64,000 nucleotides of DNA from Chlorobiota bacterium (GTDB lineage Bacteria > Bacteroidota > Chlorobiia > Chlorobiales > Chlorobiaceae), in NCBI GenBank assembly GCA_016868665.1, contig VGGK01000007.1:1-64000 (forward strand), written 5' to 3'. The notes beneath the pieces were generated by a model, which was not told the origin of the DNA, made no database searches, and was given only the letters and a program-made list of their open reading frames with translations. Positions 1 to 64,000 of the stretch are shown piece after piece (position 1 is the stretch's first letter; each line of letters begins with the position of its first letter). The position numbers and the translations under genes are program-made.

Positions 1-220
1 GCTTCGATGCCATTTTTTCGGCTATCGACGCCTCGATTGCCGGACCGACCAGCTTTTTGAGCATTCCTGCCGGGACATGACCTTTTCTGAATCCCTTGAT
101 CTGTACCGTTCTTTTTGCCTCTTCAAGTTCCTGGTCGTATTCCGTTCCGAACTCTTCGGCTGCCAGTATTATTTCCAGCTGCTGTTCGGTGTCACTGATT
201 TTCGTAATGTTCTTTTGCAA
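1..220 (-). CDS. tig: Trigger factor, N-terminal part (cut by window edge)
   Basis: Ribosome-associated peptidyl-prolyl isomerase and chaperone that meets nascent chains at the exit tunnel. Only the N-terminal ribosome-binding domain (about 73 residues) is inside the window. It contains the family signature [10 protein letters not shown], the ribosome-docking loop. I place the start at a TTG codon (218-220), which gives the family-typical opening [17 protein letters not shown]. An in-frame ATG at 290-292 would add 24 residues without trigger-factor similarity, so it is less likely. Neither start has a clear Shine-Dalgarno sequence. The gene continues off the left edge. Identification rests on recognition of the N-domain motif. 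Confidence 0.85.
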
Positions 221-318
221 GGCTGTCTCGGTTTGTTGATGAGTATGATAGTCAAAAATAAAAGTTCCAAAGATACAAAATAATCGTCGCATTTAAAACA
301 GGGAGCGCCGGCGATCGG

Positions 319-1596
319 CTAACGAGACGGTTTGTATACCAGCGTCGAAAGCCTCGATTCATCGAAAAGCAGCGAGGCTGCCTCAGCGATATCTTCGCTG
401 CCGACTCCCTCGATGGCGGCGATTTTTTCGGCAAGCGGCACATGCCGTCCGAAATAGGAGAGATCGGTTGCAAGATGCGACATGCGGCGCGTCATTTTTT
501 CGGTACCCATAAGCAGCGAGCCAAGGAGTTTCGATTTCGCCGACCGGAGCTCATCGGCTGTCGGTACGGCAAGGTCCGGTCTTTTGAGCACCTCAGCGAG
601 AACATCGAGAGTCTTCCCGACCTTGTTGCCGTCGGTACCAGCATAGATGTTCATGACGGTAAGATCGTCGAAGAACGCAATAGTCGAATAGGCGCTGTAG
701 ACAAGAGCGAGTTTTTCGCGCAGTTCGAGGTTCAGCATCGAACTCATGCCGTTTCCGAGCAGGGTATTGAGCACCATCAGGGCGTGGAACGACGCGTCAT
801 CCCGCGCGATGAGGGTGCCGAGCACGATCTGGGCCTGGTGGATCCGTTTTTTCGGAGCGCGTCTGAACGGTGTGTACGCTTCAGGAAGAAACGGCTTGCG
901 TACGGGGAGCGGATCGTCTGCGGCAGGGAGCGTCGAAAAGCAGCGTTCCGCCAGCCGCATGAAATCGTCATGCCTGATATTGCCCGTTGCGGTGAGGAAC
1001 ATTTTTTCCGGTCGGTAAAAATCCGACATGAAGTTCCGAAGATCGCTGCCGGTAAAGCCGTTTACACTGTTTTCGGTTCCGAGAATCGTGCGCCCGAGAG
1101 GGTGTCTGCCGAAGAGGCTGCGGTCGAAATCCTCGAAAACCAGCTCTTCGGGAGTATCGTTCACGCTGCTGATTTCTTCGAGCACAACCTCTTTTTCTTT
1201 TTCAATCTCCTCTTCGGGGAAAACCGGATTGCATACCAGATCGGCAAGCAGGTCGAGGGACGGGCCGGTAAAGGTATCGAGGCATCTGAGGTAGATGCAG
1301 GTCTGCTCTTTTGTCGTATAAGCATCGAGATATCCGCCAGTGCGCTCGATACCGCAGGCTATTTCGATATAATCGCGGTTTCCGGTGCCTTTGAAGAGCG
1401 CATGTTCGATGAAATGCGCCAGTCCGCTTTTCCGGGCGGGGTCATCGCGAGATCCCGCGTCGATATGAATGCCGAGGGTGACGCTCTGTACCCAGGGAAC
1501 ATGGTCGGTTATCACACGCAGGCCGTTGGAAAGAATGCCGCTTTCGATGCTTTCTGCAAGGCATCCCGGTTCCGGTTCCTGATAGCGTTCGGGCAT
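319..1596 (-). CDS. M16-family zinc metallopeptidase (mitochondrial processing peptidase-like)
   Basis: 425-residue pitrilysin/M16-type peptidase. The inverted zinc motif HxxEH is visible as HFIEH (residues 61-65) within the usual G-L-A-HFIEHALFKGT context. The downstream acidic segment (around residues 135-145, EKEVVLEEIS) supplies the third zinc ligand expected in this family. The single-domain-pair length of about 420 residues fits the bacterial YmxG/PqqL-short class that works as a dimer. The substrate cannot be told from sequence, and no secretion signal is obvious. It lies 27 bp or more downstream of the divergent-looking tig start and is transcribed the same way as tig. Confidence 0.9.
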   Translation of the reverse strand: MPERYQEPEPGCLAESIESGILSNGLRVITDHVPWVQSVTLGIHIDAGSRDDPARKSGLAHFIEHALFKGTGNRDYIEIACGIERTGGYLDAYTTKEQTCIYLRCLDTFTGPSLDLLADLVCNPVFPEEEIEKEKEVVLEEISSVNDTPEELVFEDFDRSLFGRHPLGRTILGTENSVNGFTGSDLRNFMSDFYRPEKMFLTATGNIRHDDFMRLAERCFSTLPAADDPLPVRKPFLPEAYTPFRRAPKKRIHQAQIVLGTLIARDDASFHALMVLNTLLGNGMSSMLNLELREKLALVYSAYSTIAFFDDLTVMNIYAGTDGNKVGKTLDVLAEVLKRPDLAVPTADELRSAKSKLLGSLLMGTEKMTRRMSHLATDLSYFGRHVPLAEKIAAIEGVGSEDIAEAASLLFDESRLSTLVYKPSR

Positions 1597-1770
1597 AGGG
1601 AGAAAAATTTATGATAGCGATGATTGGAATTAAGCGCAATGTAGTTTTAATTCGTATTTTTATGAACAGACTACTCTTTGATATCGTTGCATGAATACGG
1701 TTCAGAGAACCTGTCCGGATGACGCGTAAGGTTCATTCCGGAACGGCTGAAAGATACGGTTTTCTCTTGC

Positions 1771-2760
1771 ATGGTCACGACATCCATTCTTATTACCGGC
1801 GCAACCGGATACATCGGTTCACAGGTTATGCTGGAACTGCTTGCACGCTACGGCGACAGGTTCAGACTGAAAATACTGGCCAGGCACTCTTCGGACTGTT
1901 CGTTTCTTTCCGGTCTTCCCGTCGAGGTTTTCCGGGCCGATCTGCTCGACGCGCCTTCCATAAACGAGGTTTTTGATGGGGTCGATACGGTTTTTCATTG
2001 CGCAGGGCTCATCGCCTATACTGGAAATTTCAGGAACCGGCTCTATGACGTGAACGTAGTCGGCACACGCAACGTCGTCAATGCCTGTATCGAGCATCGG
2101 GTGCGTCGTCTGGTCGTGACCAGTTCCATTGCCGCAATAGGCGGTACCGAAGACGGTTCTCCCTCTTCGGAGTCCTCCTCTTTCATGGAGTGGCAGCGCA
2201 GGAACGGTTATATGGAGTCGAAACACCTTGCCGAACTTGAGGCGCTCCGCGGGGTTGCAGAGGGGCTAGATACCGTGATGGTGAACCCCGGGGTAGTCAT
2301 CGGCGTCGATAGCGGCAACAAGGCTTCTGTAAGTTCGTCGAACGAGGTGCTCCGGCTGATCCATAAGGGTCGGCTGCCCTTCTGTCCGTCGGGCGGAACC
2401 GGATTTGTCGATGTGCGCGACGTTGCAGCGGCGCATCTGGAGGCATGGCAGAAAGGGGCGACCGGTAAGCGCTATATCGTTGTCGGCCACAACCGGACTT
2501 TCGCCGAGCTGTTCGAAGCCATACGGCGAATGCCCGGAAGTTCCATGAAACGGGTCTATCCGCTGCCAGGCGCGGCAATTTTCCTTGCCGGTCTCGGTGG
2601 GGAACTCTGGTCGCTGCTTTCCCGGAAGCCCTCCTTCATAAGCATCGAAAGCTCCCGGGCGGCCTCAAGAACGCTTGTTTACCGGAATGACCGCTCGATA
2701 AAGGAATTGGGGATGGTCTACCGTCCGCTCGAGGATACCCTTGCGGCAGCCCTGAATTGA
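1771..2760 (+). CDS. NAD(P)-dependent epimerase/reductase, extended SDR family
   Basis: 329-residue extended short-chain dehydrogenase. The Rossmann motif TGATGYIG sits at residues 9-16, and the catalytic YxxxK is visible as YMESK with an upstream serine in VVTSSIAA. The overall look is that of the dihydroflavonol-4-reductase/3-beta-HSD-like subgroup, whose members act on varied alcohols, sugars or isoprenoids. The substrate here is not predictable. The gene stands 48 bp upstream of recA on the same strand. A second, diverged member of the same subfamily lies at 62243-63316. Confidence 0.85.
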   Translation: MVTTSILITGATGYIGSQVMLELLARYGDRFRLKILARHSSDCSFLSGLPVEVFRADLLDAPSINEVFDGVDTVFHCAGLIAYTGNFRNRLYDVNVVGTRNVVNACIEHRVRRLVVTSSIAAIGGTEDGSPSSESSSFMEWQRRNGYMESKHLAELEALRGVAEGLDTVMVNPGVVIGVDSGNKASVSSSNEVLRLIHKGRLPFCPSGGTGFVDVRDVAAAHLEAWQKGATGKRYIVVGHNRTFAELFEAIRRMPGSSMKRVYPLPGAAIFLAGLGGELWSLLSRKPSFISIESSRAASRTLVYRNDRSIKELGMVYRPLEDTLAAALN

Positions 2761-2807
2761 TCTCTATCTCTATGGATTTTTTTAATTTTATGACCGGAAT
2801 ATAACCT

Positions 2808-3854
2808 ATGGACAACAGCAATAAAGAGCACGGAGCGGATGCGGTCGATCCCGCGAAACTCAAGCAACTGAACATTGCAGTCGATGCGCTTGAAAAACAG
2901 TTCGGCAAAGGCACCATCATGCGCATGGGCGACGGTGCGCCGATTCTGCAGGTGCAGGCCATACCGACCGGCTCGATGACGCTCGACTTTGCGCTCGGCG
3001 TCGGGGGTTTGCCCCGCGGCAGAGTAACGGAAATCTATGGGCCCGAATCGTCAGGAAAGACCACCCTCGCCCTGCATGTCATAGCAGAAGCGCAGAAAGA
3101 GGGTGGAATTGCCGCCATCGTCGATGCCGAGCATGCCTTCGATCCTGCCTATGCCCGCAAACTCGGCGTGGATATCAATGCGCTGCTCATCAGCCAGCCG
3201 GAATCGGGCGAGCAGGCTCTCAGCATTGTCGAAACCCTCGTGCGAAGCGGAGCCGTGGACGTCATTGTCGTTGACTCCGTCGCGGCCCTCGTTCCGCAGG
3301 CGGAACTCGAAGGCGAGATGGGCGACAGCGTCGTCGGTCTCCAGGCCCGTCTCATGAGCCAGGCTTTGCGCAAGCTCACCGGTGCAATTTCAAAATCGAG
3401 CGCGGTCTGCATTTTCATCAACCAGCTGCGCGACAAGATAGGGGTCATGTACGGTTCGCCCGAAACCACCACCGGAGGCAAGGCATTGAAGTTCTACTCC
3501 TCGGTACGTCTCGATATCCGCAAGATCGCCCAGATCAAGGACGGCGACGAAATCATCGGAAACCGCACCAAGGTTAAGGTGGTCAAGAACAAGGTCGCGC
3601 CTCCGTTCAAAAGCGCCGAGTTCGATATTCTCTATGGCGAAGGCATCTCCGTACTCGGCGAACTGATCGACCTGGCAGTCGAGTTCGGCGTGGTGAAAAA
3701 ATCCGGATCATGGTTCAGTTACGGCCAGGACAAACTCGGGCAGGGACGCGAAGCGGCCAAGAAGGCACTTCGCGAAGACCGTTCGCTTTTCCAGCAGATA
3801 TATGTGCAGGTCCGCGAACTCATGACCGGTACGGCTGAAATCATCACCGGCTGA
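2808..3854 (+). CDS. recA: Recombinase RecA
   Basis: 348-residue RecA, the strand-exchange ATPase that also triggers LexA cleavage. The Walker A motif GPESSGKTT, the Walker B region with [12 protein letters not shown], and the L2-loop region around [13 protein letters not shown] are all intact. The length is typical. The start follows an AT-rich leader, and the first codons ([14 protein letters not shown]) form the usual variable N-terminal tail. It is followed after 2 bp by a tRNA-dihydrouridine synthase gene and then asd, so the three are probably co-transcribed. I saw no obvious SOS box directly upstream, but no systematic motif scan was possible. Confidence 0.98.
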
Positions 3855-3856
3855 CA

Positions 3857-4900
3857 ATGAAAATAGGCTCGATCGATATAGACCGCCCGGTCATTCTCGC
3901 CCCCATGGAAGACGTGACCGACCAGGCATTCCGGCAGCTCTGCAAAAGGTGCGGGGCCGATATTGTCTATACCGAATTCATCAGCGCCGAAGCGCTGCGC
4001 AGGGGGATCGAAAAAACCGTGCGCAAGCTGCGGGTCGACGCCGTCGAACGTCCCGTTGCCGTACAGATTTTCGGGAGTACCGTCGAATCGATGATCGAGG
4101 CGGCCGCAGTCGCCGAAACCTACAGCCCGGATTTTCTCGACATTAACTTCGGTTGTCCCACAAAAAAAGTAGCCGGCAAGGGAGCCGGCGCGGCTCTGCT
4201 CAGGGAGCCCGATACAATGCAGGCAATCGCCGAAGCCGTCGTCAGGCGTGTCGGGATTCCGGTAACGGCCAAAACCAGGATAGGCTGGGACCACGATTCC
4301 ATCAACATCGTCGATGTCGTGCATCGGCTTCAGGATGCCGGTATCCAGGCTCTTGCCATTCACGGGCGTACCCGCAGCGACATGTACAAAGGGCGAGCTG
4401 ACCGGGGATGGATAGCGGAAGCGAAACGTCATGCGACGATTCCCGTCATCGCCAACGGCGACATCTGGTCGGCCGACGATGCTCTTGCCATGATCACCGA
4501 GACCGGAGCGGACGGCATCATGATCGGACGCGGCTCTATCGGGAACCCGTTTATTTTCAGTCAGGTCAGGCATCTCATGAAAACCGGCACACACGCGCCT
4601 CCGCCGGGTTTCCGCGAGAGGATCCATGCCGCAGTCGAGCATCTTCGTCTCTCCGTGCACTTCAAGGGAGAGAAATACGGCAACCTTGAAATGCGCAGGC
4701 ACTATGCCACCTACCTCAAAGGTCTGCCGAAGGTATCGCATGTTCGCAACCAGCTTGTCCGCGAGGAGAACTGGGAGCATGTCGTCGAAATCCTCCTGGC
4801 CTATGAAGCCGAATGTGAAGGATACGCCCGCGAGGGGCGCATCATGGAACATGCGGAGTACCTTAACGACCATTCGGAAAAACTTGTTTTGAATTATTAA
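3857..4900 (+). CDS. dus: tRNA-dihydrouridine synthase (DusB/NifR3 family)
   Basis: 347-residue flavin-dependent enzyme that reduces uridines in the tRNA D-loop to dihydrouridine. The TIM-barrel opening PMEDVTDQAFR, the catalytic cysteine in DINFGCPTKKV, and the FMN phosphate loop GIMIGRGSIGNP are all present. The C-terminal helical tRNA-binding part (from about residue 245) includes the characteristic MRRHYATYLKG segment. The start lies 2 bp after the recA stop, which indicates translational coupling. I call it DusB-like by overall pattern, but the specific uridine target cannot be assigned from sequence. Confidence 0.92.
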   Translation: MKIGSIDIDRPVILAPMEDVTDQAFRQLCKRCGADIVYTEFISAEALRRGIEKTVRKLRVDAVERPVAVQIFGSTVESMIEAAAVAETYSPDFLDINFGCPTKKVAGKGAGAALLREPDTMQAIAEAVVRRVGIPVTAKTRIGWDHDSINIVDVVHRLQDAGIQALAIHGRTRSDMYKGRADRGWIAEAKRHATIPVIANGDIWSADDALAMITETGADGIMIGRGSIGNPFIFSQVRHLMKTGTHAPPPGFRERIHAAVEHLRLSVHFKGEKYGNLEMRRHYATYLKGLPKVSHVRNQLVREENWEHVVEILLAYEAECEGYAREGRIMEHAEYLNDHSEKLVLNY

Positions 4901-4919
4901 TGAACCTTTATATCCACGT

Positions 4920-5948
4920 ATGAGCAGTTCAGATTTCCGCTACCGAGTAGCGGTGCTCGGCGCGACCGGACTTGTCGGCCGCACCATGATCCAGGTCCTT
5001 GAGGAGAGAAATTTTCCCGCAGACGAAATCGTGCCGCTCGCTTCGCCAAGAAGCGCCGGCCAGGTCGTCCGGTTCAAAGGCCGCGAGTTCGTTACCGCAG
5101 TCCCGTCCGAAGAGATTTTCCGTAACGTCGATATCGCGCTCTTCTCCGCCGGAGCATCGGCGAGCAGAGAGTGGGCGCCGGTGGCCGCTGCGGCAGGGGC
5201 CGTCGTCATCGATAACTCCTCCGCTTTTCGCATGGAGCCAGGTATTCCGCTTGTGGTTCCGGAAGTCAATCCCGAAGCCATTTTCAAAGCAGACGGCAAA
5301 CCCGCGGGCATTATCGCCAATCCCAACTGTTCCACCATACAGATGGTTGTAGTGCTCAAACCGCTTCACGACCGCTACCGGTTGAAAAGGGTCGTCGTTT
5401 CGACTTACCAGTCGGTTACCGGCAAAGGCAAGGCGGGACGGGACGCCCTCGAGAACGAGCTTGCCGGCCAGATGCAGGAACAGTTCACGCATTTCCACCA
5501 GATCGCCTTCAACGCAGTGCCGCAGATCGACGCCTTCACCGACAACGGCTATACCAGGGAGGAGATGAAAATGGTGAACGAAACGCGCAAGATCATGGCT
5601 GACGATACTCTTGCGGTCTCTCCAACCACAGTGCGCATCCCGGTATACGGCGGCCATGGAGAGTCTCTGAACATCGAGTTTGAGAACGATTTCGACATCG
5701 ACGAGGTGCGCTCCATTCTTGCGTCCGCCCCCGGAGTGATTCTTCAGGACGATCCGTCCGCCCGCATCTATCCGATGCCGCTGACTTCATACGAGCGCGA
5801 CGAAGTATTCGCCGGAAGGATCCGTCGCGACTACTGGAACCCGAAGACCCTGAACATGTGGATCGTAGCCGACAACCTCAGAAAAGGCGCGGCGACCAAT
5901 GCCGTACAGATCGCCGAGGTCATAGCGGCACGGCAGCGGAAAGCCTGA
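4920..5948 (+). CDS. asd: Aspartate-semialdehyde dehydrogenase
   Basis: 342-residue NADP-dependent enzyme that converts aspartyl phosphate to aspartate semialdehyde, the branch point to lysine/diaminopimelate, threonine and methionine. It shows the N-terminal nucleotide motif GATGLVGRTM, the catalytic cysteine in ANPNCSTIQM, and the acyl-binding and histidine region around VPVYGGHGES. The length is usual. It is the third gene of the recA-dus-asd run. A REP-like hairpin (5955-5982) just after the stop probably ends the transcript. Confidence 0.95.
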   Translation: MSSSDFRYRVAVLGATGLVGRTMIQVLEERNFPADEIVPLASPRSAGQVVRFKGREFVTAVPSEEIFRNVDIALFSAGASASREWAPVAAAAGAVVIDNSSAFRMEPGIPLVVPEVNPEAIFKADGKPAGIIANPNCSTIQMVVVLKPLHDRYRLKRVVVSTYQSVTGKGKAGRDALENELAGQMQEQFTHFHQIAFNAVPQIDAFTDNGYTREEMKMVNETRKIMADDTLAVSPTTVRIPVYGGHGESLNIEFENDFDIDEVRSILASAPGVILQDDPSARIYPMPLTSYERDEVFAGRIRRDYWNPKTLNMWIVADNLRKGAATNAVQIAEVIAARQRKA

Positions 5949-5954
5949 CGGTGA

Positions 5955-5982
5955 GGAGGGCGGACAGGAATGGCCGCCCTCC
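5955..5982. repeat. REP-like palindromic hairpin, copy A (terminator-like)
   Basis: A perfect 9-bp inverted repeat (5955-5963 with 5974-5982) encloses a loop containing ACAGGAATGG. The core matches two other copies at 46883-46902 and 47038-47061 (GGCGGACA, loop GGAA, TGTCCGCC). It lies between the convergent genes asd and the unknown gene at 6000. It may serve as a bidirectional terminator as well as being a dispersed repeat. No long T-tract follows directly on the plus strand, although a TTTTT run appears near 5996-6000. Confidence 0.65.
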
Positions 5983-5999
5983 GTTCAGGAGAGACTTTT

Positions 6000-6872
6000 T
6001 CAGGAGGAAAAACAGGGCGCCTGCCCGAGGACCATCAGCGCGGTTTCGATGGCCTTCGATGCGGCCACTGTCAATGACAGTTTTTTTCCGGTAAACCCGA
6101 TCTCTTCAGGAATGCCCGGCGGCACGATACGGCAGGATGTTTCCCTTTCGAGCAGACGCGTCATCGCCCGGTCTGCCAGGAAGCCGCCGACCCGGACCGC
6201 GCATCCGGTGCAGGCCTTAGAGCTCCGAAGTTCATGAATTGCGAAATACTCCGCTTCCTTTCTGTTCTTTACACTCCTGCAGTTGAAATATTCCGCTCTT
6301 CCGTTTCTGGCGACCGTCAGCGTGATACGGGCGTTATCAAGATCCAGATCTGCCGCGACCTCTTCGAAACGCGATCGGAAAACCATAGGCAGCAGCGGCG
6401 AACCGCAGAAATGGAGTTGATGGTTTTGCGCAAAACCGGCCGAAAGCGTTACGAGCGGTTCCGCTCTGTAAAACAGTATGAGGTTTTTTTCAAGCCCGTC
6501 GGCTTCAGAGGAATCTGCGCAGGGGACGTGATCGTGCAGGTATTCATCCGGTCTGTGCAGAAAATGAGATGCTTCGATTCTGCAGTAATCGGTACGGGCG
6601 GTACCGGAAGCGCCACAAGGAAAATAGGCTTTCAGCGGCAGATAGGCCTCGGGACAGTAGCAGAGCGCAAGATTTTCTCCCCGGTGCTTTTCGGTCAGCG
6701 AAACCAGTTTTTTCATGGCCCGCTGCCGATGCTTTCCTTCAAGGTACTCTCCTCCGTATGGCACCGTTTCTGATGCGGTAATCACGCAAGCGCTCCCGAT
6801 ACCGGGAGTTTTTATTCTCACGAAAGCACTTTCCGTGCGATCGATAACACATGCCAGGAGACTTTTACTCAT
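6000..6872 (-). CDS. Unrecognised conserved-looking protein, 290 aa
   Basis: I do not recognise a family with confidence. The protein is soluble-looking, with no signal peptide or membrane span. The N-terminal half alternates strands and polar helices. Near the C-terminus a C-x2-C pair (KACTGCAVRVGG) is followed by a stretch with actin-fold-like hydrophobic spacing. A DUF3822-like or other actin-like ATPase relationship is possible but unproven. Its ATG directly abuts the stop codon of the upstream helix-hairpin-helix gene (6873), so the two are surely translated from one mRNA. Codon usage resembles that of neighbouring genes. Confidence 0.7.
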   Translation of the reverse strand: MSKSLLACVIDRTESAFVRIKTPGIGSACVITASETVPYGGEYLEGKHRQRAMKKLVSLTEKHRGENLALCYCPEAYLPLKAYFPCGASGTARTDYCRIEASHFLHRPDEYLHDHVPCADSSEADGLEKNLILFYRAEPLVTLSAGFAQNHQLHFCGSPLLPMVFRSRFEEVAADLDLDNARITLTVARNGRAEYFNCRSVKNRKEAEYFAIHELRSSKACTGCAVRVGGFLADRAMTRLLERETSCRIVPPGIPEEIGFTGKKLSLTVAASKAIETALMVLGQAPCFSS

Positions 6873-7424
6873 TTACTCAAGCGTAAGATGCTTTTTCAGG
6901 ACTTCGAGCTTTTTTTCACCGATTCCCTTCACTTCAAGCAGATCCTCATGACGCTCAATGCGTCCGCCTTTTGAGGCTCTGAAGGTGACAAGGCGTTTTG
7001 CCATGACCGGTCCGACTCCGGGAATCTGCTGGAGCTGCTGTTCGGTTGCCCTGTTGAACGCGAGTGTTCCGTTAAAAATCTTTCTGTGCGACCGGGCTGT
7101 TTTTTTCTTTTCGCGGGGCGGTTCCTCACTCTGCTCTGCCACGCCTTGCGACTCGCCGTAACGGGTCATCGGTTCCGTCATGCCGTCTGAACCCCCCGGG
7201 GAGCTTTCCTTCGGGAATATCGTGGCGACGGCAAGCATGCTGTCCACCTCTCTCTCAGAAAGCCGTTCCTGTTCTCTACCCTTTATAACGGCTTCTGCGT
7301 CGCGTGCCGTTCGGAAATTTTTTACCGCGCCGCCAAGCAGAAGAAACACCACAAGGAGTGAGATGACCGATATTTCGGCTCTGGTCAGGCTCAGCCTGAC
7401 AGCGAGCCGGTCAAGAGGATTCAT
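6873..7424 (-). CDS. ComEA-like helix-hairpin-helix membrane protein
   Basis: 183 residues. One transmembrane segment lies at about residues 19-36 (ISVISLLVVFLLLGGAV). A charged, low-complexity linker (residues 45-115) follows, and a C-terminal double HhH domain (about 118-183) carries the two glycine hairpins IPGVGPVMAKR and VKGIGEKKLEVL. HhH pairs of this kind bind duplex DNA without sequence preference in ComEA, where they help DNA uptake. The topology here suggests a membrane-anchored DNA-binding protein. No other competence gene is in the window, so a role in uptake is only an inference. It is coupled to the unknown gene at 6000-6872. Confidence 0.8.
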   Translation of the reverse strand: MNPLDRLAVRLSLTRAEISVISLLVVFLLLGGAVKNFRTARDAEAVIKGREQERLSEREVDSMLAVATIFPKESSPGGSDGMTEPMTRYGESQGVAEQSEEPPREKKKTARSHRKIFNGTLAFNRATEQQLQQIPGVGPVMAKRLVTFRASKGGRIERHEDLLEVKGIGEKKLEVLKKHLTLE

Positions 7425-7444
7425 GGTTCCGGAATGTTGAGGCT

Positions 7445-8569
7445 TCAGATAAAAACCCTGACGACCCTGTTCGAAACCGAACAGAGCACTTCATAACTGA
7501 TACTTCCGGTAATGCGCGCGATGTCGTCGGCCGAAGGGCCTTCCCATCCGAACAATATAGCCTTATCCCCGATTTTTACATCGCTGTTTGTGCCGAGATC
7601 CACCATGATCTGATCCATGGTGACGTTCCCGATCTGCGGAAAGGATTTTCCACCAATAACCACGCTCCCCCTGTTTGACAGCGATCTCGGGTATCCATCG
7701 GCATACCCTGCGGCAATGGTGGCTACCCGTCGAGGGTCGGGCGCCACCCATGTGCGATTGTAGCTGACCGTATCGCCGGTACCGACGGTTTTAATGAACA
7801 CCACTTTCGCCTCCAGCTGCATGACCGGTACGACCGGAACCGGGGAATGCATGACGGGATCGGGGAGATAGCCGTAAAGCATGATGCCGGGCCGTACCAT
7901 ATCGAACCAGGAATCCTTGCGGCAGAGCATGGCTCCGCTGCTTGCCGCATGCTTGCAGACGGTTCTGCCTGATTCCGATTCATACTGCGTCACCAGTTCC
8001 CTGAACCGGTCAAGCTGCAGGGCGGTAAAGCCGTCCGGTCTTGAACCTTCGGCAAAATGGGTATAGATACCCTTCAGTTCGATGTTTCCGGAGTTCCTGA
8101 CGGCGCGGAGCAGTTCCATGGTTTCCGCAGGAGGCAGTCCGAGACGTCCCATGCCGGTATCCGTCTTGACATGAACGGACAGCCTTTTCCCGTTAGACGC
8201 TGCGATCGCTTCTGCGGCATGCAGGATTTCGAAACTGCACAGGGTCATCGCTATGTCATAGCGGAGATAGCTCTCGATCTGCGATACGAGCGGCGAAGAA
8301 AAGGCAAGAATGGCTGACTGCTGCCGAACCCCTCCTCCCGTTCTCAGGGCCATGGCTTCCTGAATATTGGCGACGCCGAAATCGCTTATTCCGGCAGTTT
8401 CCAGCGAAGCCGCGACACGGTTCGCGCCATGTCCGTAGGCGTTGGCCTTGACAACGGCCATAATGCGCGTTTTGCCTTCGGTCCACTGCCGGATACGGCG
8501 AACGTTCCCTTCAAGGTGCGAGAGTGCAATGCGGGCTTCCGCCATCGGAAGGGGAGCGGGATCGGTCAT
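7445..8569 (-). CDS. alr: Alanine racemase
   Basis: 374-residue fold-type III PLP enzyme that interconverts L- and D-alanine for peptidoglycan. The PLP lysine lies in AVVKANAYGHG, and the catalytic tyrosine region is visible as TVSYNRTW. The C-terminal beta domain contains the usual MDQIMVDLG segment. The length is typical for a stand-alone Alr, with no MurF fusion. It lies 20 bp upstream, in transcription order, of the HhH gene on the same strand, so it may head that three-gene run. Confidence 0.95.
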   Translation of the reverse strand: MTDPAPLPMAEARIALSHLEGNVRRIRQWTEGKTRIMAVVKANAYGHGANRVAASLETAGISDFGVANIQEAMALRTGGGVRQQSAILAFSSPLVSQIESYLRYDIAMTLCSFEILHAAEAIAASNGKRLSVHVKTDTGMGRLGLPPAETMELLRAVRNSGNIELKGIYTHFAEGSRPDGFTALQLDRFRELVTQYESESGRTVCKHAASSGAMLCRKDSWFDMVRPGIMLYGYLPDPVMHSPVPVVPVMQLEAKVVFIKTVGTGDTVSYNRTWVAPDPRRVATIAAGYADGYPRSLSNRGSVVIGGKSFPQIGNVTMDQIMVDLGTNSDVKIGDKAILFGWEGPSADDIARITGSISYEVLCSVSNRVVRVFI

Positions 8570-8694
8570 GGTTTACGGCAGGAGTTTGTCGATAGTTCGA
8601 TTGTGCTCGGGTGGCTCATGTTTCGTTCGGTAATAAAACATTTTTTATTGCTGATTGTCAAACCTGCCTGTCCGCAGAATTTTTCCGCTTGCCG

Positions 8695-11562
8695 CTAAAC
8701 CGGCCGGATCTGCCGGTCGAAAGGCGCATGACTCATTTCGAGTTTCAGGAACCTTCCGGTATGGGAGCGATCGATTCCGGCAATGACCGCCGGGGGGCCT
8801 TCGGCTGTCAGCCTGCCGCCGCCGCTGCCTCCCTCGGGTCCGAGATCGATGATCCAGTCGCTGTTTCTGACAATATCGAGGTTGTGTTCGATGATAATGA
8901 CCGTATTGCCCTTGTCGACAAGTTTTCGCAGTACCTCGAGAAGGTGCTGGATATCCTGGAAATGCAGGCCGGTGGTCGGTTCGTCGAGAATATAGAGCGT
9001 TCTGCCGGTCTGGATTTTTGCAAGTTCTGCGGAAAGCTTGATACGCTGCGCCTCGCCTCCCGAAAGCAGCGGCGAGGGCTGTCCGAGCTTGAGGTAGCCG
9101 AGTCCGACGCTTTCCATGGTCGAGAGGATGCGTCGGATGCGCGGAAAATCTTCGAAAAAAAACGAAGCCTCCTCGACAGGCATTTCAAGCACGTCGGCGA
9201 TCGACCTGCCCTTGTATTTAACCTGCAGGGTTTCGCGATTGTACCGATAGCCTTTGCAGTTCTCGCACGGCACATAGACATCGGGCAGAAAGTTCATTTC
9301 GATCTTCATGGTGCCCGCACCCTGGCAGACCTCGCACCGTCCCCCCTTGACATTGAAGCTGAACCGGCCGGCCTTGTAGCCGCGTATCTGCGCTTCGGGC
9401 AAACGGGTGAAAAAATCGCGGATGAAGGTGAACGCTCCCGTATAGGTAGCCGGATTGGAGCGCGGCGTGCGTCCTATAGGGGTCTGATCGACGCTCACCA
9501 CTTTATCGATCAGCTCGATGCCCTCGATTGCGGCATACGGCTGGCTGACGAGCTTCGAACGGTAGAAATGACGGGCAAGCACCGGGTAGAGGGTTTCATT
9601 GATCAGCGTCGATTTTCCGGAGCCGCTCACGCCGGTAACGGCGACGAGCGAACCGAGCGGAAATCTTACGTCGATATTCTGCAGGTTGTTGCCGCAGCAT
9701 CCCCGCAAGGTGAGCCATCCGGGTTCTTTCGCCACCCGGGGCTTTTCGTGTTCGAAAGAAACTGTTTTTCTGCCCGAGAGATACGCTGCGGTAAGGGAAT
9801 CGTCGCCAAGCTCCGAAGCCGGGCCTTTTGCAACGATCCTGCCGCCATGTTCTCCCGCGCCGGGTCCGAGATCGACGATTTCGTCGGCAACGAGCATGGT
9901 GTCCCTGTCGTGTTCAACGACGAGCACGGTGTTGCCGATGTCGCGGAGCTGCTGCAGCGATGCGATAAGCTTGTGGTTATCCCGCTGGTGCAGGCCTATG
10001 CTCGGTTCGTCGAGCACATAGAGCACTCCGCTCAGCCGGGAGCCCAGCTGTGAGGCCAGACGGATGCGCTGCGCTTCGCCTCCCGAAAGCGTGCGAGCGC
10101 TGCGACAGAGAGTAAGATAGCCGAGTCCGACATCGAGCAGGAACTCGATACGCTTGGTGATTTCGTGCAGCACGGGCAAAGCGATCAGCTTTTCCCTGTC
10201 GCTGAGCCGTTCAGGAAGATCCCTGAAAAAAACAAGCGAATCCGGCAGAGGAAGCGACTCGGCTTCGGCAATGTTCAATCCGTCGACTTTCACATGCAGG
10301 CTCTCCTGCCTCAGGCGCGCCCCCTTGCAGACCGGGCAGGGCTGATGCGACATGAAGCTCTCGCTCCACTCCCGTATTCTTGCCGAGCTGCTGTTGCGGC
10401 GCATTTCCTCCACATAAGGCAGGGCGCCCTGGAACATCTGCGGATAACGGTGTTCCTTGCCGGCATAGGCATACGCCACGTCGAAGGTGCGGCTGCCGGA
10501 ACCCAGCAGCAGGATACCGAGCGCCGTCGGAGGAATCTCGGAAACCGGAGTATCGAGCGTAAAGCCGAACTCCCGGGCGATAGCCTTGACGATCTGCCAC
10601 AGGTTTCTCTTGCCGGGTTTGCCGAAAGGCTCGATTGCTCCCTGATTCAGCGAAAGTGAGGGATCGGGCACCATCAGGTCGGTCGAGAGCTGCATCAGTT
10701 CGCCCAGACCGTTGCACTCCGGACAGGCGCCGTAAGGGGAGTTGAAGCTGAAATGATTAGGGGCAAGCGTATCGACAGGCACCGAACCGTCCGAGTATGC
10801 ATATTGCGTGCTGAAAAAAAGCTCCTTTCCTTCGCCCTCCAGCGGAAGGCAGATCACCGACGAACGATGTTCCGACATCCCGACAGCCATATCGACGGCC
10901 TGCCGCAGCCGTTCCCCGCTGTCCGGCCCTGTCACCAGCCGGTCGACAACCAGTTCGATGGTATGCGTTTTGTAGCGTTCGAGCTGCATATTCTTTTCCA
11001 TCATCTGTTCCTCGCCGTCGATGCGAACCCGCAGGAACCCTTTCAGCAGCAGCCGTTCGAACAGTTCGCGATAGTGTCCCTTGCGTCCCGTGACAAGCGG
11101 AGAGAGAATTGCGATCTTCGATCCTTCGGGAAGCGACATGATCGTTTCGACGATGCTCTCCCGGGACTGCTTCTGCAGCATCTGTCCGGTAACCGGATCG
11201 AATCTTCTTCCGATCTTCGCATAGAGCAGCCGGATGAAATCGTGTATTTCCGTAATAGTGCCCACCGTTGATCGGGGTGAGCGGCTGGTACTCTTCTGGT
11301 CGATGGCGATAACCGGAGAGAGCCCTTCAATGAAATCCACATCGGGCCGTTCGATATTGCCGATAAACTGCCGTGCATAAGGCGAAAGCGTTTCCATGAA
11401 CCGCCGCTGGCCTTCGGCGAAAATCGTATCGAAAGCAAGGCTCGACTTTCCTGATCCCGATATGCCGGTAATCACCACGAAACGGTTCCTCGGTATGTCG
11501 AGCGAAATATTTTTCAGATTGTGGACACGGGCTCCTCTGATGGATATATAACTGAATTCCAT
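8695..11562 (-). CDS. uvrA: Excinuclease ABC subunit A (first paralogue)
   Basis: 955-residue DNA damage-recognition ATPase of nucleotide excision repair. Two ABC modules are present, with Walker A motifs GISGSGKSS and GVSGSGKST and signature segments LSGGEAQRI in both halves. Zinc-binding pairs appear as [17 protein letters not shown] in the first half and [16 protein letters not shown] in the second. I choose the ATG at 11560-11562 ([18 protein letters not shown]), which matches the usual start. The reading frame stays open for 32 more codons to 11658, but those residues lack UvrA character. A second UvrA is encoded at 53418-56276. Confidence 0.95.
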
Positions 11563-11884
11563 TGATCTGCGGCACTTCTGTCGGGAAAAAAAATCTGTGT
11601 ACTCAATTATAGCGATTTGGCGGCTGAATTCCTGTTCGGGGAGAGCGCTTTCACGCATTAACCCGGAATAACGGTCTTCGGGTAATGATGGTTTCCCCTT
11701 TTTCAGGAATTTGTGAAAACCCGATTCAGCCTCTATATTCCCGACTTCCGGTATTGACCGGAATTACTGCGAACATCCGATGAACACAACAGGGTTTCTC
11801 CGCAATCGTCATAACCGACCGGCGCGGCCCTCATGGCTGCCAAAAGGTTTCGGAGTCGCCCATAACCTGAAAACAGGAATGACC
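11563..11884. other. Intergenic region between uvrA and the four-cysteine protein
   Basis: About 320 bp separating two divergently transcribed genes, so it should carry both promoters. I see no tRNA or convincing ORF. A small hairpin (TTCCGGT, loop ATTG, ACCGGAA) lies at 11746-11763. No T-tract follows it, so it is not a clear terminator. An open frame from 11780 runs into the downstream gene, but its first 35 codons look non-coding. Confidence 0.4.
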
Positions 11885-12052
11885 ATGATCTATCAGAAAC
11901 AGGCGGAAAAAGGCAAACAGTGTCAGGACTGCCAGAGTTTTATCGTCAGCGCGGACAACCCGTCAGAAGGGATCTGCAACGGAAACAACGTTCTTGCCGA
12001 AGGCGGCTGCATGTTCTTCAAGAGAAAGGAAGAGAGTGCGGAGCAGCAATAA
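11885..12052 (+). CDS. Small four-cysteine protein, HiPIP-like spacing
   Basis: 55 residues. An AGGA motif sits about 7 nt upstream of the chosen ATG (11885). Another in-frame ATG at 11879 overlaps that spacing. The protein has four cysteines in the pattern C-x2-C-x13-C-x10-C (KQCQDCQSF, EGICNG, EGGCMFFK). The CxxCxxF start and the GGCxxF end resemble high-potential iron-sulfur proteins, which are small periplasmic electron carriers. Here there is no export signal and the chain is shorter than most HiPIPs. A [4Fe-4S] cluster or a structural zinc site are both possible. It is a real but minimal gene by codon bias and SD. Confidence 0.7.
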   Translation: MIYQKQAEKGKQCQDCQSFIVSADNPSEGICNGNNVLAEGGCMFFKRKEESAEQQ

Positions 12053-12121
12053 CCGACAGTGCCTCAGCGGTTTGCGGGATACTCTGGAAGTCAGGAAGCC
12101 GCCGATCAACATCTTCTGAAA

Positions 12122-12155
12122 GCAGACAAGGCGACCCGATGGTCGCCTTGTCTGC
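12122..12155. terminator. Bidirectional hairpin terminator
   Basis: Perfect 15-bp inverted repeat (12122-12136 with 12141-12155) closing a 4-nt loop, CGAT. It lies between the convergent four-cysteine gene and ppdK. The flanks are only moderately T-rich (TTTC on the minus strand, ATAAGAAAAG on the plus strand), so it may act by stem strength alone. Confidence 0.75.
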
Positions 12156-12175
12156 ATAAGAAAAGAAAAACGGGT

Positions 12176-14926
12176 TCAGTCCTGCAGCGCTGCCCTTGCC
12201 GCCGCAAGGCGCGCGATAGGCACGCGAAAAGGGCTGCATGAAACGTAATTCAGGCCGGTATTGTGGCAGAACCTTATCGAGGCCGGATCGCCGCCGTGTT
12301 CGCCGCAGATGCCGAGCTTCAGGTCCGGCTTTACCGAACGGCCCGCGCTGGCCGACAGGGCGACCAGCCGGCCCACTCCCTCAATGTCGATAGACTCGAA
12401 CGGGCTGCGGGGGAAAATGTCCTGCTGCTGGTATGCCGGCAGGAACTGGCCCGAGTCGTCGCGGCTCATGCCGAGGCCCATCTGGGTGAGGTCGTTGGTG
12501 CCATAGCTGAAGAAATCCGCGGCTTTTGCGATTTCTGCGGAAGTGATGGCTGCCCGCGGCACTTCGATCATGGTGCCGACGAGGTATCTGACGCCGGTAC
12601 CCTGTTCGGCGATCACGCTCCTTGCGGTCTTGTGGATGATCTCCGCAGTCAGTTCAAGTTCCTTTACCGTCGATACCAGCGGCACCATGATTTCGGGAAC
12701 AACTTCATTCCCCTCTTTTTTCAGGCGGCAGGCGGCTTCGATGATTGCTCGAACCTGCATGACAGTGATTTCCGGGTGCAGGATGCCGAGCCGGCAGCCG
12801 CGCAGGCCGAGCATCGGGTTGAATTCGTGCAGGTCTTCGATCCGTCGGTTCACCACCTCCGCCGTTTTACCGATTCTTGCGGCAAGGTCGGTGATTTCGT
12901 TCTCCGTTTGAGGCAGGAACTCGTGCAGGGGCGGATCGAGCAGCCTGATGGTGACCGGTCGCGAACCCATGGTTCTGAAAAGACCGTAGAAGTCTTCGCG
13001 CTGGTAAGGCAGCAGCTTGTCGAGAGCGGCTTTACGGCCTGCGATGTCCTCGGCAAGGATCATCTCGCGCATGGCATGGATCCTCTCGCCGCCGAAGAAC
13101 ATGTGTTCGGTGCGGCAGAGACCGATCCCTTCGGCTCCGAAGGCGATGGCATTTTCAGCCTGATCCGGCTGGTCGGCGTTGGTGCGGATGTCGAGCTTGC
13201 GGTAGCGGTCGGCCCACTCCATCAGCCGGTTGTAGATGGCCCATGCCGGTGCATCTTCCGGATTCAGGCTTTTGTCGATCAGCACCTCGATGATTTCCGA
13301 GTTTTTGGTCGGCACCTTTCCGGCAATCACCTCACCGGTGCTGCCGTCTATGGAGATGTAATCGCCCTCCCTGAGTACCAGATCGCTTCCTTCGACATGC
13401 ATTTCGGCTTTTTTGTAGTCGATGGAGAGCGCGCCGCATCCTGCCACGCAGACCTTGCCCATCTGGCGGGCGACGAGAGCGGCGTGTGAAGTCATTCCTC
13501 CGCGTTCGGTCAGAATTCCTTCGGAAACCGACATCCCCCTGATGTCCTCGGGCGAAGTCTCGATACGTACGAGAATGACCGGCTCTCCCCGTTTGTCGGC
13601 ATCCACCGCATCGGCGGTATTGAAGCAGATGCGGCCTGTCGCGGCTCCCGGACCTGCGTTGAGGCCGGTTGCGAGCAGGCGGCCTTCATCGATGGCCAGC
13701 TGTTTCTCCTTCAGGTCGAACACCGGCCTGAGCAGCTGGTTGAGCTGTTCGGGTTCGATGCGCATGATAGCCTCTTTCTCGTCGATCAGGCCTTCGTTGA
13801 CCATATCGACGGCGATTTTGATTGCAGCTGCGCCGGTGCGTTTTCCGACTCGGCACTGCAGCATGAAAAGCTTGTCGCTCTCTATCGTGAACTCGATGTC
13901 CATCATATCCCGATAGTGCTTTTCGAGAATGGTTCGGATAACTTCGAGCTGGGCGTATATTTTGGGATTATCCTGCTTGAGCTGCTCGATTTTCAGAGGG
14001 GTTCTGATGCCGGCGACCACATCCTCTCCCTGGGCGTTCATGAGGAACTCTCCGTAGAAGATATCCTCGCCGGTTGCCGCATCGCGGGTGAAAGCCACGC
14101 CGGTGCCGCAGTCGGTGCCCATGTTGCCGAATACCATGGCCTGTACGTTGCATGCCGTACCCCAGTAGCCGGGGATGTGGTTGAGTTTGCGGTAAACGAT
14201 AGCGCGTTCGTTGTTCCAGCTGCTGAACACCGCGCCGATTGCGCCCCGGAGCTGTTCGTAAGGATCTTCGGGAAAGGCTCTGCCTGTTTTTTCAAGGATG
14301 GCCGCTTTATAGAGGCTCACCAGATCTTTGAGATCGTCGACGGAAAACTCGGTATCGAGCCTGATGCCGCGCTCGTGTTTTTTCGCTTCGAGGATGGCTT
14401 CGAAAGGATCGACCTGTTTTTTATCGGCAGGCTTCAGCTCCAGCACCACGTCGCCGTACATCTGCACGAAACGGCGGTAGCAGTCCCATGCGAAACGGGG
14501 GTTTCCCGACCTGCACGCAAGGCCTTCTACCGTTTCGCTGTTGAGGCCGAGGTTGAGGATGGTATCCATCATGCCGGGCATGGAGGCCCTGGATCCTGAA
14601 CGCACCGAGACAAGGAGCGGATTATCCGGATCGCCGAACTTTTTGCCCAGCGTAGCTTCAATTCTGGCGAGAGCGAGGGGAATATCCTCTTCGAACAGGC
14701 CGGCCGGGTAAGTTTTTCCATGGTCATAGAACCATGTGCACACTTCGGTGGAAATGGTGAAGCCGGGAGGAACGGGCAGACCGATATTGGCCATTTCCGC
14801 AAGGTTGGCGCCTTTGCCTCCGAGAAGGTTTTTCATTGACGCGTCGCCTTCGGCGCGTCCTCCGGAAAAACTGTAGATGTACTTTCTGGCGTTGCTCGAT
14901 GTTGTTCTGCTGTCTGGCGCACTCAT
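12176..14926 (-). CDS. ppdK: Pyruvate, phosphate dikinase
   Basis: 916-residue enzyme that makes phosphoenolpyruvate from pyruvate, ATP and phosphate. In an organism fixing carbon by the reductive TCA cycle this is the entry to gluconeogenesis. The N-terminal ATP-grasp part opens with [10 protein letters not shown] and [10 protein letters not shown]. The central phospho-histidine loop is [16 protein letters not shown]. The C-terminal PEP/pyruvate TIM barrel includes [16 protein letters not shown] and the catalytic region [10 protein letters not shown]. The length is near the family norm of about 880-900. The first about 20 residues are a variable tail. Confidence 0.97.
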
Positions 14927-14986
14927 GGATTTCTTGTTGTGAAATTGTTATTTTGGGATTGAATCAAGTGAAAATTGAAAAACGCA

Positions 14987-15022
14987 CATCACAGGGTACC
15001 GATGTCGGTGCCTGCGGTGATG
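14987..15022 (+). promoter_or_regulatory. Leader hairpin 1 upstream of the permease gene
   Basis: CATCAC at 14987-14992 pairs with GTGATG at 15017-15022. Inside, the ACCGA/TCGGT arms extend the stem with small interruptions, giving a compact 36-nt hairpin. It lies about 55 nt before the permease ATG, within the likely 5' leader. No known riboswitch class matched by eye. Confidence 0.4.
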
Positions 15023-15047
15023 TAACAATTATAAACAACCAATATAA

Positions 15048-15078
15048 CATCGGCGCCTGATATTTTCATGCGCCGATG
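15048..15078 (+). promoter_or_regulatory. Leader hairpin 2 covering the permease start codon
   Basis: Perfect 9-bp inverted repeat CATCGGCGC (15048-15056) and GCGCCGATG (15070-15078) with a 13-nt loop. The right arm includes the ATG at 15076-15078. If that codon is the true start, the hairpin would hide it from ribosomes. An internal ATG at 15091 is free of the hairpin. Confidence 0.5.
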
Positions 15079-15972
15079 AAAGCATTCGCCATGGGTCTGG
15101 AGCTTATCATCATTCTGCAGCAGATAGTGCGCATCGCGGTGCCCTATGTGCTGACTTCGGTCGGCGCATCGTTTTCCGAGCGCGGCGGCGTGGTCAACCT
15201 CGCGCTCGAAGGGATGATTCTTGCCGGTGCGTTCGGTGCCGCCGTCGGACAGCATCTTGCCGGTTCTGCCGCTGCCGGACTCGCTCTGGCAGTTGCCGGC
15301 GGTCTTGCTGTTGCGCTGCTGCATGCATTCGTCTGCGTCACCATGAAAGCCGACCAGATCGTTTCGGGCATCGCCATCAACATTCTCGTGATGGGCGCAA
15401 CCCGTTTCGCATCAGGCATTCTGTTCGGAAGCGCCATGAACTCGCCAAGAATCGCCGGCATCGAGGCGTCGTCGATATTCCTCGACCCGCTTTTTCTTGC
15501 CGCGGTCATTTCGGTTGCCGCCGGGCAGTTCATCATGTTCAGGACGCCATTCGGTCTCAGGCTTCGCGCAACCGGTGAAAGCGCCGCGACCGCCGACTCC
15601 GCTGGAATCAGGGTCGGTGCCATGCGTTATGGCGGAGTTGCCATCTCGGGAGTCCTTGCCGCTCTTGCAGGAGCTTTTCTGGCATTTCAGCAGCACTCTT
15701 TCAGCGAAGGCATGTCGGGCGGCCGAGGCTATATCGCCCTTGCGGCCATGATCATCGGCCAGTGGAATCCTGCAGGCGCCGCGCTTGCAAGCCTGATGTT
15801 CGCCTCGGCCGAAGCCGCCGAAATGTGGCTGCAGAGCGGTCTTCTGCCTTCCCGGCTCGTGCAGTCTCTGCCCTATGTGATAACCCTGCTGGTGCTTGCA
15901 GGATTTGTCGGCAGATCGGTCGCGCCTCGCGAAGCCGGCATCCCGTACAATAAAGGGCGAGGCTCAGAGTAA
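15076..15972 (+). CDS. Nucleoside-type ABC transporter permease (BPD_transp_2)
   Basis: 298-residue integral membrane protein with about eight to nine hydrophobic spans. The family signature SERGGVVNLALEGMILAGAF near residue 35 is that of the YufQ/BmpC-type purine nucleoside importers, as is the later GLRLRATGESAATADSAGI loop. Such importers normally need a second permease, an ATPase and a lipoprotein. None of these is encoded nearby, so partners must lie elsewhere if the system works. The start could be 15076 or the ATG at 15091. The gene overlaps the convergent elbB end by 9 bp. Confidence 0.85.
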   Translation: MKAFAMGLELIIILQQIVRIAVPYVLTSVGASFSERGGVVNLALEGMILAGAFGAAVGQHLAGSAAAGLALAVAGGLAVALLHAFVCVTMKADQIVSGIAINILVMGATRFASGILFGSAMNSPRIAGIEASSIFLDPLFLAAVISVAAGQFIMFRTPFGLRLRATGESAATADSAGIRVGAMRYGGVAISGVLAALAGAFLAFQQHSFSEGMSGGRGYIALAAMIIGQWNPAGAALASLMFASAEAAEMWLQSGLLPSRLVQSLPYVITLLVLAGFVGRSVAPREAGIPYNKGRGSE

Positions 15973-16620
15973 GCTCATGATATCGGCGATCAGTTTGTCG
16001 ATGCCTTTCGCGACCTCTCCGATTGAAGGCCCGAGCATATAGGCCGGCGTACTGACCACGCGGCATCTTGAACTGACCACCGTGTTCCACACCGGACAAT
16101 CGATATGTTTCGCGCCGAGCTTTTCGATCGCTTGAGCAGTATCCCGGTCGTTACCGATGGTCAGCTCCACCTGCTTGTCGCCGAGCACCTTTGCGGCAAT
16201 TGCCGGAGCGATGCAGATGAAGCCGAGCGGCTTGCCGGCCTCGTAGCAGGTGCGGATAATGTCGGCTACCTCGGCATTGACCTCGCACTCCGCCCCTTTG
16301 AAGGCGAAGTCGCTGAGGTTCTTTGCTGCTCCGTACCCTCCCGGCAGCACAAGCGCGTCGAGGGAATCGATATCCGCCGTGCCTAGAGCACAGACGTCTC
16401 CCCTGGCGATGCGGGCCGACTCCGCAAGCACGTTCCGGGTTTCGCCGGCAGCTGCTTCGCCGGTCAGGTGATTGACTACATGGTGCTGCTCGATGTCCGG
16501 GGCCATGCAGACCGCTTCTGCGCCAGCACGGTCGATGGCAAGCAGGGTAAGCACGGTTTCCTGGATTTCCGCGCCGTCGAGAAATCCGCACCCCGAAAGG
16601 ATGACGCCTATTTTTTTCAT
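15964..16620 (-). CDS. elbB: ElbB/DJ-1-PfpI family glyoxalase-like protein
   Basis: 218 residues from the ATG at 16618-16620 (MKKIGVILSGCGFLDGAEI). The open frame extends further upstream, but those 86 codons have no family resemblance. The nucleophile-elbow region LGFICIAPA holds the conserved cysteine of the class I amidotransferase/DJ-1 fold, and GGYGAAKNLSDFA is a typical ElbB loop. E. coli ElbB (isoprenoid biosynthesis protein with low glyoxalase activity) has the same length and opening. The physiological role is not settled for the family. Confidence 0.9.
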   Translation of the reverse strand: MKKIGVILSGCGFLDGAEIQETVLTLLAIDRAGAEAVCMAPDIEQHHVVNHLTGEAAAGETRNVLAESARIARGDVCALGTADIDSLDALVLPGGYGAAKNLSDFAFKGAECEVNAEVADIIRTCYEAGKPLGFICIAPAIAAKVLGDKQVELTIGNDRDTAQAIEKLGAKHIDCPVWNTVVSSRCRVVSTPAYMLGPSIGEVAKGIDKLIADIMSLL

Positions 16621-16738
16621 AGCGGTATGGTCGATTGTTGAAAGGTAAACCGTTTTGGAAGGACTACAGAAAAAAGTATCATGCCGGTAATTAAAAAACA
16701 ACGCTTTCTTGCCGTTAATCCCCTTGAAAAACGCTTGT

Positions 16739-17401
16739 ATGCGCATTGAACGATCACTGCGGGCCAGGGCTTTTTTCCGCATCTTCCTGCTTCTGACCCT
16801 TGTGTTTTCTGCCTCCTGTTCGCAAAGGCAGGAACAGAATCTGGTTAAGATAGGCTCCCGGATCTGGTCGGGCCGCAATCTCGACGTCGATCGCTATCGC
16901 AACGGCGACCCCGTCCGTCATGCCCAAACCGAAGCCGAGTGGCATGATGCAGCCTCGAAACAGGAAGGAGCCTGGTGCTGGTACGACGGCGACGCCATGA
17001 ACGGCAGTAAGTACGGAAAGCTCTACAACTGGCATGCCGTCAACGACAGAAGGGGATTGGCCCCTGCGGGATGGCATATTCCTTCGGATGATGAATGGCA
17101 GCAGCTTGTCGAATCGCTTGGCGGCAATGCCGTTGCAGGCGCTCCGATGAAAAAAACCTCCTCATGGAATGCTTCCGGCGCATCGGCTTCGCAAAGCAGC
17201 GGCTTCGATGCGCTTCCCTCGGGCAGCCGCAACTGCCTCGGCGGTTTTTTCGCCCTCGGTCGGGACGCTTATTTCTGGTCGTCCACCCCTTCAGGCGGGT
17301 ACGAAGCCTGGAATCGCGAAATCGGCAGCCGGAACGACGGCGTTCGGCGTGTCAGCGTCGGCAGGAGCCTCGGTTTCTCCGTAAGGTGCGTCAGGGATTG
17401 A
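16739..17401 (+). CDS. FISUMP-domain lipoprotein (first of two)
   Basis: 220 residues from the ATG at 16739 (MRIERSLRARAFF); an upstream in-frame ATG at 16709 is an alternative. A basic n-region, hydrophobic stretch and lipobox-like VFSASC predict a lipid-anchored exported protein. The rest is a Fibrobacter-succinogenes-major-paralogous (FISUMP) domain, recognised by KYGKLYNWHAVND, GWHIPSDDEWQQLVE, YFWSSTP and a C-terminal SVRCVRD. The function of this domain is unknown; it is common on the surface of Bacteroidetes, Fibrobacteres and Chlorobi. A paralogue is encoded at 37158-37826. Confidence 0.88.
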   Translation: MRIERSLRARAFFRIFLLLTLVFSASCSQRQEQNLVKIGSRIWSGRNLDVDRYRNGDPVRHAQTEAEWHDAASKQEGAWCWYDGDAMNGSKYGKLYNWHAVNDRRGLAPAGWHIPSDDEWQQLVESLGGNAVAGAPMKKTSSWNASGASASQSSGFDALPSGSRNCLGGFFALGRDAYFWSSTPSGGYEAWNREIGSRNDGVRRVSVGRSLGFSVRCVRD

Positions 17402-17424
17402 GTGTGCCCTGATCAGGGAGCGCT

Positions 17425-17997
17425 TCAGTAAAGCCAGGGAATGAATTTCTTCACTTTCATTGCGTACTCCCGGTACTCCGGGTGACGCAGGGTAAGCCAC
17501 GCTTCTTCTTTCGATGCCTTGTAATTGAAAAAGAGGAATGCGATGATAAAAAGAAACAGGTGCGAGAGGCTGAGTGCAAAGACAGCCCATCCGAACGCAG
17601 CGAAAAGCTGGCTGCTGTAAAGCGGATGACGGACAAGCCCGTAGATGCCGGTCGTGACCAGCCGGTTATGATCGACCGGATAGGGGAGCGGAGTGAGAAA
17701 CTCCCTGATACGGTGGGACCCGAAGCCGCCGAGAGCCAGAGCCGTCGCCCAGAAGAGCGCGAGCACAGGCCATCGCACCAGCGAGGAGTCGCCGAAAAAA
17801 GCGGTTTCGCCGAGGTCGGGCCAGACAGGTATAACGATGAACGCAGCCAGAAGAAGGAACTGCAGCACCACAAGATATTCTCCGCGCGATCCTTTCGACG
17901 GGAGGTTTTCTTTACAGGTCAAAGCTGAAAAAATCAGTTTAAAAAAGCTACTTTTATGTAGTATTTGAGGTCTGATCCGGCGATTATTTCCGGCCAT
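17425..17997 (-). CDS. Isoprenylcysteine methyltransferase-like membrane protein
   Basis: 190 residues from the ATG at 17995-17997. Several hydrophobic spans precede the signature VTTGIYGLVRHPLYSSQL and a C-terminal KEEAWLTLRHPEYREYAM. This pattern marks the ICMT/PEMT-like phospholipid or isoprenyl methyltransferase superfamily, which uses S-adenosylmethionine. The bacterial substrate is unknown. The first 40 residues look unlike coding sequence, and a TTG at the LTCKEN position is a possible later start. Its upstream region is shared with the divergent isochorismatase-family gene. Confidence 0.8.
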   Translation of the reverse strand: MAGNNRRIRPQILHKSSFFKLIFSALTCKENLPSKGSRGEYLVVLQFLLLAAFIVIPVWPDLGETAFFGDSSLVRWPVLALFWATALALGGFGSHRIREFLTPLPYPVDHNRLVTTGIYGLVRHPLYSSQLFAAFGWAVFALSLSHLFLFIIAFLFFNYKASKEEAWLTLRHPEYREYAMKVKKFIPWLY

Positions 17998-18037
17998 GCC
18001 GTTATTATTTATCAATACCAAACCATTCAGATGCACC

Positions 18038-18580
18038 ATGATCGTTCCAAGTGAGACCCTCCTGCTGCTGATCGACATACAGGGAAAGCTTGCGCAAAGC
18101 GTCTGCCAGCCGGAACTGGTGGAGCGCAATATACAAAAACTCATCAGGGCCTGCGGTATTCTCGATGTTCCCGTGCTCTATACCGAGCAGTATCCGAAAG
18201 GCCTCGGCGCGACGGTCGCTCCTCTCAAAGAGCTTCTTGGCGATCTCGAACCGGTAGAAAAAATCACCTTCAGCTGCTGTGCAGCAGAATCGTTCATGAA
18301 ACAGCTGCGTCTGTTCAATCGCAATGACATTCTCGTTGCCGGCATGGAAACGCATGTCTGCGTCTACCAGACCTCCGTCGAACTCCTCGAATTCGGCTAC
18401 AATGTCCATCTCGTGACCGATGCGGTTTCTTCGAGAACCCCGGAAAACCGCGATATCGGCATCCGCTGCATCGAAAAGGCGGGAGGCAGCCTCACCAGCA
18501 CCGAGATGGCTATTTTCGAACTGCTGCGCATTGCCGAAGGCGAGCGCTTCAAGGTCATTTCGAAAATCGTCAAGGAGTGA
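18038..18580 (+). CDS. Isochorismatase-family cysteine hydrolase
   Basis: 180 residues. The catalytic triad of the family is visible: the aspartate in LLLLIDIQGK, the lysine in VEKITFSC and the cysteine in GMETHVCVYQT, followed by the usual non-proline turn. YcaC-like or nicotinamidase-like hydrolases have this length. The exact substrate is not predictable. I start at ATG 18038 (MIVPSETLLLL), because the open frame upstream lacks similarity and would overlap the divergent neighbour. Confidence 0.88.
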   Translation: MIVPSETLLLLIDIQGKLAQSVCQPELVERNIQKLIRACGILDVPVLYTEQYPKGLGATVAPLKELLGDLEPVEKITFSCCAAESFMKQLRLFNRNDILVAGMETHVCVYQTSVELLEFGYNVHLVTDAVSSRTPENRDIGIRCIEKAGGSLTSTEMAIFELLRIAEGERFKVISKIVKE

Positions 18581-18590
18581 TTGTCGCCAA

Positions 18591-19658
18591 TCAGGCCTTC
18601 CTGAAGTTCCTGATGGCGTCAATCAGCATCTTTTCGAGAACTTCCCGTCCTTCGGTGAACTCAAGCGAGATTTCCAGAAAGTGCAGCGGGTATTCTGCCG
18701 AAAGTTCTGCAAACCAGGGTTCGCCGAGCATCCGGTAGTAGTCCTTTTCCGTCGTGACGGGCAAGATTCCTTTTTTTCGGGCCTCTTCCAGCATTGGCAG
18801 GAGCTTTTCCCTGGTATAGGGTTCGTGGTCCCTGAAAAAACGGCGCGATTCGACCGTGCAGCCGAACGCTTCGAGGCTGCCGACAAACCCTTCGGGTGAG
18901 CCGATGCCGGCAAATGCAAGTACGCTGCATCCCGGTCGGGCCGTTTCGGGTTTTTCGGCATCGATAAACGGTACCAGCGATCCGGGAGAAGTTCTCGCCT
19001 GCGCAACCCGGAGCCCCCTGCGTTCAAGATCCGCGGCAATTGCCGAAGCGGTCTTGCGGTCGTTCGCATTGCTGATCACGGCGATATCCGCCCTCCGGAT
19101 ATTGGCAAGGGGCTCGCGCAGCCTTCCCGCCGGCAGCATTGCCGAGTTGAAATAGGCTTCGGCGGCATTGACCACCACGATATCGAGATCGCGATGGAAC
19201 TGTCGGTGCTGGAACGCGTCGTCGAGCACGATCACCGAAGGCGGACGACTGGCGAAGCGGCGCATGATGAACGCAGCACCATCCGTTCGCTTTTCGGCGA
19301 CAGCTGCGACGATTCCGGGATTCCTGGCCGCAAGCATCGCACTTTCATCTCCGGATTCACGGCTGCCGCAGAGCAGCGTTTCACCGTCTGATACCAGCAC
19401 GACCCCTTTCGTCGAACGCCCATAGCCCCGCGACAGGAGCGCCGGTCTTTCGCCGCACGAGATCAGGAACCTGATGATCCAGTCTGCAAGCGGAGTTTTC
19501 CCCGTTCCTCCGGCGGTTATGTTCCCTATGGATAGTACCGGAACAGGTGCGCGCCGCGATCGGAAGATCTTTTTTTCGAACAGGAGGTTCCGTACCTGAA
19601 CGACGGCCCGGTAAAGCAGCGCGGCAGGTCGAAGCAGCATGTTCAGCGACTCATTCAT
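18591..19658 (-). CDS. lpxK: Tetraacyldisaccharide 4'-kinase
   Basis: 355-residue inner-membrane kinase that phosphorylates the 4' position of the lipid A disaccharide. The P-loop appears as GNITAGGTGKTPL near residue 50. VIVLDDAFQHRQFHRDLDIV is the typical DDGFQHR-type segment; the stretch LSRGYGRSTKG follows the family pattern. The start ATG (19656-19658) lies inside the end of the upstream DUF374 acyltransferase gene, an 8-bp overlap, so the two lipid-A-related genes are translationally coupled. Confidence 0.95.
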   Translation of the reverse strand: MNESLNMLLRPAALLYRAVVQVRNLLFEKKIFRSRRAPVPVLSIGNITAGGTGKTPLADWIIRFLISCGERPALLSRGYGRSTKGVVLVSDGETLLCGSRESGDESAMLAARNPGIVAAVAEKRTDGAAFIMRRFASRPPSVIVLDDAFQHRQFHRDLDIVVVNAAEAYFNSAMLPAGRLREPLANIRRADIAVISNANDRKTASAIAADLERRGLRVAQARTSPGSLVPFIDAEKPETARPGCSVLAFAGIGSPEGFVGSLEAFGCTVESRRFFRDHEPYTREKLLPMLEEARKKGILPVTTEKDYYRMLGEPWFAELSAEYPLHFLEISLEFTEGREVLEKMLIDAIRNFRKA

Positions 19659-20274
19659 GGTCGAGCTCCAGGGACAGGCTGTCGCACCATGCGCGGAGAT
19701 CGTTTTCTCCGGCGAATTCCGGCACCTCGATGCGCCGGAGGATAACATCGACCCGGCTGAACGGTTTCGGGACTTCGAACCGGTCCCAGCTTTTCAGACG
19801 CCAGGCGCTGCGGTACCGGATGTCGGCAAAAAGCAGGGGTATGCGGAGTTTCGAGGCGATCCGCAACGATCCGTACTTGAACCGGTGCTGCGGGCCTCTG
19901 GGGCCATCCGGCGTGATTGCAACCGTCTCTCCCTGCAGGAGACATGCCTCGATCCCGTTTCTGACCAGATCGCCCTTGCTGGAACTCGAACCCCTGATGA
20001 GGGAAAACCCGAGTGCTTCAAGCGCGTCAGAGAGTATCGCTCCGTCTTCCGAGAGACTGACCACGGCCTTCAGCGGCCGCCTGCCGAAGAGCGTCCGGGC
20101 CAGCGGCCATCCGACAGCCATCTTGCCGTGCCAGAATGCGAAAAGAACCGCCCCCTGGGGAACAGCTGCCGGAACCGACCGGAAATCGGGTTTCATGCGC
20201 AGGCTGCGGTAAAGCAGGTCAATCGTCGCGGGGAGCAGAGCGCGTGTTGTGAAGGAGGGTAATTTTCCGATCAT
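19651..20274 (-). CDS. DUF374 lysophospholipid-type acyltransferase
   Basis: 207 residues. The DUF374 signature is clear: FAFWHGKM near residue 48, GFSLIRGSSSSKG near residue 88 and the VAITPDGPRGP motif near residue 120. These proteins belong to the LPLAT acyltransferase fold. Coupling to lpxK (8-bp overlap) suggests a role in lipid A or Kdo-lipid A acylation, but this is inference. There is no long membrane anchor. Confidence 0.85.
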   Translation of the reverse strand: MIGKLPSFTTRALLPATIDLLYRSLRMKPDFRSVPAAVPQGAVLFAFWHGKMAVGWPLARTLFGRRPLKAVVSLSEDGAILSDALEALGFSLIRGSSSSKGDLVRNGIEACLLQGETVAITPDGPRGPQHRFKYGSLRIASKLRIPLLFADIRYRSAWRLKSWDRFEVPKPFSRVDVILRRIEVPEFAGENDLRAWCDSLSLELDHE

Positions 20275-20440
20275 CCTTCTCTTTTCAGGAAAAATTTTTT
20301 AATTGTTTTTTTAATGCAACCTGTTTTATATAGATCCTCACTCCGGCACGCCATGCTTGGATTCCGGAAGATAAATGTAAACAATCCGGCTTGATAAACC
20401 CTATGGCCTCATGTGGCCATGCCATTGACCGAAAAAAGCC

Positions 20441-21724
20441 ATGAATCTCCTCATTATCGGCAGCGGAGCCCGTGAACACGCTTTTGCGGCGGCTCTTGCC
20501 GCAAACCCGGGGACGGAGAAAATCTTTATCGCTCCGGGCAACGGCGGCACGGCCATGATGGGCGGCAAGGTCTCCAATGTGCCGCTCAAAGCGCTGCAGC
20601 TCGAAGAACTGCTTGAATTCGCCGGACGGAACCGTGTGGAACTTACGGTGGTCGGCCCGGAGCAGCCGCTCGAAGCCGGCATTGTCGATCTCTTTCGTGC
20701 GGCCGGCATGAAGATTGTCGGGCCCGTTCAGGCAGCTGCGCGGCTCGAATCGAGCAAGGTCTTCGCCAAGGAGTTCATGCGGCGTCACGGAATTCCAACG
20801 GCCGAATACAGGGTATTCGGCGACGAAGCATCCTCCCTGTCTTTTGCGGAGGAACTGCCTCCGGAACGTTTTCCCCTGGTCATCAAGGCGAGCGGCCTCT
20901 GTGCCGGCAAAGGGGTAGTCGTTGCCATGAGCCGTGACGAGGCGCTGACCACCCTGAAAGAGATATTCCAGGACCGCATTTTCGGCAGCGCAGCCGACGA
21001 AGTGGTTATCGAGGACTTTCTGCGCGGCCAGGAAGCCAGCGTCTTCGCCCTGACCGACGGGAAGGACTACCGGCTGTTTCTTCCGGCTCAGGACCACAAG
21101 CGCATCGGCGAAGGCGATACCGGCAAGAATACAGGAGGCATGGGAGCATACGCTCCAGCCCCTCTGGTCACGCCCGAAGTTCTTCGGAAAGTCGAAGAAC
21201 GGATCATTCGCCCGACCCTTGCCGGCATGTCGGCTGAGGGTTACCCCTATACGGGTTTTCTGTACGTCGGCCTCATGATCGATCGGGGAGAACCGTCCGT
21301 GGTCGAGTTCAATGCCCGTCTCGGCGACCCTGAAACGCAGGTTGTGCTTCCGCTTCTGCAGAGCGACCTCTGCGATGCGCTTCTTGCCAGCGTCGAAGGA
21401 GGGCTTGATACCGTTCCCTTCGCCATGCGCTCAGGCTCGGCGGCAACGGTTGTGATGGCTTCCGGCGGGTACCCCGATGCATTCGAATCGGGCAAGAGGA
21501 TCACCATAGACCCGGATGCCGAAAATGCCGGCGATGTCATGATCTTTCATGCCGGCACTCTTTTCGACGGCGAGAACCTGGTAACGTCCGGCGGCAGGGT
21601 GCTTTCGGTCACAGCGATCGGCGCATCGCTCAGGGAGAGCCTCGAACGCGCTTACCGCACGGTAGGACTCATCCGTTTCGACGGAGCATGCTACCGCAGG
21701 GACATCGGGGCAAAAGCGCTCTGA
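20441..21724 (+). CDS. purD: Phosphoribosylamine-glycine ligase (GARS)
   Basis: 427-residue ATP-grasp ligase of de novo purine synthesis that joins glycine to phosphoribosylamine. The opening MNLLIIGSGAREHAFA, the segment VVGPEQPLEAGIVD, the ATP-grasp lysine region PLVIKASGLCAGKGV and the metal-binding VEFNARLGDPETQ are all intact. The length is typical and there is no PurM/PurN fusion. It heads a plus-strand series with a JAMM peptidase, carB (N-half) and trpC. Confidence 0.97.
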   Translation: MNLLIIGSGAREHAFAAALAANPGTEKIFIAPGNGGTAMMGGKVSNVPLKALQLEELLEFAGRNRVELTVVGPEQPLEAGIVDLFRAAGMKIVGPVQAAARLESSKVFAKEFMRRHGIPTAEYRVFGDEASSLSFAEELPPERFPLVIKASGLCAGKGVVVAMSRDEALTTLKEIFQDRIFGSAADEVVIEDFLRGQEASVFALTDGKDYRLFLPAQDHKRIGEGDTGKNTGGMGAYAPAPLVTPEVLRKVEERIIRPTLAGMSAEGYPYTGFLYVGLMIDRGEPSVVEFNARLGDPETQVVLPLLQSDLCDALLASVEGGLDTVPFAMRSGSAATVVMASGGYPDAFESGKRITIDPDAENAGDVMIFHAGTLFDGENLVTSGGRVLSVTAIGASLRESLERAYRTVGLIRFDGACYRRDIGAKAL

Positions 21725-21755
21725 GAGCTTATGTTTTTCATTCAACCGTTTTCCA

Positions 21756-22187
21756 ATGAAGTTACCCCGGCGCAAATTTGAAATCATCCAGGAACACGCT
21801 TTCCGAGAAAAGCCCTGCGAGTGCTGCGGTCTGCTCGCAGGAAAGCGGTATGTCGATCACCGGGGAAATATCGAAAACGTGGTTCATGAGATAGCGCCCT
21901 GCCGCAACGCTCTTTACTTCGGCAGGGAAAACGGGTTTGAAATTTCGTTCGGCGAATATGCCGACGTGGAGCGCGAAGCCCATGGTCTCGGATACGAGAT
22001 CGTCGGCTCCTACCATTCGCATATCAACTCTCCGGCAGTGCCTTCGCGAAACGATATTGATTTTGCCCGTCCCGGCCATACCATGCTGATCATCTCGCTT
22101 ATCAACGGTTTGCCCAGGGAGGTCACGGCATGGCTGAGAAGGGACGCCGGCGGATTTCATCAGGAGCCTATCAGAATTATCGAGTGA
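21756..22187 (+). CDS. JAMM/MPN+ metallopeptidase (Mov34 family)
   Basis: 143 residues. The zinc JAMM motif is complete: Glu22, then H87-S-H89, seven residues, S97 and D100. Short stand-alone bacterial JAMM proteins such as Mec remove residues from ubiquitin-like sulfur carriers (ThiS, MoaD or CysO types). No sulfur-carrier gene is adjacent, so that substrate is only a family-based guess. It lies 31 bp downstream of purD and 96 bp upstream of carB. Confidence 0.9.
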   Translation: MKLPRRKFEIIQEHAFREKPCECCGLLAGKRYVDHRGNIENVVHEIAPCRNALYFGRENGFEISFGEYADVEREAHGLGYEIVGSYHSHINSPAVPSRNDIDFARPGHTMLIISLINGLPREVTAWLRRDAGGFHQEPIRIIE

Positions 22188-22283
22188 ATCCGCAGCATCA
22201 TCCATGGCGGAGAAAACTCTGCTGAATATTTTGTACATTACGTTCGAAAAAAAACTTACCAAGCCATTAATCCTGGGAAAACA

Positions 22284-23762
22284 GTGCCAAAAAGGGAAGA
22301 TATCAAGTCCATATTAGTGATCGGAGCCGGCCCTATCGTCATCGGTCAGGCCTGCGAATTCGACTATTCGGGAACGCAGGCATGCCGCGCTCTCAAGGAC
22401 GAAGGGTACCGGGTCATACTGGTCAACAGCAATCCTGCGACCATCATGACCGATATCGAACTGGCCGACGCCACCTATATCGAGCCGATCACGCCGGAAT
22501 ACGTACAGAAAATCATCGAAAAAGAGAAACCCGATGCGCTACTGCCCACCATGGGAGGACAGACCGCGCTCAATACCGCCGTCAGTCTTGCAGAGTCGGG
22601 CATACTTGAACGAAACGGTGTCGAACTGATCGGCGCGAAGCTCAGAGCCATCAGAAAGGCCGAGAACCGGGAGTTCTTCAGCGATGCCATGAAAAAGATT
22701 GGCCTTGAACTGGCAAAGGGTTTCTTTGTGCGAAACGAAAAAGAGGCGCGCGAAGCGCTCGAAGAGATCGGGCTTCCCCTCGTCATCCGTCCATCCTTCA
22801 CCCTTGGCGGAACAGGCGGCGGTTTTGCCGAAACCAAGTCCGACTACTACGAAGCCGTGCGCCGGGGGATTGCCGAAAGTCCGATAGGCGAAGTGCTGGT
22901 AGAAGAATGCCTTCTCGGGTGGAAGGAGTACGAGCTCGAAGTGATCCGCGATACGGTCGACAACGTTATCATCGTCTGCTCCATCGAAAACGTCGATCCC
23001 ATGGGCGTGCATACCGGCGACAGCATTACCGTCGCTCCCGCACAGACGCTCACCGATCGCCAGTACCAGGAGCTCAGGGACGCATCGATACGCATCATCC
23101 GCGAAATCGGCGTGGAGACCGGCGGCAGCAACATCCAGTTCGCCATCAACCCCGAAAACGGGCGCATCGTCATCATCGAAATGAATCCGCGCGTATCGAG
23201 GAGTTCCGCGCTGGCCTCAAAAGCAACCGGTTTCCCGATCGCAAAGGTCGCCGCAAAGCTTGCCGTAGGCTACACGCTCGACGAGATCCTCAACGACATC
23301 ACCAGGACAACGCCGGCAAGCTTCGAGCCCGCCATAGACTACTGCGTCGTCAAAATCCCCCGATGGGATTTCGAGAAGTTCAAAAACGTCGACGCCCGCC
23401 TCGGCGTACAGATGAAATCTGTCGGCGAAGTGATGGCGTTCGGGCGAAACTTCCGCGAAGCCCTGCAGAAATCGCTGCGAGGCCTTGAAATCGGCCGGGC
23501 GGGTCTCGGTTCGGACGGCAAGGACCTCATGAACGTGGTCGATATGACCCAGCAGCAGAAAATATTCGCCAAGGAAGATATTCTCGAAAAGATCAAGGTG
23601 CCGAAAGCGGACAGGATGTTCTATCTGCGCTACGCCTTCCAGGCCGGTGCCACGGTGGAAGAAGTGCACCAGTCCACGAAAATCGATCCATGGTTCCTCG
23701 ACAATATCCGCCAGATCGTGGAATTCGAAGCGGAACTGCGGGAGCTTGCCTCGGCAGGGTAA
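22284..23762 (+). CDS. carB: Carbamoyl-phosphate synthase large subunit, N-terminal half only
   Basis: 492 residues from a GTG start with a GGGAAA sequence just upstream. The protein holds the first ATP-grasp (carboxyphosphate) domain, with [43 protein letters not shown] and [20 protein letters not shown]. It continues through about 90 residues of the oligomerisation region ([22 protein letters not shown]) and ends in a stop. The carbamoyl-phosphate ATP-grasp and allosteric domains of a normal 1070-residue CarB are absent, and trpC follows 5 bp later. This is a split carB, with the second half expected elsewhere, as in some archaea and Aquifex. Confidence 0.93.
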
Positions 23763-23767
23763 CAGCT

Positions 23768-24544
23768 ATGAGCTATCTCCGGAGGATACTCGACGAGAAA
23801 CAGAACGAGGTCGCCGAACTCAGGAAACAGCGTCCGGTGCAGCGCTATCTGGAACGGCAGCACGACATTCCGCCAGGTCGCGATTTCGCAGGCAGCCTGA
23901 AGCGGTCGGCGGAAAATCTGCGGCTCATCGCAGAAATAAAGAAAGCCTCTCCCTCCCGGGGGGTTATCGTGCATGATTTCGATCCGGCGGCAATCGCCCG
24001 TCGCTACCTCGAGCTTGGCGCGTCGGCCTTTTCCGTGCTGACCGACAGACTTTTCTTTCAGGGATCGAACGACTATCTTCAGACGGTAAAACGGGAGTTT
24101 CCCCTTCCTGTGCTCCGCAAGGATTTCATTATCGACGAACATCAGATTTACGAGTCTCGGCTAATCGGCGCCGACGCCATTCTCCTTATCGTCGCCGCGC
24201 TCGATCCGTCGCAGCTGCGCGACTATCTGCAGCTTGCCGGGGAGGTCGGCCTTGCGGTTCTTGTCGAGGTGCACGACCGTCGTGAGCTCGATACGGCAGC
24301 GGAAGCAGGGGCCCGGATCATCGGGGTCAATAACCGGAATCTCAGGGACTTCAGCGTCAGTATCGATACGGGCATCGAACTCAGGCCGCACTTTCCGGAG
24401 AGCGTTATAGCCGTCGCGGAAAGCGGACTGAAAAGCGCCGGCGATATCGCAAGGATCCGGTCGGCGTCATTCGACGCCGTACTGATCGGCGAGGGGCTGC
24501 ATGTCAGCCGGGAGCTGCATGATCTTACCTGGCAAAAGCCTTGA
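23768..24544 (+). CDS. trpC: Indole-3-glycerol phosphate synthase
   Basis: 258-residue TIM-barrel enzyme of tryptophan synthesis. It shows [14 protein letters not shown] with the catalytic lysine, [37 protein letters not shown] and the phosphate-binding AESGLKS and VLIGEGLH loops. The start ATG at 23768 ([15 protein letters not shown]) is 5 bp after the carB stop. It is far from trpB and trpA in this window. The 3' end overlaps convergent rpe by 20 bp. Confidence 0.96.
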
Positions 24545-25190
24545 TTTTCGCGGCTGTCGCTATCGGGTTCTCCGCCTTGAAAAACGCCGTTCCTGCAATC
24601 AGGGAATCGGCGCCCGCCTTCACCAACGCTTCGGCATTTTCTTCCGTTACGCCGCCGTCAACGGCTATCACCATTTCCGGATTCATCTCCAGGCGCATTG
24701 CGTGAAGCTTCGCAATTTTATCAATCGACGAAGGTATGAACTTCTGACCGCCGAAACCGGGATTGACCGACATCAGGAGCACAAGATCAAGATCGGGCAG
24801 GATCGATTCCAGCGTCGATACCGGCGTGGCCGGGTTGATCGAGACACCCGCCCTGGCTCCGAGGCTTCTGATATACTGCACGGTACGGTGAAGGTGCGGG
24901 CAGGCCTCCTGATGCACGGTAATCTGGTGCGATCCAGCCTTTATGAAATCCGCGATGAACCGGTCGGGGTCGGCGATCATGAGATGGGTATCGATCACCA
25001 TGTCGGTGCAGGAAGCGACAGCCTGGACGATGAACGGACCGAACGTGATGTTCGGTACGAAAACGCCGTCCATGACGTCGCAGTGCATCCAGTCAGCGCC
25101 GGCTTTTTCCGCCAATGCGACTGACGAACGAAGATCGGTGAAATCCGCCGATAGAATCGATGGAGCAAGAAGAGTTCCTGTTGCGGGCAT
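24525..25190 (-). CDS. rpe: Ribulose-phosphate 3-epimerase
   Basis: 221-residue TIM-barrel epimerase of the pentose phosphate pathway that interconverts ribulose 5-phosphate and xylulose 5-phosphate. The motifs [47 protein letters not shown] and [11 protein letters not shown] are all present with their metal and catalytic residues. The last codons overlap trpC on the opposite strand. Confidence 0.97.
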
Positions 25191-25232
25191 AAAGGAAGAT
25201 GGTGAAAGGTTCCGGGAAAGTTACCGTAAATA

Positions 25233-27470
25233 TTAAAAAGCCTCTCCAATTCCAAAATTGAAGGTGAAATCGAGCGGATTCCATTTGCTTATCAGCCATG
25301 AATCCTGTTCCGCAGGATCATGGATTTTCCAGGCGAAATCGAAGCGGAACGGGCCTATCGGCGATCCTATCCGGAGTCCGACGCCGAAATCCCATGCAAA
25401 ATCGTTCATGAGGGAGTTCAGGCTGAAGCCGTATGGACCGTTACGGTCCCATATATTGCCGATGTCGGTGAAAAACGTCACCCCGGAGGGCTGGTCGAAA
25501 AGGGTGAAGAATTTCCATCGGTATTCAAGGCCGAGTTCAAGCTTAATATCGGCTCCGAAGTTAGCTGCGGCCTCGCTCGCGCTGCTTCCGGGACCGAGGG
25601 TATTGAACAGCCACCCTCGCATGCTGTTTGCGCCGCCGGCATAGAAGCGCCTTTCTTCAGGAGTCGATTCCGCTTTGCCGTAGGGCATCATCCACCCCAG
25701 ATGCAGTCTTCCTGCCAGCTGCCGCTGGGGCGACAGGTTTCTGAGGAATCCGAGCCTGGTTTCAGCCTTCAGATACTGCGAGTACTGGGTTCCGAAAATC
25801 TGGGGATCCTTATCGGTGAATCCTTCATACGATTTTGTGTCGATTATCTGATCGACGAGCCATGCAAGGCTTCCGGACTCTTCAACAAGCAGATCGAGGT
25901 TCCAGATGTTTTTCGGAACCGGAGAACTGTTCAGGTTCGTATAATTGTAGCGCAGCCGGAATGTCTGGTTGATTCGCGTTTCAAGCAGGCTGTCTATGCC
26001 TGCGTCGACAGCGACATCGTTGTCGGGATCGATGCCGATATTTTCGGCGAGATCGGTTCTGAAAAGTTTCCGGAATCCTCTGAGCGAATCTTTTTGTACC
26101 AGTTCGACTTCAAAAAAGTCAAAGCTCAGACGGGAAGAAGGAGCTGGTTTTGCGCTGTATGAGCCCCGTACAAGACCGTTCACCGTCGAGAGCAGGATCG
26201 GCGATCTCGATCGTGAATATTCGATATAAGCCGAATACACATTGTCGGGCCGCTGCAGTACCGGCATGATGAGGCTGCTCTTGGCGCTGAATTCGTAAGG
26301 AATGAACTTGTCGTAGTCGTCTTCCTCGAGATTATCAAGCAGGTTGTTGCTGTAGCTCGTCTGCGTACCGAATTCCAGGGATGCCTTGAGCTGTTCGGCC
26401 CCCCCGAGCAGGTTTCTGTTTTCATACGCTGCCGAAACCCCGAAAAACAGAGAACCATACCGGTTATCGACAAGCAGTTTCGGTTCTATCTGGTGTTTCG
26501 GGGCAGGCTCAAGATGAACCGTCGTATAGAGTCTGCCGTCGCGGACCGAATCCGGTTTTATGACAATGGAGGAAAAGACGTTTGTCTTTCCGAAGTTCTG
26601 CAGCGTTTTCTGTTCGAGGCTCTCCTGCGTGATCTGATCCGGACGGAACGCGATGGCGCTGGTGATGAGAGCCGGATTTATCTTCTGGGATCCGAATACG
26701 ACGCCCGATATTGAATCCTTCAGGAACCTTCGTTCGCGGCTTACGGTATCCCTTCTTACCGGATTGTGCACCACGGCATGAACCGGAGAACCATACACCA
26801 GCCTTTCAGGCAGTCTGAGGCTGTAGCGTATGCCGGCATTGGTTCCTGCGGTATCCACCCTGATGCGGATACTGTCTTCGTGAAAAAACGCGTAACCCTC
26901 ATTGCGGAAAAACGTCATGGCCCGATCGCGTTCCGCAATCAGTTTTTCAACCGAAAAAACCTCTCCGGTTTTCAATATGCCGCTTCTGACGTATCGCTCC
27001 CTGATTTTTTCATCGATGGCCTCAAGTCCTTCATAAGCAAGGGAATCAATTCTTGCCGGCTCGTTTTCGGCGATTGTTATGCTGATATCGATCCGGTCGT
27101 TCTTTTTCCGGTACTGCATGGATGAACGGATATCGGCAAAAAAATATCCCTTGTAGGTATAAAGCTTTTTAATGACGCCAAGATCCCTCTCGAAATTTTC
27201 CGCATCGAACGGTTTTCGCGATTTTCCGAAAATGCCGAGACCGAGAAACGAGGTGGGTTCAGTCGTTACGATGATCTCCCTGAGCTCCTTTTCGGGGACG
27301 GAGTCGTTTCCGGAAAAGCTGATGGAGTTGACGTAGAGAGTGGCTGTGTCTGTCGAATCGGGCACAGGTTCAGGTAATTCACCTGCCGGCGATGCATGAG
27401 CATCGACAAAAAAAAGGGCAACGACCAGAATTCCGGCGATTGCCCTGATAAGCGTTCCTGGAGAACACAC
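25233..27470 (-). CDS. BamA/TamA-family outer membrane protein
   Basis: 745 residues. An N-terminal signal peptide (AIAGILVVALFFVDAHA) is followed by at least two POTRA-like modules (from YVNSISFSGNDSVPEKELREI and from ARIDSLAYEG). The C-terminal 16-strand-type barrel contains the conserved loop as FYAGGANSMRGW and ends in phenylalanine, as OMP substrates do. With two or three POTRAs it looks closer to TamA or the Bacteroidetes surface-antigen type than to the five-POTRA BamA. It probably helps insert outer-membrane proteins. The DUF2795 gene lies 17 bp upstream in the same direction. Confidence 0.88.
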   Translation of the reverse strand: MCSPGTLIRAIAGILVVALFFVDAHASPAGELPEPVPDSTDTATLYVNSISFSGNDSVPEKELREIIVTTEPTSFLGLGIFGKSRKPFDAENFERDLGVIKKLYTYKGYFFADIRSSMQYRKKNDRIDISITIAENEPARIDSLAYEGLEAIDEKIRERYVRSGILKTGEVFSVEKLIAERDRAMTFFRNEGYAFFHEDSIRIRVDTAGTNAGIRYSLRLPERLVYGSPVHAVVHNPVRRDTVSRERRFLKDSISGVVFGSQKINPALITSAIAFRPDQITQESLEQKTLQNFGKTNVFSSIVIKPDSVRDGRLYTTVHLEPAPKHQIEPKLLVDNRYGSLFFGVSAAYENRNLLGGAEQLKASLEFGTQTSYSNNLLDNLEEDDYDKFIPYEFSAKSSLIMPVLQRPDNVYSAYIEYSRSRSPILLSTVNGLVRGSYSAKPAPSSRLSFDFFEVELVQKDSLRGFRKLFRTDLAENIGIDPDNDVAVDAGIDSLLETRINQTFRLRYNYTNLNSSPVPKNIWNLDLLVEESGSLAWLVDQIIDTKSYEGFTDKDPQIFGTQYSQYLKAETRLGFLRNLSPQRQLAGRLHLGWMMPYGKAESTPEERRFYAGGANSMRGWLFNTLGPGSSASEAAANFGADIKLELGLEYRWKFFTLFDQPSGVTFFTDIGNIWDRNGPYGFSLNSLMNDFAWDFGVGLRIGSPIGPFRFDFAWKIHDPAEQDSWLISKWNPLDFTFNFGIGEAF

Positions 27471-27487
27471 GCGGAAAAGAATTTTTC

Positions 27488-27715
27488 TCAGCTTAACATT
27501 TCCTCGTCACCGTAACAGAAATCCTCGTCGGTAGGATAATCAGGCCAGACCTCGTCGATGCTCTCATAAACCTCGTCGCCTTCGGGCAGGTCGTGCAGGT
27601 TTTCGATAACCTGCTGCGGTGCGCCGGTTCTGTTCGCGTAATCGAGAAGTTCGTCTTTTGTTACCGGCCATGGAGCATCTGCAATATATCGGGCGAGATC
27701 GAGATTCCAGTACAT
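27488..27715 (-). CDS. DUF2795-domain protein
   Basis: 75-residue acidic protein. The segment WPVTKDELLDYANRTGAPQQVIENLHDLPEGDEVYES matches, from memory, the short DUF2795 fold, where a helix pair is followed by a strongly acidic tail. No biochemical function is known. It is placed between the M23 peptidase and the outer-membrane protein genes, with gaps under 30 bp, so it is probably part of that minus-strand transcript. Confidence 0.8.
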   Translation of the reverse strand: MYWNLDLARYIADAPWPVTKDELLDYANRTGAPQQVIENLHDLPEGDEVYESIDEVWPDYPTDEDFCYGDEEMLS

Positions 27716-27739
27716 AATATAACGCTTGAATTAATCGTT

Positions 27740-28504
27740 TTAAGAGTTGCCGCCTTCGGTTCCGTCAGAAGGCTTCTGGATAGTCAGGAACTTATCCGGA
27801 TTGCTGTTGTCGAAAAAGTACGCAGCGGGATTGACCCTGACGTTGTCTTTATGGATTTCGTAGTGAAGGTGCGGGCCGGTCGAAACGCCGGTGTTGCCCG
27901 AGAGCGCGATGATCTCGCCTTTTGAAACGCGCTGTCCCAGGCGGACGAGCGATCGGGAGAGATGTGCATAGACCGTTCTGAATCCGTACCCGTGCGAAAT
28001 CATCACTTTCTGGCCGTAGCCGCGCTCATACCCCGAAAAACTTACGACCCCGTCTCCCGTCGAATGCACGCGAGTCCCCTCGGCAGCTGCTAAATCGATG
28101 CCTTGATGAAATATGACGCGTTTGTATACGGGGTGCATGCGCATGCCGTATTCGCTCGTTATATGGCCGTTGACCGGTTTGATGTTGGGAATGGAGGTGA
28201 AGTACGGTCTGTTGCTTTCTGCAGGCTGGCTGATCTCGGGATAGCTCTCTTTCTGTCTGTCTATCTGGAGAATCAGGTGCTCGATCATCTGTTCGGTCGT
28301 TGCCAGCAATCCTTCAGCCGAACCGGCAGCCGCGGGAGACTTTTCTTCTGCATGCAGGAGGGCAAATGGCGAACCTGAAAAGAGGAGAGCGGAGAAAAGG
28401 CAGACAGACTTTGCGAAACGCCGGAAAGTCGCAACATTCGGTGTTGCGTACCGCTTGTTTCTGCCGCAGCCCGTCAGGCTGAAAAACAGATTTGCTGTAA
28501 ACAT
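27740..28504 (-). CDS. M23-family peptidoglycan endopeptidase (LytM type)
   Basis: 254 residues. An uncleaved-looking N-terminal part of about 30 residues precedes a signal-like hydrophobic stretch (SVCLFSALLFSGSPFALLHA). The C-terminal LytM domain (about residues 120-245) has zinc ligands in HQGIDLAA and the HxH pair in TGPHLHYEIHKDN. The motifs VHSTGDGVVSFSGY and LSGNTGVSTG are also typical. The likely role is cell-wall remodelling in the periplasm. The catalytic residues appear intact, unlike EnvC-type activators. The long n-region suggests the true start may be non-ATG and internal. Confidence 0.9.
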   Translation of the reverse strand: MFTANLFFSLTGCGRNKRYATPNVATFRRFAKSVCLFSALLFSGSPFALLHAEEKSPAAAGSAEGLLATTEQMIEHLILQIDRQKESYPEISQPAESNRPYFTSIPNIKPVNGHITSEYGMRMHPVYKRVIFHQGIDLAAAEGTRVHSTGDGVVSFSGYERGYGQKVMISHGYGFRTVYAHLSRSLVRLGQRVSKGEIIALSGNTGVSTGPHLHYEIHKDNVRVNPAAYFFDNSNPDKFLTIQKPSDGTEGGNS

Positions 28505-28588
28505 GCAATGCCGGGTTGATTGTCAGGTCAGGCAAGCTTTCATTGTAATTAAATAATATAAACAAACTTTTTATTATAAATCAAAGAG

Positions 28589-31429
28589 CTAATGAGCCTC
28601 CATCCAGTTTTTTCCCGCTCCGGTATCGACTTCCACGGGCACGGTTTTCATGCCGCAATATCGGGCGGCTTCGATCATGGCGTCCACGACAAGAGCTTCC
28701 ATAGCCTCTTTTTCGCCGGGCGGCGTTTCGAAAAGCAGTTCGTCATGTACCTGCAGCAGCATGACCGACTGCATCTTCCGCTTTTTCATCCTCATGCTGC
28801 AGAGGTTCATTGCATATTTGATGATATCGGCTGCTGTACCCTGGACAGGGGTGTTCATCGCTGCGCGTTCTGCCGCTTTCCGGCGGATGCTGTTGCTGCT
28901 GACAAGGTCCGCCATATACCTGCGGCGTCCGAGCAGGGTTGAGACGAACCCTGTTTTCCTTCCATCCGCGACGATGCCGTCGAGAGCGGCGAACAGATCC
29001 GGGTATCTGGATTTATAAATATCGATGATCTCTTTCGCCTCTTTCTGCGGGATGTTCAGTCGCTTCGACAGTCCGAAAGGCTGAATGCCGTAGAGCACTC
29101 CGAAGTTGATCTCTTTGGCTTTGCGCCGCATATCCGGAGTGATCGTTTCAGTGTTGAAAATCGTTTTCGCCGTAGAGCTGTGGATATCCTCCCTGCGGCG
29201 GAATGCGTCGATGAGTTTTTCGTCTCCCGATATTTCCGCCGCAATGCGCAATTCGATCTGTGAATAATCCGCTGACAGAATGAGATTGTCAGGGTTCGAA
29301 GGGATGAATGCACGACGGATCTCTTTTCCGGCAGGTGTCCTCACCGGGATGTTCTGCAGGTTCGGGTTGGACGACGAGAGTCTTCCCGTAGCGGTAATAT
29401 GCTGGTTGAACGAGGTGTGCAGGCGTCCCGTTCGGGGGTTGATCATTTTCGGCAGCGCATCGATATAGGTGGTCCTGAGTTTCTGAAGACTGCGGTATTC
29501 GAGAAGGTCGCCAGCCACGGGATGGAGAGGGGCAAGGTCTTCGAGCACTTCGACATTGGTCGAAAAACCGGTTTTTGTGGTTTTTCCGGCAGGAAGGCCA
29601 AGCACGGTGAAAAGAATATGGGAAAGCTGCTTCGGAGAATCGATGTTGAAGACCGTTCCGGTTGCGGCGAAGATTCGTTCCCTGAGATCGTCGATCTGGC
29701 TGCTGATGAACAGCGAACTCTTTTCGAGGTGGGCGGTATCGATTGAAATACCCTGGTATTCCATTCCGGCAAGCACCTCTACCAGCGGAAATTCTATGGT
29801 TCTGCACAGGTGGAGAAGCCGGGCGTTTTCCTGAAGCCTTGTTTCGAAAACGCCTTTGAGGCGCAGCGCCACGTCCGCATCCTGGCAAGCGTAATCCGTA
29901 AGCCGTGCAGGAGGCACCTCATGGATGGGCAGACGATTTTTCCCTTCGCCGGTCAGCTCGTCGAACGTCGTGGTTCTGATGGAGAGGTGGCGGGCGGCAA
30001 GGTCGTCGAGGTTGTGTTTTTCTTCCGGATCGAGCACGTAGCTCGCCAGCATTGTGTCGAAGCCTACAGGAGAGAGCGAAATGCCGTAGTTCTTCAGGAC
30101 GAGCAGATCGTATTTCAGGTTCTGTCCGGTTTTTCCGATCTCCGGTTTTTCCAGAGCCGGCTTAAGCACGTCGAGTGCATGGTGTACGTCGAGCCCGTTT
30201 CTGCCGAAATAGACGAAAACAGCCTCTTTCGGTTCGATCGAGAACGAAATACCGACAAGTTCGGCCTGGAAAATATCGAGGCTTGTTGTTTCAGTATCGA
30301 TTGCGAACGATTCCGACCTTTCGAGCCGGGCGGCCAGTTTCCCGACTTCTTCGAGCGTATCGATCATGCGGTAGGTCGCCCCGTCGAGAGGCGAAAGAAG
30401 CGGCACCGATGCGGCCTGATCCCCTGAATACGCAGCGCTTTTCCCGGTATTATCTTCTTCGGAAACGGCAGCCATGCCCGGAAATGCCGCCGGCAGGCGT
30501 GCGGCTATGCTTTTCAGTTCGAATTTTTTCAGGAACGGAAAAATCTTCTCTTTGTCGGGAGTCCTGCAGGCGAGCTGTTCCAGATCGAGCGCAAGGTCGA
30601 TACCAGAATCGATGGTGACAAGCTTGCGCACGAGATCGAGCTGCGGGCTGAACGCTTCGAGGCTTGAGCGCGTTTTCGGGGCAAGTTCTCCGATATGGCT
30701 ATAGATACCATCGAGCGAACCGTATTTCATGAGCAGGGCGGCAGCGGTTTTCAATCCGATGCCTTTCGCGCCGGGTATGTTGTCGGAGGTGTCGCCGGAG
30801 AGTGTGAGCAGATCGACGAACCGCTCGGGTTCCACGCCGAACTGTTCGACGATCTCCTTTCGTCCGAACGGTTCGAGATCGTTCTGTTTCCTGGACGGCT
30901 TGAGCATGGTGACGCCGTCGTTCACAAGTTGGGCGAGATCCTTGTCGGGAGAGACGATATAGACGCGGCAGCGTTCCGAGAACTGTTTGGCTGCAGATCC
31001 TATCAGATCGTCGGCCTCGTATCCCGGCGTTTTGACAAGCGGTATGCCGAACGCTCCGATAAGAGCGATGATCCCCTCGATCTGCGTAAGCAGATCTTCG
31101 GGAGGAGTCGGACGGTTTGCCTTGTAAGGCTCGTAAAGGTCGTGCCGGAAGGTTTTTTCACGGCTGTCGAACGCTACGGCAAGATAGTCCGGATGCCAGG
31201 TTTCATAAATTTTCAGCAGCGTCGACGCAAAGCCGTGAATTGCTCCGGTAGGCATGCCCTCCCGGGTTTTCATGCCGGCCTGCTGCAAAGCGAAGAATGC
31301 CCGGTAAACCAGAGCCATGCCGTCGAGCAGGAAGAGTCCGGGTTTCTCTTTCCGTTCCGACGGCGTCGCTCCGGCAACCGCGGCAGGACAGGTATCGCTG
31401 AAAAAATCGAATTGCCGTTCGTCCGTCAT
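28589..31429 (-). CDS. polA: DNA polymerase I
   Basis: 946 residues from the ATG at 31427-31429, which overlaps the pheA stop as ATGA. The upstream open frame is not used. The 5'-3' exonuclease domain (about 35-330) contains YEADDLIGSAAKQF and SGDTSDNIPGAKGIG. The 3'-5' exonuclease domain (about 365-560) keeps its acidic residues (FAIDTETTSLDIF, YACQDADVALRL), so proofreading should be active. The family A polymerase domain has LSADYSQIELRIAAEISGD, RRKAKEINFGVLYG and LQVHDELLFE. All three activities look intact. Confidence 0.97.
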   Translation of the reverse strand: MTDERQFDFFSDTCPAAVAGATPSERKEKPGLFLLDGMALVYRAFFALQQAGMKTREGMPTGAIHGFASTLLKIYETWHPDYLAVAFDSREKTFRHDLYEPYKANRPTPPEDLLTQIEGIIALIGAFGIPLVKTPGYEADDLIGSAAKQFSERCRVYIVSPDKDLAQLVNDGVTMLKPSRKQNDLEPFGRKEIVEQFGVEPERFVDLLTLSGDTSDNIPGAKGIGLKTAAALLMKYGSLDGIYSHIGELAPKTRSSLEAFSPQLDLVRKLVTIDSGIDLALDLEQLACRTPDKEKIFPFLKKFELKSIAARLPAAFPGMAAVSEEDNTGKSAAYSGDQAASVPLLSPLDGATYRMIDTLEEVGKLAARLERSESFAIDTETTSLDIFQAELVGISFSIEPKEAVFVYFGRNGLDVHHALDVLKPALEKPEIGKTGQNLKYDLLVLKNYGISLSPVGFDTMLASYVLDPEEKHNLDDLAARHLSIRTTTFDELTGEGKNRLPIHEVPPARLTDYACQDADVALRLKGVFETRLQENARLLHLCRTIEFPLVEVLAGMEYQGISIDTAHLEKSSLFISSQIDDLRERIFAATGTVFNIDSPKQLSHILFTVLGLPAGKTTKTGFSTNVEVLEDLAPLHPVAGDLLEYRSLQKLRTTYIDALPKMINPRTGRLHTSFNQHITATGRLSSSNPNLQNIPVRTPAGKEIRRAFIPSNPDNLILSADYSQIELRIAAEISGDEKLIDAFRRREDIHSSTAKTIFNTETITPDMRRKAKEINFGVLYGIQPFGLSKRLNIPQKEAKEIIDIYKSRYPDLFAALDGIVADGRKTGFVSTLLGRRRYMADLVSSNSIRRKAAERAAMNTPVQGTAADIIKYAMNLCSMRMKKRKMQSVMLLQVHDELLFETPPGEKEAMEALVVDAMIEAARYCGMKTVPVEVDTGAGKNWMEAH

Positions 31430-32265
31430 GCAATCACTCCGTAGCTGCCCAGAACTTTGACCATGGTTGCGAATTCTCCCAGGTGGCGAAGCGCGTTTTC
31501 GATGTTCGGATCCTCGCGATGCCCGATAATATCGATATAGAAAAGGTATTCGAAAGCCTTTTTTCTGAATGGGCGCGATTCGATTTTCGCCAGATCGATA
31601 TTCCGCAACGCAAGCGTCGCAAGTGCCTTGAAGAGCGATCCCTGTTCGTTCGGCAGGGTAAAGACGATCGACGTTTTCGGCTGCGAGACGTCGGGCCGGC
31701 TTTTCATGATCGGGTTTGCGGCTTTGTCGGCATGGGCGATGCAGAAAAACCGGGTGATATTCCACTCCTCGTCGGCGAGGTTTTCCTGGAGGATTTCCAG
31801 TCCGTAAAGCTCACCGGCACGTTTCGACGCGATTGCGAGTTTCGATCTGTCGCCTTCGGCTGCGATCATTTTCGCACTCCCGGCGGTATCATAGGCGACC
31901 TCTGCCTTCAGGTGTGGATGCGAAGTGAAAAAATTTCTGCACTGTGCAAGCGCCTGCGGGTGCGAAAGCACTTTTACGGCAGATTCGACCGACGAACCGT
32001 GAATTCCGAGCAGGCAGTGCTCGACCTTGACGAAAGTCTCCGCGACAATTGCCACAGGGTGCTGCAGGAGCAGATCGTAGTTGTGATGAATGCTGCCTCC
32101 AAGCGAATTTTCGATGGGAATGACCGCAAAGTCGGCTGCGCGGCTCTCGACTGCAGAAAATACTTCGTCGAAAGTTTCGCAGGGTTTCGGTTTTCCGAGC
32201 CTGAGCGCGGCGATTTCGCTGTACGCGCCTGGTTCTCCCTGATAGGCGATCATCGGGTTTGTCAT
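31426..32265 (-). CDS. pheA: Prephenate dehydratase
   Basis: 279-residue stand-alone enzyme that converts prephenate to phenylpyruvate. The periplasmic-binding-protein-like catalytic domain has YQGEPGAYSEIAALR, the PIENSLGGSIHHNYDLL motif and the TxRF-like NITRFFCI. The C-terminal ACT domain (about residues 195-279) carries a GSLFKAL-type turn and the ESRP-like IESRPF motif, for feedback inhibition by phenylalanine. There is no chorismate mutase fusion. The stop overlaps the polA start by 4 bp. Confidence 0.96.
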   Translation of the reverse strand: MTNPMIAYQGEPGAYSEIAALRLGKPKPCETFDEVFSAVESRAADFAVIPIENSLGGSIHHNYDLLLQHPVAIVAETFVKVEHCLLGIHGSSVESAVKVLSHPQALAQCRNFFTSHPHLKAEVAYDTAGSAKMIAAEGDRSKLAIASKRAGELYGLEILQENLADEEWNITRFFCIAHADKAANPIMKSRPDVSQPKTSIVFTLPNEQGSLFKALATLALRNIDLAKIESRPFRKKAFEYLFYIDIIGHREDPNIENALRHLGEFATMVKVLGSYGVIA

Positions 32266-32428
32266 TCTTTGTTCTTGTAGTTAACTTCCGGCAAAGCCGT
32301 CGCTTTCAATGGAAACCGTTTTCCGGTCGCGTCGGCAGCCCTCTTCTCTATGTTCTGAAAAGAATATACGGTCAAATATCGAAAACGGGGGATATTCCAG
32401 GGAATTTTAAAATCAGTGATTCTTTATT

Positions 32429-33181
32429 ATGTCCGGACACAGTAAATGGGCCACCATCAAAAGGAAAAAAGCCGCAACCGATCAGAAAAGAGGCAATCTT
32501 TTCACGAAACTGGTCAAGGAGATCACCATTGCCGCAAGAATGGGCGGCGGCGATCCATCAGGTAATCCCAGGCTTCGGCTTGCAATCGATACGGCTCGCG
32601 CCAACTCCATGCCTATGGACAACATCCAGCGGGCGATCAGGAAAGGTACCGGCGAACTCGACGGCGCCAGTTACGACGAGATAACCTATGAAGGTTACGG
32701 CCCCGCAGGTATCGCCCTCATCATAGAAACCGCAACCGACAACCGCAACCGGACAGTTGCCGAAATCCGCCATATCATGAACCGCAACAACGGTTCGCTC
32801 GGCGAAAGCGGCAGCGTCGGCTGGATGTTCCAGCGCAAGGGATCGATCGATGTCCCGAAAAGCGCGATCGAAGAAGACGCGCTGATGGAACTGCTTATCG
32901 ATGCCGGCCTTGAAGACCTCGATACCGGCGACGAAACATATTATACGGTGCTCACCGATCTGCGCGATCTTGAATCCGCCAAAAAAGCTCTCGACGATGC
33001 GTCGATCGCTTATGAAAACGCGCGGGTCGATCTCGTACCCGAAAACTATATCGAACTCGAAACGGAAGACGCCGAAAAAGTCATCAGGCTGATCGACGCG
33101 CTTGAAAATAACGACGATGTTCAGGCCGTCTACAGCAATATGGAAATCAGCGAAAAGGCGATGAACAGTTTAAACGGATAG
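32429..33181 (+). CDS. yebC: YebC/PmpR (TACO1) family protein
   Basis: 250-residue protein with the unmistakable opening [20 protein letters not shown] and the segment [17 protein letters not shown]. Family members act in translation, relieving stalls at polyproline-like sequences, or as transcription factors. It is directly followed by ruvC (7 bp), a very common gene pairing in bacteria. Confidence 0.96.
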
Positions 33182-33188
33182 TAGACGC

Positions 33189-33761
33189 ATGGTTGTGCTC
33201 GGGGTGGATCCCGGTAGCCTGTATACCGGATACGGCGTTATCCGGAAAGATGCGGCCGGGTTTCATGTTCTTGCATGCGGAGTGATCCGGCTGAATCGCC
33301 GGAAAAGCTATCCCGAAAGGATAGGCGAGATATATCGCGAGCTTGAACTGGTCATGGAAGCCTTCCATCCCGGGTGCCTTGCCCTTGAAACAGTTTTTTT
33401 AAACAGGAACGTCCAGTCGGCTCTCAAGCTCGGGCAGGTCAGGGGAGCCATTATTGCGCTTGCTATGAACCGTAAGGTGGAGCTGCGCGAGTATGCTCCC
33501 CGCGAGGTAAAGGCTGCTGTTACCGGAAGAGGTTCCGCCGGCAAGCAGCAGGTGGCCTGCATGGTACGCGGCATGCTTCGTTTCGATTCCGGGCCGGCCA
33601 CTTTCGATATGACCGATGCGCTCGGAATCGCTCTTTGCGATCTGCTTAAAACGGGAGGGAACAAGTTGCCGGAGATACGTGTTCACTCCGCATCAGGCGG
33701 CGCGAAGCGGAAAAACTGGGCGCAGTTCGTCGAGTCGCGGCCGGATATGATCATACGCTGA
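33189..33761 (+). CDS. ruvC: Holliday junction endonuclease RuvC
   Basis: 190-residue resolvase. The acidic catalytic residues are visible in [14 protein letters not shown], in [20 protein letters not shown] and near the C-terminus in [12 protein letters not shown]. The RNase H-like fold length is slightly above the usual 160-175, because of a basic C-terminal extension ending in the segment [15 protein letters not shown]. It sits after yebC. ruvA and ruvB are not in the window. Confidence 0.95.
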
Positions 33762-33823
33762 AGGATGAGCGGCCGGTTTGCCTGCCCTTGTCATGAGAAC
33801 GAGAATATAAACCGATAGAATCT

Positions 33824-34384
33824 GTGGAAGGCCATATTTTCAATCTTCCGAACTTTCTCAGCCTGTTGAGAATCCTGCTGATTCCGTGGTTCATATACTA
33901 CTATCATGCCGGCCAGCTCACCATTGCCATCATCCTGATGATCATTGCCGTGCTGAGCGACTGGTTTGACGGGCAGGCCGCCCGATGGACAAACGAGGTG
34001 TCCGAGATGGGCAAGATTCTCGATCCTCTCGCCGACAAGCTCTGTCTTGCCAGCGCCGCGCTTTATTTTCTCTGGATCGGAAAGCTTCCTCTCTGGTTCG
34101 TGCTCTTCGCCATCCTGCGCGATATGCTGATTTTTTCCGGAGCGGCGTACATCCGATATCGGCACAAGGTGCTCACGACATCGCTCTGGCCGGGCAAGTG
34201 GGCCGTCGGTTTCGTTTCGATCATGTTCATCACCATGGTCTGGCCGCATCCCATCTTTGAGCGTTACCCGATTCAGGAATTTTTCATGTACCTCTCCGTG
34301 CTCATGCTCTCCTATTCCTTTGCGGAATACTGCGTGCGGTTTTACCGCATACGCAAAGGCGAGCCTGAGACCGGTACGTCATGA
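33824..34384 (+). CDS. pgsA: CDP-diacylglycerol-glycerol-3-phosphate 3-phosphatidyltransferase
   Basis: 186-residue integral membrane enzyme starting at a GTG codon. The CDP-alcohol phosphotransferase motif D-G-x2-A-R-x8-G-x3-D-x3-D is complete within SDWFDGQAARWTN and MGKILDPLADKL. Four to five further hydrophobic spans follow. It makes phosphatidylglycerol phosphate, the committed step to anionic phospholipids. It continues the yebC-ruvC direction after a 62-bp gap. Confidence 0.92.
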   Translation: MEGHIFNLPNFLSLLRILLIPWFIYYYHAGQLTIAIILMIIAVLSDWFDGQAARWTNEVSEMGKILDPLADKLCLASAALYFLWIGKLPLWFVLFAILRDMLIFSGAAYIRYRHKVLTTSLWPGKWAVGFVSIMFITMVWPHPIFERYPIQEFFMYLSVLMLSYSFAEYCVRFYRIRKGEPETGTS

Positions 34385-34426
34385 CCATTCGTGGTTGAGC
34401 ATTCTCTATCTATCCCCTTTATTCCG

Positions 34427-35467
34427 ATGAACACGTTAGTGCCATATCTGCTTCTTCTGTTTCTGACGCAGATTTTTACCCTGCCGGTGCAGGCATTCGC
34501 GTCCTCGTCGGGTGAGGATGCGATTCTCATGAACGCCGCAGTCAAATTCCGGAAAGGCGATTTTTCCGGCGCCGCCGAAGCATACAGCGAGGCGTTGAAA
34601 ATAAATCCCGGGCGTGCCGAAGCATACAACAACAGGGGACTTTGCAAAGCGGCATCCGGCGATGCCGAAGGAGCGGCATCCGATTACAGCAAAGCCATCG
34701 GAATCGAACCCGCGCTGACCGAGGCATACAACAACCGGGGACTTGTTTTTGCGGCAACAGGCAGGCACCAGGAAGCGATCGCCGATTTCAACCAGGCGCT
34801 CAGGATCAACGCCGTTCAGGCTGAAGTCTACAACAACCTTGGACTGTCCAGAGCTGCGCTTGGCGATCATGCCGGAGCGCTTGACGATTTCGCCACCGCC
34901 ATTGCCCTCAAGCCTCACTATCCCGAAGCTTTTTACAACAGCGGCTGTTCCCGCCAGAGTCTCAGCGATCATGAAGGCGCGCTCCGTGATTTTCTTAAGC
35001 TCACCGCATTGCAGCCAGGCTACGCCGAACCCTTTTACCGATGCGGCATGTCCCGTGCGATACTCGGGAACCATAAGGCAGCGCTTCTGGATTTCGACAG
35101 GGCGATTTCCATTAACGGAAACTATCGCGAAGCGTTTATCGGCAGGGCTGTATCCCGGATCAGAACAGGAAACTTCCCGGGAGCGCTTGCCGATTATGAT
35201 AAGGCAATAGCCCTGAACCCCGAAAATCCGGAAATATATTACAATCGTGCCCTTGTAAAAGTCAAGCTGAACGATTACGCCGGTGCCGTTGCCGATTGCA
35301 CCGGCGCGCTTGAAAGAAGAAAAAACTATCCCGAAGCGTTGTTTTTAAAAGGCATCATGCTCGGCGAACTTGGAGACCGCGACGGCATGCTTGCCAATCT
35401 GCAGCGTTCAGCGTCTTCAGGTTACGCGCCGGCCAAAAAGCTGCTCCGGAAAGAACGAAACCGATAA
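34427..35467 (+). CDS. Exported tetratricopeptide-repeat protein
   Basis: 346 residues from ATG 34427, giving a signal peptide (TLVPYLLLLFLTQIFTLPVQAFA). The mature part is almost entirely TPR units of 34 residues, about eight to nine in tandem. Each shows the pattern AEAYNNRGL, a glycine-alanine turn, and AxxDYxKAIxLxP. Such scaffolds bind other proteins, and the partner is unknown. It lies 43 bp after pgsA and is followed by a strong hairpin terminator. Confidence 0.88.
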   Translation: MNTLVPYLLLLFLTQIFTLPVQAFASSSGEDAILMNAAVKFRKGDFSGAAEAYSEALKINPGRAEAYNNRGLCKAASGDAEGAASDYSKAIGIEPALTEAYNNRGLVFAATGRHQEAIADFNQALRINAVQAEVYNNLGLSRAALGDHAGALDDFATAIALKPHYPEAFYNSGCSRQSLSDHEGALRDFLKLTALQPGYAEPFYRCGMSRAILGNHKAALLDFDRAISINGNYREAFIGRAVSRIRTGNFPGALADYDKAIALNPENPEIYYNRALVKVKLNDYAGAVADCTGALERRKNYPEALFLKGIMLGELGDRDGMLANLQRSASSGYAPAKKLLRKERNR

Positions 35468-35519
35468 CCGCACGCTGTCTGCACGGACGGGGGAGCGGCA
35501 AAAAAATCGTCCGAAAACG

Positions 35520-35556
35520 ATAAAAGCCGGAGGACGGGCAGTCTTCCGGCTTTTAT
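35520..35556. terminator. Bidirectional rho-independent terminator
   Basis: A 16-bp stem (35520-35535 with 35541-35556) with one G-T pair and a 5-nt GGGCA loop. The stem ends in AAAA/TTTT runs on both strands, as expected for a terminator shared by the convergent TPR and peroxiredoxin genes. Confidence 0.85.
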
Positions 35557-35585
35557 CCTTATGATTTCCGGTTTTCCCCGGAGCA

Positions 35586-36257
35586 TCAAAGCGACTTATG
35601 GCAGAACCACCAGTCATAACAGTCGTACTGCGACGGTCGTTTTTTCGCATCTTCGATGTTGTTTGCCGGTGGAATGATCACCCGATCCTTCAGGAGAGTG
35701 TTCTCCGGCCAGTTTGCAGGAATGGCAACCTTGTTGCTGTCCGAAACCTGCAGGGCCTTGACGGCACGCACGATCTCGTCGATGTTCCTGCCTATCTCCT
35801 GCGGATAATAGAGGATCAGTCTGACCTTTCCTTCCGGATCGCCCACGAACACGGCGCGGACGGTATTGGAGCCCTTGCCGGGATGCAGCATGCCGAGCTG
35901 CATGGCGATGCGGTCATTGGCGGCAACAATGGGGAATGTGATTTCCGTATCGAGGTTATCCTTGATCCACTCAACCCATTTGATATGCGAAAACACCTGA
36001 TCGACCGACATGCCCACGAGCTTGCACCCGAGCTTGTCGAAATCCGGCACGCGTTCCTGAAAAGCGTGGAACTCCGTCGTGCAGACCGGAGTGTAATCCG
36101 CCGGATGGCTGAAAAGCACGAACCACGAACCTTTGAGATCGCCCGGAATGTTCATCGGGCCATGGGTGGTCTGCACCTGCATTTCCGGAAAAGCGTCCCC
36201 GAGCAGCGGCATGCCTGCATCGCTGTAATAAAACTGGTCTTCGATATGATCTGACAT
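35586..36257 (-). CDS. Peroxiredoxin, Prx6 type
   Basis: 223 residues from the ATG at 36255-36257. The peroxidatic cysteine is C59 in [13 protein letters not shown]. The Prx6-type C-terminal extension ends in CYDWWFCHK, with cysteines near 213 and 219, like archaeal Prx6 enzymes where such cysteines help resolve the sulfenate. It reduces hydrogen peroxide and alkyl peroxides. It is divergent from a PerR-type regulator with a candidate PerR box between them, so peroxide induction is likely. Confidence 0.93.
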
Positions 36258-36640
36258 GATTGCGATCCTCCTTGAATATTTTGTTAGGAAACATGATTTA
36301 CTGCTGTAATGCATTGCTGAATTATAGAAATATTCTTAAATAAGAACAAATCTTTTTTAGGTTTTTTTTATCTTTTGATAGAACAGGCGGTGCGGAATGC
36401 GAGTTCATAATTGTTATATTTGTAATGAGATTAAAATAATCCTGTTTTAAGCCCCCGAGAGCAGGAACAGTGTACAACACAATGGGAAATTCCGGGAAGT
36501 GTGATGAGCTGCCGGAGCAGCGATAATGGATTCTGCATGCACGCGCATGATGATTTCGATTTCGGCCATCCAGGCAATCCGGTTGCTTAATAACGTTCCA
36601 GAGGTTCCCGCAATGCTATGAACAGATGGAGGATCAGGTT
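36258..36640. other. Divergent intergenic region, peroxiredoxin and perR promoters
   Basis: 383 bp, AT-rich in its left two thirds, without a convincing ORF. It contains a palindrome TTCTTA-AA-TAAGAA (36333-36346), a candidate PerR box (36405-36419), and several T-rich tracts. Both divergent genes should be transcribed from here. Confidence 0.6.
36405..36419. promoter_or_regulatory. Candidate PerR box
   Basis: The 15-mer TCATAATTGTTATAT matches 11 of 14 defined positions of the Bacillus subtilis PerR consensus TTATAATnATTATAA. It lies in the shared region between the peroxiredoxin gene and the perR-like gene, about 150 bp and 220 bp from their start codons. It is the best such site I could find by eye. 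Confidence 0.5.
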
Positions 36641-37135
36641 ATGGCAGAAGTAGACATAGTTCAGGGCGATCTCGAGCGTTTTTTTGCCTTCTGCAGGGAG
36701 CGCAATCTGAAGATAACGCCTCAGAGGACGGCGATTTACTCTCTTCTGAAGGGATGTCCCGATCATCCTTCGGCAGATTACGTCTATCGCCGGATCAGAA
36801 AAGACTTTCCCGGTATTTCCTTTGAGACCGTCAACCGCACTCTTCTTACGTTTGCGGCGGTGGGACTTATAGCCATAGTGGAGTCGACGACTGGCGTCAG
36901 GCGGTTCGACCCCGATACGGAAAGCCACCATCATATTCATTGCGTGAGGTGCGGCCGGATTTTCGATTTCAGGCATGAGGGCTATGACGGGATTTCAATT
37001 CCTGAAAATCTTTCCGAAGAGTTCACGGTAATCGACAAGCGCGTTGTGCTGCATGTCATCTGCCCTGAGTGCAGAAACCAGAATGAGGCTCACGAAAGCT
37101 CCGATCATGCCGGTTACCGGATGACAACCTCGTGA
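36641..37135 (+). CDS. perR: Fur-family peroxide-sensing repressor (PerR type)
   Basis: 164 residues from ATG 36641, which has a perfect GGAGG at 36628-36632. This SD favours it over the in-frame ATG at 36626. The DNA-binding winged helix (about 1-80) contains KITPQRTAIYSLL. Structural zinc cysteine pairs lie at C101/C104 and C141/C144. The PerR metal-site pattern is kept: the His of HPSAD, the Asp of RRFD rather than Glu as in Fur, two of the histidines in SHHHIHC, and the Asp of IFDF. It probably senses peroxide by histidine oxidation and controls the divergent peroxiredoxin gene. Confidence 0.88.
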   Translation: MAEVDIVQGDLERFFAFCRERNLKITPQRTAIYSLLKGCPDHPSADYVYRRIRKDFPGISFETVNRTLLTFAAVGLIAIVESTTGVRRFDPDTESHHHIHCVRCGRIFDFRHEGYDGISIPENLSEEFTVIDKRVVLHVICPECRNQNEAHESSDHAGYRMTTS

Positions 37136-37151
37136 GCCTTGGTATTGCTTT

Positions 37152-37174
37152 GCTGCATCAGTTCCTGATGCAGC
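37152..37174. terminator. Hairpin between convergent perR and FISUMP genes
   Basis: A perfect 10-bp stem GCTGCATCAG (37152-37161) and CTGATGCAGC (37165-37174) with a 3-nt loop. It overlaps the FISUMP stop codon and is not followed by a T-tract. A second inverted repeat (AGGCTCACGA at 37086-37095 with its complement at 37130-37139) covers the perR 3' end. Together they may halt convergent transcription. Confidence 0.5.
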
Positions 37175-37826
37175 GTACCGACAGCCCGAGAGACTTGCTG
37201 CTGCTCACGCGGTAGACGGCGGAATAGGCGTTGAACAGCTGCCTGTGCCATGCCGCATAACCGTTGTTGTCCGTGGCGCTCCAGAAACTGGCATTGGTGC
37301 CCAGAAGGTGAAAGTCCCCGTTGCTGCTCCGGTATCCTGCCGGAATTGCCGTAAAACCGCTGCTGTTGTCAGCTCCTACCACAGGAGCCTTCCACAGCAC
37401 CGTGGATTTCAGCTTTGTTCCTGACGCTTTCTCACCTCCTGTCGCTTCTACAAGCTGCTGCCATTCGGCATCCGACGGAATATGCCACCCCTGGGGAGCC
37501 AGACCTCTCGGATCGTTCACCGCATGCCAGTTGTAGAGTTTTCCGTATGTAACTCCGTTTTCGCTTCTGTTTTCGTAATAGCACCAGGCCCCCGTTTTCA
37601 GGCTGTTCCACAACAGGGGATCCTGCACCTGCGGAATCTCATCGCCGTTCCGGTAACGGGTAACGTCCAGATTATCTGTCATCCATACCTGATTGCCGAT
37701 TGTAACTGAACGGATGGAGGCGGCAGGACTTCCTTTTTCTGCGGCTGAGGTGTAATAGTCGGGCATGAGCAGTGCGACAATCATGAAAACCACTGCCGGA
37801 ACGCTGAATTTGTGGCTTCTTTTCAT
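37158..37826 (-). CDS. FISUMP-domain exported protein (second of two)
   Basis: 222 residues from the ATG at 37824-37826 (MKRSHKFSVPAVVFMIVALLM). It has a signal peptide, but no clear lipobox cysteine, unlike its paralogue at 16739. The FISUMP domain shows VTIGNQVWMTDNLDVTRYRNG, YGKLYNWHAVNDPRGLAP, GWHIPSDAEWQQLVEA, ASFWSATDN and SVRCIRN. The function is unknown. It is convergent with perR and divergent from rnr. Confidence 0.87.
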   Translation of the reverse strand: MKRSHKFSVPAVVFMIVALLMPDYYTSAAEKGSPAASIRSVTIGNQVWMTDNLDVTRYRNGDEIPQVQDPLLWNSLKTGAWCYYENRSENGVTYGKLYNWHAVNDPRGLAPQGWHIPSDAEWQQLVEATGGEKASGTKLKSTVLWKAPVVGADNSSGFTAIPAGYRSSNGDFHLLGTNASFWSATDNNGYAAWHRQLFNAYSAVYRVSSSKSLGLSVRCIRN

Positions 37827-37945
37827 TATGTTAAGGTGTTTTGTTGGTTCCTGCAGGTTTTGTATTACAGGATTTCCAGTCATCCGTTGCAGGAAAGGAC
37901 GAATGTGCCGATTACAGGTTAAGTACTAACGCGGAAAAGATTCTT

Positions 37946-40399
37946 ATGGTTTCTCGGAATGGCTGCCCACCGTTCCGAAGAGTCCCCGGCTCCGGCACGC
38001 AATACACATTTAAATTATTCAGAGTGGCAAGACAGCGTCATAACCGCAAGCCCGGAGCATCGGGAAAAAAGAGAAACAGGACCAATCCGACGCAGAGCGC
38101 GGACAGGGTCCGTCCGAACGACCACATCCTTATCAACGAATTTCTTTTCAAGAGGGGAGAAAGCTCTCTTGCCGCAGAAATCGTCAATTTTCTCTCAGAC
38201 CACGAAGGCGAAAGGTTCAGGTCCGTGGAGCTTGCCAAAATCATGGGGTACACCGAATCCCGGCAGCTGCCCGGTTTCTGGTACGTGCTTCACAAACTGC
38301 AGGAAGACGGAACGGTAGACAAGGACTCCAACCGCTGTTACGGCATGCAGTGTCTCGAGCCTGCAACCTATGAAGACCTGCTGGAGCACACCAGACAGTT
38401 TCCGGCTCCCGGCAAGGAGCAGTTCAGGGTCGACGGGACCTATACGGGAAAGCTTTCCACCCATCCCAACGGATACGGATTTATTGATGTGGAGGGTTTC
38501 GACGACGATATTTTCGTCAAATCCGGCGACATGAACTCAGCCATACACGGCGACGAAGTCGAGGTTGTCGTGACGACCGTGCCTGAAACCTACACGACGA
38601 AATCAACTCCTCACCAGCGGTGCGAAGGCATCGTCGTCAATGTCGTAAGCCGTAAGCTCAGCACTATTGTCGGCACCCTTCACCGGGCGAACCGGAAGTT
38701 CACCCTCAAGGCCGACGACCGCAAGCTGCTGCCGGAAATCTCCATCCCCATCAAGCAGGCTGCCGGCGCGAAAGACGGTCAGAAAGTGCTGGCAGGTGAT
38801 CTTGATTTCCGCAAGCCCGGCATCATACAGGCCAGGGTGCTCGAAGTGCTCGGCGCCGCAGGTGAGTCCCGGGTGGAAGTCAGCGCCATCGCCCGCAATC
38901 ACGGCATCGACGAAACGTTTGACGAAGAGATTGTCCGCTTTGCCGAGTCCATCCAGGAAGGCATCGCCGGAGCCGACCTTGAAGGACGTCTCGATATCCG
39001 GGACAAAACGGTGTTCACTATCGATCCGATAGACGCAAAGGATTTCGACGACGCTCTTTCGGTCGAACCGCTCGAAGACGGCCTGTACCGCATCGGCGTG
39101 CATATAGCCGACGTTTCGCACTATGTGCCCGAAAATTCGCTGCTTGACCGCGAAGCCATGAAACGGGCCACTTCGGTCTATCTGGTGGACCGCGTCATTC
39201 CCATGCTGCCCTCCAGGTTATCCGAACAGATCTGCAGCCTCAATCCCGGCGTGGACCGGATGGCCTTCAGCGTATTCTTTATCATGACGGAGAGCGGGGA
39301 AGTTAAGGAACACGAGTTCCATAAAACCGTTATCCATTCAAAGCGGCGTTTTACCTACGAGGATGTCCAGGATATCATCCTTAAAGGCGAAGGCGATTAT
39401 GCCATGGAACTGCAGCTGCTCGAAAGCATCAGCGTCCGGCTCCGCGAAGAACGTTTCCGCCATGGCGGACTCGATTTCGAAACGGAGGAGGTTCGCTTCA
39501 GGCTCGGCAGCAAAGGCGAGCCTGTCGAAGTGATAAAAAAAGAGCGGCTGTCGAGCCACCGGCTCATAGAAGAGTTCATGCTGCTGGCGAACCGCAAGGT
39601 CGCAGAATATCTCACCAGAACCTTCCGCGAGCGCAAGAAGAGCGCGCAGCCGGTAATCTACCGGGTGCACGATTCTCCGCAGCAGGAGCGGGTCGTCATA
39701 CTCGCAAACTTTGTCAGAAAGATCGGCTACACCCTGAAGCTGAACCGGGAGAAAACAGGTCCGGTGGTAACGGCCAAAGCTCTTCGCCAGCTGCTGCAGC
39801 AGGTGCATGGCACCAACGTGGAGTTTCTCGTCAACGAACTGGTGCTGCGCTGCATGTCGAAAGCCGTCTACACCGACGAAAACAGCGGCCATTACGGACT
39901 CGGTTTTTCGCACTACACCCACTTCACATCGCCTATCCGCCGTTATCCCGACCTTGTCGTGCACCGGCTGCTCTTCGAATATGAGCATCTGCGCCGCAAG
40001 AAAAAGAAAATCAGCCCGAAACGCCTTGCCGAACTCGAAGAGAAGATCAGGATCGTCAGCCGCATCTCCAACGAGCGCGAAAAAAGCGCGGTCGAAGCCG
40101 AGCGCGAGTCCATCAAACTCAAGCAGGTCGAGTATATGGCCGGCCATCTCGGCAAGGTTTACCAGGGGGTAATTTCAGGAGCGACCGAATACGGCATCTA
40201 CGTCAGGATGGTTGATTTTGCCATCGAAGGCCTCGTGCACATGCGCAACCTTACCGACGATTATTACGAGTATGACGAAACCACTTACTCCCTCATCGGC
40301 AAACGCCGCAAGAAACGACTGCAGATCGGCCAGCGGGTGAAGGTGAAAGTGCATGCCGTCGATATGCAGCGGCGAACCATCGACCTTGTTATCGCATAG
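37946..40399 (+). CDS. rnr: Ribonuclease R
   Basis: 817 residues from ATG 37946. The frame is open back to 37841, and a GTG at 38024 ([11 protein letters not shown]) is a plausible later start. A winged-helix-like N-terminus is followed by two cold-shock domains ([16 protein letters not shown]). The RNB catalytic domain with [16 protein letters not shown] holds the metal-binding aspartates. The C-terminal S1 domain ([15 protein letters not shown]) is complete. It degrades structured RNA 3' to 5' and helps trans-translation and rRNA quality control. Confidence 0.95.
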
Positions 40400-40441
40400 G
40401 TTTCTTCGAAAGCCCATCAATAGTGGCCTGGTTCTGCGGAA

Positions 40442-41155
40442 TCAGGCTATTGCCGCGATTTTCAGGAAATTCGTCATCAGAGAGATCCCGGTTCGGGTAT
40501 ACTCCTCCCTGATAGCCTCGAACTGTTCGCAGAGGATATCGCTTCCGGTGTTCTGAAGGTCGGGATCGAGCCTCGACCACTCCGCAAGCATTTCGGCAGT
40601 AAGTTCAAAATGGCACTGCAGCCCATAAGCGTTGGGCCCGACCCTGACAGCCTGGTTCCTGCAATGCCTGCCGACGCCGAGCAGCCGCATCGATCCGGTT
40701 ATGTCAACGGTTTCCCCGTGCAGCTGGAACACACGGAACGACTCCGGCATATTCCCGAACAACGGATCATTTATTCCTTCGCCTGTCAGTTCCATGCGGT
40801 ACGGGCTGTCTTCATGGTCGAAAAAGCCGATCTCCCTTACAGGGCTTGCCGTAACCAGGCCGCCGGCGGCTTTGACCATCACCTGCAACCCGAGGCATAT
40901 GCCGAGGCAGGGCATTCCTGCCTGCAGGGCTCGCCCGGCCATGTCGAGCTCCATTTGCATGGCAGGAGTGTTGTCCTCGGCGCTTTGCGGCCCTCCGAGG
41001 ATGACCAGAGCGTCGCAGGCAAGAGGATCGGGAATCGTATCGCCTCGCGAAATATCGCACACCGTATATGCGACGCAGTGCCTTTCAAGAACAGGTTCCA
41101 GCAGTCCCGGCCCTTCTCTGGCAATGTTCTTGACGATCAGGATGCGTTTACCCAT
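40442..41155 (-). CDS. Class I glutamine amidotransferase (GMP synthase-like)
   Basis: 237-residue stand-alone glutaminase-fold protein. The nucleophile is C87 in MPCLGICLGLQ; the histidine and glutamate of the triad fit AYGLQCHFELT. Proteins of this YfeJ/GuaA-like class transfer ammonia to unknown acceptors. The start ATG lies 8 bp inside the end of the cqsS-like kinase gene, so it is translationally coupled to a signal receptor. No synthetase domain is attached. Confidence 0.85.
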   Translation of the reverse strand: MGKRILIVKNIAREGPGLLEPVLERHCVAYTVCDISRGDTIPDPLACDALVILGGPQSAEDNTPAMQMELDMAGRALQAGMPCLGICLGLQVMVKAAGGLVTASPVREIGFFDHEDSPYRMELTGEGINDPLFGNMPESFRVFQLHGETVDITGSMRLLGVGRHCRNQAVRVGPNAYGLQCHFELTAEMLAEWSRLDPDLQNTGSDILCEQFEAIREEYTRTGISLMTNFLKIAAIA

Positions 41156-43691
41156 CGATCACGTTGTTTTCGAGCATAGTTGTTATAGCACCAGAGGTAT
41201 CGTTGAATGTCTGCCACAGTACGGCAAGCCACCGGTCGTTGTCCGGCCATCTGCCTTTTCTGGTGAATTCGTTAATATAACGGGTCAGCATATACAGGCG
41301 GTTCGCTCCGCAGCTTCCCGAAGAGCCTTTCAGCGTATGGATGAGCATATCAACGCTCTTTATATCGTCTGAAGGTACTGCAGAGCCGAGTCTCTCCAGA
41401 ATTTCCTTCGTGTCGTCAATATAGAGCCGCAGTATGCTCGTGACCAGCTCGTTGCCGCCTGTTTCCATCAGGCTGCTGATGATCGACCGGTCAAGGATTT
41501 TTTCTCCGGCGATAGTTTCCCAGAAGTTTTTCTCTTCAGGCTCCCTCCGTACTCCGTTCTGCCTGAGGCTGTCCGGCTCGATTCTGCAGGTAAGCCAGGC
41601 GGTTATGACCGAAATCAGTTCATCCCTGAATACCGGTTTACCGATATGATGGTTCATCCCTGCCGCCTTCGATCTGGCGATGTTTTCGGTATCGGTATTT
41701 CCGGTGATCGCGATGATCGGGATGGTATCGAACTTTCTGAATCGCCTGAACCGCTCACCCTTACGTATTTCGCGTGCTGCCTCCAGGCCGTTCATGACCG
41801 GCATTTCCATATCCATAATAATGAGATCGTAGTCCTGCAGCTCGAGGCGTTCCAGAGCGATTTCGCCGTTTTCGGCCTGTCCGGTAAGGCAGCCGTAGTG
41901 CTCGAGAATCATACTCATGAACTTCCGGCTCGTTTCATTGTCGTCCACCAGCAGGATTCTGCTGCCGCAGATGGCATCCTCCAGTTCTGACGATATCGTC
42001 GACGTTTCCGAGAAGAAATACCGCTCGAAAACACCGACGATATCGGGTCTTCTGACCGGCTTCGAGAGAATTTCGTTCATCCCGCACTTCGCAGCGCGCA
42101 TACGTGCTTCGGACTGGGGAAGTGCCGTTATGCCGATGACCGGGGTCTGCAGGTAATGCATGGCGAGCGAGGGCTCGATATTTTTTGCAGTTCTCAGCCG
42201 GGTTATTGCGCAATCGCCATTGAGTTCTGGCATTTCAAAGTCCATGAATATAAGGTCATAGCTACGGAGTGCAGCCATTTCCAGTGCCTGTTTGCCGTTC
42301 TCCGCCTCGTCGAAAGGACATTGCCATTCCGAAATATACTTCGCAAGCAGCAGACGGTTGCTCACCTGATCGTCAGCTATCAGGATCCTTTTGCTTTTCA
42401 TGATCTCTTTTTTCAGATCGATCACCTTTTTCGAATGATAGGCGGGAAGCCTGATGGTGAACTCCGTCCAGCGGCCTTCTTCCGAGTCGCAGCTTATGTC
42501 GCCGCCAAAAGCCTGCAGCACTCTTTTGCAGAAAGAGAGTCCCAGTCCGTTTCCCCCGCTTTTCCCATAGGTGTAGAACCGGTCGAAAATCCTTGCCCTT
42601 TTCGTTGCCGGTATTCCCGGACCGTAATCCCTGAATCTGATGAAGTTGCAGGTACTTCCGCGTTCCGTCGTTATTTCGATTCTGAAGTCCGGACGGCTCT
42701 TGTAATAGAGCGCATTTCTCATCAGGTTGAACAAAACATAGATGAACAGGTCCTTGTCGCCGAAAAAGTCGAAGTTGTCCGAGGATTTATCGGCAACAAG
42801 CATCTTGTCCTCAACGGAGCCGTAACCGTAACTGTTTATGGCCGTGTGAACAATGGTTTTAGCCGAATGCCTTCTGAAATTGTTGCTATCAACCGATCCA
42901 TCCTGAAGGCTGGCCAGAATCGAATCGATGATTTTATTCCCCCTTCGTATCGTTGACGTACTTTCCTCGATGACATCGTGGATGTTGATCAGGCCGGAAA
43001 AGCTCAGATCGACTCTGCCATCCGAATCGCTGCTGTGTGGCTTGTTGGGCAGAATAGCCTGCAGCGAGCTCATGGCATGGGTTATTGAGCTGAGCGGATT
43101 TCTCATCTCATGGGCTATGCTGCCGCTGAGGCTCTGCAGAAGCGATACCCTGCTCTGGTGAGCGAGCTGTTTCCTGTGGTTGGCGATAATGCCGCCGGAT
43201 ACGGAGAAAAGGAAAATCGGGATGTATTCGGGAGTGAAGTATGCGTAAGATACCGAGCCATCAAGAAACAGTACCGTGGCATAGGCAGCAAGAAATCCGG
43301 ACAGGGTCATTATGAAGATGATCCTCCAGTCGAAGATGAACAGCGTCAGCAGAAATGTTCCGGCCATGAACGACATCGCCCACACCAGCGACCATTCGTT
43401 CTTCAGCAACATGAAACTGAAAAAAAAGGGCATGACAATAAAAAGCGAAAGAAAGAAATAGACAGGAAACAGTTTCTGCCACCGTTGCGGCAGTTTCCGG
43501 TAGAACACCCATGGGAGAGATATGAACGCACAGAGAATCCTGAACGACAGGTTCTCATAAGGCTGCGGAAACATATAGGTCCAGATAATGTAATAAACCG
43601 GATACCCGAGAATTCCGAACAGTCCGATAATGCCCAGATTCGGTTCTGCATGTTCGACAATATCTATGGCTTTCTGTTTCAGTTTCTGCAT
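41148..43691 (-). CDS. cqsS: CqsS-like CAI-1 quorum-sensing hybrid histidine kinase
   Basis: 847 residues. A six-span-like membrane sensor (1-175) matches, from memory, Vibrio cholerae CqsS almost collinearly: AEPNLGIIG, YPVYYIIW, FPQPYENLSFR and VWAMSFMA, with W104 and S107 at the same numbers. The HisKA domain has H194 in SIAHEMRNPL. The HATPase shows FNLMRNALYY and NGLGLSFCKR (about 300-415). Receiver 1 (435-560) has D440/D441, D484 and K544. Receiver 2 (577-702) has D583/D584, D627 and K685. A C-terminal HPt domain carries H785 in HTLKGSSGSCG. The system should sense a hydrophobic alpha-hydroxyketone-type signal. It overlaps the amidotransferase gene and is divergent from cqsA. Confidence 0.9.
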   Translation of the reverse strand: MQKLKQKAIDIVEHAEPNLGIIGLFGILGYPVYYIIWTYMFPQPYENLSFRILCAFISLPWVFYRKLPQRWQKLFPVYFFLSLFIVMPFFFSFMLLKNEWSLVWAMSFMAGTFLLTLFIFDWRIIFIMTLSGFLAAYATVLFLDGSVSYAYFTPEYIPIFLFSVSGGIIANHRKQLAHQSRVSLLQSLSGSIAHEMRNPLSSITHAMSSLQAILPNKPHSSDSDGRVDLSFSGLINIHDVIEESTSTIRRGNKIIDSILASLQDGSVDSNNFRRHSAKTIVHTAINSYGYGSVEDKMLVADKSSDNFDFFGDKDLFIYVLFNLMRNALYYKSRPDFRIEITTERGSTCNFIRFRDYGPGIPATKRARIFDRFYTYGKSGGNGLGLSFCKRVLQAFGGDISCDSEEGRWTEFTIRLPAYHSKKVIDLKKEIMKSKRILIADDQVSNRLLLAKYISEWQCPFDEAENGKQALEMAALRSYDLIFMDFEMPELNGDCAITRLRTAKNIEPSLAMHYLQTPVIGITALPQSEARMRAAKCGMNEILSKPVRRPDIVGVFERYFFSETSTISSELEDAICGSRILLVDDNETSRKFMSMILEHYGCLTGQAENGEIALERLELQDYDLIIMDMEMPVMNGLEAAREIRKGERFRRFRKFDTIPIIAITGNTDTENIARSKAAGMNHHIGKPVFRDELISVITAWLTCRIEPDSLRQNGVRREPEEKNFWETIAGEKILDRSIISSLMETGGNELVTSILRLYIDDTKEILERLGSAVPSDDIKSVDMLIHTLKGSSGSCGANRLYMLTRYINEFTRKGRWPDNDRWLAVLWQTFNDTSGAITTMLENNVIDG

Positions 43692-44138
43692 TGGAAAAAC
43701 ATTACTGGCGACTTGACTGGTATTTTCAGTTATAAAGCCAAGGGGAAGGAATTCGGTGTATGTGTCATTACATGAACCGCTTCTGCCCGCAATCAGTTTC
43801 TCCCTGTAACTATATATAGTAATAAGGGAAAAAGCTCGCTGGTCCAGACCCGGTTCTCCTGCGTTTTCAATGCTTCTGATGCCTGTACCTGCGTTTTATT
43901 CCGGACTATGCGTCTCTTGACGCGCAATTCCATGGTATGGGCAGGAGCGTTCTTTTTCTGCAGAATATGGCTTTTCCGTAAATTATAACCGGACACAAAC
44001 TGTCAGCATGGACCAGGTTATTTATCTTTACAGAAATGGTCGCCGAGCTTTTTCTGCGATTGCCATGGACGATTTCAGATGCCATAATTACAATAATAAT
44101 CACAGGAAGGGATTTGATCAAACATAAGGAGCGATACG
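43692..44138. other. cqsS-cqsA divergent intergenic region
   Basis: 447 bp with no ORF that looks coding and no tRNA. It must contain the promoters of both quorum-sensing genes. A good sigma-70-like promoter faces cqsA (44060-44088). The interior is long enough for a small RNA or regulator sites, but I cannot show either by eye. Confidence 0.5.
44060..44088 (+). promoter_or_regulatory. Candidate sigma-70-type promoter for cqsA
   Basis: TTGCCA (44060-44065), a 17-bp spacer and CATAAT (44083-44088). Transcription would begin near 44095, leaving a leader of about 44 nt with the AAGGAG ribosome-binding site before ATG 44139. Confidence 0.45.
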
Positions 44139-45386
44139 ATGATCGGAAAAGATGGAAAAATACCGAATGCAGTCAACAACGGCCCGGAAGACCGCTTCAT
44201 CCTCGCAGTTCCGGATTTTCTTGAAAAGCGGTTGAGTGCATTTGAAAAGGAATCCATTCATCCACGCTTCAACGGCAAACCTCTCGTTCTTGGCAGAAAA
44301 CCCGGTACGGATGCCATTATTCTCCAGAGTAACGATTATCTGAATATTTCGATGCACCCCGATATTTCGCACGCCCAGATCGAAAAACTCGAGCAGACGG
44401 GGCAGGATATGGTGATGTCGGCGGTCTTTATGCATGACGGCAGCGACAAGGCGATTTTCGAAGCCGATATTGCCGGGTTCGCCGGATTCGAGAGCGCAAT
44501 TCTCTGCCAATCCGGATGGGCTGCAAACGTAGGCCTCATGCAGGTTATCGCCGACAGCAGCACCCCGGTCTATATCGATTTTCTGACCCACATGTCCCTC
44601 TGGGAGGGAATAAAATCGGCAGGCGCGCCGTTTCATACCTTTCTGCACAACGATGCGGCACACCTTGAAAAACTCATCCAGCGTCACGGACAGGGCATCA
44701 TTCTCGTGGATTCGCTTTACAGTACGACGGGAGACATAGCGCCGCTGGCCGATATCGTCGATATTGCGAACCGATACAACTGCATTTCCGTAGTCGACGA
44801 GTCGCACTCCCTCGGCACCCATGGTCCCGAGGGACGGGGCCTTGTGGCTGCTCTCGGTCTCACCGACAGGGTGCATTTCATCACCGGAAGTCTCGCAAAA
44901 GCTTTTGCCGGCAGGGCAGGCATCATTTTCTGCTCGAAGCGCTTTGCCCAATGCTATCCCTATATGGCTCATCCTGCAATATTCAGTTCCGCTCTCCTGC
45001 CGCACGAAATCGCCGGACTGGCGGCAACGCTGAAAATTATCAGAAAGGGCGACGACCGGCGAAAGAAACTGCATGAAAACGCCATGTACCTGCGTCAAGG
45101 TCTGTTTGATCTCGGATACGCGATCGTCAGCCAGTCGCAGATCATCTCTCTCGAACCCGGCACCGAGCCTGAAACCGAACTGCTCAGAGACGCACTCGAG
45201 GAACGCAACGTATTCGGATCGGTGTTCTGCGCTCCGGCTACGCCGAAGAACAGAGCGCTCATGCGTTTTTCGCTGCACAGCGGACTTCGCAGAGAGGAAC
45301 TCGACCATGTGCTAAGGGTCTGCGAAGAGATCAGGGACGATACAGGCATGTGGAACTGGAAATCGACAAAACGACGCAAAGTATGA
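44139..45386 (+). CDS. cqsA: CqsA-like CAI-1 autoinducer synthase (PLP-dependent)
   Basis: 415 residues, with AAGGAG 8 nt before the ATG. It is a fold-type I alpha-oxoamine-synthase-like enzyme. From memory it aligns along its length with V. cholerae Cqs[76 protein letters not shown] and [12 protein letters not shown]. The PLP lysine is K254 in [14 protein letters not shown]220 and H223 lie in the DESHS motif. CqsA condenses S-adenosylmethionine with a fatty acyl-CoA to the CAI-1 precursor. A glycine C-acetyltransferase/BioF role is less likely given the CqsA-specific motifs and the adjacent cqsS. Its stop overlaps a GNAT gene. Confidence 0.9.
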
Positions 45387-46225
45387 AAAGCGATCTCATC
45401 ATCAGGACCATGACCCGCAAAGATGTCGATATGGCGGTAGACTGGGCTGCCGCCGAAGGGTGGAACCCCGGTATACATGACGCAGACTGCTTCTGGAGTG
45501 CCGATACGAACGGTTTCGTCGGGGGATGGCTCGGCGACGAGCAGGTTGCTGTGATATCCGTTGTCCGCTACGGCAGTTCGTTCGGATTTCTCGGCTTCTA
45601 TATCGTCAGGCCCGACTGCCGCGGCAAAGGATATGGTCTGCAGGTATGGAACACCGGCCTTGAACGCCTCGAAGGGCGCACCGTGGGTCTTGACGGCGTG
45701 GTTGCCCGGCAGGAGAACTACCGCAAGTCAGGTTTCAGTCTCGCCTGGAACAACGCCCGCTATGAAGGAAAGGGTGGCGGGGAAACAGCTCCGGGCGTGA
45801 TTCCCCTCGGATCGGTGCCGAAAACGGAACTTTACGGCTACGACCGGCAGTTCTTTGCCGAGCCTCGCGAAGCATTCCTCGGATGCTGGATCAGCCGTCC
45901 CGGTACGCAGTCGCTCTGCAAGATGCATGGCGGCAGACTTGCCGGATACGGAGTGGCGCGTCCCTGCCGCAACGGATACAAGATCGGTCCGCTTTTTGCA
46001 GACAGTCCGGAGATCGCCGAACATCTTTTCGTCTCGCTCAAAGCAGGAGTGCCTGAATCCGAACCGCTGTTTCTCGACATACCCATGCCGAATACCCATG
46101 CGCTCGCCCTGGTTGAGCGGCACGGCATGCGGCCTGTATTCGAAACTGCCCGCATGTACAGGGGAAAAGCCCCGGAGATCGGGCTCTGCCGAACCTACGG
46201 CATCACCTCCTTTGAACTTGGCTGA
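45383..46225 (+). CDS. GNAT-family acetyltransferase coupled to cqsA
   Basis: 280 residues from the ATG at 45383, which overlaps the cqsA stop as ATGA; an upstream in-frame ATG at 45350 is a less likely start. The N-terminal GNAT fold (about 1-130) has the acetyl-CoA loop [14 protein letters not shown] and a later YRKSGF segment. The C-terminal half (about 145-280) resembles the Acetyltransf_18 domain found in YitH-like proteins, with [20 protein letters not shown]. The substrate is unknown. The tight coupling suggests co-expression with the autoinducer synthase. Confidence 0.82.
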
Positions 46226-46243
46226 TCTCGTATCAGGCCGCGT

Positions 46244-46618
46244 TCACGATCGGCCGCCAAGCAGCTTCAGCAGCCGGCCAAAAATGCTCTGATTCTGTTT
46301 TTTCGTAACCGGCAGACCGGCCCTCTCCCAGCCGATAATGCCATCCTGCAGATTCGCCACGTTTTTGTATCCGCGGCTCATCAGCATACTCGCGGCGGTC
46401 GTGCTCCGGTTGCCGCTTCTGCAGACCATAATCACCTTGCGGTTCGCAGGAATTTCTCCGCAGCCGCTCTCGAACCGGCTGAGCGGAACCGCCATCACCT
46501 CCGGAACATCGAAAGCTTTCCTCTCGATCTCGCCTTTTTCGCGAACATCGACCAGCAGCGCCCCTTTCCTTGTCATTTCAAAAGCGGCGGAAGGAGCTAT
46601 ATGTCTGACTTTTGCCAT
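46244..46618 (-). CDS. Single-domain rhodanese-like sulfurtransferase
   Basis: 124 residues. The rhodanese fold is recognised by LLVDVREKGE (CH2A-like) and the active-site loop CRSGNRS with the persulfide cysteine C66. A C-terminal tail of about 25 residues (KKQNQSIFGRLLKLLGG) could form an amphipathic helix. Such proteins carry sulfane sulfur, plausible in a sulfur-oxidising organism. A strong CsoR/CstR-type palindrome sits over its likely promoter. Confidence 0.9.
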   Translation of the reverse strand: MAKVRHIAPSAAFEMTRKGALLVDVREKGEIERKAFDVPEVMAVPLSRFESGCGEIPANRKVIMVCRSGNRSTTAASMLMSRGYKNVANLQDGIIGWERAGLPVTKKQNQSIFGRLLKLLGGRS

Positions 46619-46651
46619 AAGTACATTGATTCAATTGGATGCTCTGTGCTC

Positions 46652-46694
46652 ATCGTATTATATACCCATACCCGGTAAGGGTATATAATACGAT
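46652..46694. promoter_or_regulatory. CsoR/CstR-like operator and overlapping promoters
   Basis: Perfect 16-bp inverted repeat (46652-46667 with 46679-46694) around an 11-nt centre. An inner alternative palindrome ATACCC-GGTAA-GGGTAT (46668-46684) matches the type of operator bound by CsoR/CstR-family repressors. The ends contain TATAAT in both directions: minus strand at 46657-46662, and plus strand at 46684-46689. A repressor here could control the rhodanese gene and a divergent transcript. Confidence 0.6.
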
Positions 46695-46882
46695 ATTGCA
46701 TGAACAACAACAACGGTCAGGAAAAGAAAGAAGGGGAACGCTCGCAATTACATAAAAAAAAATCAATCTCCGGGAGCCATCATTGCTCCGGGTTATGCCC
46801 ACCTGCCATCTCGAAACGCCCGTGATGCAGCAAAACCGGGCCAGACTCCCGTTGCAGGATCATCTCCTCTTTATACAAGGGG

Positions 46883-46902
46883 GGCGGACATTCCTGTCTG
46901 CC
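46883..46902 (-). repeat. REP-like hairpin, copy B
   Basis: GGCGGACA, loop TTCC, TGTCTGCC: an imperfect 8-bp stem in the opposite orientation to copies A and C. Translated, it gives the widespread GGRTFLSA type string. Confidence 0.6.
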
Positions 46903-47037
46903 ATGCAATTCAAGCGAACCATCTCGCCGGTAACGAGCCGGGAAACAGGCAACGAAGCCGGAGCAAAGACTTGTGCGCTGTTTGGAGTGCATTGCTGCTT
47001 TATGGGGATGGGGCACTGTGGTGTGAGTAAATCGAAT

Positions 47038-47061
47038 GGCGGACAGGAATGTCCGCCCTCC
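47038..47061 (+). repeat. REP-like hairpin, copy C
   Basis: GGCGGACA, loop GGAA, TGTCCGCC, then CTCC: a perfect 8-bp stem. It is inverted relative to copy B, 135 bp away, and similar to copy A at 5955-5982. Translated, it gives the GGQECPPS string seen in many genomes' spurious ORFs. Confidence 0.6.
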
Positions 47062-47085
47062 TTTGGAATTCGAACCCATACGATC

Positions 47086-47153
47086 GGGTTCTCATCCCGC
47101 CCTGAAAGCAAAAACCCCGCTTTCGCGGGGTTTGCTGCGGAGAGGGTGGGATT
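47086..47153. repeat. 68-bp direct repeat, left copy
   Basis: Exact copy of 47244-47311, offset by 158 bp. It includes a GC-rich hairpin (AACCCCGC, TTTC, GCGGGGTT) and 16 nt identical to the 3' end of tRNA-Ser (47138-47153). Similarity, less exact, extends left to 47069. Confidence 0.85.
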
Positions 47154-47243
47154 GATTCGGGCCTGTCGGCCCTCACCCCTTCGGGGCGGACTCGCATTCG
47201 CTCGCCGTCGAAACGGCGTTGCCGTTTTCGAACCCAAGAGATT

Positions 47244-47382
<139 letters not shown>

Positions 47383-47541
47383 GTGTGCTGTCGAAAGATC
47401 ATGACCGCGACGACGTGGATTTGACATCGGAGTCCTGAAGGGTCAGAATATAATAAAAATAACAAAAACCCATCGTTTTGTCGGTTGAAAAACCGGGCGG
47501 ACTGTTGAGCCTGGCCTGTCTGTCGGAAGCGATCCTGAACG

Positions 47542-47570
47542 AAAAAAGCCCCGGTCGATACCGGGGCTTT
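47542..47570 (-). terminator. Terminator of tRNA-Gly
   Basis: An 11-bp perfect stem (47545-47555 with 47560-47570) and CGAT loop. On the minus strand it ends in TTTTTT, directly downstream of tRNA-Gly. Confidence 0.85.
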
Positions 47571-47579
47571 CTGTTTTCC

Positions 47580-47654
<75 letters not shown>

Positions 47655-47816
47655 ATCTGAAAGAGTGGGCTAATTATAGGGATTTTTTTTTTTTCGTGCA
47701 ACAGGAAAAAAAGCAAAGCCGGATTTTCTTGTTTTTTTATTCCTGTAACCCTTATCGTCACTGTTGTTTCAGTTCGTAACACATACACAAGTCAATCGCC
47801 TGCGCGATGCGGGCGC

Positions 47817-49016
<1,200 letters not shown>

Positions 49017-49140
49017 GGAGCAGCAGCGAAAATTTACTGAAATGAGTCGGGTGCAAAAGGTCCCGGAAGCATCAAGCGCAGAAAAGGCGACGCTTAGGCA
49101 ACAATAAAATTAATATATTGAAACTTTTCGAGAGATACCT

Positions 49141-49185
49141 ATGAAAGATACCCTTGTTCATCCGATCCGGAGAGTAGGCCAGTGA
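49141..49185 (+). CDS. Possible 14-codon upstream minicistron of lptD
   Basis: An ATG at 49141 opens [14 protein letters not shown] and ends in a TGA that overlaps the lptD GTG start as GTGA. If translated it would couple ribosome arrival to lptD. No conservation could be tested, so it may be chance. Confidence 0.25.
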   Translation: MKDTLVHPIRRVGQ

Positions 49186-51827
49186 CTGTCGGCAGGCATG
49201 TCATGCTGCTTGCGGCGGTTCTTGCGATGCATTTGCCGTACGGTGCTGCCGCTGCTGCTGAAACCGACGTTGTTTCCGGCAGCCATCTGCCGTCGTCGGC
49301 CGGAGCCCGTGAAAGCATCACCGCATTTTCCGCCAGGGATTCCCTCATCTACCATTTCGGTGCGAAATCCATGGAACTGCGGGGCAAAGCGCGAATCGAA
49401 CGCGATTCCACTACCGTCAGCGCTCCGAAAATAACGGTGGACTTCGGCAGTTCGACCATTCATGCATACGGAAGCGGAGCAGAAGCTCAGGGGAAGGCCG
49501 AACCTGCGGTATTCAGCAACCGGGAGGGCAGTTTCAATGCCGACAGGATCACCTATGCCTTCTCCTCGGGCAGCGGCGAAACCACCAACCTCACATCGAG
49601 TTCGTCCGGTGTTATTTTCGGCGGACAGCAGGTGAGCCGGCTTGAAAACGGCGAGCTTGTCATCCGCGACGGTACCTTCACCACCTGCGACGACCCTGAA
49701 CCGCATTACTGGATATCGTCGGACTACATGAAAATCATTCCCGGCAGCAGGATCATCGCAAAGCCCTTCATCATGTACATCCGGCCGGAAATCTTTTCGA
49801 AACGGCTGCCGGCCATTCCCATACTGCCCCTTCCGTTCATGGTTTTTCCGCTGCATGAAGGTCGTTCTTCCGGGGTGCTTATTCCCCGCCTGGGCCACGA
49901 CGGCGACCGGGGCTACTCGTTTTCGGATCTCGGTTACTACTGGGCCATCAGCGATTACACTGACCTGCGCATCGAAGGCGACATCGCATTCAACGGAAGC
50001 TGGAGGCTTGCCGAGCGGTTCCGTTACAACAGCCGGTACAACTTCACAGGCATGCTCGAAGGCGAATACGAACGATACTTCAAGGGCGACTCCGGCGACC
50101 CGGATTTCGAGGAGTTCAACAGCTGGAGCTTTCGCTTCGAACATCACCAGGATTTCGATCCATCCTCCTCCCTCGACGCGCGGCTTCGGTTCCAGGGCGG
50201 AGACCGCAGTTACGATCTCGACGCCATCGACAGCGGAACGGTCGTCAACGAGCAGGCCGAATCCTACGCATCATACGCAAAGACTTTCGATGACGAGAAC
50301 AGCATAGCCCTTATCAGTTATCAGCGAACCGACGACCTGAGAAGCAGCGATGAAAGTCAGCTCGCTGTCGCCGCTTTCCACCAGAACCGCTTCTATCCGT
50401 TCCGTTCCGGCAGACTCGGCAGCCTTGACGACTGGCGGGACCGGCTCTCCATAACCTCGGGAGGTTCGCTTCGGGCGCTCTACTCTTCCAGTGCCGGCAG
50501 CGAGTTATGGGATTATCGTGCCGACGGAGCTATTGAAGCGGGTTATTTCAAGGAATATTCCCCGGGCAGCAAGGCGCTTTTCACCCAGGGCATCACCCTT
50601 CAGGGCAGGTTCCTCGAGGACGAAACCTATGGCGACGACCGCTACGGCATGAGGCTGCAGCTGCCCTTCCGCGTGCAATCGACGCTCTTCAGCCATTTCA
50701 ACGTCAACGCCGGCATCTCTTTCAGCCGCTACCTTGTCGGAAACGACATCCTCAGATACTACGACGGCTCGAACGTCGTTACCGACGAGCGAACCGGCAC
50801 CGAAGGATTTTCGACCTGGCATATCGGCGCCGAAGTATCCACGCGGCTCTATGCGGCAATGGAAACGCCTTTTCTTGAAAGGCTCACCGGCCTCAAAGCC
50901 CTGCGCCATACGCTCATTCCTGCCCTGTCCTGGACCTGGAACCCCGATTTTACCGGTACCGCTTTCGATTATTACTCCACCGTGTTCAACGGAAGCGGCT
51001 ACGATCGGTACAACCGCTTCGAACATTCGGTCTACGCCGATATACCCGAAGGACAGAATACCGTCGGACTGACCCTGAAAAACCTCTTTCACGGCAGACT
51101 GAGCTCTCCGGAGGGCATCGGCGATCGTACCCTGCACCTCTTCACGCTCTCCGCCTCGACCGCCTATAACTTCTCCGCCGGAGAATGCCCCTGGAACCCT
51201 CTGCTGGTGACGGCGTCGAGCAGCGCGCTCTTTCCGAATTTTCTCATGAGCGCCGGCGCGCTCTATGACTTTTACGACTACGATCCTCTGACGGGCGACC
51301 GGGTGGACCGATTTGCGGCTGAAGACGGAGGGGGATTGCTTCGGTTCGTGAAAGGGTATTTCAACATGAGCATGAACCTCGAAGGCCGCAGCCGCAACGG
51401 CCTTTCGGGGCGTCCCGAGGCGATGCGCGCCGAACAGGCCATATTCCGCGAACGGTTCGATGCCGGCGACTTCAGCGATATCGACTTTGCCCTTCCATGG
51501 CGTCTGCGCATGTCGCTCTACCTGCTCTCCGACAGAACCGATCCCCTCAAAGAGGCCGAAACGACCACGCTGCTCAACATGTCGGCAAAAGTCGCCCTGT
51601 CGAAAAACTGGCAGGTCGGCATCAATACCGGCTACGATATCCAGCGAAACGAGTTCGTTTTTCCGATGCTCCAGCTCTACCGCGACCTGCACTGCTGGCA
51701 GATGGGTTTCCAGTGGGTGCCCTCCGGCGAGTTCAACAGCTACTACTTCCAGATTGGCCTGAAAGCGCCTCAACTCGACGACATCCGGTTCAGGACCGGC
51801 GGCAGGACGAGAGGCTACACCGATTAG
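49182..51827 (+). CDS. lptD: LptD-like LPS-assembly outer membrane protein
   Basis: 881 residues from a GTG, with an alternative ATG at 49203. A signal peptide ([20 protein letters not shown]) is followed by an OstA/LptA-like beta-jellyroll (about 40-190: [29 protein letters not shown]). The long C-terminal beta-barrel is rich in aromatic alternating strands. The segment [14 protein letters not shown] is a typical LptD junction. It would insert lipopolysaccharide into the outer leaflet with LptE. This matches the lipid A genes elsewhere in the window. Confidence 0.88.
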
Positions 51828-52705
51828 TTTTCGAGGGAATCAAGAATGCTTCCGAGCCGTTCGTTGAAAGCCTCGGAGGCATCGTGGTGGATGCAATGCG
51901 CAGCTTTTGGAATGATGAACGCCCCCGCCTGCGGCAGCAGCTGCTGGAACTCGGGAATGATTCTGTGCGGAGGAAGCGCGCTGTCCTCCGCTCCCCAGAC
52001 AAGGAAAGCCTGACCTTCATAGCGGCAGGGTTTCGTAAGGTGATCGAGCGTGAAATCCTGCGGACGCCGCGAAGGAGAGAGATACGACCAGACGGCCCCT
52101 TTATCCTGCAGAGGTCTGGCGAACTGGTTGATCAGCTTCAGATCCACCTTGTTCTGATTGTAGTAAGTCGGAACCAGACTCTGGCTGACGCCGACCGGAT
52201 TTGCGAAAGCCGTAAAAAGCACCTCCCCGATCATCGGCGAACCGACAAGCCCGAAAAAAACCTTTGCCATGCCGTCCATGCTGTCGCCATATAATCCCGA
52301 CGGGTTTGCAAGCACCAGCGCGCGAACCTTTTCGGGACGGAGGTGAGCGTAATAAATGCTGCCCGCGCCGCCCATCGAATGGCCAACAAGAATCACGTCG
52401 TCGAGCTTTTTCAGATGCAGGAACGCTTCGATCTGCGCGGCAAAAAGCTCCAGGCTGTAACGGACGTTGGGTTTCTGCGATTTGCCGAATCCGATGAGGT
52501 CCATGGCATAGATTCTGCGGCTTCCTGCGAACCGGGGAATATTCTCCTTCCAGTGTTCGATCATCGCCCCGTATCCATGGAGGAACAGAAGCGGCGGTTT
52601 ATCGTTCTGTTCGTTGCAGCCATACTCATGGTACCGGATTTTCGCTTCGTGTTCGGCAGAAAGCTGCCAGAGGAAATACTGATCTTTCACTGATGAGTGG
52701 GTCAT
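51824..52705 (-). CDS. Alpha/beta-fold hydrolase
   Basis: 293 residues. The oxyanion region [14 protein letters not shown], the nucleophile elbow [10 protein letters not shown], the acid in [12 protein letters not shown] and the histidine in [10 protein letters not shown] form a complete catalytic triad. The cap region is long. It resembles the BchO/MhpC-type hydrolases, but the substrate cannot be named. Its stop overlaps the end of convergent lptD by 4 bp. Confidence 0.9.
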
Positions 52706-52895
52706 GATCGGAAGCCGTATAGTATGTTAAGCCATAAGCGATCGGGCCGTTGCCATGCTGCTCGTCGACAGGCAACGAAGATGCCTTTCTGAAAAGAATG
52801 CATAAAAATATACGATGCGTAAAACTAATTGCAATCCGCAGTGTTTTATTACCAGTTGGTTAGTATGCGCACTTTAAGAATTATTGTACTTTATT

Positions 52896-53327
52896 ATGCT
52901 TCAGGTTTCAAGAAAATTCGAATACGGACTGCATGCGGTCACCTATCTTGCTACAAAAGGATCGGGTCGGGTAGTAACCGTAAAGGAGATGGCGGACCTC
53001 ATAGGTTTTTCCCCGGAGTTTCTTTCGAAAGCGATGCAATGCCTGAAAAAAGCCGGAATCGTCGCCTCGGTGCAGGGAGTGAAGGGCGGATACCGTCTGG
53101 GGATGCCGCCGGAGGAAATTACCGTAGCCCGGATAGGCGTGGCCATCGAAGGCAATCCGCACCTCACCCGATGCGTTATAAAACCCGATAGCTGCGAAAT
53201 TGCCGGGCATTGCAACTATCGCGGTTATATGCGCAATCTTCAGAACCGCATTCAGGATCTCATGGCATCGACCACCATCGCCGATCTGATCCGGGAGTAT
53301 GAACCATCAATACCGGTTTCGCAATAA
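52896..53327 (+). CDS. Rrf2-family transcriptional regulator, likely Fe-S sensing
   Basis: 143 residues from ATG 52896. The winged helix opens VSRKFEYGLHAVTYLA and has the recognition part IGFSPEFLSKAMQCLKKAGI with the family's GVKGGYRL wing. Three cysteines at 93, 100 and 106 follow the C-x6-C-x5-C spacing close to IscR's cluster ligands, so a [2Fe-2S] cluster is plausible. It could sense iron-sulfur status, redox or nitric oxide. It is encoded 90 bp upstream of the second uvrA. No isc or suf genes are nearby. Confidence 0.88.
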   Translation: MLQVSRKFEYGLHAVTYLATKGSGRVVTVKEMADLIGFSPEFLSKAMQCLKKAGIVASVQGVKGGYRLGMPPEEITVARIGVAIEGNPHLTRCVIKPDSCEIAGHCNYRGYMRNLQNRIQDLMASTTIADLIREYEPSIPVSQ

Positions 53328-53417
53328 AGCTCATGGCGACTCCGGTTCTCTCCGTTATTTACGTAAGGAGAGTCGTATATTCCCATTGTTCGAGTCAATG
53401 AAACCGCCAATACCATC

Positions 53418-56276
53418 ATGTCTGTTTCCGTGTCGCCGGATGTTCATTCCGGCGCTGCCGCGCTTCCCGATATCGTTCTCAGGGGTATACGCACCCATAA
53501 TCTGAAAAATATCACCGTCGCAATTCCGAGGAACCGCTTTGTTGTCCTGACCGGCGTCAGCGGTTCCGGCAAGTCGAGTCTCGCCTTCGATACACTCTAT
53601 GCCGAAGGGCATCGCCGGTATGTGGAGTCCCTCTCCGCCTATGTCCGCCAGTTTCTCGAACGGATGCCGCGCCCCGAAATCGAAATCGTCGAAGGCATCG
53701 CTCCTGCCATCGCCATCGAGCAGAAAACCATCCCGAAAAACCCCAGGTCGACGGTCGGCACCGTTTCGGAAATCTACGACTACCTTCGACTGCTCTATGC
53801 CCGCATCGGAAAAATCTACTCCCGCGACACCTCTGAACTGGTGCTCCGTCATACACCCGAAGATCTCAGCTGCCAGGCACGTTTTTTCGACGAAGGGACA
53901 AGGTTCCATGTGGGATTTCCTTTTCCCTGTCACAAGGACGCAGCCCTGCACGAATGTTCCGCAAAGGAAGAGATCGCCAGTCTTCTGAAAAAAGGTTTTT
54001 TCAGGATCGTTGAAGGTGACAGCGTGCTCGATCTCAACGAGGAGAAAGCCTGCCGTCATATCGGCGCAATGAGCCGCGACGAACTTTCCGGACTGCTTGT
54101 GCTTGTCGACCGATTCGTCGCCCGTCAGGACGATAAAACCTGCAGCCGCATCGAACAGGCCGCCGAAACCGCGTTCGGCGAATCCGGTGGTTATGCCGTG
54201 CTCAAAGTCGTCGGAGGCAGAACCTATCAGTTCAGCGACCGGCTGGAGCTGAACGGCATCGAGTATCAGGAACCCTCGCCGCAGCTCTTCGCTTTCAACT
54301 CTCCGATAGGCGCCTGCACCATGTGCCAGGGATTCGGGCGCATCGCCGGCATTGACGAGGACGCCGTCGTCCCCGACAAATCCCTCAGCATTGCCGAAGG
54401 AGCCATAGTCTGCTGGAACTCCGAGAAATACCGCTGGAACTGGAAGCGGCTCATGAAGGTGGCCGGAAAAGTCGGCATTCCGGTCGACGAACCCTACGAA
54501 AAGCTTTCCCATCTCCACAAGGAGATGATCTGGAAAGGTATAGCCGGACAGGAGGAGAGCTACGATGGCATCTGGCCGTTCTTTGCGGAAATCGAAAAGG
54601 ACGCCGGCTACAAGATGCACTACCGTGTATTCCTGAGCCGCTATCGCGGCTACGCAACCTGCCCGGAGTGCGAGGGGAGCCGTCTGAATGCGGATGCCCG
54701 GCTGGTAAGGATTTCCGGCCGCAATATCGGCGAAGTGACTCGTATGAACATCGGCGAGGCCTATGAATTCTTCACCTCGCTCGATATTTCCACCTTCGAC
54801 CGCAAGGTCGCCGAAACCGTGCTCGAGGAGATCCTCAAACGGCTCACCTATCTGCTCGAAGTAGGCCTGAACTATCTTTCGCTCGACCGTCTCACCCATA
54901 CGCTCAGCGGCGGCGAGTTCCAGCGCATCAACCTCTCCACCTCCATCGGTTCTCCGCTTGTCGGCGCGATATACATTCTCGACGAACCGAGCATTGGCCT
55001 TCACCAGAGTGATTCGGCAAGGCTTGTCCGGCTGCTCAGGAAACTCCGTGATCTCGGAAACACCGTAGTTGTCGTAGAGCACGACCGGGAGATCATCGAA
55101 GCCGCCGACGCGGTCATCGACCTCGGGCCAGGGGCAGGAAGGTTCGGCGGAGAGGTGGTATTCCAGGGCCCCATTGAAGATTTGACGGCTTCTGGCGCCT
55201 CGCTGACCGCCGACTATCTGACAGGAAGAAAAACCATACCCGTACCCGCCCGGCGCAGGGAACCCGATTTTTCGAAAGCCATCGAAATACGGGGCGCGAT
55301 GCAGAACAACCTGAAAAACATCGACGTACGCTTTCCTCTCGGCGTCATGACGTGCGTAACCGGCGTGAGCGGTTCCGGAAAATCGACCCTCGTCAACGAC
55401 ATTCTTAAAAACGCCATTCTGCGAGAAAAGGAAGGAGGCATCGACAAGGTCGGCACCCACCGCTCCATAGCCGGAGCCGGGCTTATCGACCGTGTGGAAC
55501 ATGTCGACCAGTCTCCCATAGGGAGATCGAGCCGCAGCAATCCGGCGACTTATATGAAGATTTTCGACGACATCCGGGCCCTTTTCGCCCAGACCAGGGA
55601 TGCGAAGGCTCGCGGGTGGAAAGCGGGATACTTCTCCTTCAACATTCCCGGTGGACGTTGCGAAAGCTGCGCGGGAGAGGGGAGCGTGAAAATCGAGATG
55701 CAGTTTCTCGCCGATATCGAAGCGGTCTGCGAAGAGTGCAACGGACTCCGCTACAAACCCGAAACCCTTGCAATCAGATACAACGGTCTTTCCATCGCCG
55801 AAGTGCTCGATCTCACCGTCAGCGAAGCGATCGGGTTTTTCGGCGCCGAAAAGGCCGTCGCCCGCAAACTGCAGGTGCTCGACGAAGTCGGGCTTGGCTA
55901 TATCCGTCTCGGTCAGTCATCCAGCACGCTCTCCGGCGGCGAAGCACAGAGGCTCAAACTTGCAGGCTTCATCGCCCGCGCCGATGTCGAACATACGCTG
56001 TTTCTTTTCGACGAACCCACGACGGGGCTGCATTTCGACGATATCGGCAAACTGATCCGCTGTTTCGAAAAACTGCTCGATCAGCGCAACACCCTGGTCA
56101 TCATCGAACATAACCCCGACGTGATCAAGCAGGCCGACTGGGTTATCGATCTCGGTCCCGGCGCAGGCAACAAAGGTGGAGAACTGGTAGCCGAAGGCAC
56201 TCCCGAAACGATTTCCGGCGTTCCGGCATCGCTGACCGGCCGTCATCTGAAAGACTATCTCGCCGTCCAGGGCTGA
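53418..56276 (+). CDS. uvrA: UvrA-family excinuclease subunit, second paralogue
   Basis: 952 residues. Two ABC ATPase halves are present, with GVSGSGKSS and GVSGSGKST Walker A motifs and [18 protein letters not shown] signatures. Zinc cysteine pairs CTMCQGFG/CPECEGSRL and CESCAGEG/CEECNGLR are intact. It is as long as the first UvrA (8695-11562) but clearly diverged, for example in the damage-binding insert. It may be a specialised repair or resistance UvrA working with the same UvrB. It follows the Rrf2 regulator on the same strand. Confidence 0.95.
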   Translation: MSVSVSPDVHSGAAALPDIVLRGIRTHNLKNITVAIPRNRFVVLTGVSGSGKSSLAFDTLYAEGHRRYVESLSAYVRQFLERMPRPEIEIVEGIAPAIAIEQKTIPKNPRSTVGTVSEIYDYLRLLYARIGKIYSRDTSELVLRHTPEDLSCQARFFDEGTRFHVGFPFPCHKDAALHECSAKEEIASLLKKGFFRIVEGDSVLDLNEEKACRHIGAMSRDELSGLLVLVDRFVARQDDKTCSRIEQAAETAFGESGGYAVLKVVGGRTYQFSDRLELNGIEYQEPSPQLFAFNSPIGACTMCQGFGRIAGIDEDAVVPDKSLSIAEGAIVCWNSEKYRWNWKRLMKVAGKVGIPVDEPYEKLSHLHKEMIWKGIAGQEESYDGIWPFFAEIEKDAGYKMHYRVFLSRYRGYATCPECEGSRLNADARLVRISGRNIGEVTRMNIGEAYEFFTSLDISTFDRKVAETVLEEILKRLTYLLEVGLNYLSLDRLTHTLSGGEFQRINLSTSIGSPLVGAIYILDEPSIGLHQSDSARLVRLLRKLRDLGNTVVVVEHDREIIEAADAVIDLGPGAGRFGGEVVFQGPIEDLTASGASLTADYLTGRKTIPVPARRREPDFSKAIEIRGAMQNNLKNIDVRFPLGVMTCVTGVSGSGKSTLVNDILKNAILREKEGGIDKVGTHRSIAGAGLIDRVEHVDQSPIGRSSRSNPATYMKIFDDIRALFAQTRDAKARGWKAGYFSFNIPGGRCESCAGEGSVKIEMQFLADIEAVCEECNGLRYKPETLAIRYNGLSIAEVLDLTVSEAIGFFGAEKAVARKLQVLDEVGLGYIRLGQSSSTLSGGEAQRLKLAGFIARADVEHTLFLFDEPTTGLHFDDIGKLIRCFEKLLDQRNTLVIIEHNPDVIKQADWVIDLGPGAGNKGGELVAEGTPETISGVPASLTGRHLKDYLAVQG

Positions 56277-56289
56277 GCCCTTCCGAGCT

Positions 56290-56580
56290 TCAGGCGATGG
56301 GGTCGTCCTCGAGCGCTCCGCCGTGAAGCCGTATATGGGGATAGTGCGATCCGGAGGTTCTCTCCACCCATACGTTGCGGCCCTCCTTGCGGGCGGTTTC
56401 GTTCGCTCCCGCCGAAACCCGGTTTCCCGCGAGCGCAACGATCTCCGCAAGTATCGCGGCATGCCGCCGGTCATCGGAAGTTGCCGTGTCGTCGCGCATT
56501 TTCGAACGCAGGCTGGCGAGTTTTTCAACGGCAACCTTGCCTATCATATGATAATAATGCTTGTTGTCTTTAGGATCCAT
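56290..56580 (-). CDS. Small unrecognised protein, 96 aa
   Basis: From the ATG at 56578-56580 (MDPKDNKHYYHMIGKVAV). The product is charged, without signal peptide or membrane span. The N-terminal helix-rich half is followed by a basic tail (GRNVWVERTSGSHYPHIRL). I do not recognise the family. It is convergent with uvrA and divergent from groES. Confidence 0.65.
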   Translation of the reverse strand: MDPKDNKHYYHMIGKVAVEKLASLRSKMRDDTATSDDRRHAAILAEIVALAGNRVSAGANETARKEGRNVWVERTSGSHYPHIRLHGGALEDDPIA

Positions 56581-56678
56581 AAGATTCGTATGTAAAAAAG
56601 CGTCGCTGCTTTGGGGCGGTTTGGCAGGATGTTCTCCGCTTCGCAATTGCTGTTTCCACTTTCATGGTAGCAAAACTG

Positions 56679-56707
56679 TTTGGAGAGGAAAAATTTTTTT
56701 TTATACT
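56679..56707 (+). promoter_or_regulatory. Sigma-70-type promoter of groES-groEL
   Basis: TTTGGA (56679-56684), 17-bp spacer, TATACT (56702-56707). The CIRCE operator begins 11 bp downstream, a normal position for HrcA repression. Confidence 0.65.
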
Positions 56708-56718
56708 TAAGTGTTCTT

Positions 56719-56745
56719 TTAGCACTCAGCGCAGTCGAGTGCTAA
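56719..56745. promoter_or_regulatory. CIRCE operator (HrcA binding site)
   Basis: TTAGCACTC, 9 bp, GAGTGCTAA: a perfect match to the CIRCE consensus. The arms extend to 12 bp (56716-56748). It controls the groES-groEL transcript. hrcA itself is not in the window. Confidence 0.97.
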
Positions 56746-56813
56746 AAGATGGATGCCAATATTTTGCTGTCACAGCAGTAATCGATCTCTTAACGTAAAA
56801 CCAGGATAAGACA

Positions 56814-57101
56814 ATGAACCTGAAACCCTTAGCTGATCGGGTCATCGTGAAGCCGGCTCCGGCGGAAGAAAAAACCAAAGGCGGCCTTTTCATTCCCGAT
56901 ACCGGTAAAGAAAAACCGCAGTATGGCGAAGTTGTTGCCGTCGGCCCCGGCAAAGTTGCCGACAACGGCCAGGTGCTCGACATGCAGGTCGCCGTCGGTC
57001 AGAAAGTGCTCTATGGCAAATACTCCGGCACCGAAGTCAATGTCGAAGGCGAGGACTACCTGATCATGCGCGAGTCCGACATCTTTGCCATTCTCGGCTG
57101 A
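56814..57101 (+). CDS. groS: Co-chaperonin GroES
   Basis: 95-residue lid protein of the chaperonin. It starts [19 protein letters not shown], contains the mobile loop ([16 protein letters not shown]) and the YGKYSGTEV strand. It lies after the CIRCE and 52 bp before groEL. Confidence 0.98.
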
Positions 57102-57153
57102 TCCTGACAGGTAACAAACATTTATCAACCAATTCCAGAAGGAAAGCTTTACC

Positions 57154-58797
<1,644 letters not shown>

Positions 58798-58823
58798 TCC
58801 CCGCGATCGGCACATAACCCTTC

Positions 58824-58860
58824 AAAGCCATCCCGGAGACAATCCGGGATGGCTTTTTTT
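58824..58860 (+). terminator. Rho-independent terminator after groEL
   Basis: A 14-bp stem (58824-58837 with 58843-58856), a 5-nt GACAA loop and a run of seven T residues. Confidence 0.93.
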
Positions 58861-58937
58861 CTTTACTGCGGCGCGCAATGAAAACCAAAGAATTCCATAC
58901 CTTACAGAAATATTTCCGAACGGAATCCGCAGTAACA

Positions 58938-59618
58938 ATGAAAGTCGTACTCCTCGTCAGCGGAGGCATGGACAGTCTCGTGACCACGGCCATAACTGCC
59001 GCAGCAGGACTCGATCTTGCCGCCATGCATGTCAACTACGGACAACGGACATGGCAGCGTGAACTCGAATGCTTTCGCCTCATCTGCAGCCACTACGGCA
59101 TTGCCGAACGCCTTGAAATCGATGCAGGCTATCTTGCCGCAATAGGCGGTTCATCGCTGACCGACCTCGCCATGCCCGTAGGGGGTGCCGATCTGCAGGG
59201 CAGCTCTATTCCCACGAGCTACGTGCCGTTCCGCAATGCGGGGTTTCTTTCCATGGCCGTAAGCTGGGCGGAGGTCATCGGAGCCGAACGCATCTGCATC
59301 GGAGCGGTCGAAGAAGATTCGTCGGGCTATCCTGACTGCCGGCAGGTCTTCTACGATGCCTTCAACAAGGTCGTCGAGCTTGGCACCCGGCCCGAAACCC
59401 GCATTCTCATCCAGACGCCGCTGATCGCCATGCAGAAGAGCGAAATCGTTCTCAAAGGCATGGAACTTGACGCCCCGTTCGAATACAGCTGGTCGTGCTA
59501 CAAAAGCGAAGGAAAAGCCTGCGGCCTCTGCGACAGCTGCGCTCGCCGACTCCGCGCCTTCGAACTCACCGGCCTCCGCGACCCGATTGACTATGAAGAA
59601 AGGCCGAAGTATATTTAG
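58938..59618 (+). CDS. queC: 7-cyano-7-deazaguanine synthase
   Basis: 226 residues from ATG 58938; an upstream ATG at 58878 is in frame but adds 20 unusual residues. The PP-loop ATP motif is SGGMDS at residues 8-13. A C-terminal zinc site is visible as C-x8-C-x2-C-x2-C in [15 protein letters not shown]. It makes preQ0, the precursor of queuosine in tRNA. Other queuosine genes are not in the window. Confidence 0.93.
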
Positions 59619-59719
59619 GAGTCAGGAGGTATGAGTCAGGAGACAGGAGACGGTTTTTTTTGTCTGCTGAGTCTATCTTGTTTACTGATACAATAAATTC
59701 TTTCATTAACCGGAAAACA

Positions 59720-60406
59720 ATGAAACCAGTCAAAGCGATGTCCCCTGGCAGTTCTGCCCTCGATGAGCGACTGAAACTGTCGTTCGGTCTGATGATCCTG
59801 ATATGGGTCACCGGGTTTGTCGGGCATTTCACCCCTTTTCAGGAATGGCCGGCACTTTTTCTTTATGTTGCCGGTGCCATCGCGCTGGTGCTCTACAGAG
59901 GAAAAACCCGCAACGAATGGAAAGACATGTACCTTGCCGGCGGCGATCTCCGAAAATCGCTCTTCTGGGGAGGTCTGGCCGGCGTCCTGCTTTTCACTAT
60001 GGACATCGTGAACACCGTGATGTACTACAGGAACGGGGGAGCGCCGATGGGCGAGATGCTCAACATTCTCGTTAACCGTTACATGCTGTTTCTCTTTCCC
60101 GTGCTGGTTCTGGCCGAGGAGTTCCTCTGGCGGGGCATCATGTTCTCGGCCATGATCGAAAAAGGATTCAACCGCCATCTGACGGTCTTTCTGACGGCCA
60201 TATTCTACGTCGTCAACCATTTCGCAGTCGCTCCGGTAGGCTTTTGGGAGCGGGGGCTGATGGCCATGATGGCCTTTCCCATCGGGATCCTTGGCGGGTA
60301 TCTGGTGCTCAGGACCCGCAACGTATGGGGCAGCGTGCTGGTGCACATGATCACCATGATCACCATGATCCTCGATATATACGTCATTCCGCAACTGATT
60401 TTCTGA
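59720..60406 (+). CDS. CPBP-family intramembrane metalloprotease
   Basis: 228 residues from ATG 59720. It has about seven hydrophobic spans. The glutamate pair and arginine motif EEFLWRG (E-E-x3-R) and the histidines in the later spans (FYVVNHFAV, VLVHMITM) form the usual CPBP/Abi active site. Members process prenylated or membrane proteins, or give bacteriocin immunity. The target is unknown. It lies 17 bp before trpA. Confidence 0.88.
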   Translation: MKPVKAMSPGSSALDERLKLSFGLMILIWVTGFVGHFTPFQEWPALFLYVAGAIALVLYRGKTRNEWKDMYLAGGDLRKSLFWGGLAGVLLFTMDIVNTVMYYRNGGAPMGEMLNILVNRYMLFLFPVLVLAEEFLWRGIMFSAMIEKGFNRHLTVFLTAIFYVVNHFAVAPVGFWERGLMAMMAFPIGILGGYLVLRTRNVWGSVLVHMITMITMILDIYVIPQLIF

Positions 60407-60423
60407 CCGTTCATATCATTGCC

Positions 60424-61227
60424 ATGCAAGAAAATCGTATTACCTCGCTGCTCAGGCAGGACAAGAAACTCCTGCTTGCCTACTATATGCCTGAATTTCC
60501 CGTTCCCGGCGCGACGCTGCCGGTACTCGAAGCGCTCCAGGAGAACGGGGCTGATATCATCGAACTCGGCATTCCATTCTCCGATCCCGTAGGTGACGGC
60601 CCGGTCATCCAGGATGCCGCACAGGTCGCCATCCGCAACGGCGTGACCCTCAGAAACCTGCTCGAGCTTGTCCGCAAAGCCCGAGCCGGCGAAGGGTGCA
60701 GTCCGGTAACGGCCCCGATTCTGCTCATGGGTTACTGCAACCCCCTTATCGCATACGGCGGCGACTGTTTTCTGGCCGATGCCGTAGAAGCCGGCGTCGA
60801 CGGCCTGCTCCTGCCCGATCTGCCTCCCGAAGAAGCGGGAGATTTTCTCGAAAGAGCCAGAAGTTTCGGTCTTACCGTGGTTTTTCTCATCTCGCCTGTT
60901 ACGCCGCCTGAACGCATCGAGCTCATCGATTCGCTTTCGACCGATTTTTCCTACTGCATTGCCGTCAACGCAACCACCGGCACGGCAAAACTTGAGGGAG
61001 CCGATGCCGATGCCGCAGTTGCCGAATATCTCCAGCGGGTCAGGCGTCACGCCCGGAAGAAATTCGTCGTCGGCTTCGGCATCAGGGACAGGGCGAAGGT
61101 CGAACGGATGTGGCAGTTCGCAGACGGGGCCGTAGTGGGCACCGCCCTCTTGCAGAGCCTTGCCGGAGCTTCAAGCCCGGCCGAGGCAGCCCTTCTTGCC
61201 GCCGGGTTCTGGCGCGCCCTCCGCTGA
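60424..61227 (+). CDS. trpA: Tryptophan synthase alpha chain
   Basis: 267-residue TIM barrel that cleaves indole-glycerol phosphate to indole. It shows the catalytic IIELGIPFSDPVGDGPVIQ, APILLMGYCNPL, the LLLPDLPPEE segment and FVVGFGIRD. The start at 60424 is after a short gap from the CPBP gene. trpB is far away at 47817, so subunit stoichiometry is not operon-coupled. Confidence 0.96.
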   Translation: MQENRITSLLRQDKKLLLAYYMPEFPVPGATLPVLEALQENGADIIELGIPFSDPVGDGPVIQDAAQVAIRNGVTLRNLLELVRKARAGEGCSPVTAPILLMGYCNPLIAYGGDCFLADAVEAGVDGLLLPDLPPEEAGDFLERARSFGLTVVFLISPVTPPERIELIDSLSTDFSYCIAVNATTGTAKLEGADADAAVAEYLQRVRRHARKKFVVGFGIRDRAKVERMWQFADGAVVGTALLQSLAGASSPAEAALLAAGFWRALR

Positions 61228-61237
61228 CTGTTTTTTT

Positions 61238-62278
61238 ATGAGCGCCGCCGACTCTATTGTCTGTCCGCCGGTTGATGTCATCATTCCCCATTACCGGGCG
61301 ATCGACCAGCTGGAGCGATGCCTGCAATCGCTTCGGCGCACCTCTTACCCTTCGATGACCATTATCGTCGTCGACAACGGCGGCGGTGATCCCGCACTGC
61401 GGCAGCTCATATCACGATATCCCGGCGCGCGCCTTCTTTCCCTTTCAGAAAACAGGGGATACAGCGGCGGCTGCAATGCGGGATTCAGGGCATCGACGGC
61501 CGACTTCGTTGTGTTCATGAACGACGACACCCAGCACGATTCCCGGTGGCTCGCAGAGTTGGTAACGGCAGCGGAACGCGATCCCCGCGTCGCGGCTCTG
61601 CAACCTAAAATTCTCTCTCTGCAGGCGTATGAAAAGGGCAGAAAGGTCTTCGATTATGCCGGTGGGGCCGGAGGCATGCTCGACCGGCTCGGTTACCCCT
61701 GGTGCTATGGAAGAAGCTTTTTCGGCGTCGAAGAGGACAGGGGGCAGTACGATACCCCTCGGAACATCTTCTGGGCTTCCGGTGCAGCCATGCTGGTTCG
61801 CCGCACCAGCTTCGAGGAGGTTGGCGGTTTCGACGACTCGTTTTTCATGCACATGGAAGAGATCGATCTCTGCTGGCGGCTGCTTCTTGCGGGCTACCGG
61901 ATCCGTTCGGTTCCTTCATCGGTCGTCTGGCATGAAGGTGGCGCTTCGCTGGCCTGCGGCGCCCCGGAAAAAATCTACTGCAACCATCGCAACAATCTCG
62001 CCATGCTGGCGAGGAATCTCGGCATCGCGTCGCTCGTTCCCGTTCTTTCAGTACGGCTGTTGCTCGAGCCTGCCGCAGCGTTCTTTTATCTGATGAAGGG
62101 CCGGAACGGTCCGGCCGGTTTTGCCGCAGTCTTCAGAGCGCTGCGGGATTTTTTCATCGGGCTTCCCCGAACGATCCGGAGCCGGAGTCAGACGCAGGGA
62201 TTGCGTAAACTGCCGGATGGCGCTATCTTCAGAAACCAGCCTTTAAGCCTCTTTTTTGCCCGGCCCAACGCGCCGTGA
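61238..62278 (+). CDS. Family 2 glycosyltransferase (rhamnosyltransferase-like)
   Basis: 346 residues from ATG 61238, 10 bp after the trpA stop. The GT-A fold opens VDVIIPHYRAIDQLERCL. It has IIVVDNGGGD, a DxD-like FMNDDTQ and later a GGFDDSFFMHMEEIDLCWR segment typical of WbbL/rhamnosyltransferases. A C-terminal hydrophobic stretch may touch the membrane. The sugar and acceptor are unknown. It probably builds a cell-surface polysaccharide. It overlaps the end of the convergent SDR gene by 36 bp. Confidence 0.88.
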   Translation: MSAADSIVCPPVDVIIPHYRAIDQLERCLQSLRRTSYPSMTIIVVDNGGGDPALRQLISRYPGARLLSLSENRGYSGGCNAGFRASTADFVVFMNDDTQHDSRWLAELVTAAERDPRVAALQPKILSLQAYEKGRKVFDYAGGAGGMLDRLGYPWCYGRSFFGVEEDRGQYDTPRNIFWASGAAMLVRRTSFEEVGGFDDSFFMHMEEIDLCWRLLLAGYRIRSVPSSVVWHEGGASLACGAPEKIYCNHRNNLAMLARNLGIASLVPVLSVRLLLEPAAAFFYLMKGRNGPAGFAAVFRALRDFFIGLPRTIRSRSQTQGLRKLPDGAIFRNQPLSLFFARPNAP

Positions 62279-63316
62279 CCGGGGAGGCGCCAGATGCCCC
62301 CTGCGGACCATATCCTCAACCCCTTCAAGAATGCTTTCCATCACCGGCATGAAGCTCATGCCGAGCTCCTGCTTGATTTTGCTGCATCCGTAACGTAACG
62401 ATCTGCCGATATGGGTACGGATATAGGTGCCGGTATCGCGCGGCTGCGTATACGAAAGCGCCATCATCAGCGCCGTTCCGAAACGCCCCGTCAGATCTGT
62501 TTTCGGCAGGGGGTAGTTCCCGTAACCGGAGTAAGAGAGCTGTTCGACAAGGGTGCGCATGTCAAGCAGGCCGGCCGAACAGAGATACCGGCCCGATGCT
62601 CCACTGGTTTCCATCGCAAGAATGTGCGCCCTGGCCGTATCCCTGACGTCGACGAAACCCCAGTTCAGGTCCATGATGCCGGGATAGACCCCGATCATGA
62701 TATCGCGGATCATAGCGTTCGTCGTATTTATATCCGGACCGAGAGCGGGGCCGGTAACCATCGAAGGGTTGATGGAAACAAGGTCGAACCCGGGTTTCTG
62801 TCGGGAAACGAACTCCCATGCCGATTTTTCGGCCACGGTTTTCGAATAGTGGTAGGGATGCCGATGCAGCGAAGAACGGGTATTCCAGTCCCGTTCGGTA
62901 AACACTTTCGTACTGTCGGGTTCGTCGGTAACCGCCGCTACCGAAGAGGTCAGAACGACCCTTTTCACCCCCCCCGCGCTCCGGGCTGCTTCCATGACGC
63001 CCATTGTGCCCTGCAGCGCAGGCTCGACAAGATCTTTTGCGGGATCCTTCACATTGATCACATAGGGACTCGCCGTATGGATGACATATTCGCACTCCCG
63101 GAAAGCCGGCAGGAACGACTCCTTTCTGAGCAGGTCGGCCTCCACAAGTTCAAGACGCTCTTCCGCTCCAGGAAGCTGCAGAAGAAACGGGTAATGTTCC
63201 CGGCTTTTTCTCGTCGTCCCTCTCACGCGGTATCCGTCGGCCAGAAGCCCGGCGACGATATGGGATGCTATGAAACCGGACGCTCCGGTAACGCAGACTG
63301 GTTTTTCGGTAATCAT
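62243..63316 (-). CDS. NAD(P)-dependent epimerase/reductase, dihydroflavonol-reductase-like
   Basis: 357-residue extended SDR. The Rossmann motif TGASGFIASHI is at residues 10-20, and the YxxxK is PYHYSKTVAEK. The segment VVLTSSVAAVTD supplies the serine. It resembles plant DFR/cinnamoyl-CoA reductase-like enzymes. Another subfamily member is at 1771-2760. The substrate is unknown. Confidence 0.87.
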   Translation of the reverse strand: MITEKPVCVTGASGFIASHIVAGLLADGYRVRGTTRKSREHYPFLLQLPGAEERLELVEADLLRKESFLPAFRECEYVIHTASPYVINVKDPAKDLVEPALQGTMGVMEAARSAGGVKRVVLTSSVAAVTDEPDSTKVFTERDWNTRSSLHRHPYHYSKTVAEKSAWEFVSRQKPGFDLVSINPSMVTGPALGPDINTTNAMIRDIMIGVYPGIMDLNWGFVDVRDTARAHILAMETSGASGRYLCSAGLLDMRTLVEQLSYSGYGNYPLPKTDLTGRFGTALMMALSYTQPRDTGTYIRTHIGRSLRYGCSKIKQELGMSFMPVMESILEGVEDMVRRGHLAPPRSRRVGPGKKEA

Positions 63317-63351
63317 GGAACTTGCTCTCTGATGCTGATGAGCGGATATTC

Positions 63352-63894
63352 TCAGGTTCGTGACAACGTTTCGGCTCTTCGCTTGTGGGCTTTCAGTATT
63401 CCGGGAAGATCCTGCCGCTGCACGAAACTTACAAGAACCGCCGGTGCGAAAAAAGCAGGTTTGATTTCGGCTTCGTACAAAAGGATCGTGCCGTTACGTT
63501 CAGGCAGTTCCTCAATAGCCCATGTTCCCCGGTAGGTTTCGAAATCGCCACTGACCTGTTCGAACCGGATGCGCCTGAGGTATTCTTCCTCTACCCGTAG
63601 CCTGAAAGTAACGGTTTTTTCAAAAAAAAATATTCCGGTTTTTCCTGTCTGATCGAGCAGGACGGTTGTGCCGTGACGTTCCGCCGCCCTGCTGGAGACG
63701 ACTTTCGGCAGAGTGGCGCTCAGATTGTCGTAATCGGTCAGTGCCGCCCAGACAGCTTCGGGAGGCGCGTCAATAAAGATTTTCGCGGAAACGCCGGTGG
63801 TGTCGTCAGGAAGGAATTCCAGATCGATAACCGTCTCCCCGCGGAGCAATCGGGACAGCATTGCCGGTTCGAGTGCCTTGTTTTTTGTTCCCAT
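63352..63894 (-). CDS. SRPBCC (START-like) cyclase/dehydrase family protein
   Basis: 180 residues with a single ligand-binding helix-grip fold: KIFIDAPPEAVWAALTDYDNLSATLPKV is the family opening. Members bind hydrophobic ligands such as polyketides, quinones or tetrapyrroles. The ligand is unknown. It lies 35 bp upstream, in transcription order, of the SDR gene on the same strand, so a shared pathway is possible. Confidence 0.83.
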   Translation of the reverse strand: MGTKNKALEPAMLSRLLRGETVIDLEFLPDDTTGVSAKIFIDAPPEAVWAALTDYDNLSATLPKVVSSRAAERHGTTVLLDQTGKTGIFFFEKTVTFRLRVEEEYLRRIRFEQVSGDFETYRGTWAIEELPERNGTILLYEAEIKPAFFAPAVLVSFVQRQDLPGILKAHKRRAETLSRT

Positions 63895-63909
63895 GGCTCA
63901 CTTGGTGAA

Positions 63910-64000
63910 TTATTGCGCAGAAAGTTCTCCGGCAATCGCAATGAGCGTTTGAATGCAGGACTCACATCGGTTGGCCTGCCGGTATTCTTCGCTCATTTTC
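63910..64000 (-). CDS. C-terminal end of an unidentified gene (cut by window edge)
   Basis: On the minus strand the frame reads through an ATG near 63993-63995, then MSEEYRQANRCESCIQTLIA and a stop at 63910-63912. The visible part includes a CESC pair. It most likely continues beyond the right edge, as 28 codons alone would be very short. No function can be named. Confidence 0.4.
   Translation of the reverse strand, partial: KMSEEYRQANRCESCIQTLIAIAGELSAQ

Follow-up and report, generated by a model that had tools for sequence, protein, structure and literature searches.

The window, as we call the whole 64,000-nucleotide stretch of DNA analysed here, encodes a CqsS-like hybrid sensor kinase with two intact receiver domains and a built-in HPt domain. 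We put the probability at about 55% that this kinase would signal through its own HPt to a sigma-54 regulator encoded elsewhere in the genome, and that this regulator would in turn control the Chlorobi-1 small RNAs. The sequence basis of this circuit comprises domain conservation, orthology to Vibrio CqsS, the co-occurrence of regulator, HPt and RNA, six loci in which the regulator adjoins cqsS, and sigma-54 boxes at the starts of the RNAs. That green sulfur bacteria possess a quorum circuit with the LuxO-Qrr logic of Vibrio, built from non-orthologous parts and with the tandem Chlorobi-1 genes as targets, is in our estimate an even bet.

Domain architecture of the receptor

The kinase gene occupies positions 41148..43691 on the minus strand and encodes 847 amino acids arranged as 6TM-HK-REC1-REC2-HPt; an earlier note on this DNA had placed it at 41148-42420, which covers the C-terminal half only. 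The N-terminal six-helix membrane sensor (aa 1-185; 43137..43691, minus) is followed by a DHp domain carrying H194 and an ATPase domain (aa 186-420; 42432..43136, minus), for which Pfam returned HATPase_c at 79 bits and a sub-threshold HisKA match. Two Response_reg domains (156 bits summed) correspond to REC1 (aa 436-559; 42015..42386, minus), with intact D440/D441, D484, T522 and K544, and REC2 (aa 578-701; 41589..41960, minus), with intact D583/D584, D627, T663 and K685. The HPt domain (aa 735-841; 41169..41489, minus; 47 bits, cut-off 24.6) contributes H785 and K788. H194 is confirmed, H785 and the aspartates and lysines of both receivers stand at exactly the numbers given in the earlier note, and T522 and T663 are found in place too; where that note reads the protein as homologous to CqsS, with both receivers intact and an HPt added, it agrees with Pfam domains, alignment and tree. 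The AlphaFold model (mean pLDDT 80) likewise contains two (beta-alpha)5 receivers at 436-559 and 578-701 and a C-terminal helical bundle at 735-841 with H785 in mid-helix, the relative arrangement of the domains being unreliable since pTM is 0.49.

Divergent from cqsS lies cqsA (44139..45386, plus strand), which encodes an alpha-hydroxyketone autoinducer synthase according to NF005526 (632 bits, cut-off 428) and the CqsA tree. The nearest named CqsA loci belong to Chlorobium and other Chlorobiaceae, which places the genome among the green sulfur bacteria. From its sequence we take the kinase gene to encode the receptor half of a quorum-sensing pair of the CqsA type, with an alpha-hydroxyketone as predicted ligand. 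The sensor keeps W104, S107 and F162, which are invariant across 36 aligned sensor sequences; W104 and S107 presumably contact the ligand. At position 170, the acyl-tail selectivity site, Cys in V. cholerae admits and Phe in V. harveyi bars a ten-carbon tail (PMC3285556). The window protein carries A170, and a long-tailed ketone is thus its likely ligand. A promoter search of the intergenic region between cqsA and cqsS found no sigma-54 box, and the only Rfam families in the window are tRNAs.

The gene pair itself has been published for Prosthecochloris and Chlorobium (PMC5289986, PMC10158934); in the parts of these two papers that we consulted, neither the REC-REC-HPt layout nor a regulator or small RNA output of the Chlorobiaceae cqsAS system is described. 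A published account of a CqsS with two receivers and an HPt was not found in the literature.

Conservation and the role of the two receivers

Other genomes of the Chlorobiaceae yielded 31 cqsA loci, and we compared 25 cqsA-linked CqsS proteins of the Chlorobium type, the window protein included. The acidic pair and the lysine of REC1 are kept in all 25 and the phosphorylatable aspartate in 24, with a glutamate in the remaining protein (L074), so that a loss of the REC1 acidic pocket, which would have spoken against the earlier note, is not seen. The HPt histidine, the other residue on which that note hinged, is kept together with K788 in 23/23 proteins that reach this position; the other two stop at contig ends. 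Mean pairwise identity is 0.64 for REC1, REC2 and the kinase alike and 0.48 for the HPt. Since REC1 is as conserved as REC2 and the kinase, it is not decaying.

The earlier note further described the protein as a self-contained four-step phosphorelay, and this we cannot uphold. The chain supplies only His-Asp-(Asp)-His, and the final phosphate-accepting aspartate must be external; hence the relay is not self-contained. We also rejected serial aspartate-to-aspartate transfer from REC1 to REC2 as a source of added steps: two receivers do not amount to two serial steps, and we know of no precedent for such sequential transfer between receivers. Within the relay, intact and conserved REC1 is assigned no role beyond that of a presumed second or regulatory site.

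A version of the circuit in which REC1 lies outside the relay altogether, as a phosphate sink or allosteric module, is compatible with our main model and has in our view only slightly less than an even chance. CqsS of Vibrio functions with a decayed REC1, and the receiver proven for V. cholerae has its counterpart, by alignment, in REC2. In ShkA and RcsC, a non-phosphorylated domain occupies the place corresponding to REC1. Against this stands the observation that intact REC1 and HPt are concordant in 69 of 72 family members, a correlation that is not significant after phylogeny because it comprises only three independent pairs.

Descent of the CqsS family

In a tree of sensor plus kinase, the Chlorobium-type and Vibrionaceae CqsS proteins form sister clades (support 100/99). 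The earlier note had stated that V. cholerae CqsS possesses one working receiver and uses the separate HPt protein LuxU, which is correct; the receiver is that of D618 (PMC3310172). The degenerate middle domain that the note ascribed to it is borne out by our alignment with Vibrio sequences: in Vibrionaceae CqsS the working receiver sits in the REC2 position, the middle domain lacks the acid pair and there is no HPt. The profile of this middle domain matches that of Chlorobium REC1 in hhalign (probability 92%, E 5e-7), from which we conclude that the two are homologous.

An intact REC1 with an HPt also occurs in the other deep clade of the family, namely in sensors linked to a methyltransferase and in a protein from a Paraburkholderia plasmid. 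With intact REC1 in both deep clades, its decay in Vibrio and elsewhere is the simpler reading. The suggestion that the present layout is nearer the ancestral form hence fares differently for its two parts: an intact REC1 is probably ancestral, by parsimony in a tree whose root is not known, and an ancestral HPt is plausible, with independent gain as the alternative. If the circuit proposed below is right, the split of Vibrio CqsS and LuxU would appear as the reduction of a one-chain relay.

Several further loci carry members of this family. The Paraburkholderia protein was recovered, together with Vibrio relatives, by full-protein tblastn against plasmids, which otherwise returned mostly unrelated hybrid kinases. 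It is a CqsS-like REC-REC-HPt sensor (L041:4828-8469, P. caribensis plasmid 2) whose gene immediately follows one resembling ketoacyl synthase III, putatively a third kind of synthase beside a receptor of the CqsS family. A second putative signalling locus of the window's own genome (L034:246-10721, contig C10:45246-55721) encodes two more CqsS-like hybrids, one of 716 aa without HPt and one of 830 aa with REC-REC-HPt (L034:8229-10721), the latter directly preceded by a thioesterase-like/LCM methyltransferase fusion (L034:6818-8227). Five genomes share this pairing of methyltransferase and sensor, which is reminiscent of Ralstonia PhcB/PhcS. CqsS-type 6TM sensors are altogether expanded in Chlorobiaceae, with up to seven per genome and most of them away from cqsA. 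Three loci (L152, L154, L156) from MAGs labelled Rickettsiales, Rickettsia or Alphaproteobacteria contain a cqsA/cqsS pair with a degenerate REC1 and no HPt.

A degenerate REC1 beside cqsA is also found within the Chlorobiaceae. In four genomes of a second genus, whose named relatives are Chlorobaculum (L099, L101, L103, L104), the cqsA-linked sensor combines it with an intact REC2 and lacks an HPt. This sensor falls in the other deep clade as a distant paralogue, and the accompanying CqsA branches from inside the CqsA group of HPt-type loci (100/99). The simplest reading of these two positions is that the receptor was exchanged and the synthase retained. In none of the four genomes was a Pfam HPt, the regulator described below or Chlorobi-1 detected. 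The exchange of the receptor beside a conserved cqsA represents a natural test of replaceable circuit parts.

A sigma-54 regulator as candidate output

The earlier note had left the output regulator open, having seen no response regulator in the window. Indeed, the window's contig encodes no receiver domain besides REC1 and REC2, but the genome-wide search for an orphan response regulator that the note had advised yielded a strong candidate of the NtrC/LuxO type on another contig. The genome contains 29 receiver domains, and among its non-hybrid regulators is one sigma-54 activator of the NtrC class (G000:C1:18214-19662) with the architecture REC-AAA(GAFTGA)-Fis. The receiver residues DD/D/T/K and the GSFTGA/GAFTGA motif are kept in 37/37 members of this regulator family. 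An identity as LuxO orthologue was rejected, since the protein scores 334 bits against the LuxO equivalog with its cut-off of 800.

Homologues of this regulator, 56-58% identical, lie on the same strand 0.75-1.07 kb downstream of cqsS in five loci, and in a sixth the homologue is cut by the contig end. The five form one clade (100/100) apart from the type found in the window's own genome. The gap between cqsS and regulator holds, in six of six cases, one sigma-54 box (1-2 mismatches) that points away from the regulator, behind which follows a conserved small ORF of ~67-91 aa divergent from it (L075, L081, L082, L084, L090, L092); we had considered this conserved block as a small RNA before it proved to be an ORF. 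Sigma-54 activator genes are well known to neighbour a sigma-54 promoter that faces the other way, and the layout thus supports action of the regulator on its own neighbourhood.

The regulator of the window's own genome adjoins csmH, the gene for chlorosome envelope protein H (TIGR03058, 80 bits), and not cqsS. There csmH lies directly upstream of the sigma-54 regulator (L113:2497-4666), and a homologue of this neighbour occurs in 28/30 regulator loci. A link to the light-harvesting antenna is possible from this neighbourhood.

Across 86 Chlorobiaceae genomes, regulator and HPt occur together in 37 and are both missing from 46, with two genomes having the HPt only and one the regulator only (Fisher 9e-21, uncorrected for phylogeny). 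The two former genomes are fragmented and the cqsS contig of the latter ends in REC1; in draft genomes generally, an absent HPt, regulator or RNA may represent an assembly gap. This co-occurrence, like that of the RNA below, ignores kinship in that no species tree underlies it, and its P value therefore overstates the independent evidence.

Chlorobi-1 RNAs behind sigma-54 boxes

A genome-wide search for TGGCACRNNNNTTGCW with one mismatch allowed gave no excess of sites (34 versus 46 for the reversed pattern). The only informative outcome of the sigma-54 box search was a cluster on contig C22, where three near-identical sites, exact or with one mismatch, fall within 0.9 kb. Each directly precedes a copy of Chlorobi-1 (RF01696; 82.7, 79.9 and 76.7 bits, gathering threshold 50), and each of these three copies combines its box with a terminator hairpin. 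An Rfam search of this region for Qrr gave no match and RF01696 instead. We discarded a candidate enhancer palindrome (GTCTCA-N3-TGAGAC) upstream of these RNAs, which is exact at two sites, poorly conserved elsewhere and absent from the window.

Chlorobi-1 is a family without known function since 2010 (PMC2864571). Our search of open-access main texts turned up a single paper mentioning Chlorobi-1 by name, and it found neither a function for the RNA nor a link to sigma-54.

The box is conserved beyond the window's own genome. Upstream DNA could be read for 49 Chlorobi-1 copies, and for 46 of them it contains TGGCAC-N5-TTGC with at most two mismatches, compared to 3.8% of random control windows; 34 of these 46 boxes stand 58-59 nt before the loop core. 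The RNA is predicted to start close to base one of the Rfam model, some 12 nt past the box. Of the three misses, that of G080 has a box with three mismatches; the others belong to G022 and G057, and no further genome with the RNA lacks the regulator. Owing to their different loop, most G011 and G019 copies are outside this count; of their further copies, three of six have a box within two mismatches, and some tandem copies lack a box of their own. Throughout the class the RNA follows the regulator: the two occur together in 34 of the 86 Chlorobiaceae and are both missing from 46, with the RNA alone in two and the regulator alone in four (Fisher 4e-17, uncorrected for phylogeny).

Several sigma-54 activators are present in the window's own genome, four of them strong ones besides the candidate. 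Hence, the RNAs may depend on sigma-54 but be driven by another activator (e.g. a NifA-like one), their match with the set of HPt and regulator then reflecting shared ancestry. We consider this improbable, at odds of roughly one to three. It gains from the missing species tree behind the co-occurrence and from one clade, the C. ferrooxidans group (G024, G028, G042), in which CqsS and regulator are present and Chlorobi-1 is not detectable. It is at variance with the joint absence of regulator and box in the two RNA-bearing genomes named above, and with the all-or-none pattern that HPt and regulator follow in either genus.

The proposed circuit

We favour activation of Chlorobi-1 by the candidate regulator, in the following scheme. 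At low cell density, the kinase would autophosphorylate at H194 and pass the phosphate to D627 of REC2, with D484 of REC1 as a second or regulatory site. The path via D627 is likely, since REC2 takes the position of the V. cholerae D618 receiver that phosphorylates LuxU (PMC3310172). From D627 the phosphate would move to H785 of the protein's own HPt and on to D73 of the orphan sigma-54 regulator, which, once phosphorylated, would switch on sigma-54 promoters, chiefly the ones in front of the three tandem Chlorobi-1 copies on C22. Accumulated signal would inhibit the kinase and the RNAs would be turned off. For this scheme we infer the ligand, every phosphotransfer, the receiver that relays, direct activation of the RNAs by the regulator and the sign of control, the last being taken over from Vibrio.

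The regulator is present without cqsA in 13 genomes, where its input must come from other HPt kinases, and the window's own genome has two further HPts besides that of CqsS. A standalone HPt of 159 aa on its contig C46 (L033:4408-4887) was rejected as LuxU, for it reached 34.9 bits against the 140 of the LuxU equivalog; in most relatives, this domain lies inside a frame of ~1000 aa. That the HPt of CqsS instead feeds another regulator (of OmpR type, NarL type or a single REC), with the sigma-54 regulator serving other HPt kinases, accords with these 13 genomes, the further HPts and the other non-hybrid regulators present, but we judge it unlikely given that seven genomes whose only HPt found is that of the CqsS-type sensor (G033, G038, G060, G065, G071, G072, G075) still have the regulator and that regulator and cqsS adjoin in six loci.

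The circuit from CqsS via its HPt to the sigma-54 regulator and Chlorobi-1 would provide a testable output for the CAI-type system of Chlorobium and a candidate function for an orphan RNA family.

Comparison with known systems

The cqsAS system described for Prosthecochloris and Chlorobium (PMC10158934, PMC5289986) involves the same gene pair in the same bacterial family. Like LqsA/LqsS/LqsR of Legionella, the present system pairs an alpha-hydroxyketone synthase with a 6TM kinase; unlike it, the kinase has an HPt, which LqsS lacks, and the proposed output is a sigma-54 activator, which LqsR, with its unassigned output domain, is not. With hybrid kinases of the ArcB/BvgS type (H1-D1-H2 in one chain) it shares kinase, receiver and HPt in cis and an external response regulator (PMC3310172), and it differs from them by its pair of intact receivers and its sensor of the CqsS type.

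The Vibrionaceae circuit CqsA/CqsS-LuxU-LuxO-Qrr resembles the one proposed here in its adjacent cqsA, 6TM receptor, H194 and REC2, and in a sigma-54 regulator of the NtrC class with several small RNA genes behind sigma-54 promoters. It differs in that here the HPt is present in cis and not as LuxU, REC1 is intact, the regulator scores too low for the LuxO equivalog and Chlorobi-1 is not the Qrr RNA family. If our reading is right, two phyla would share the logic of quorum kinase, HPt, sigma-54 regulator and several small RNAs, although neither the regulator nor the RNA is orthologous between them.
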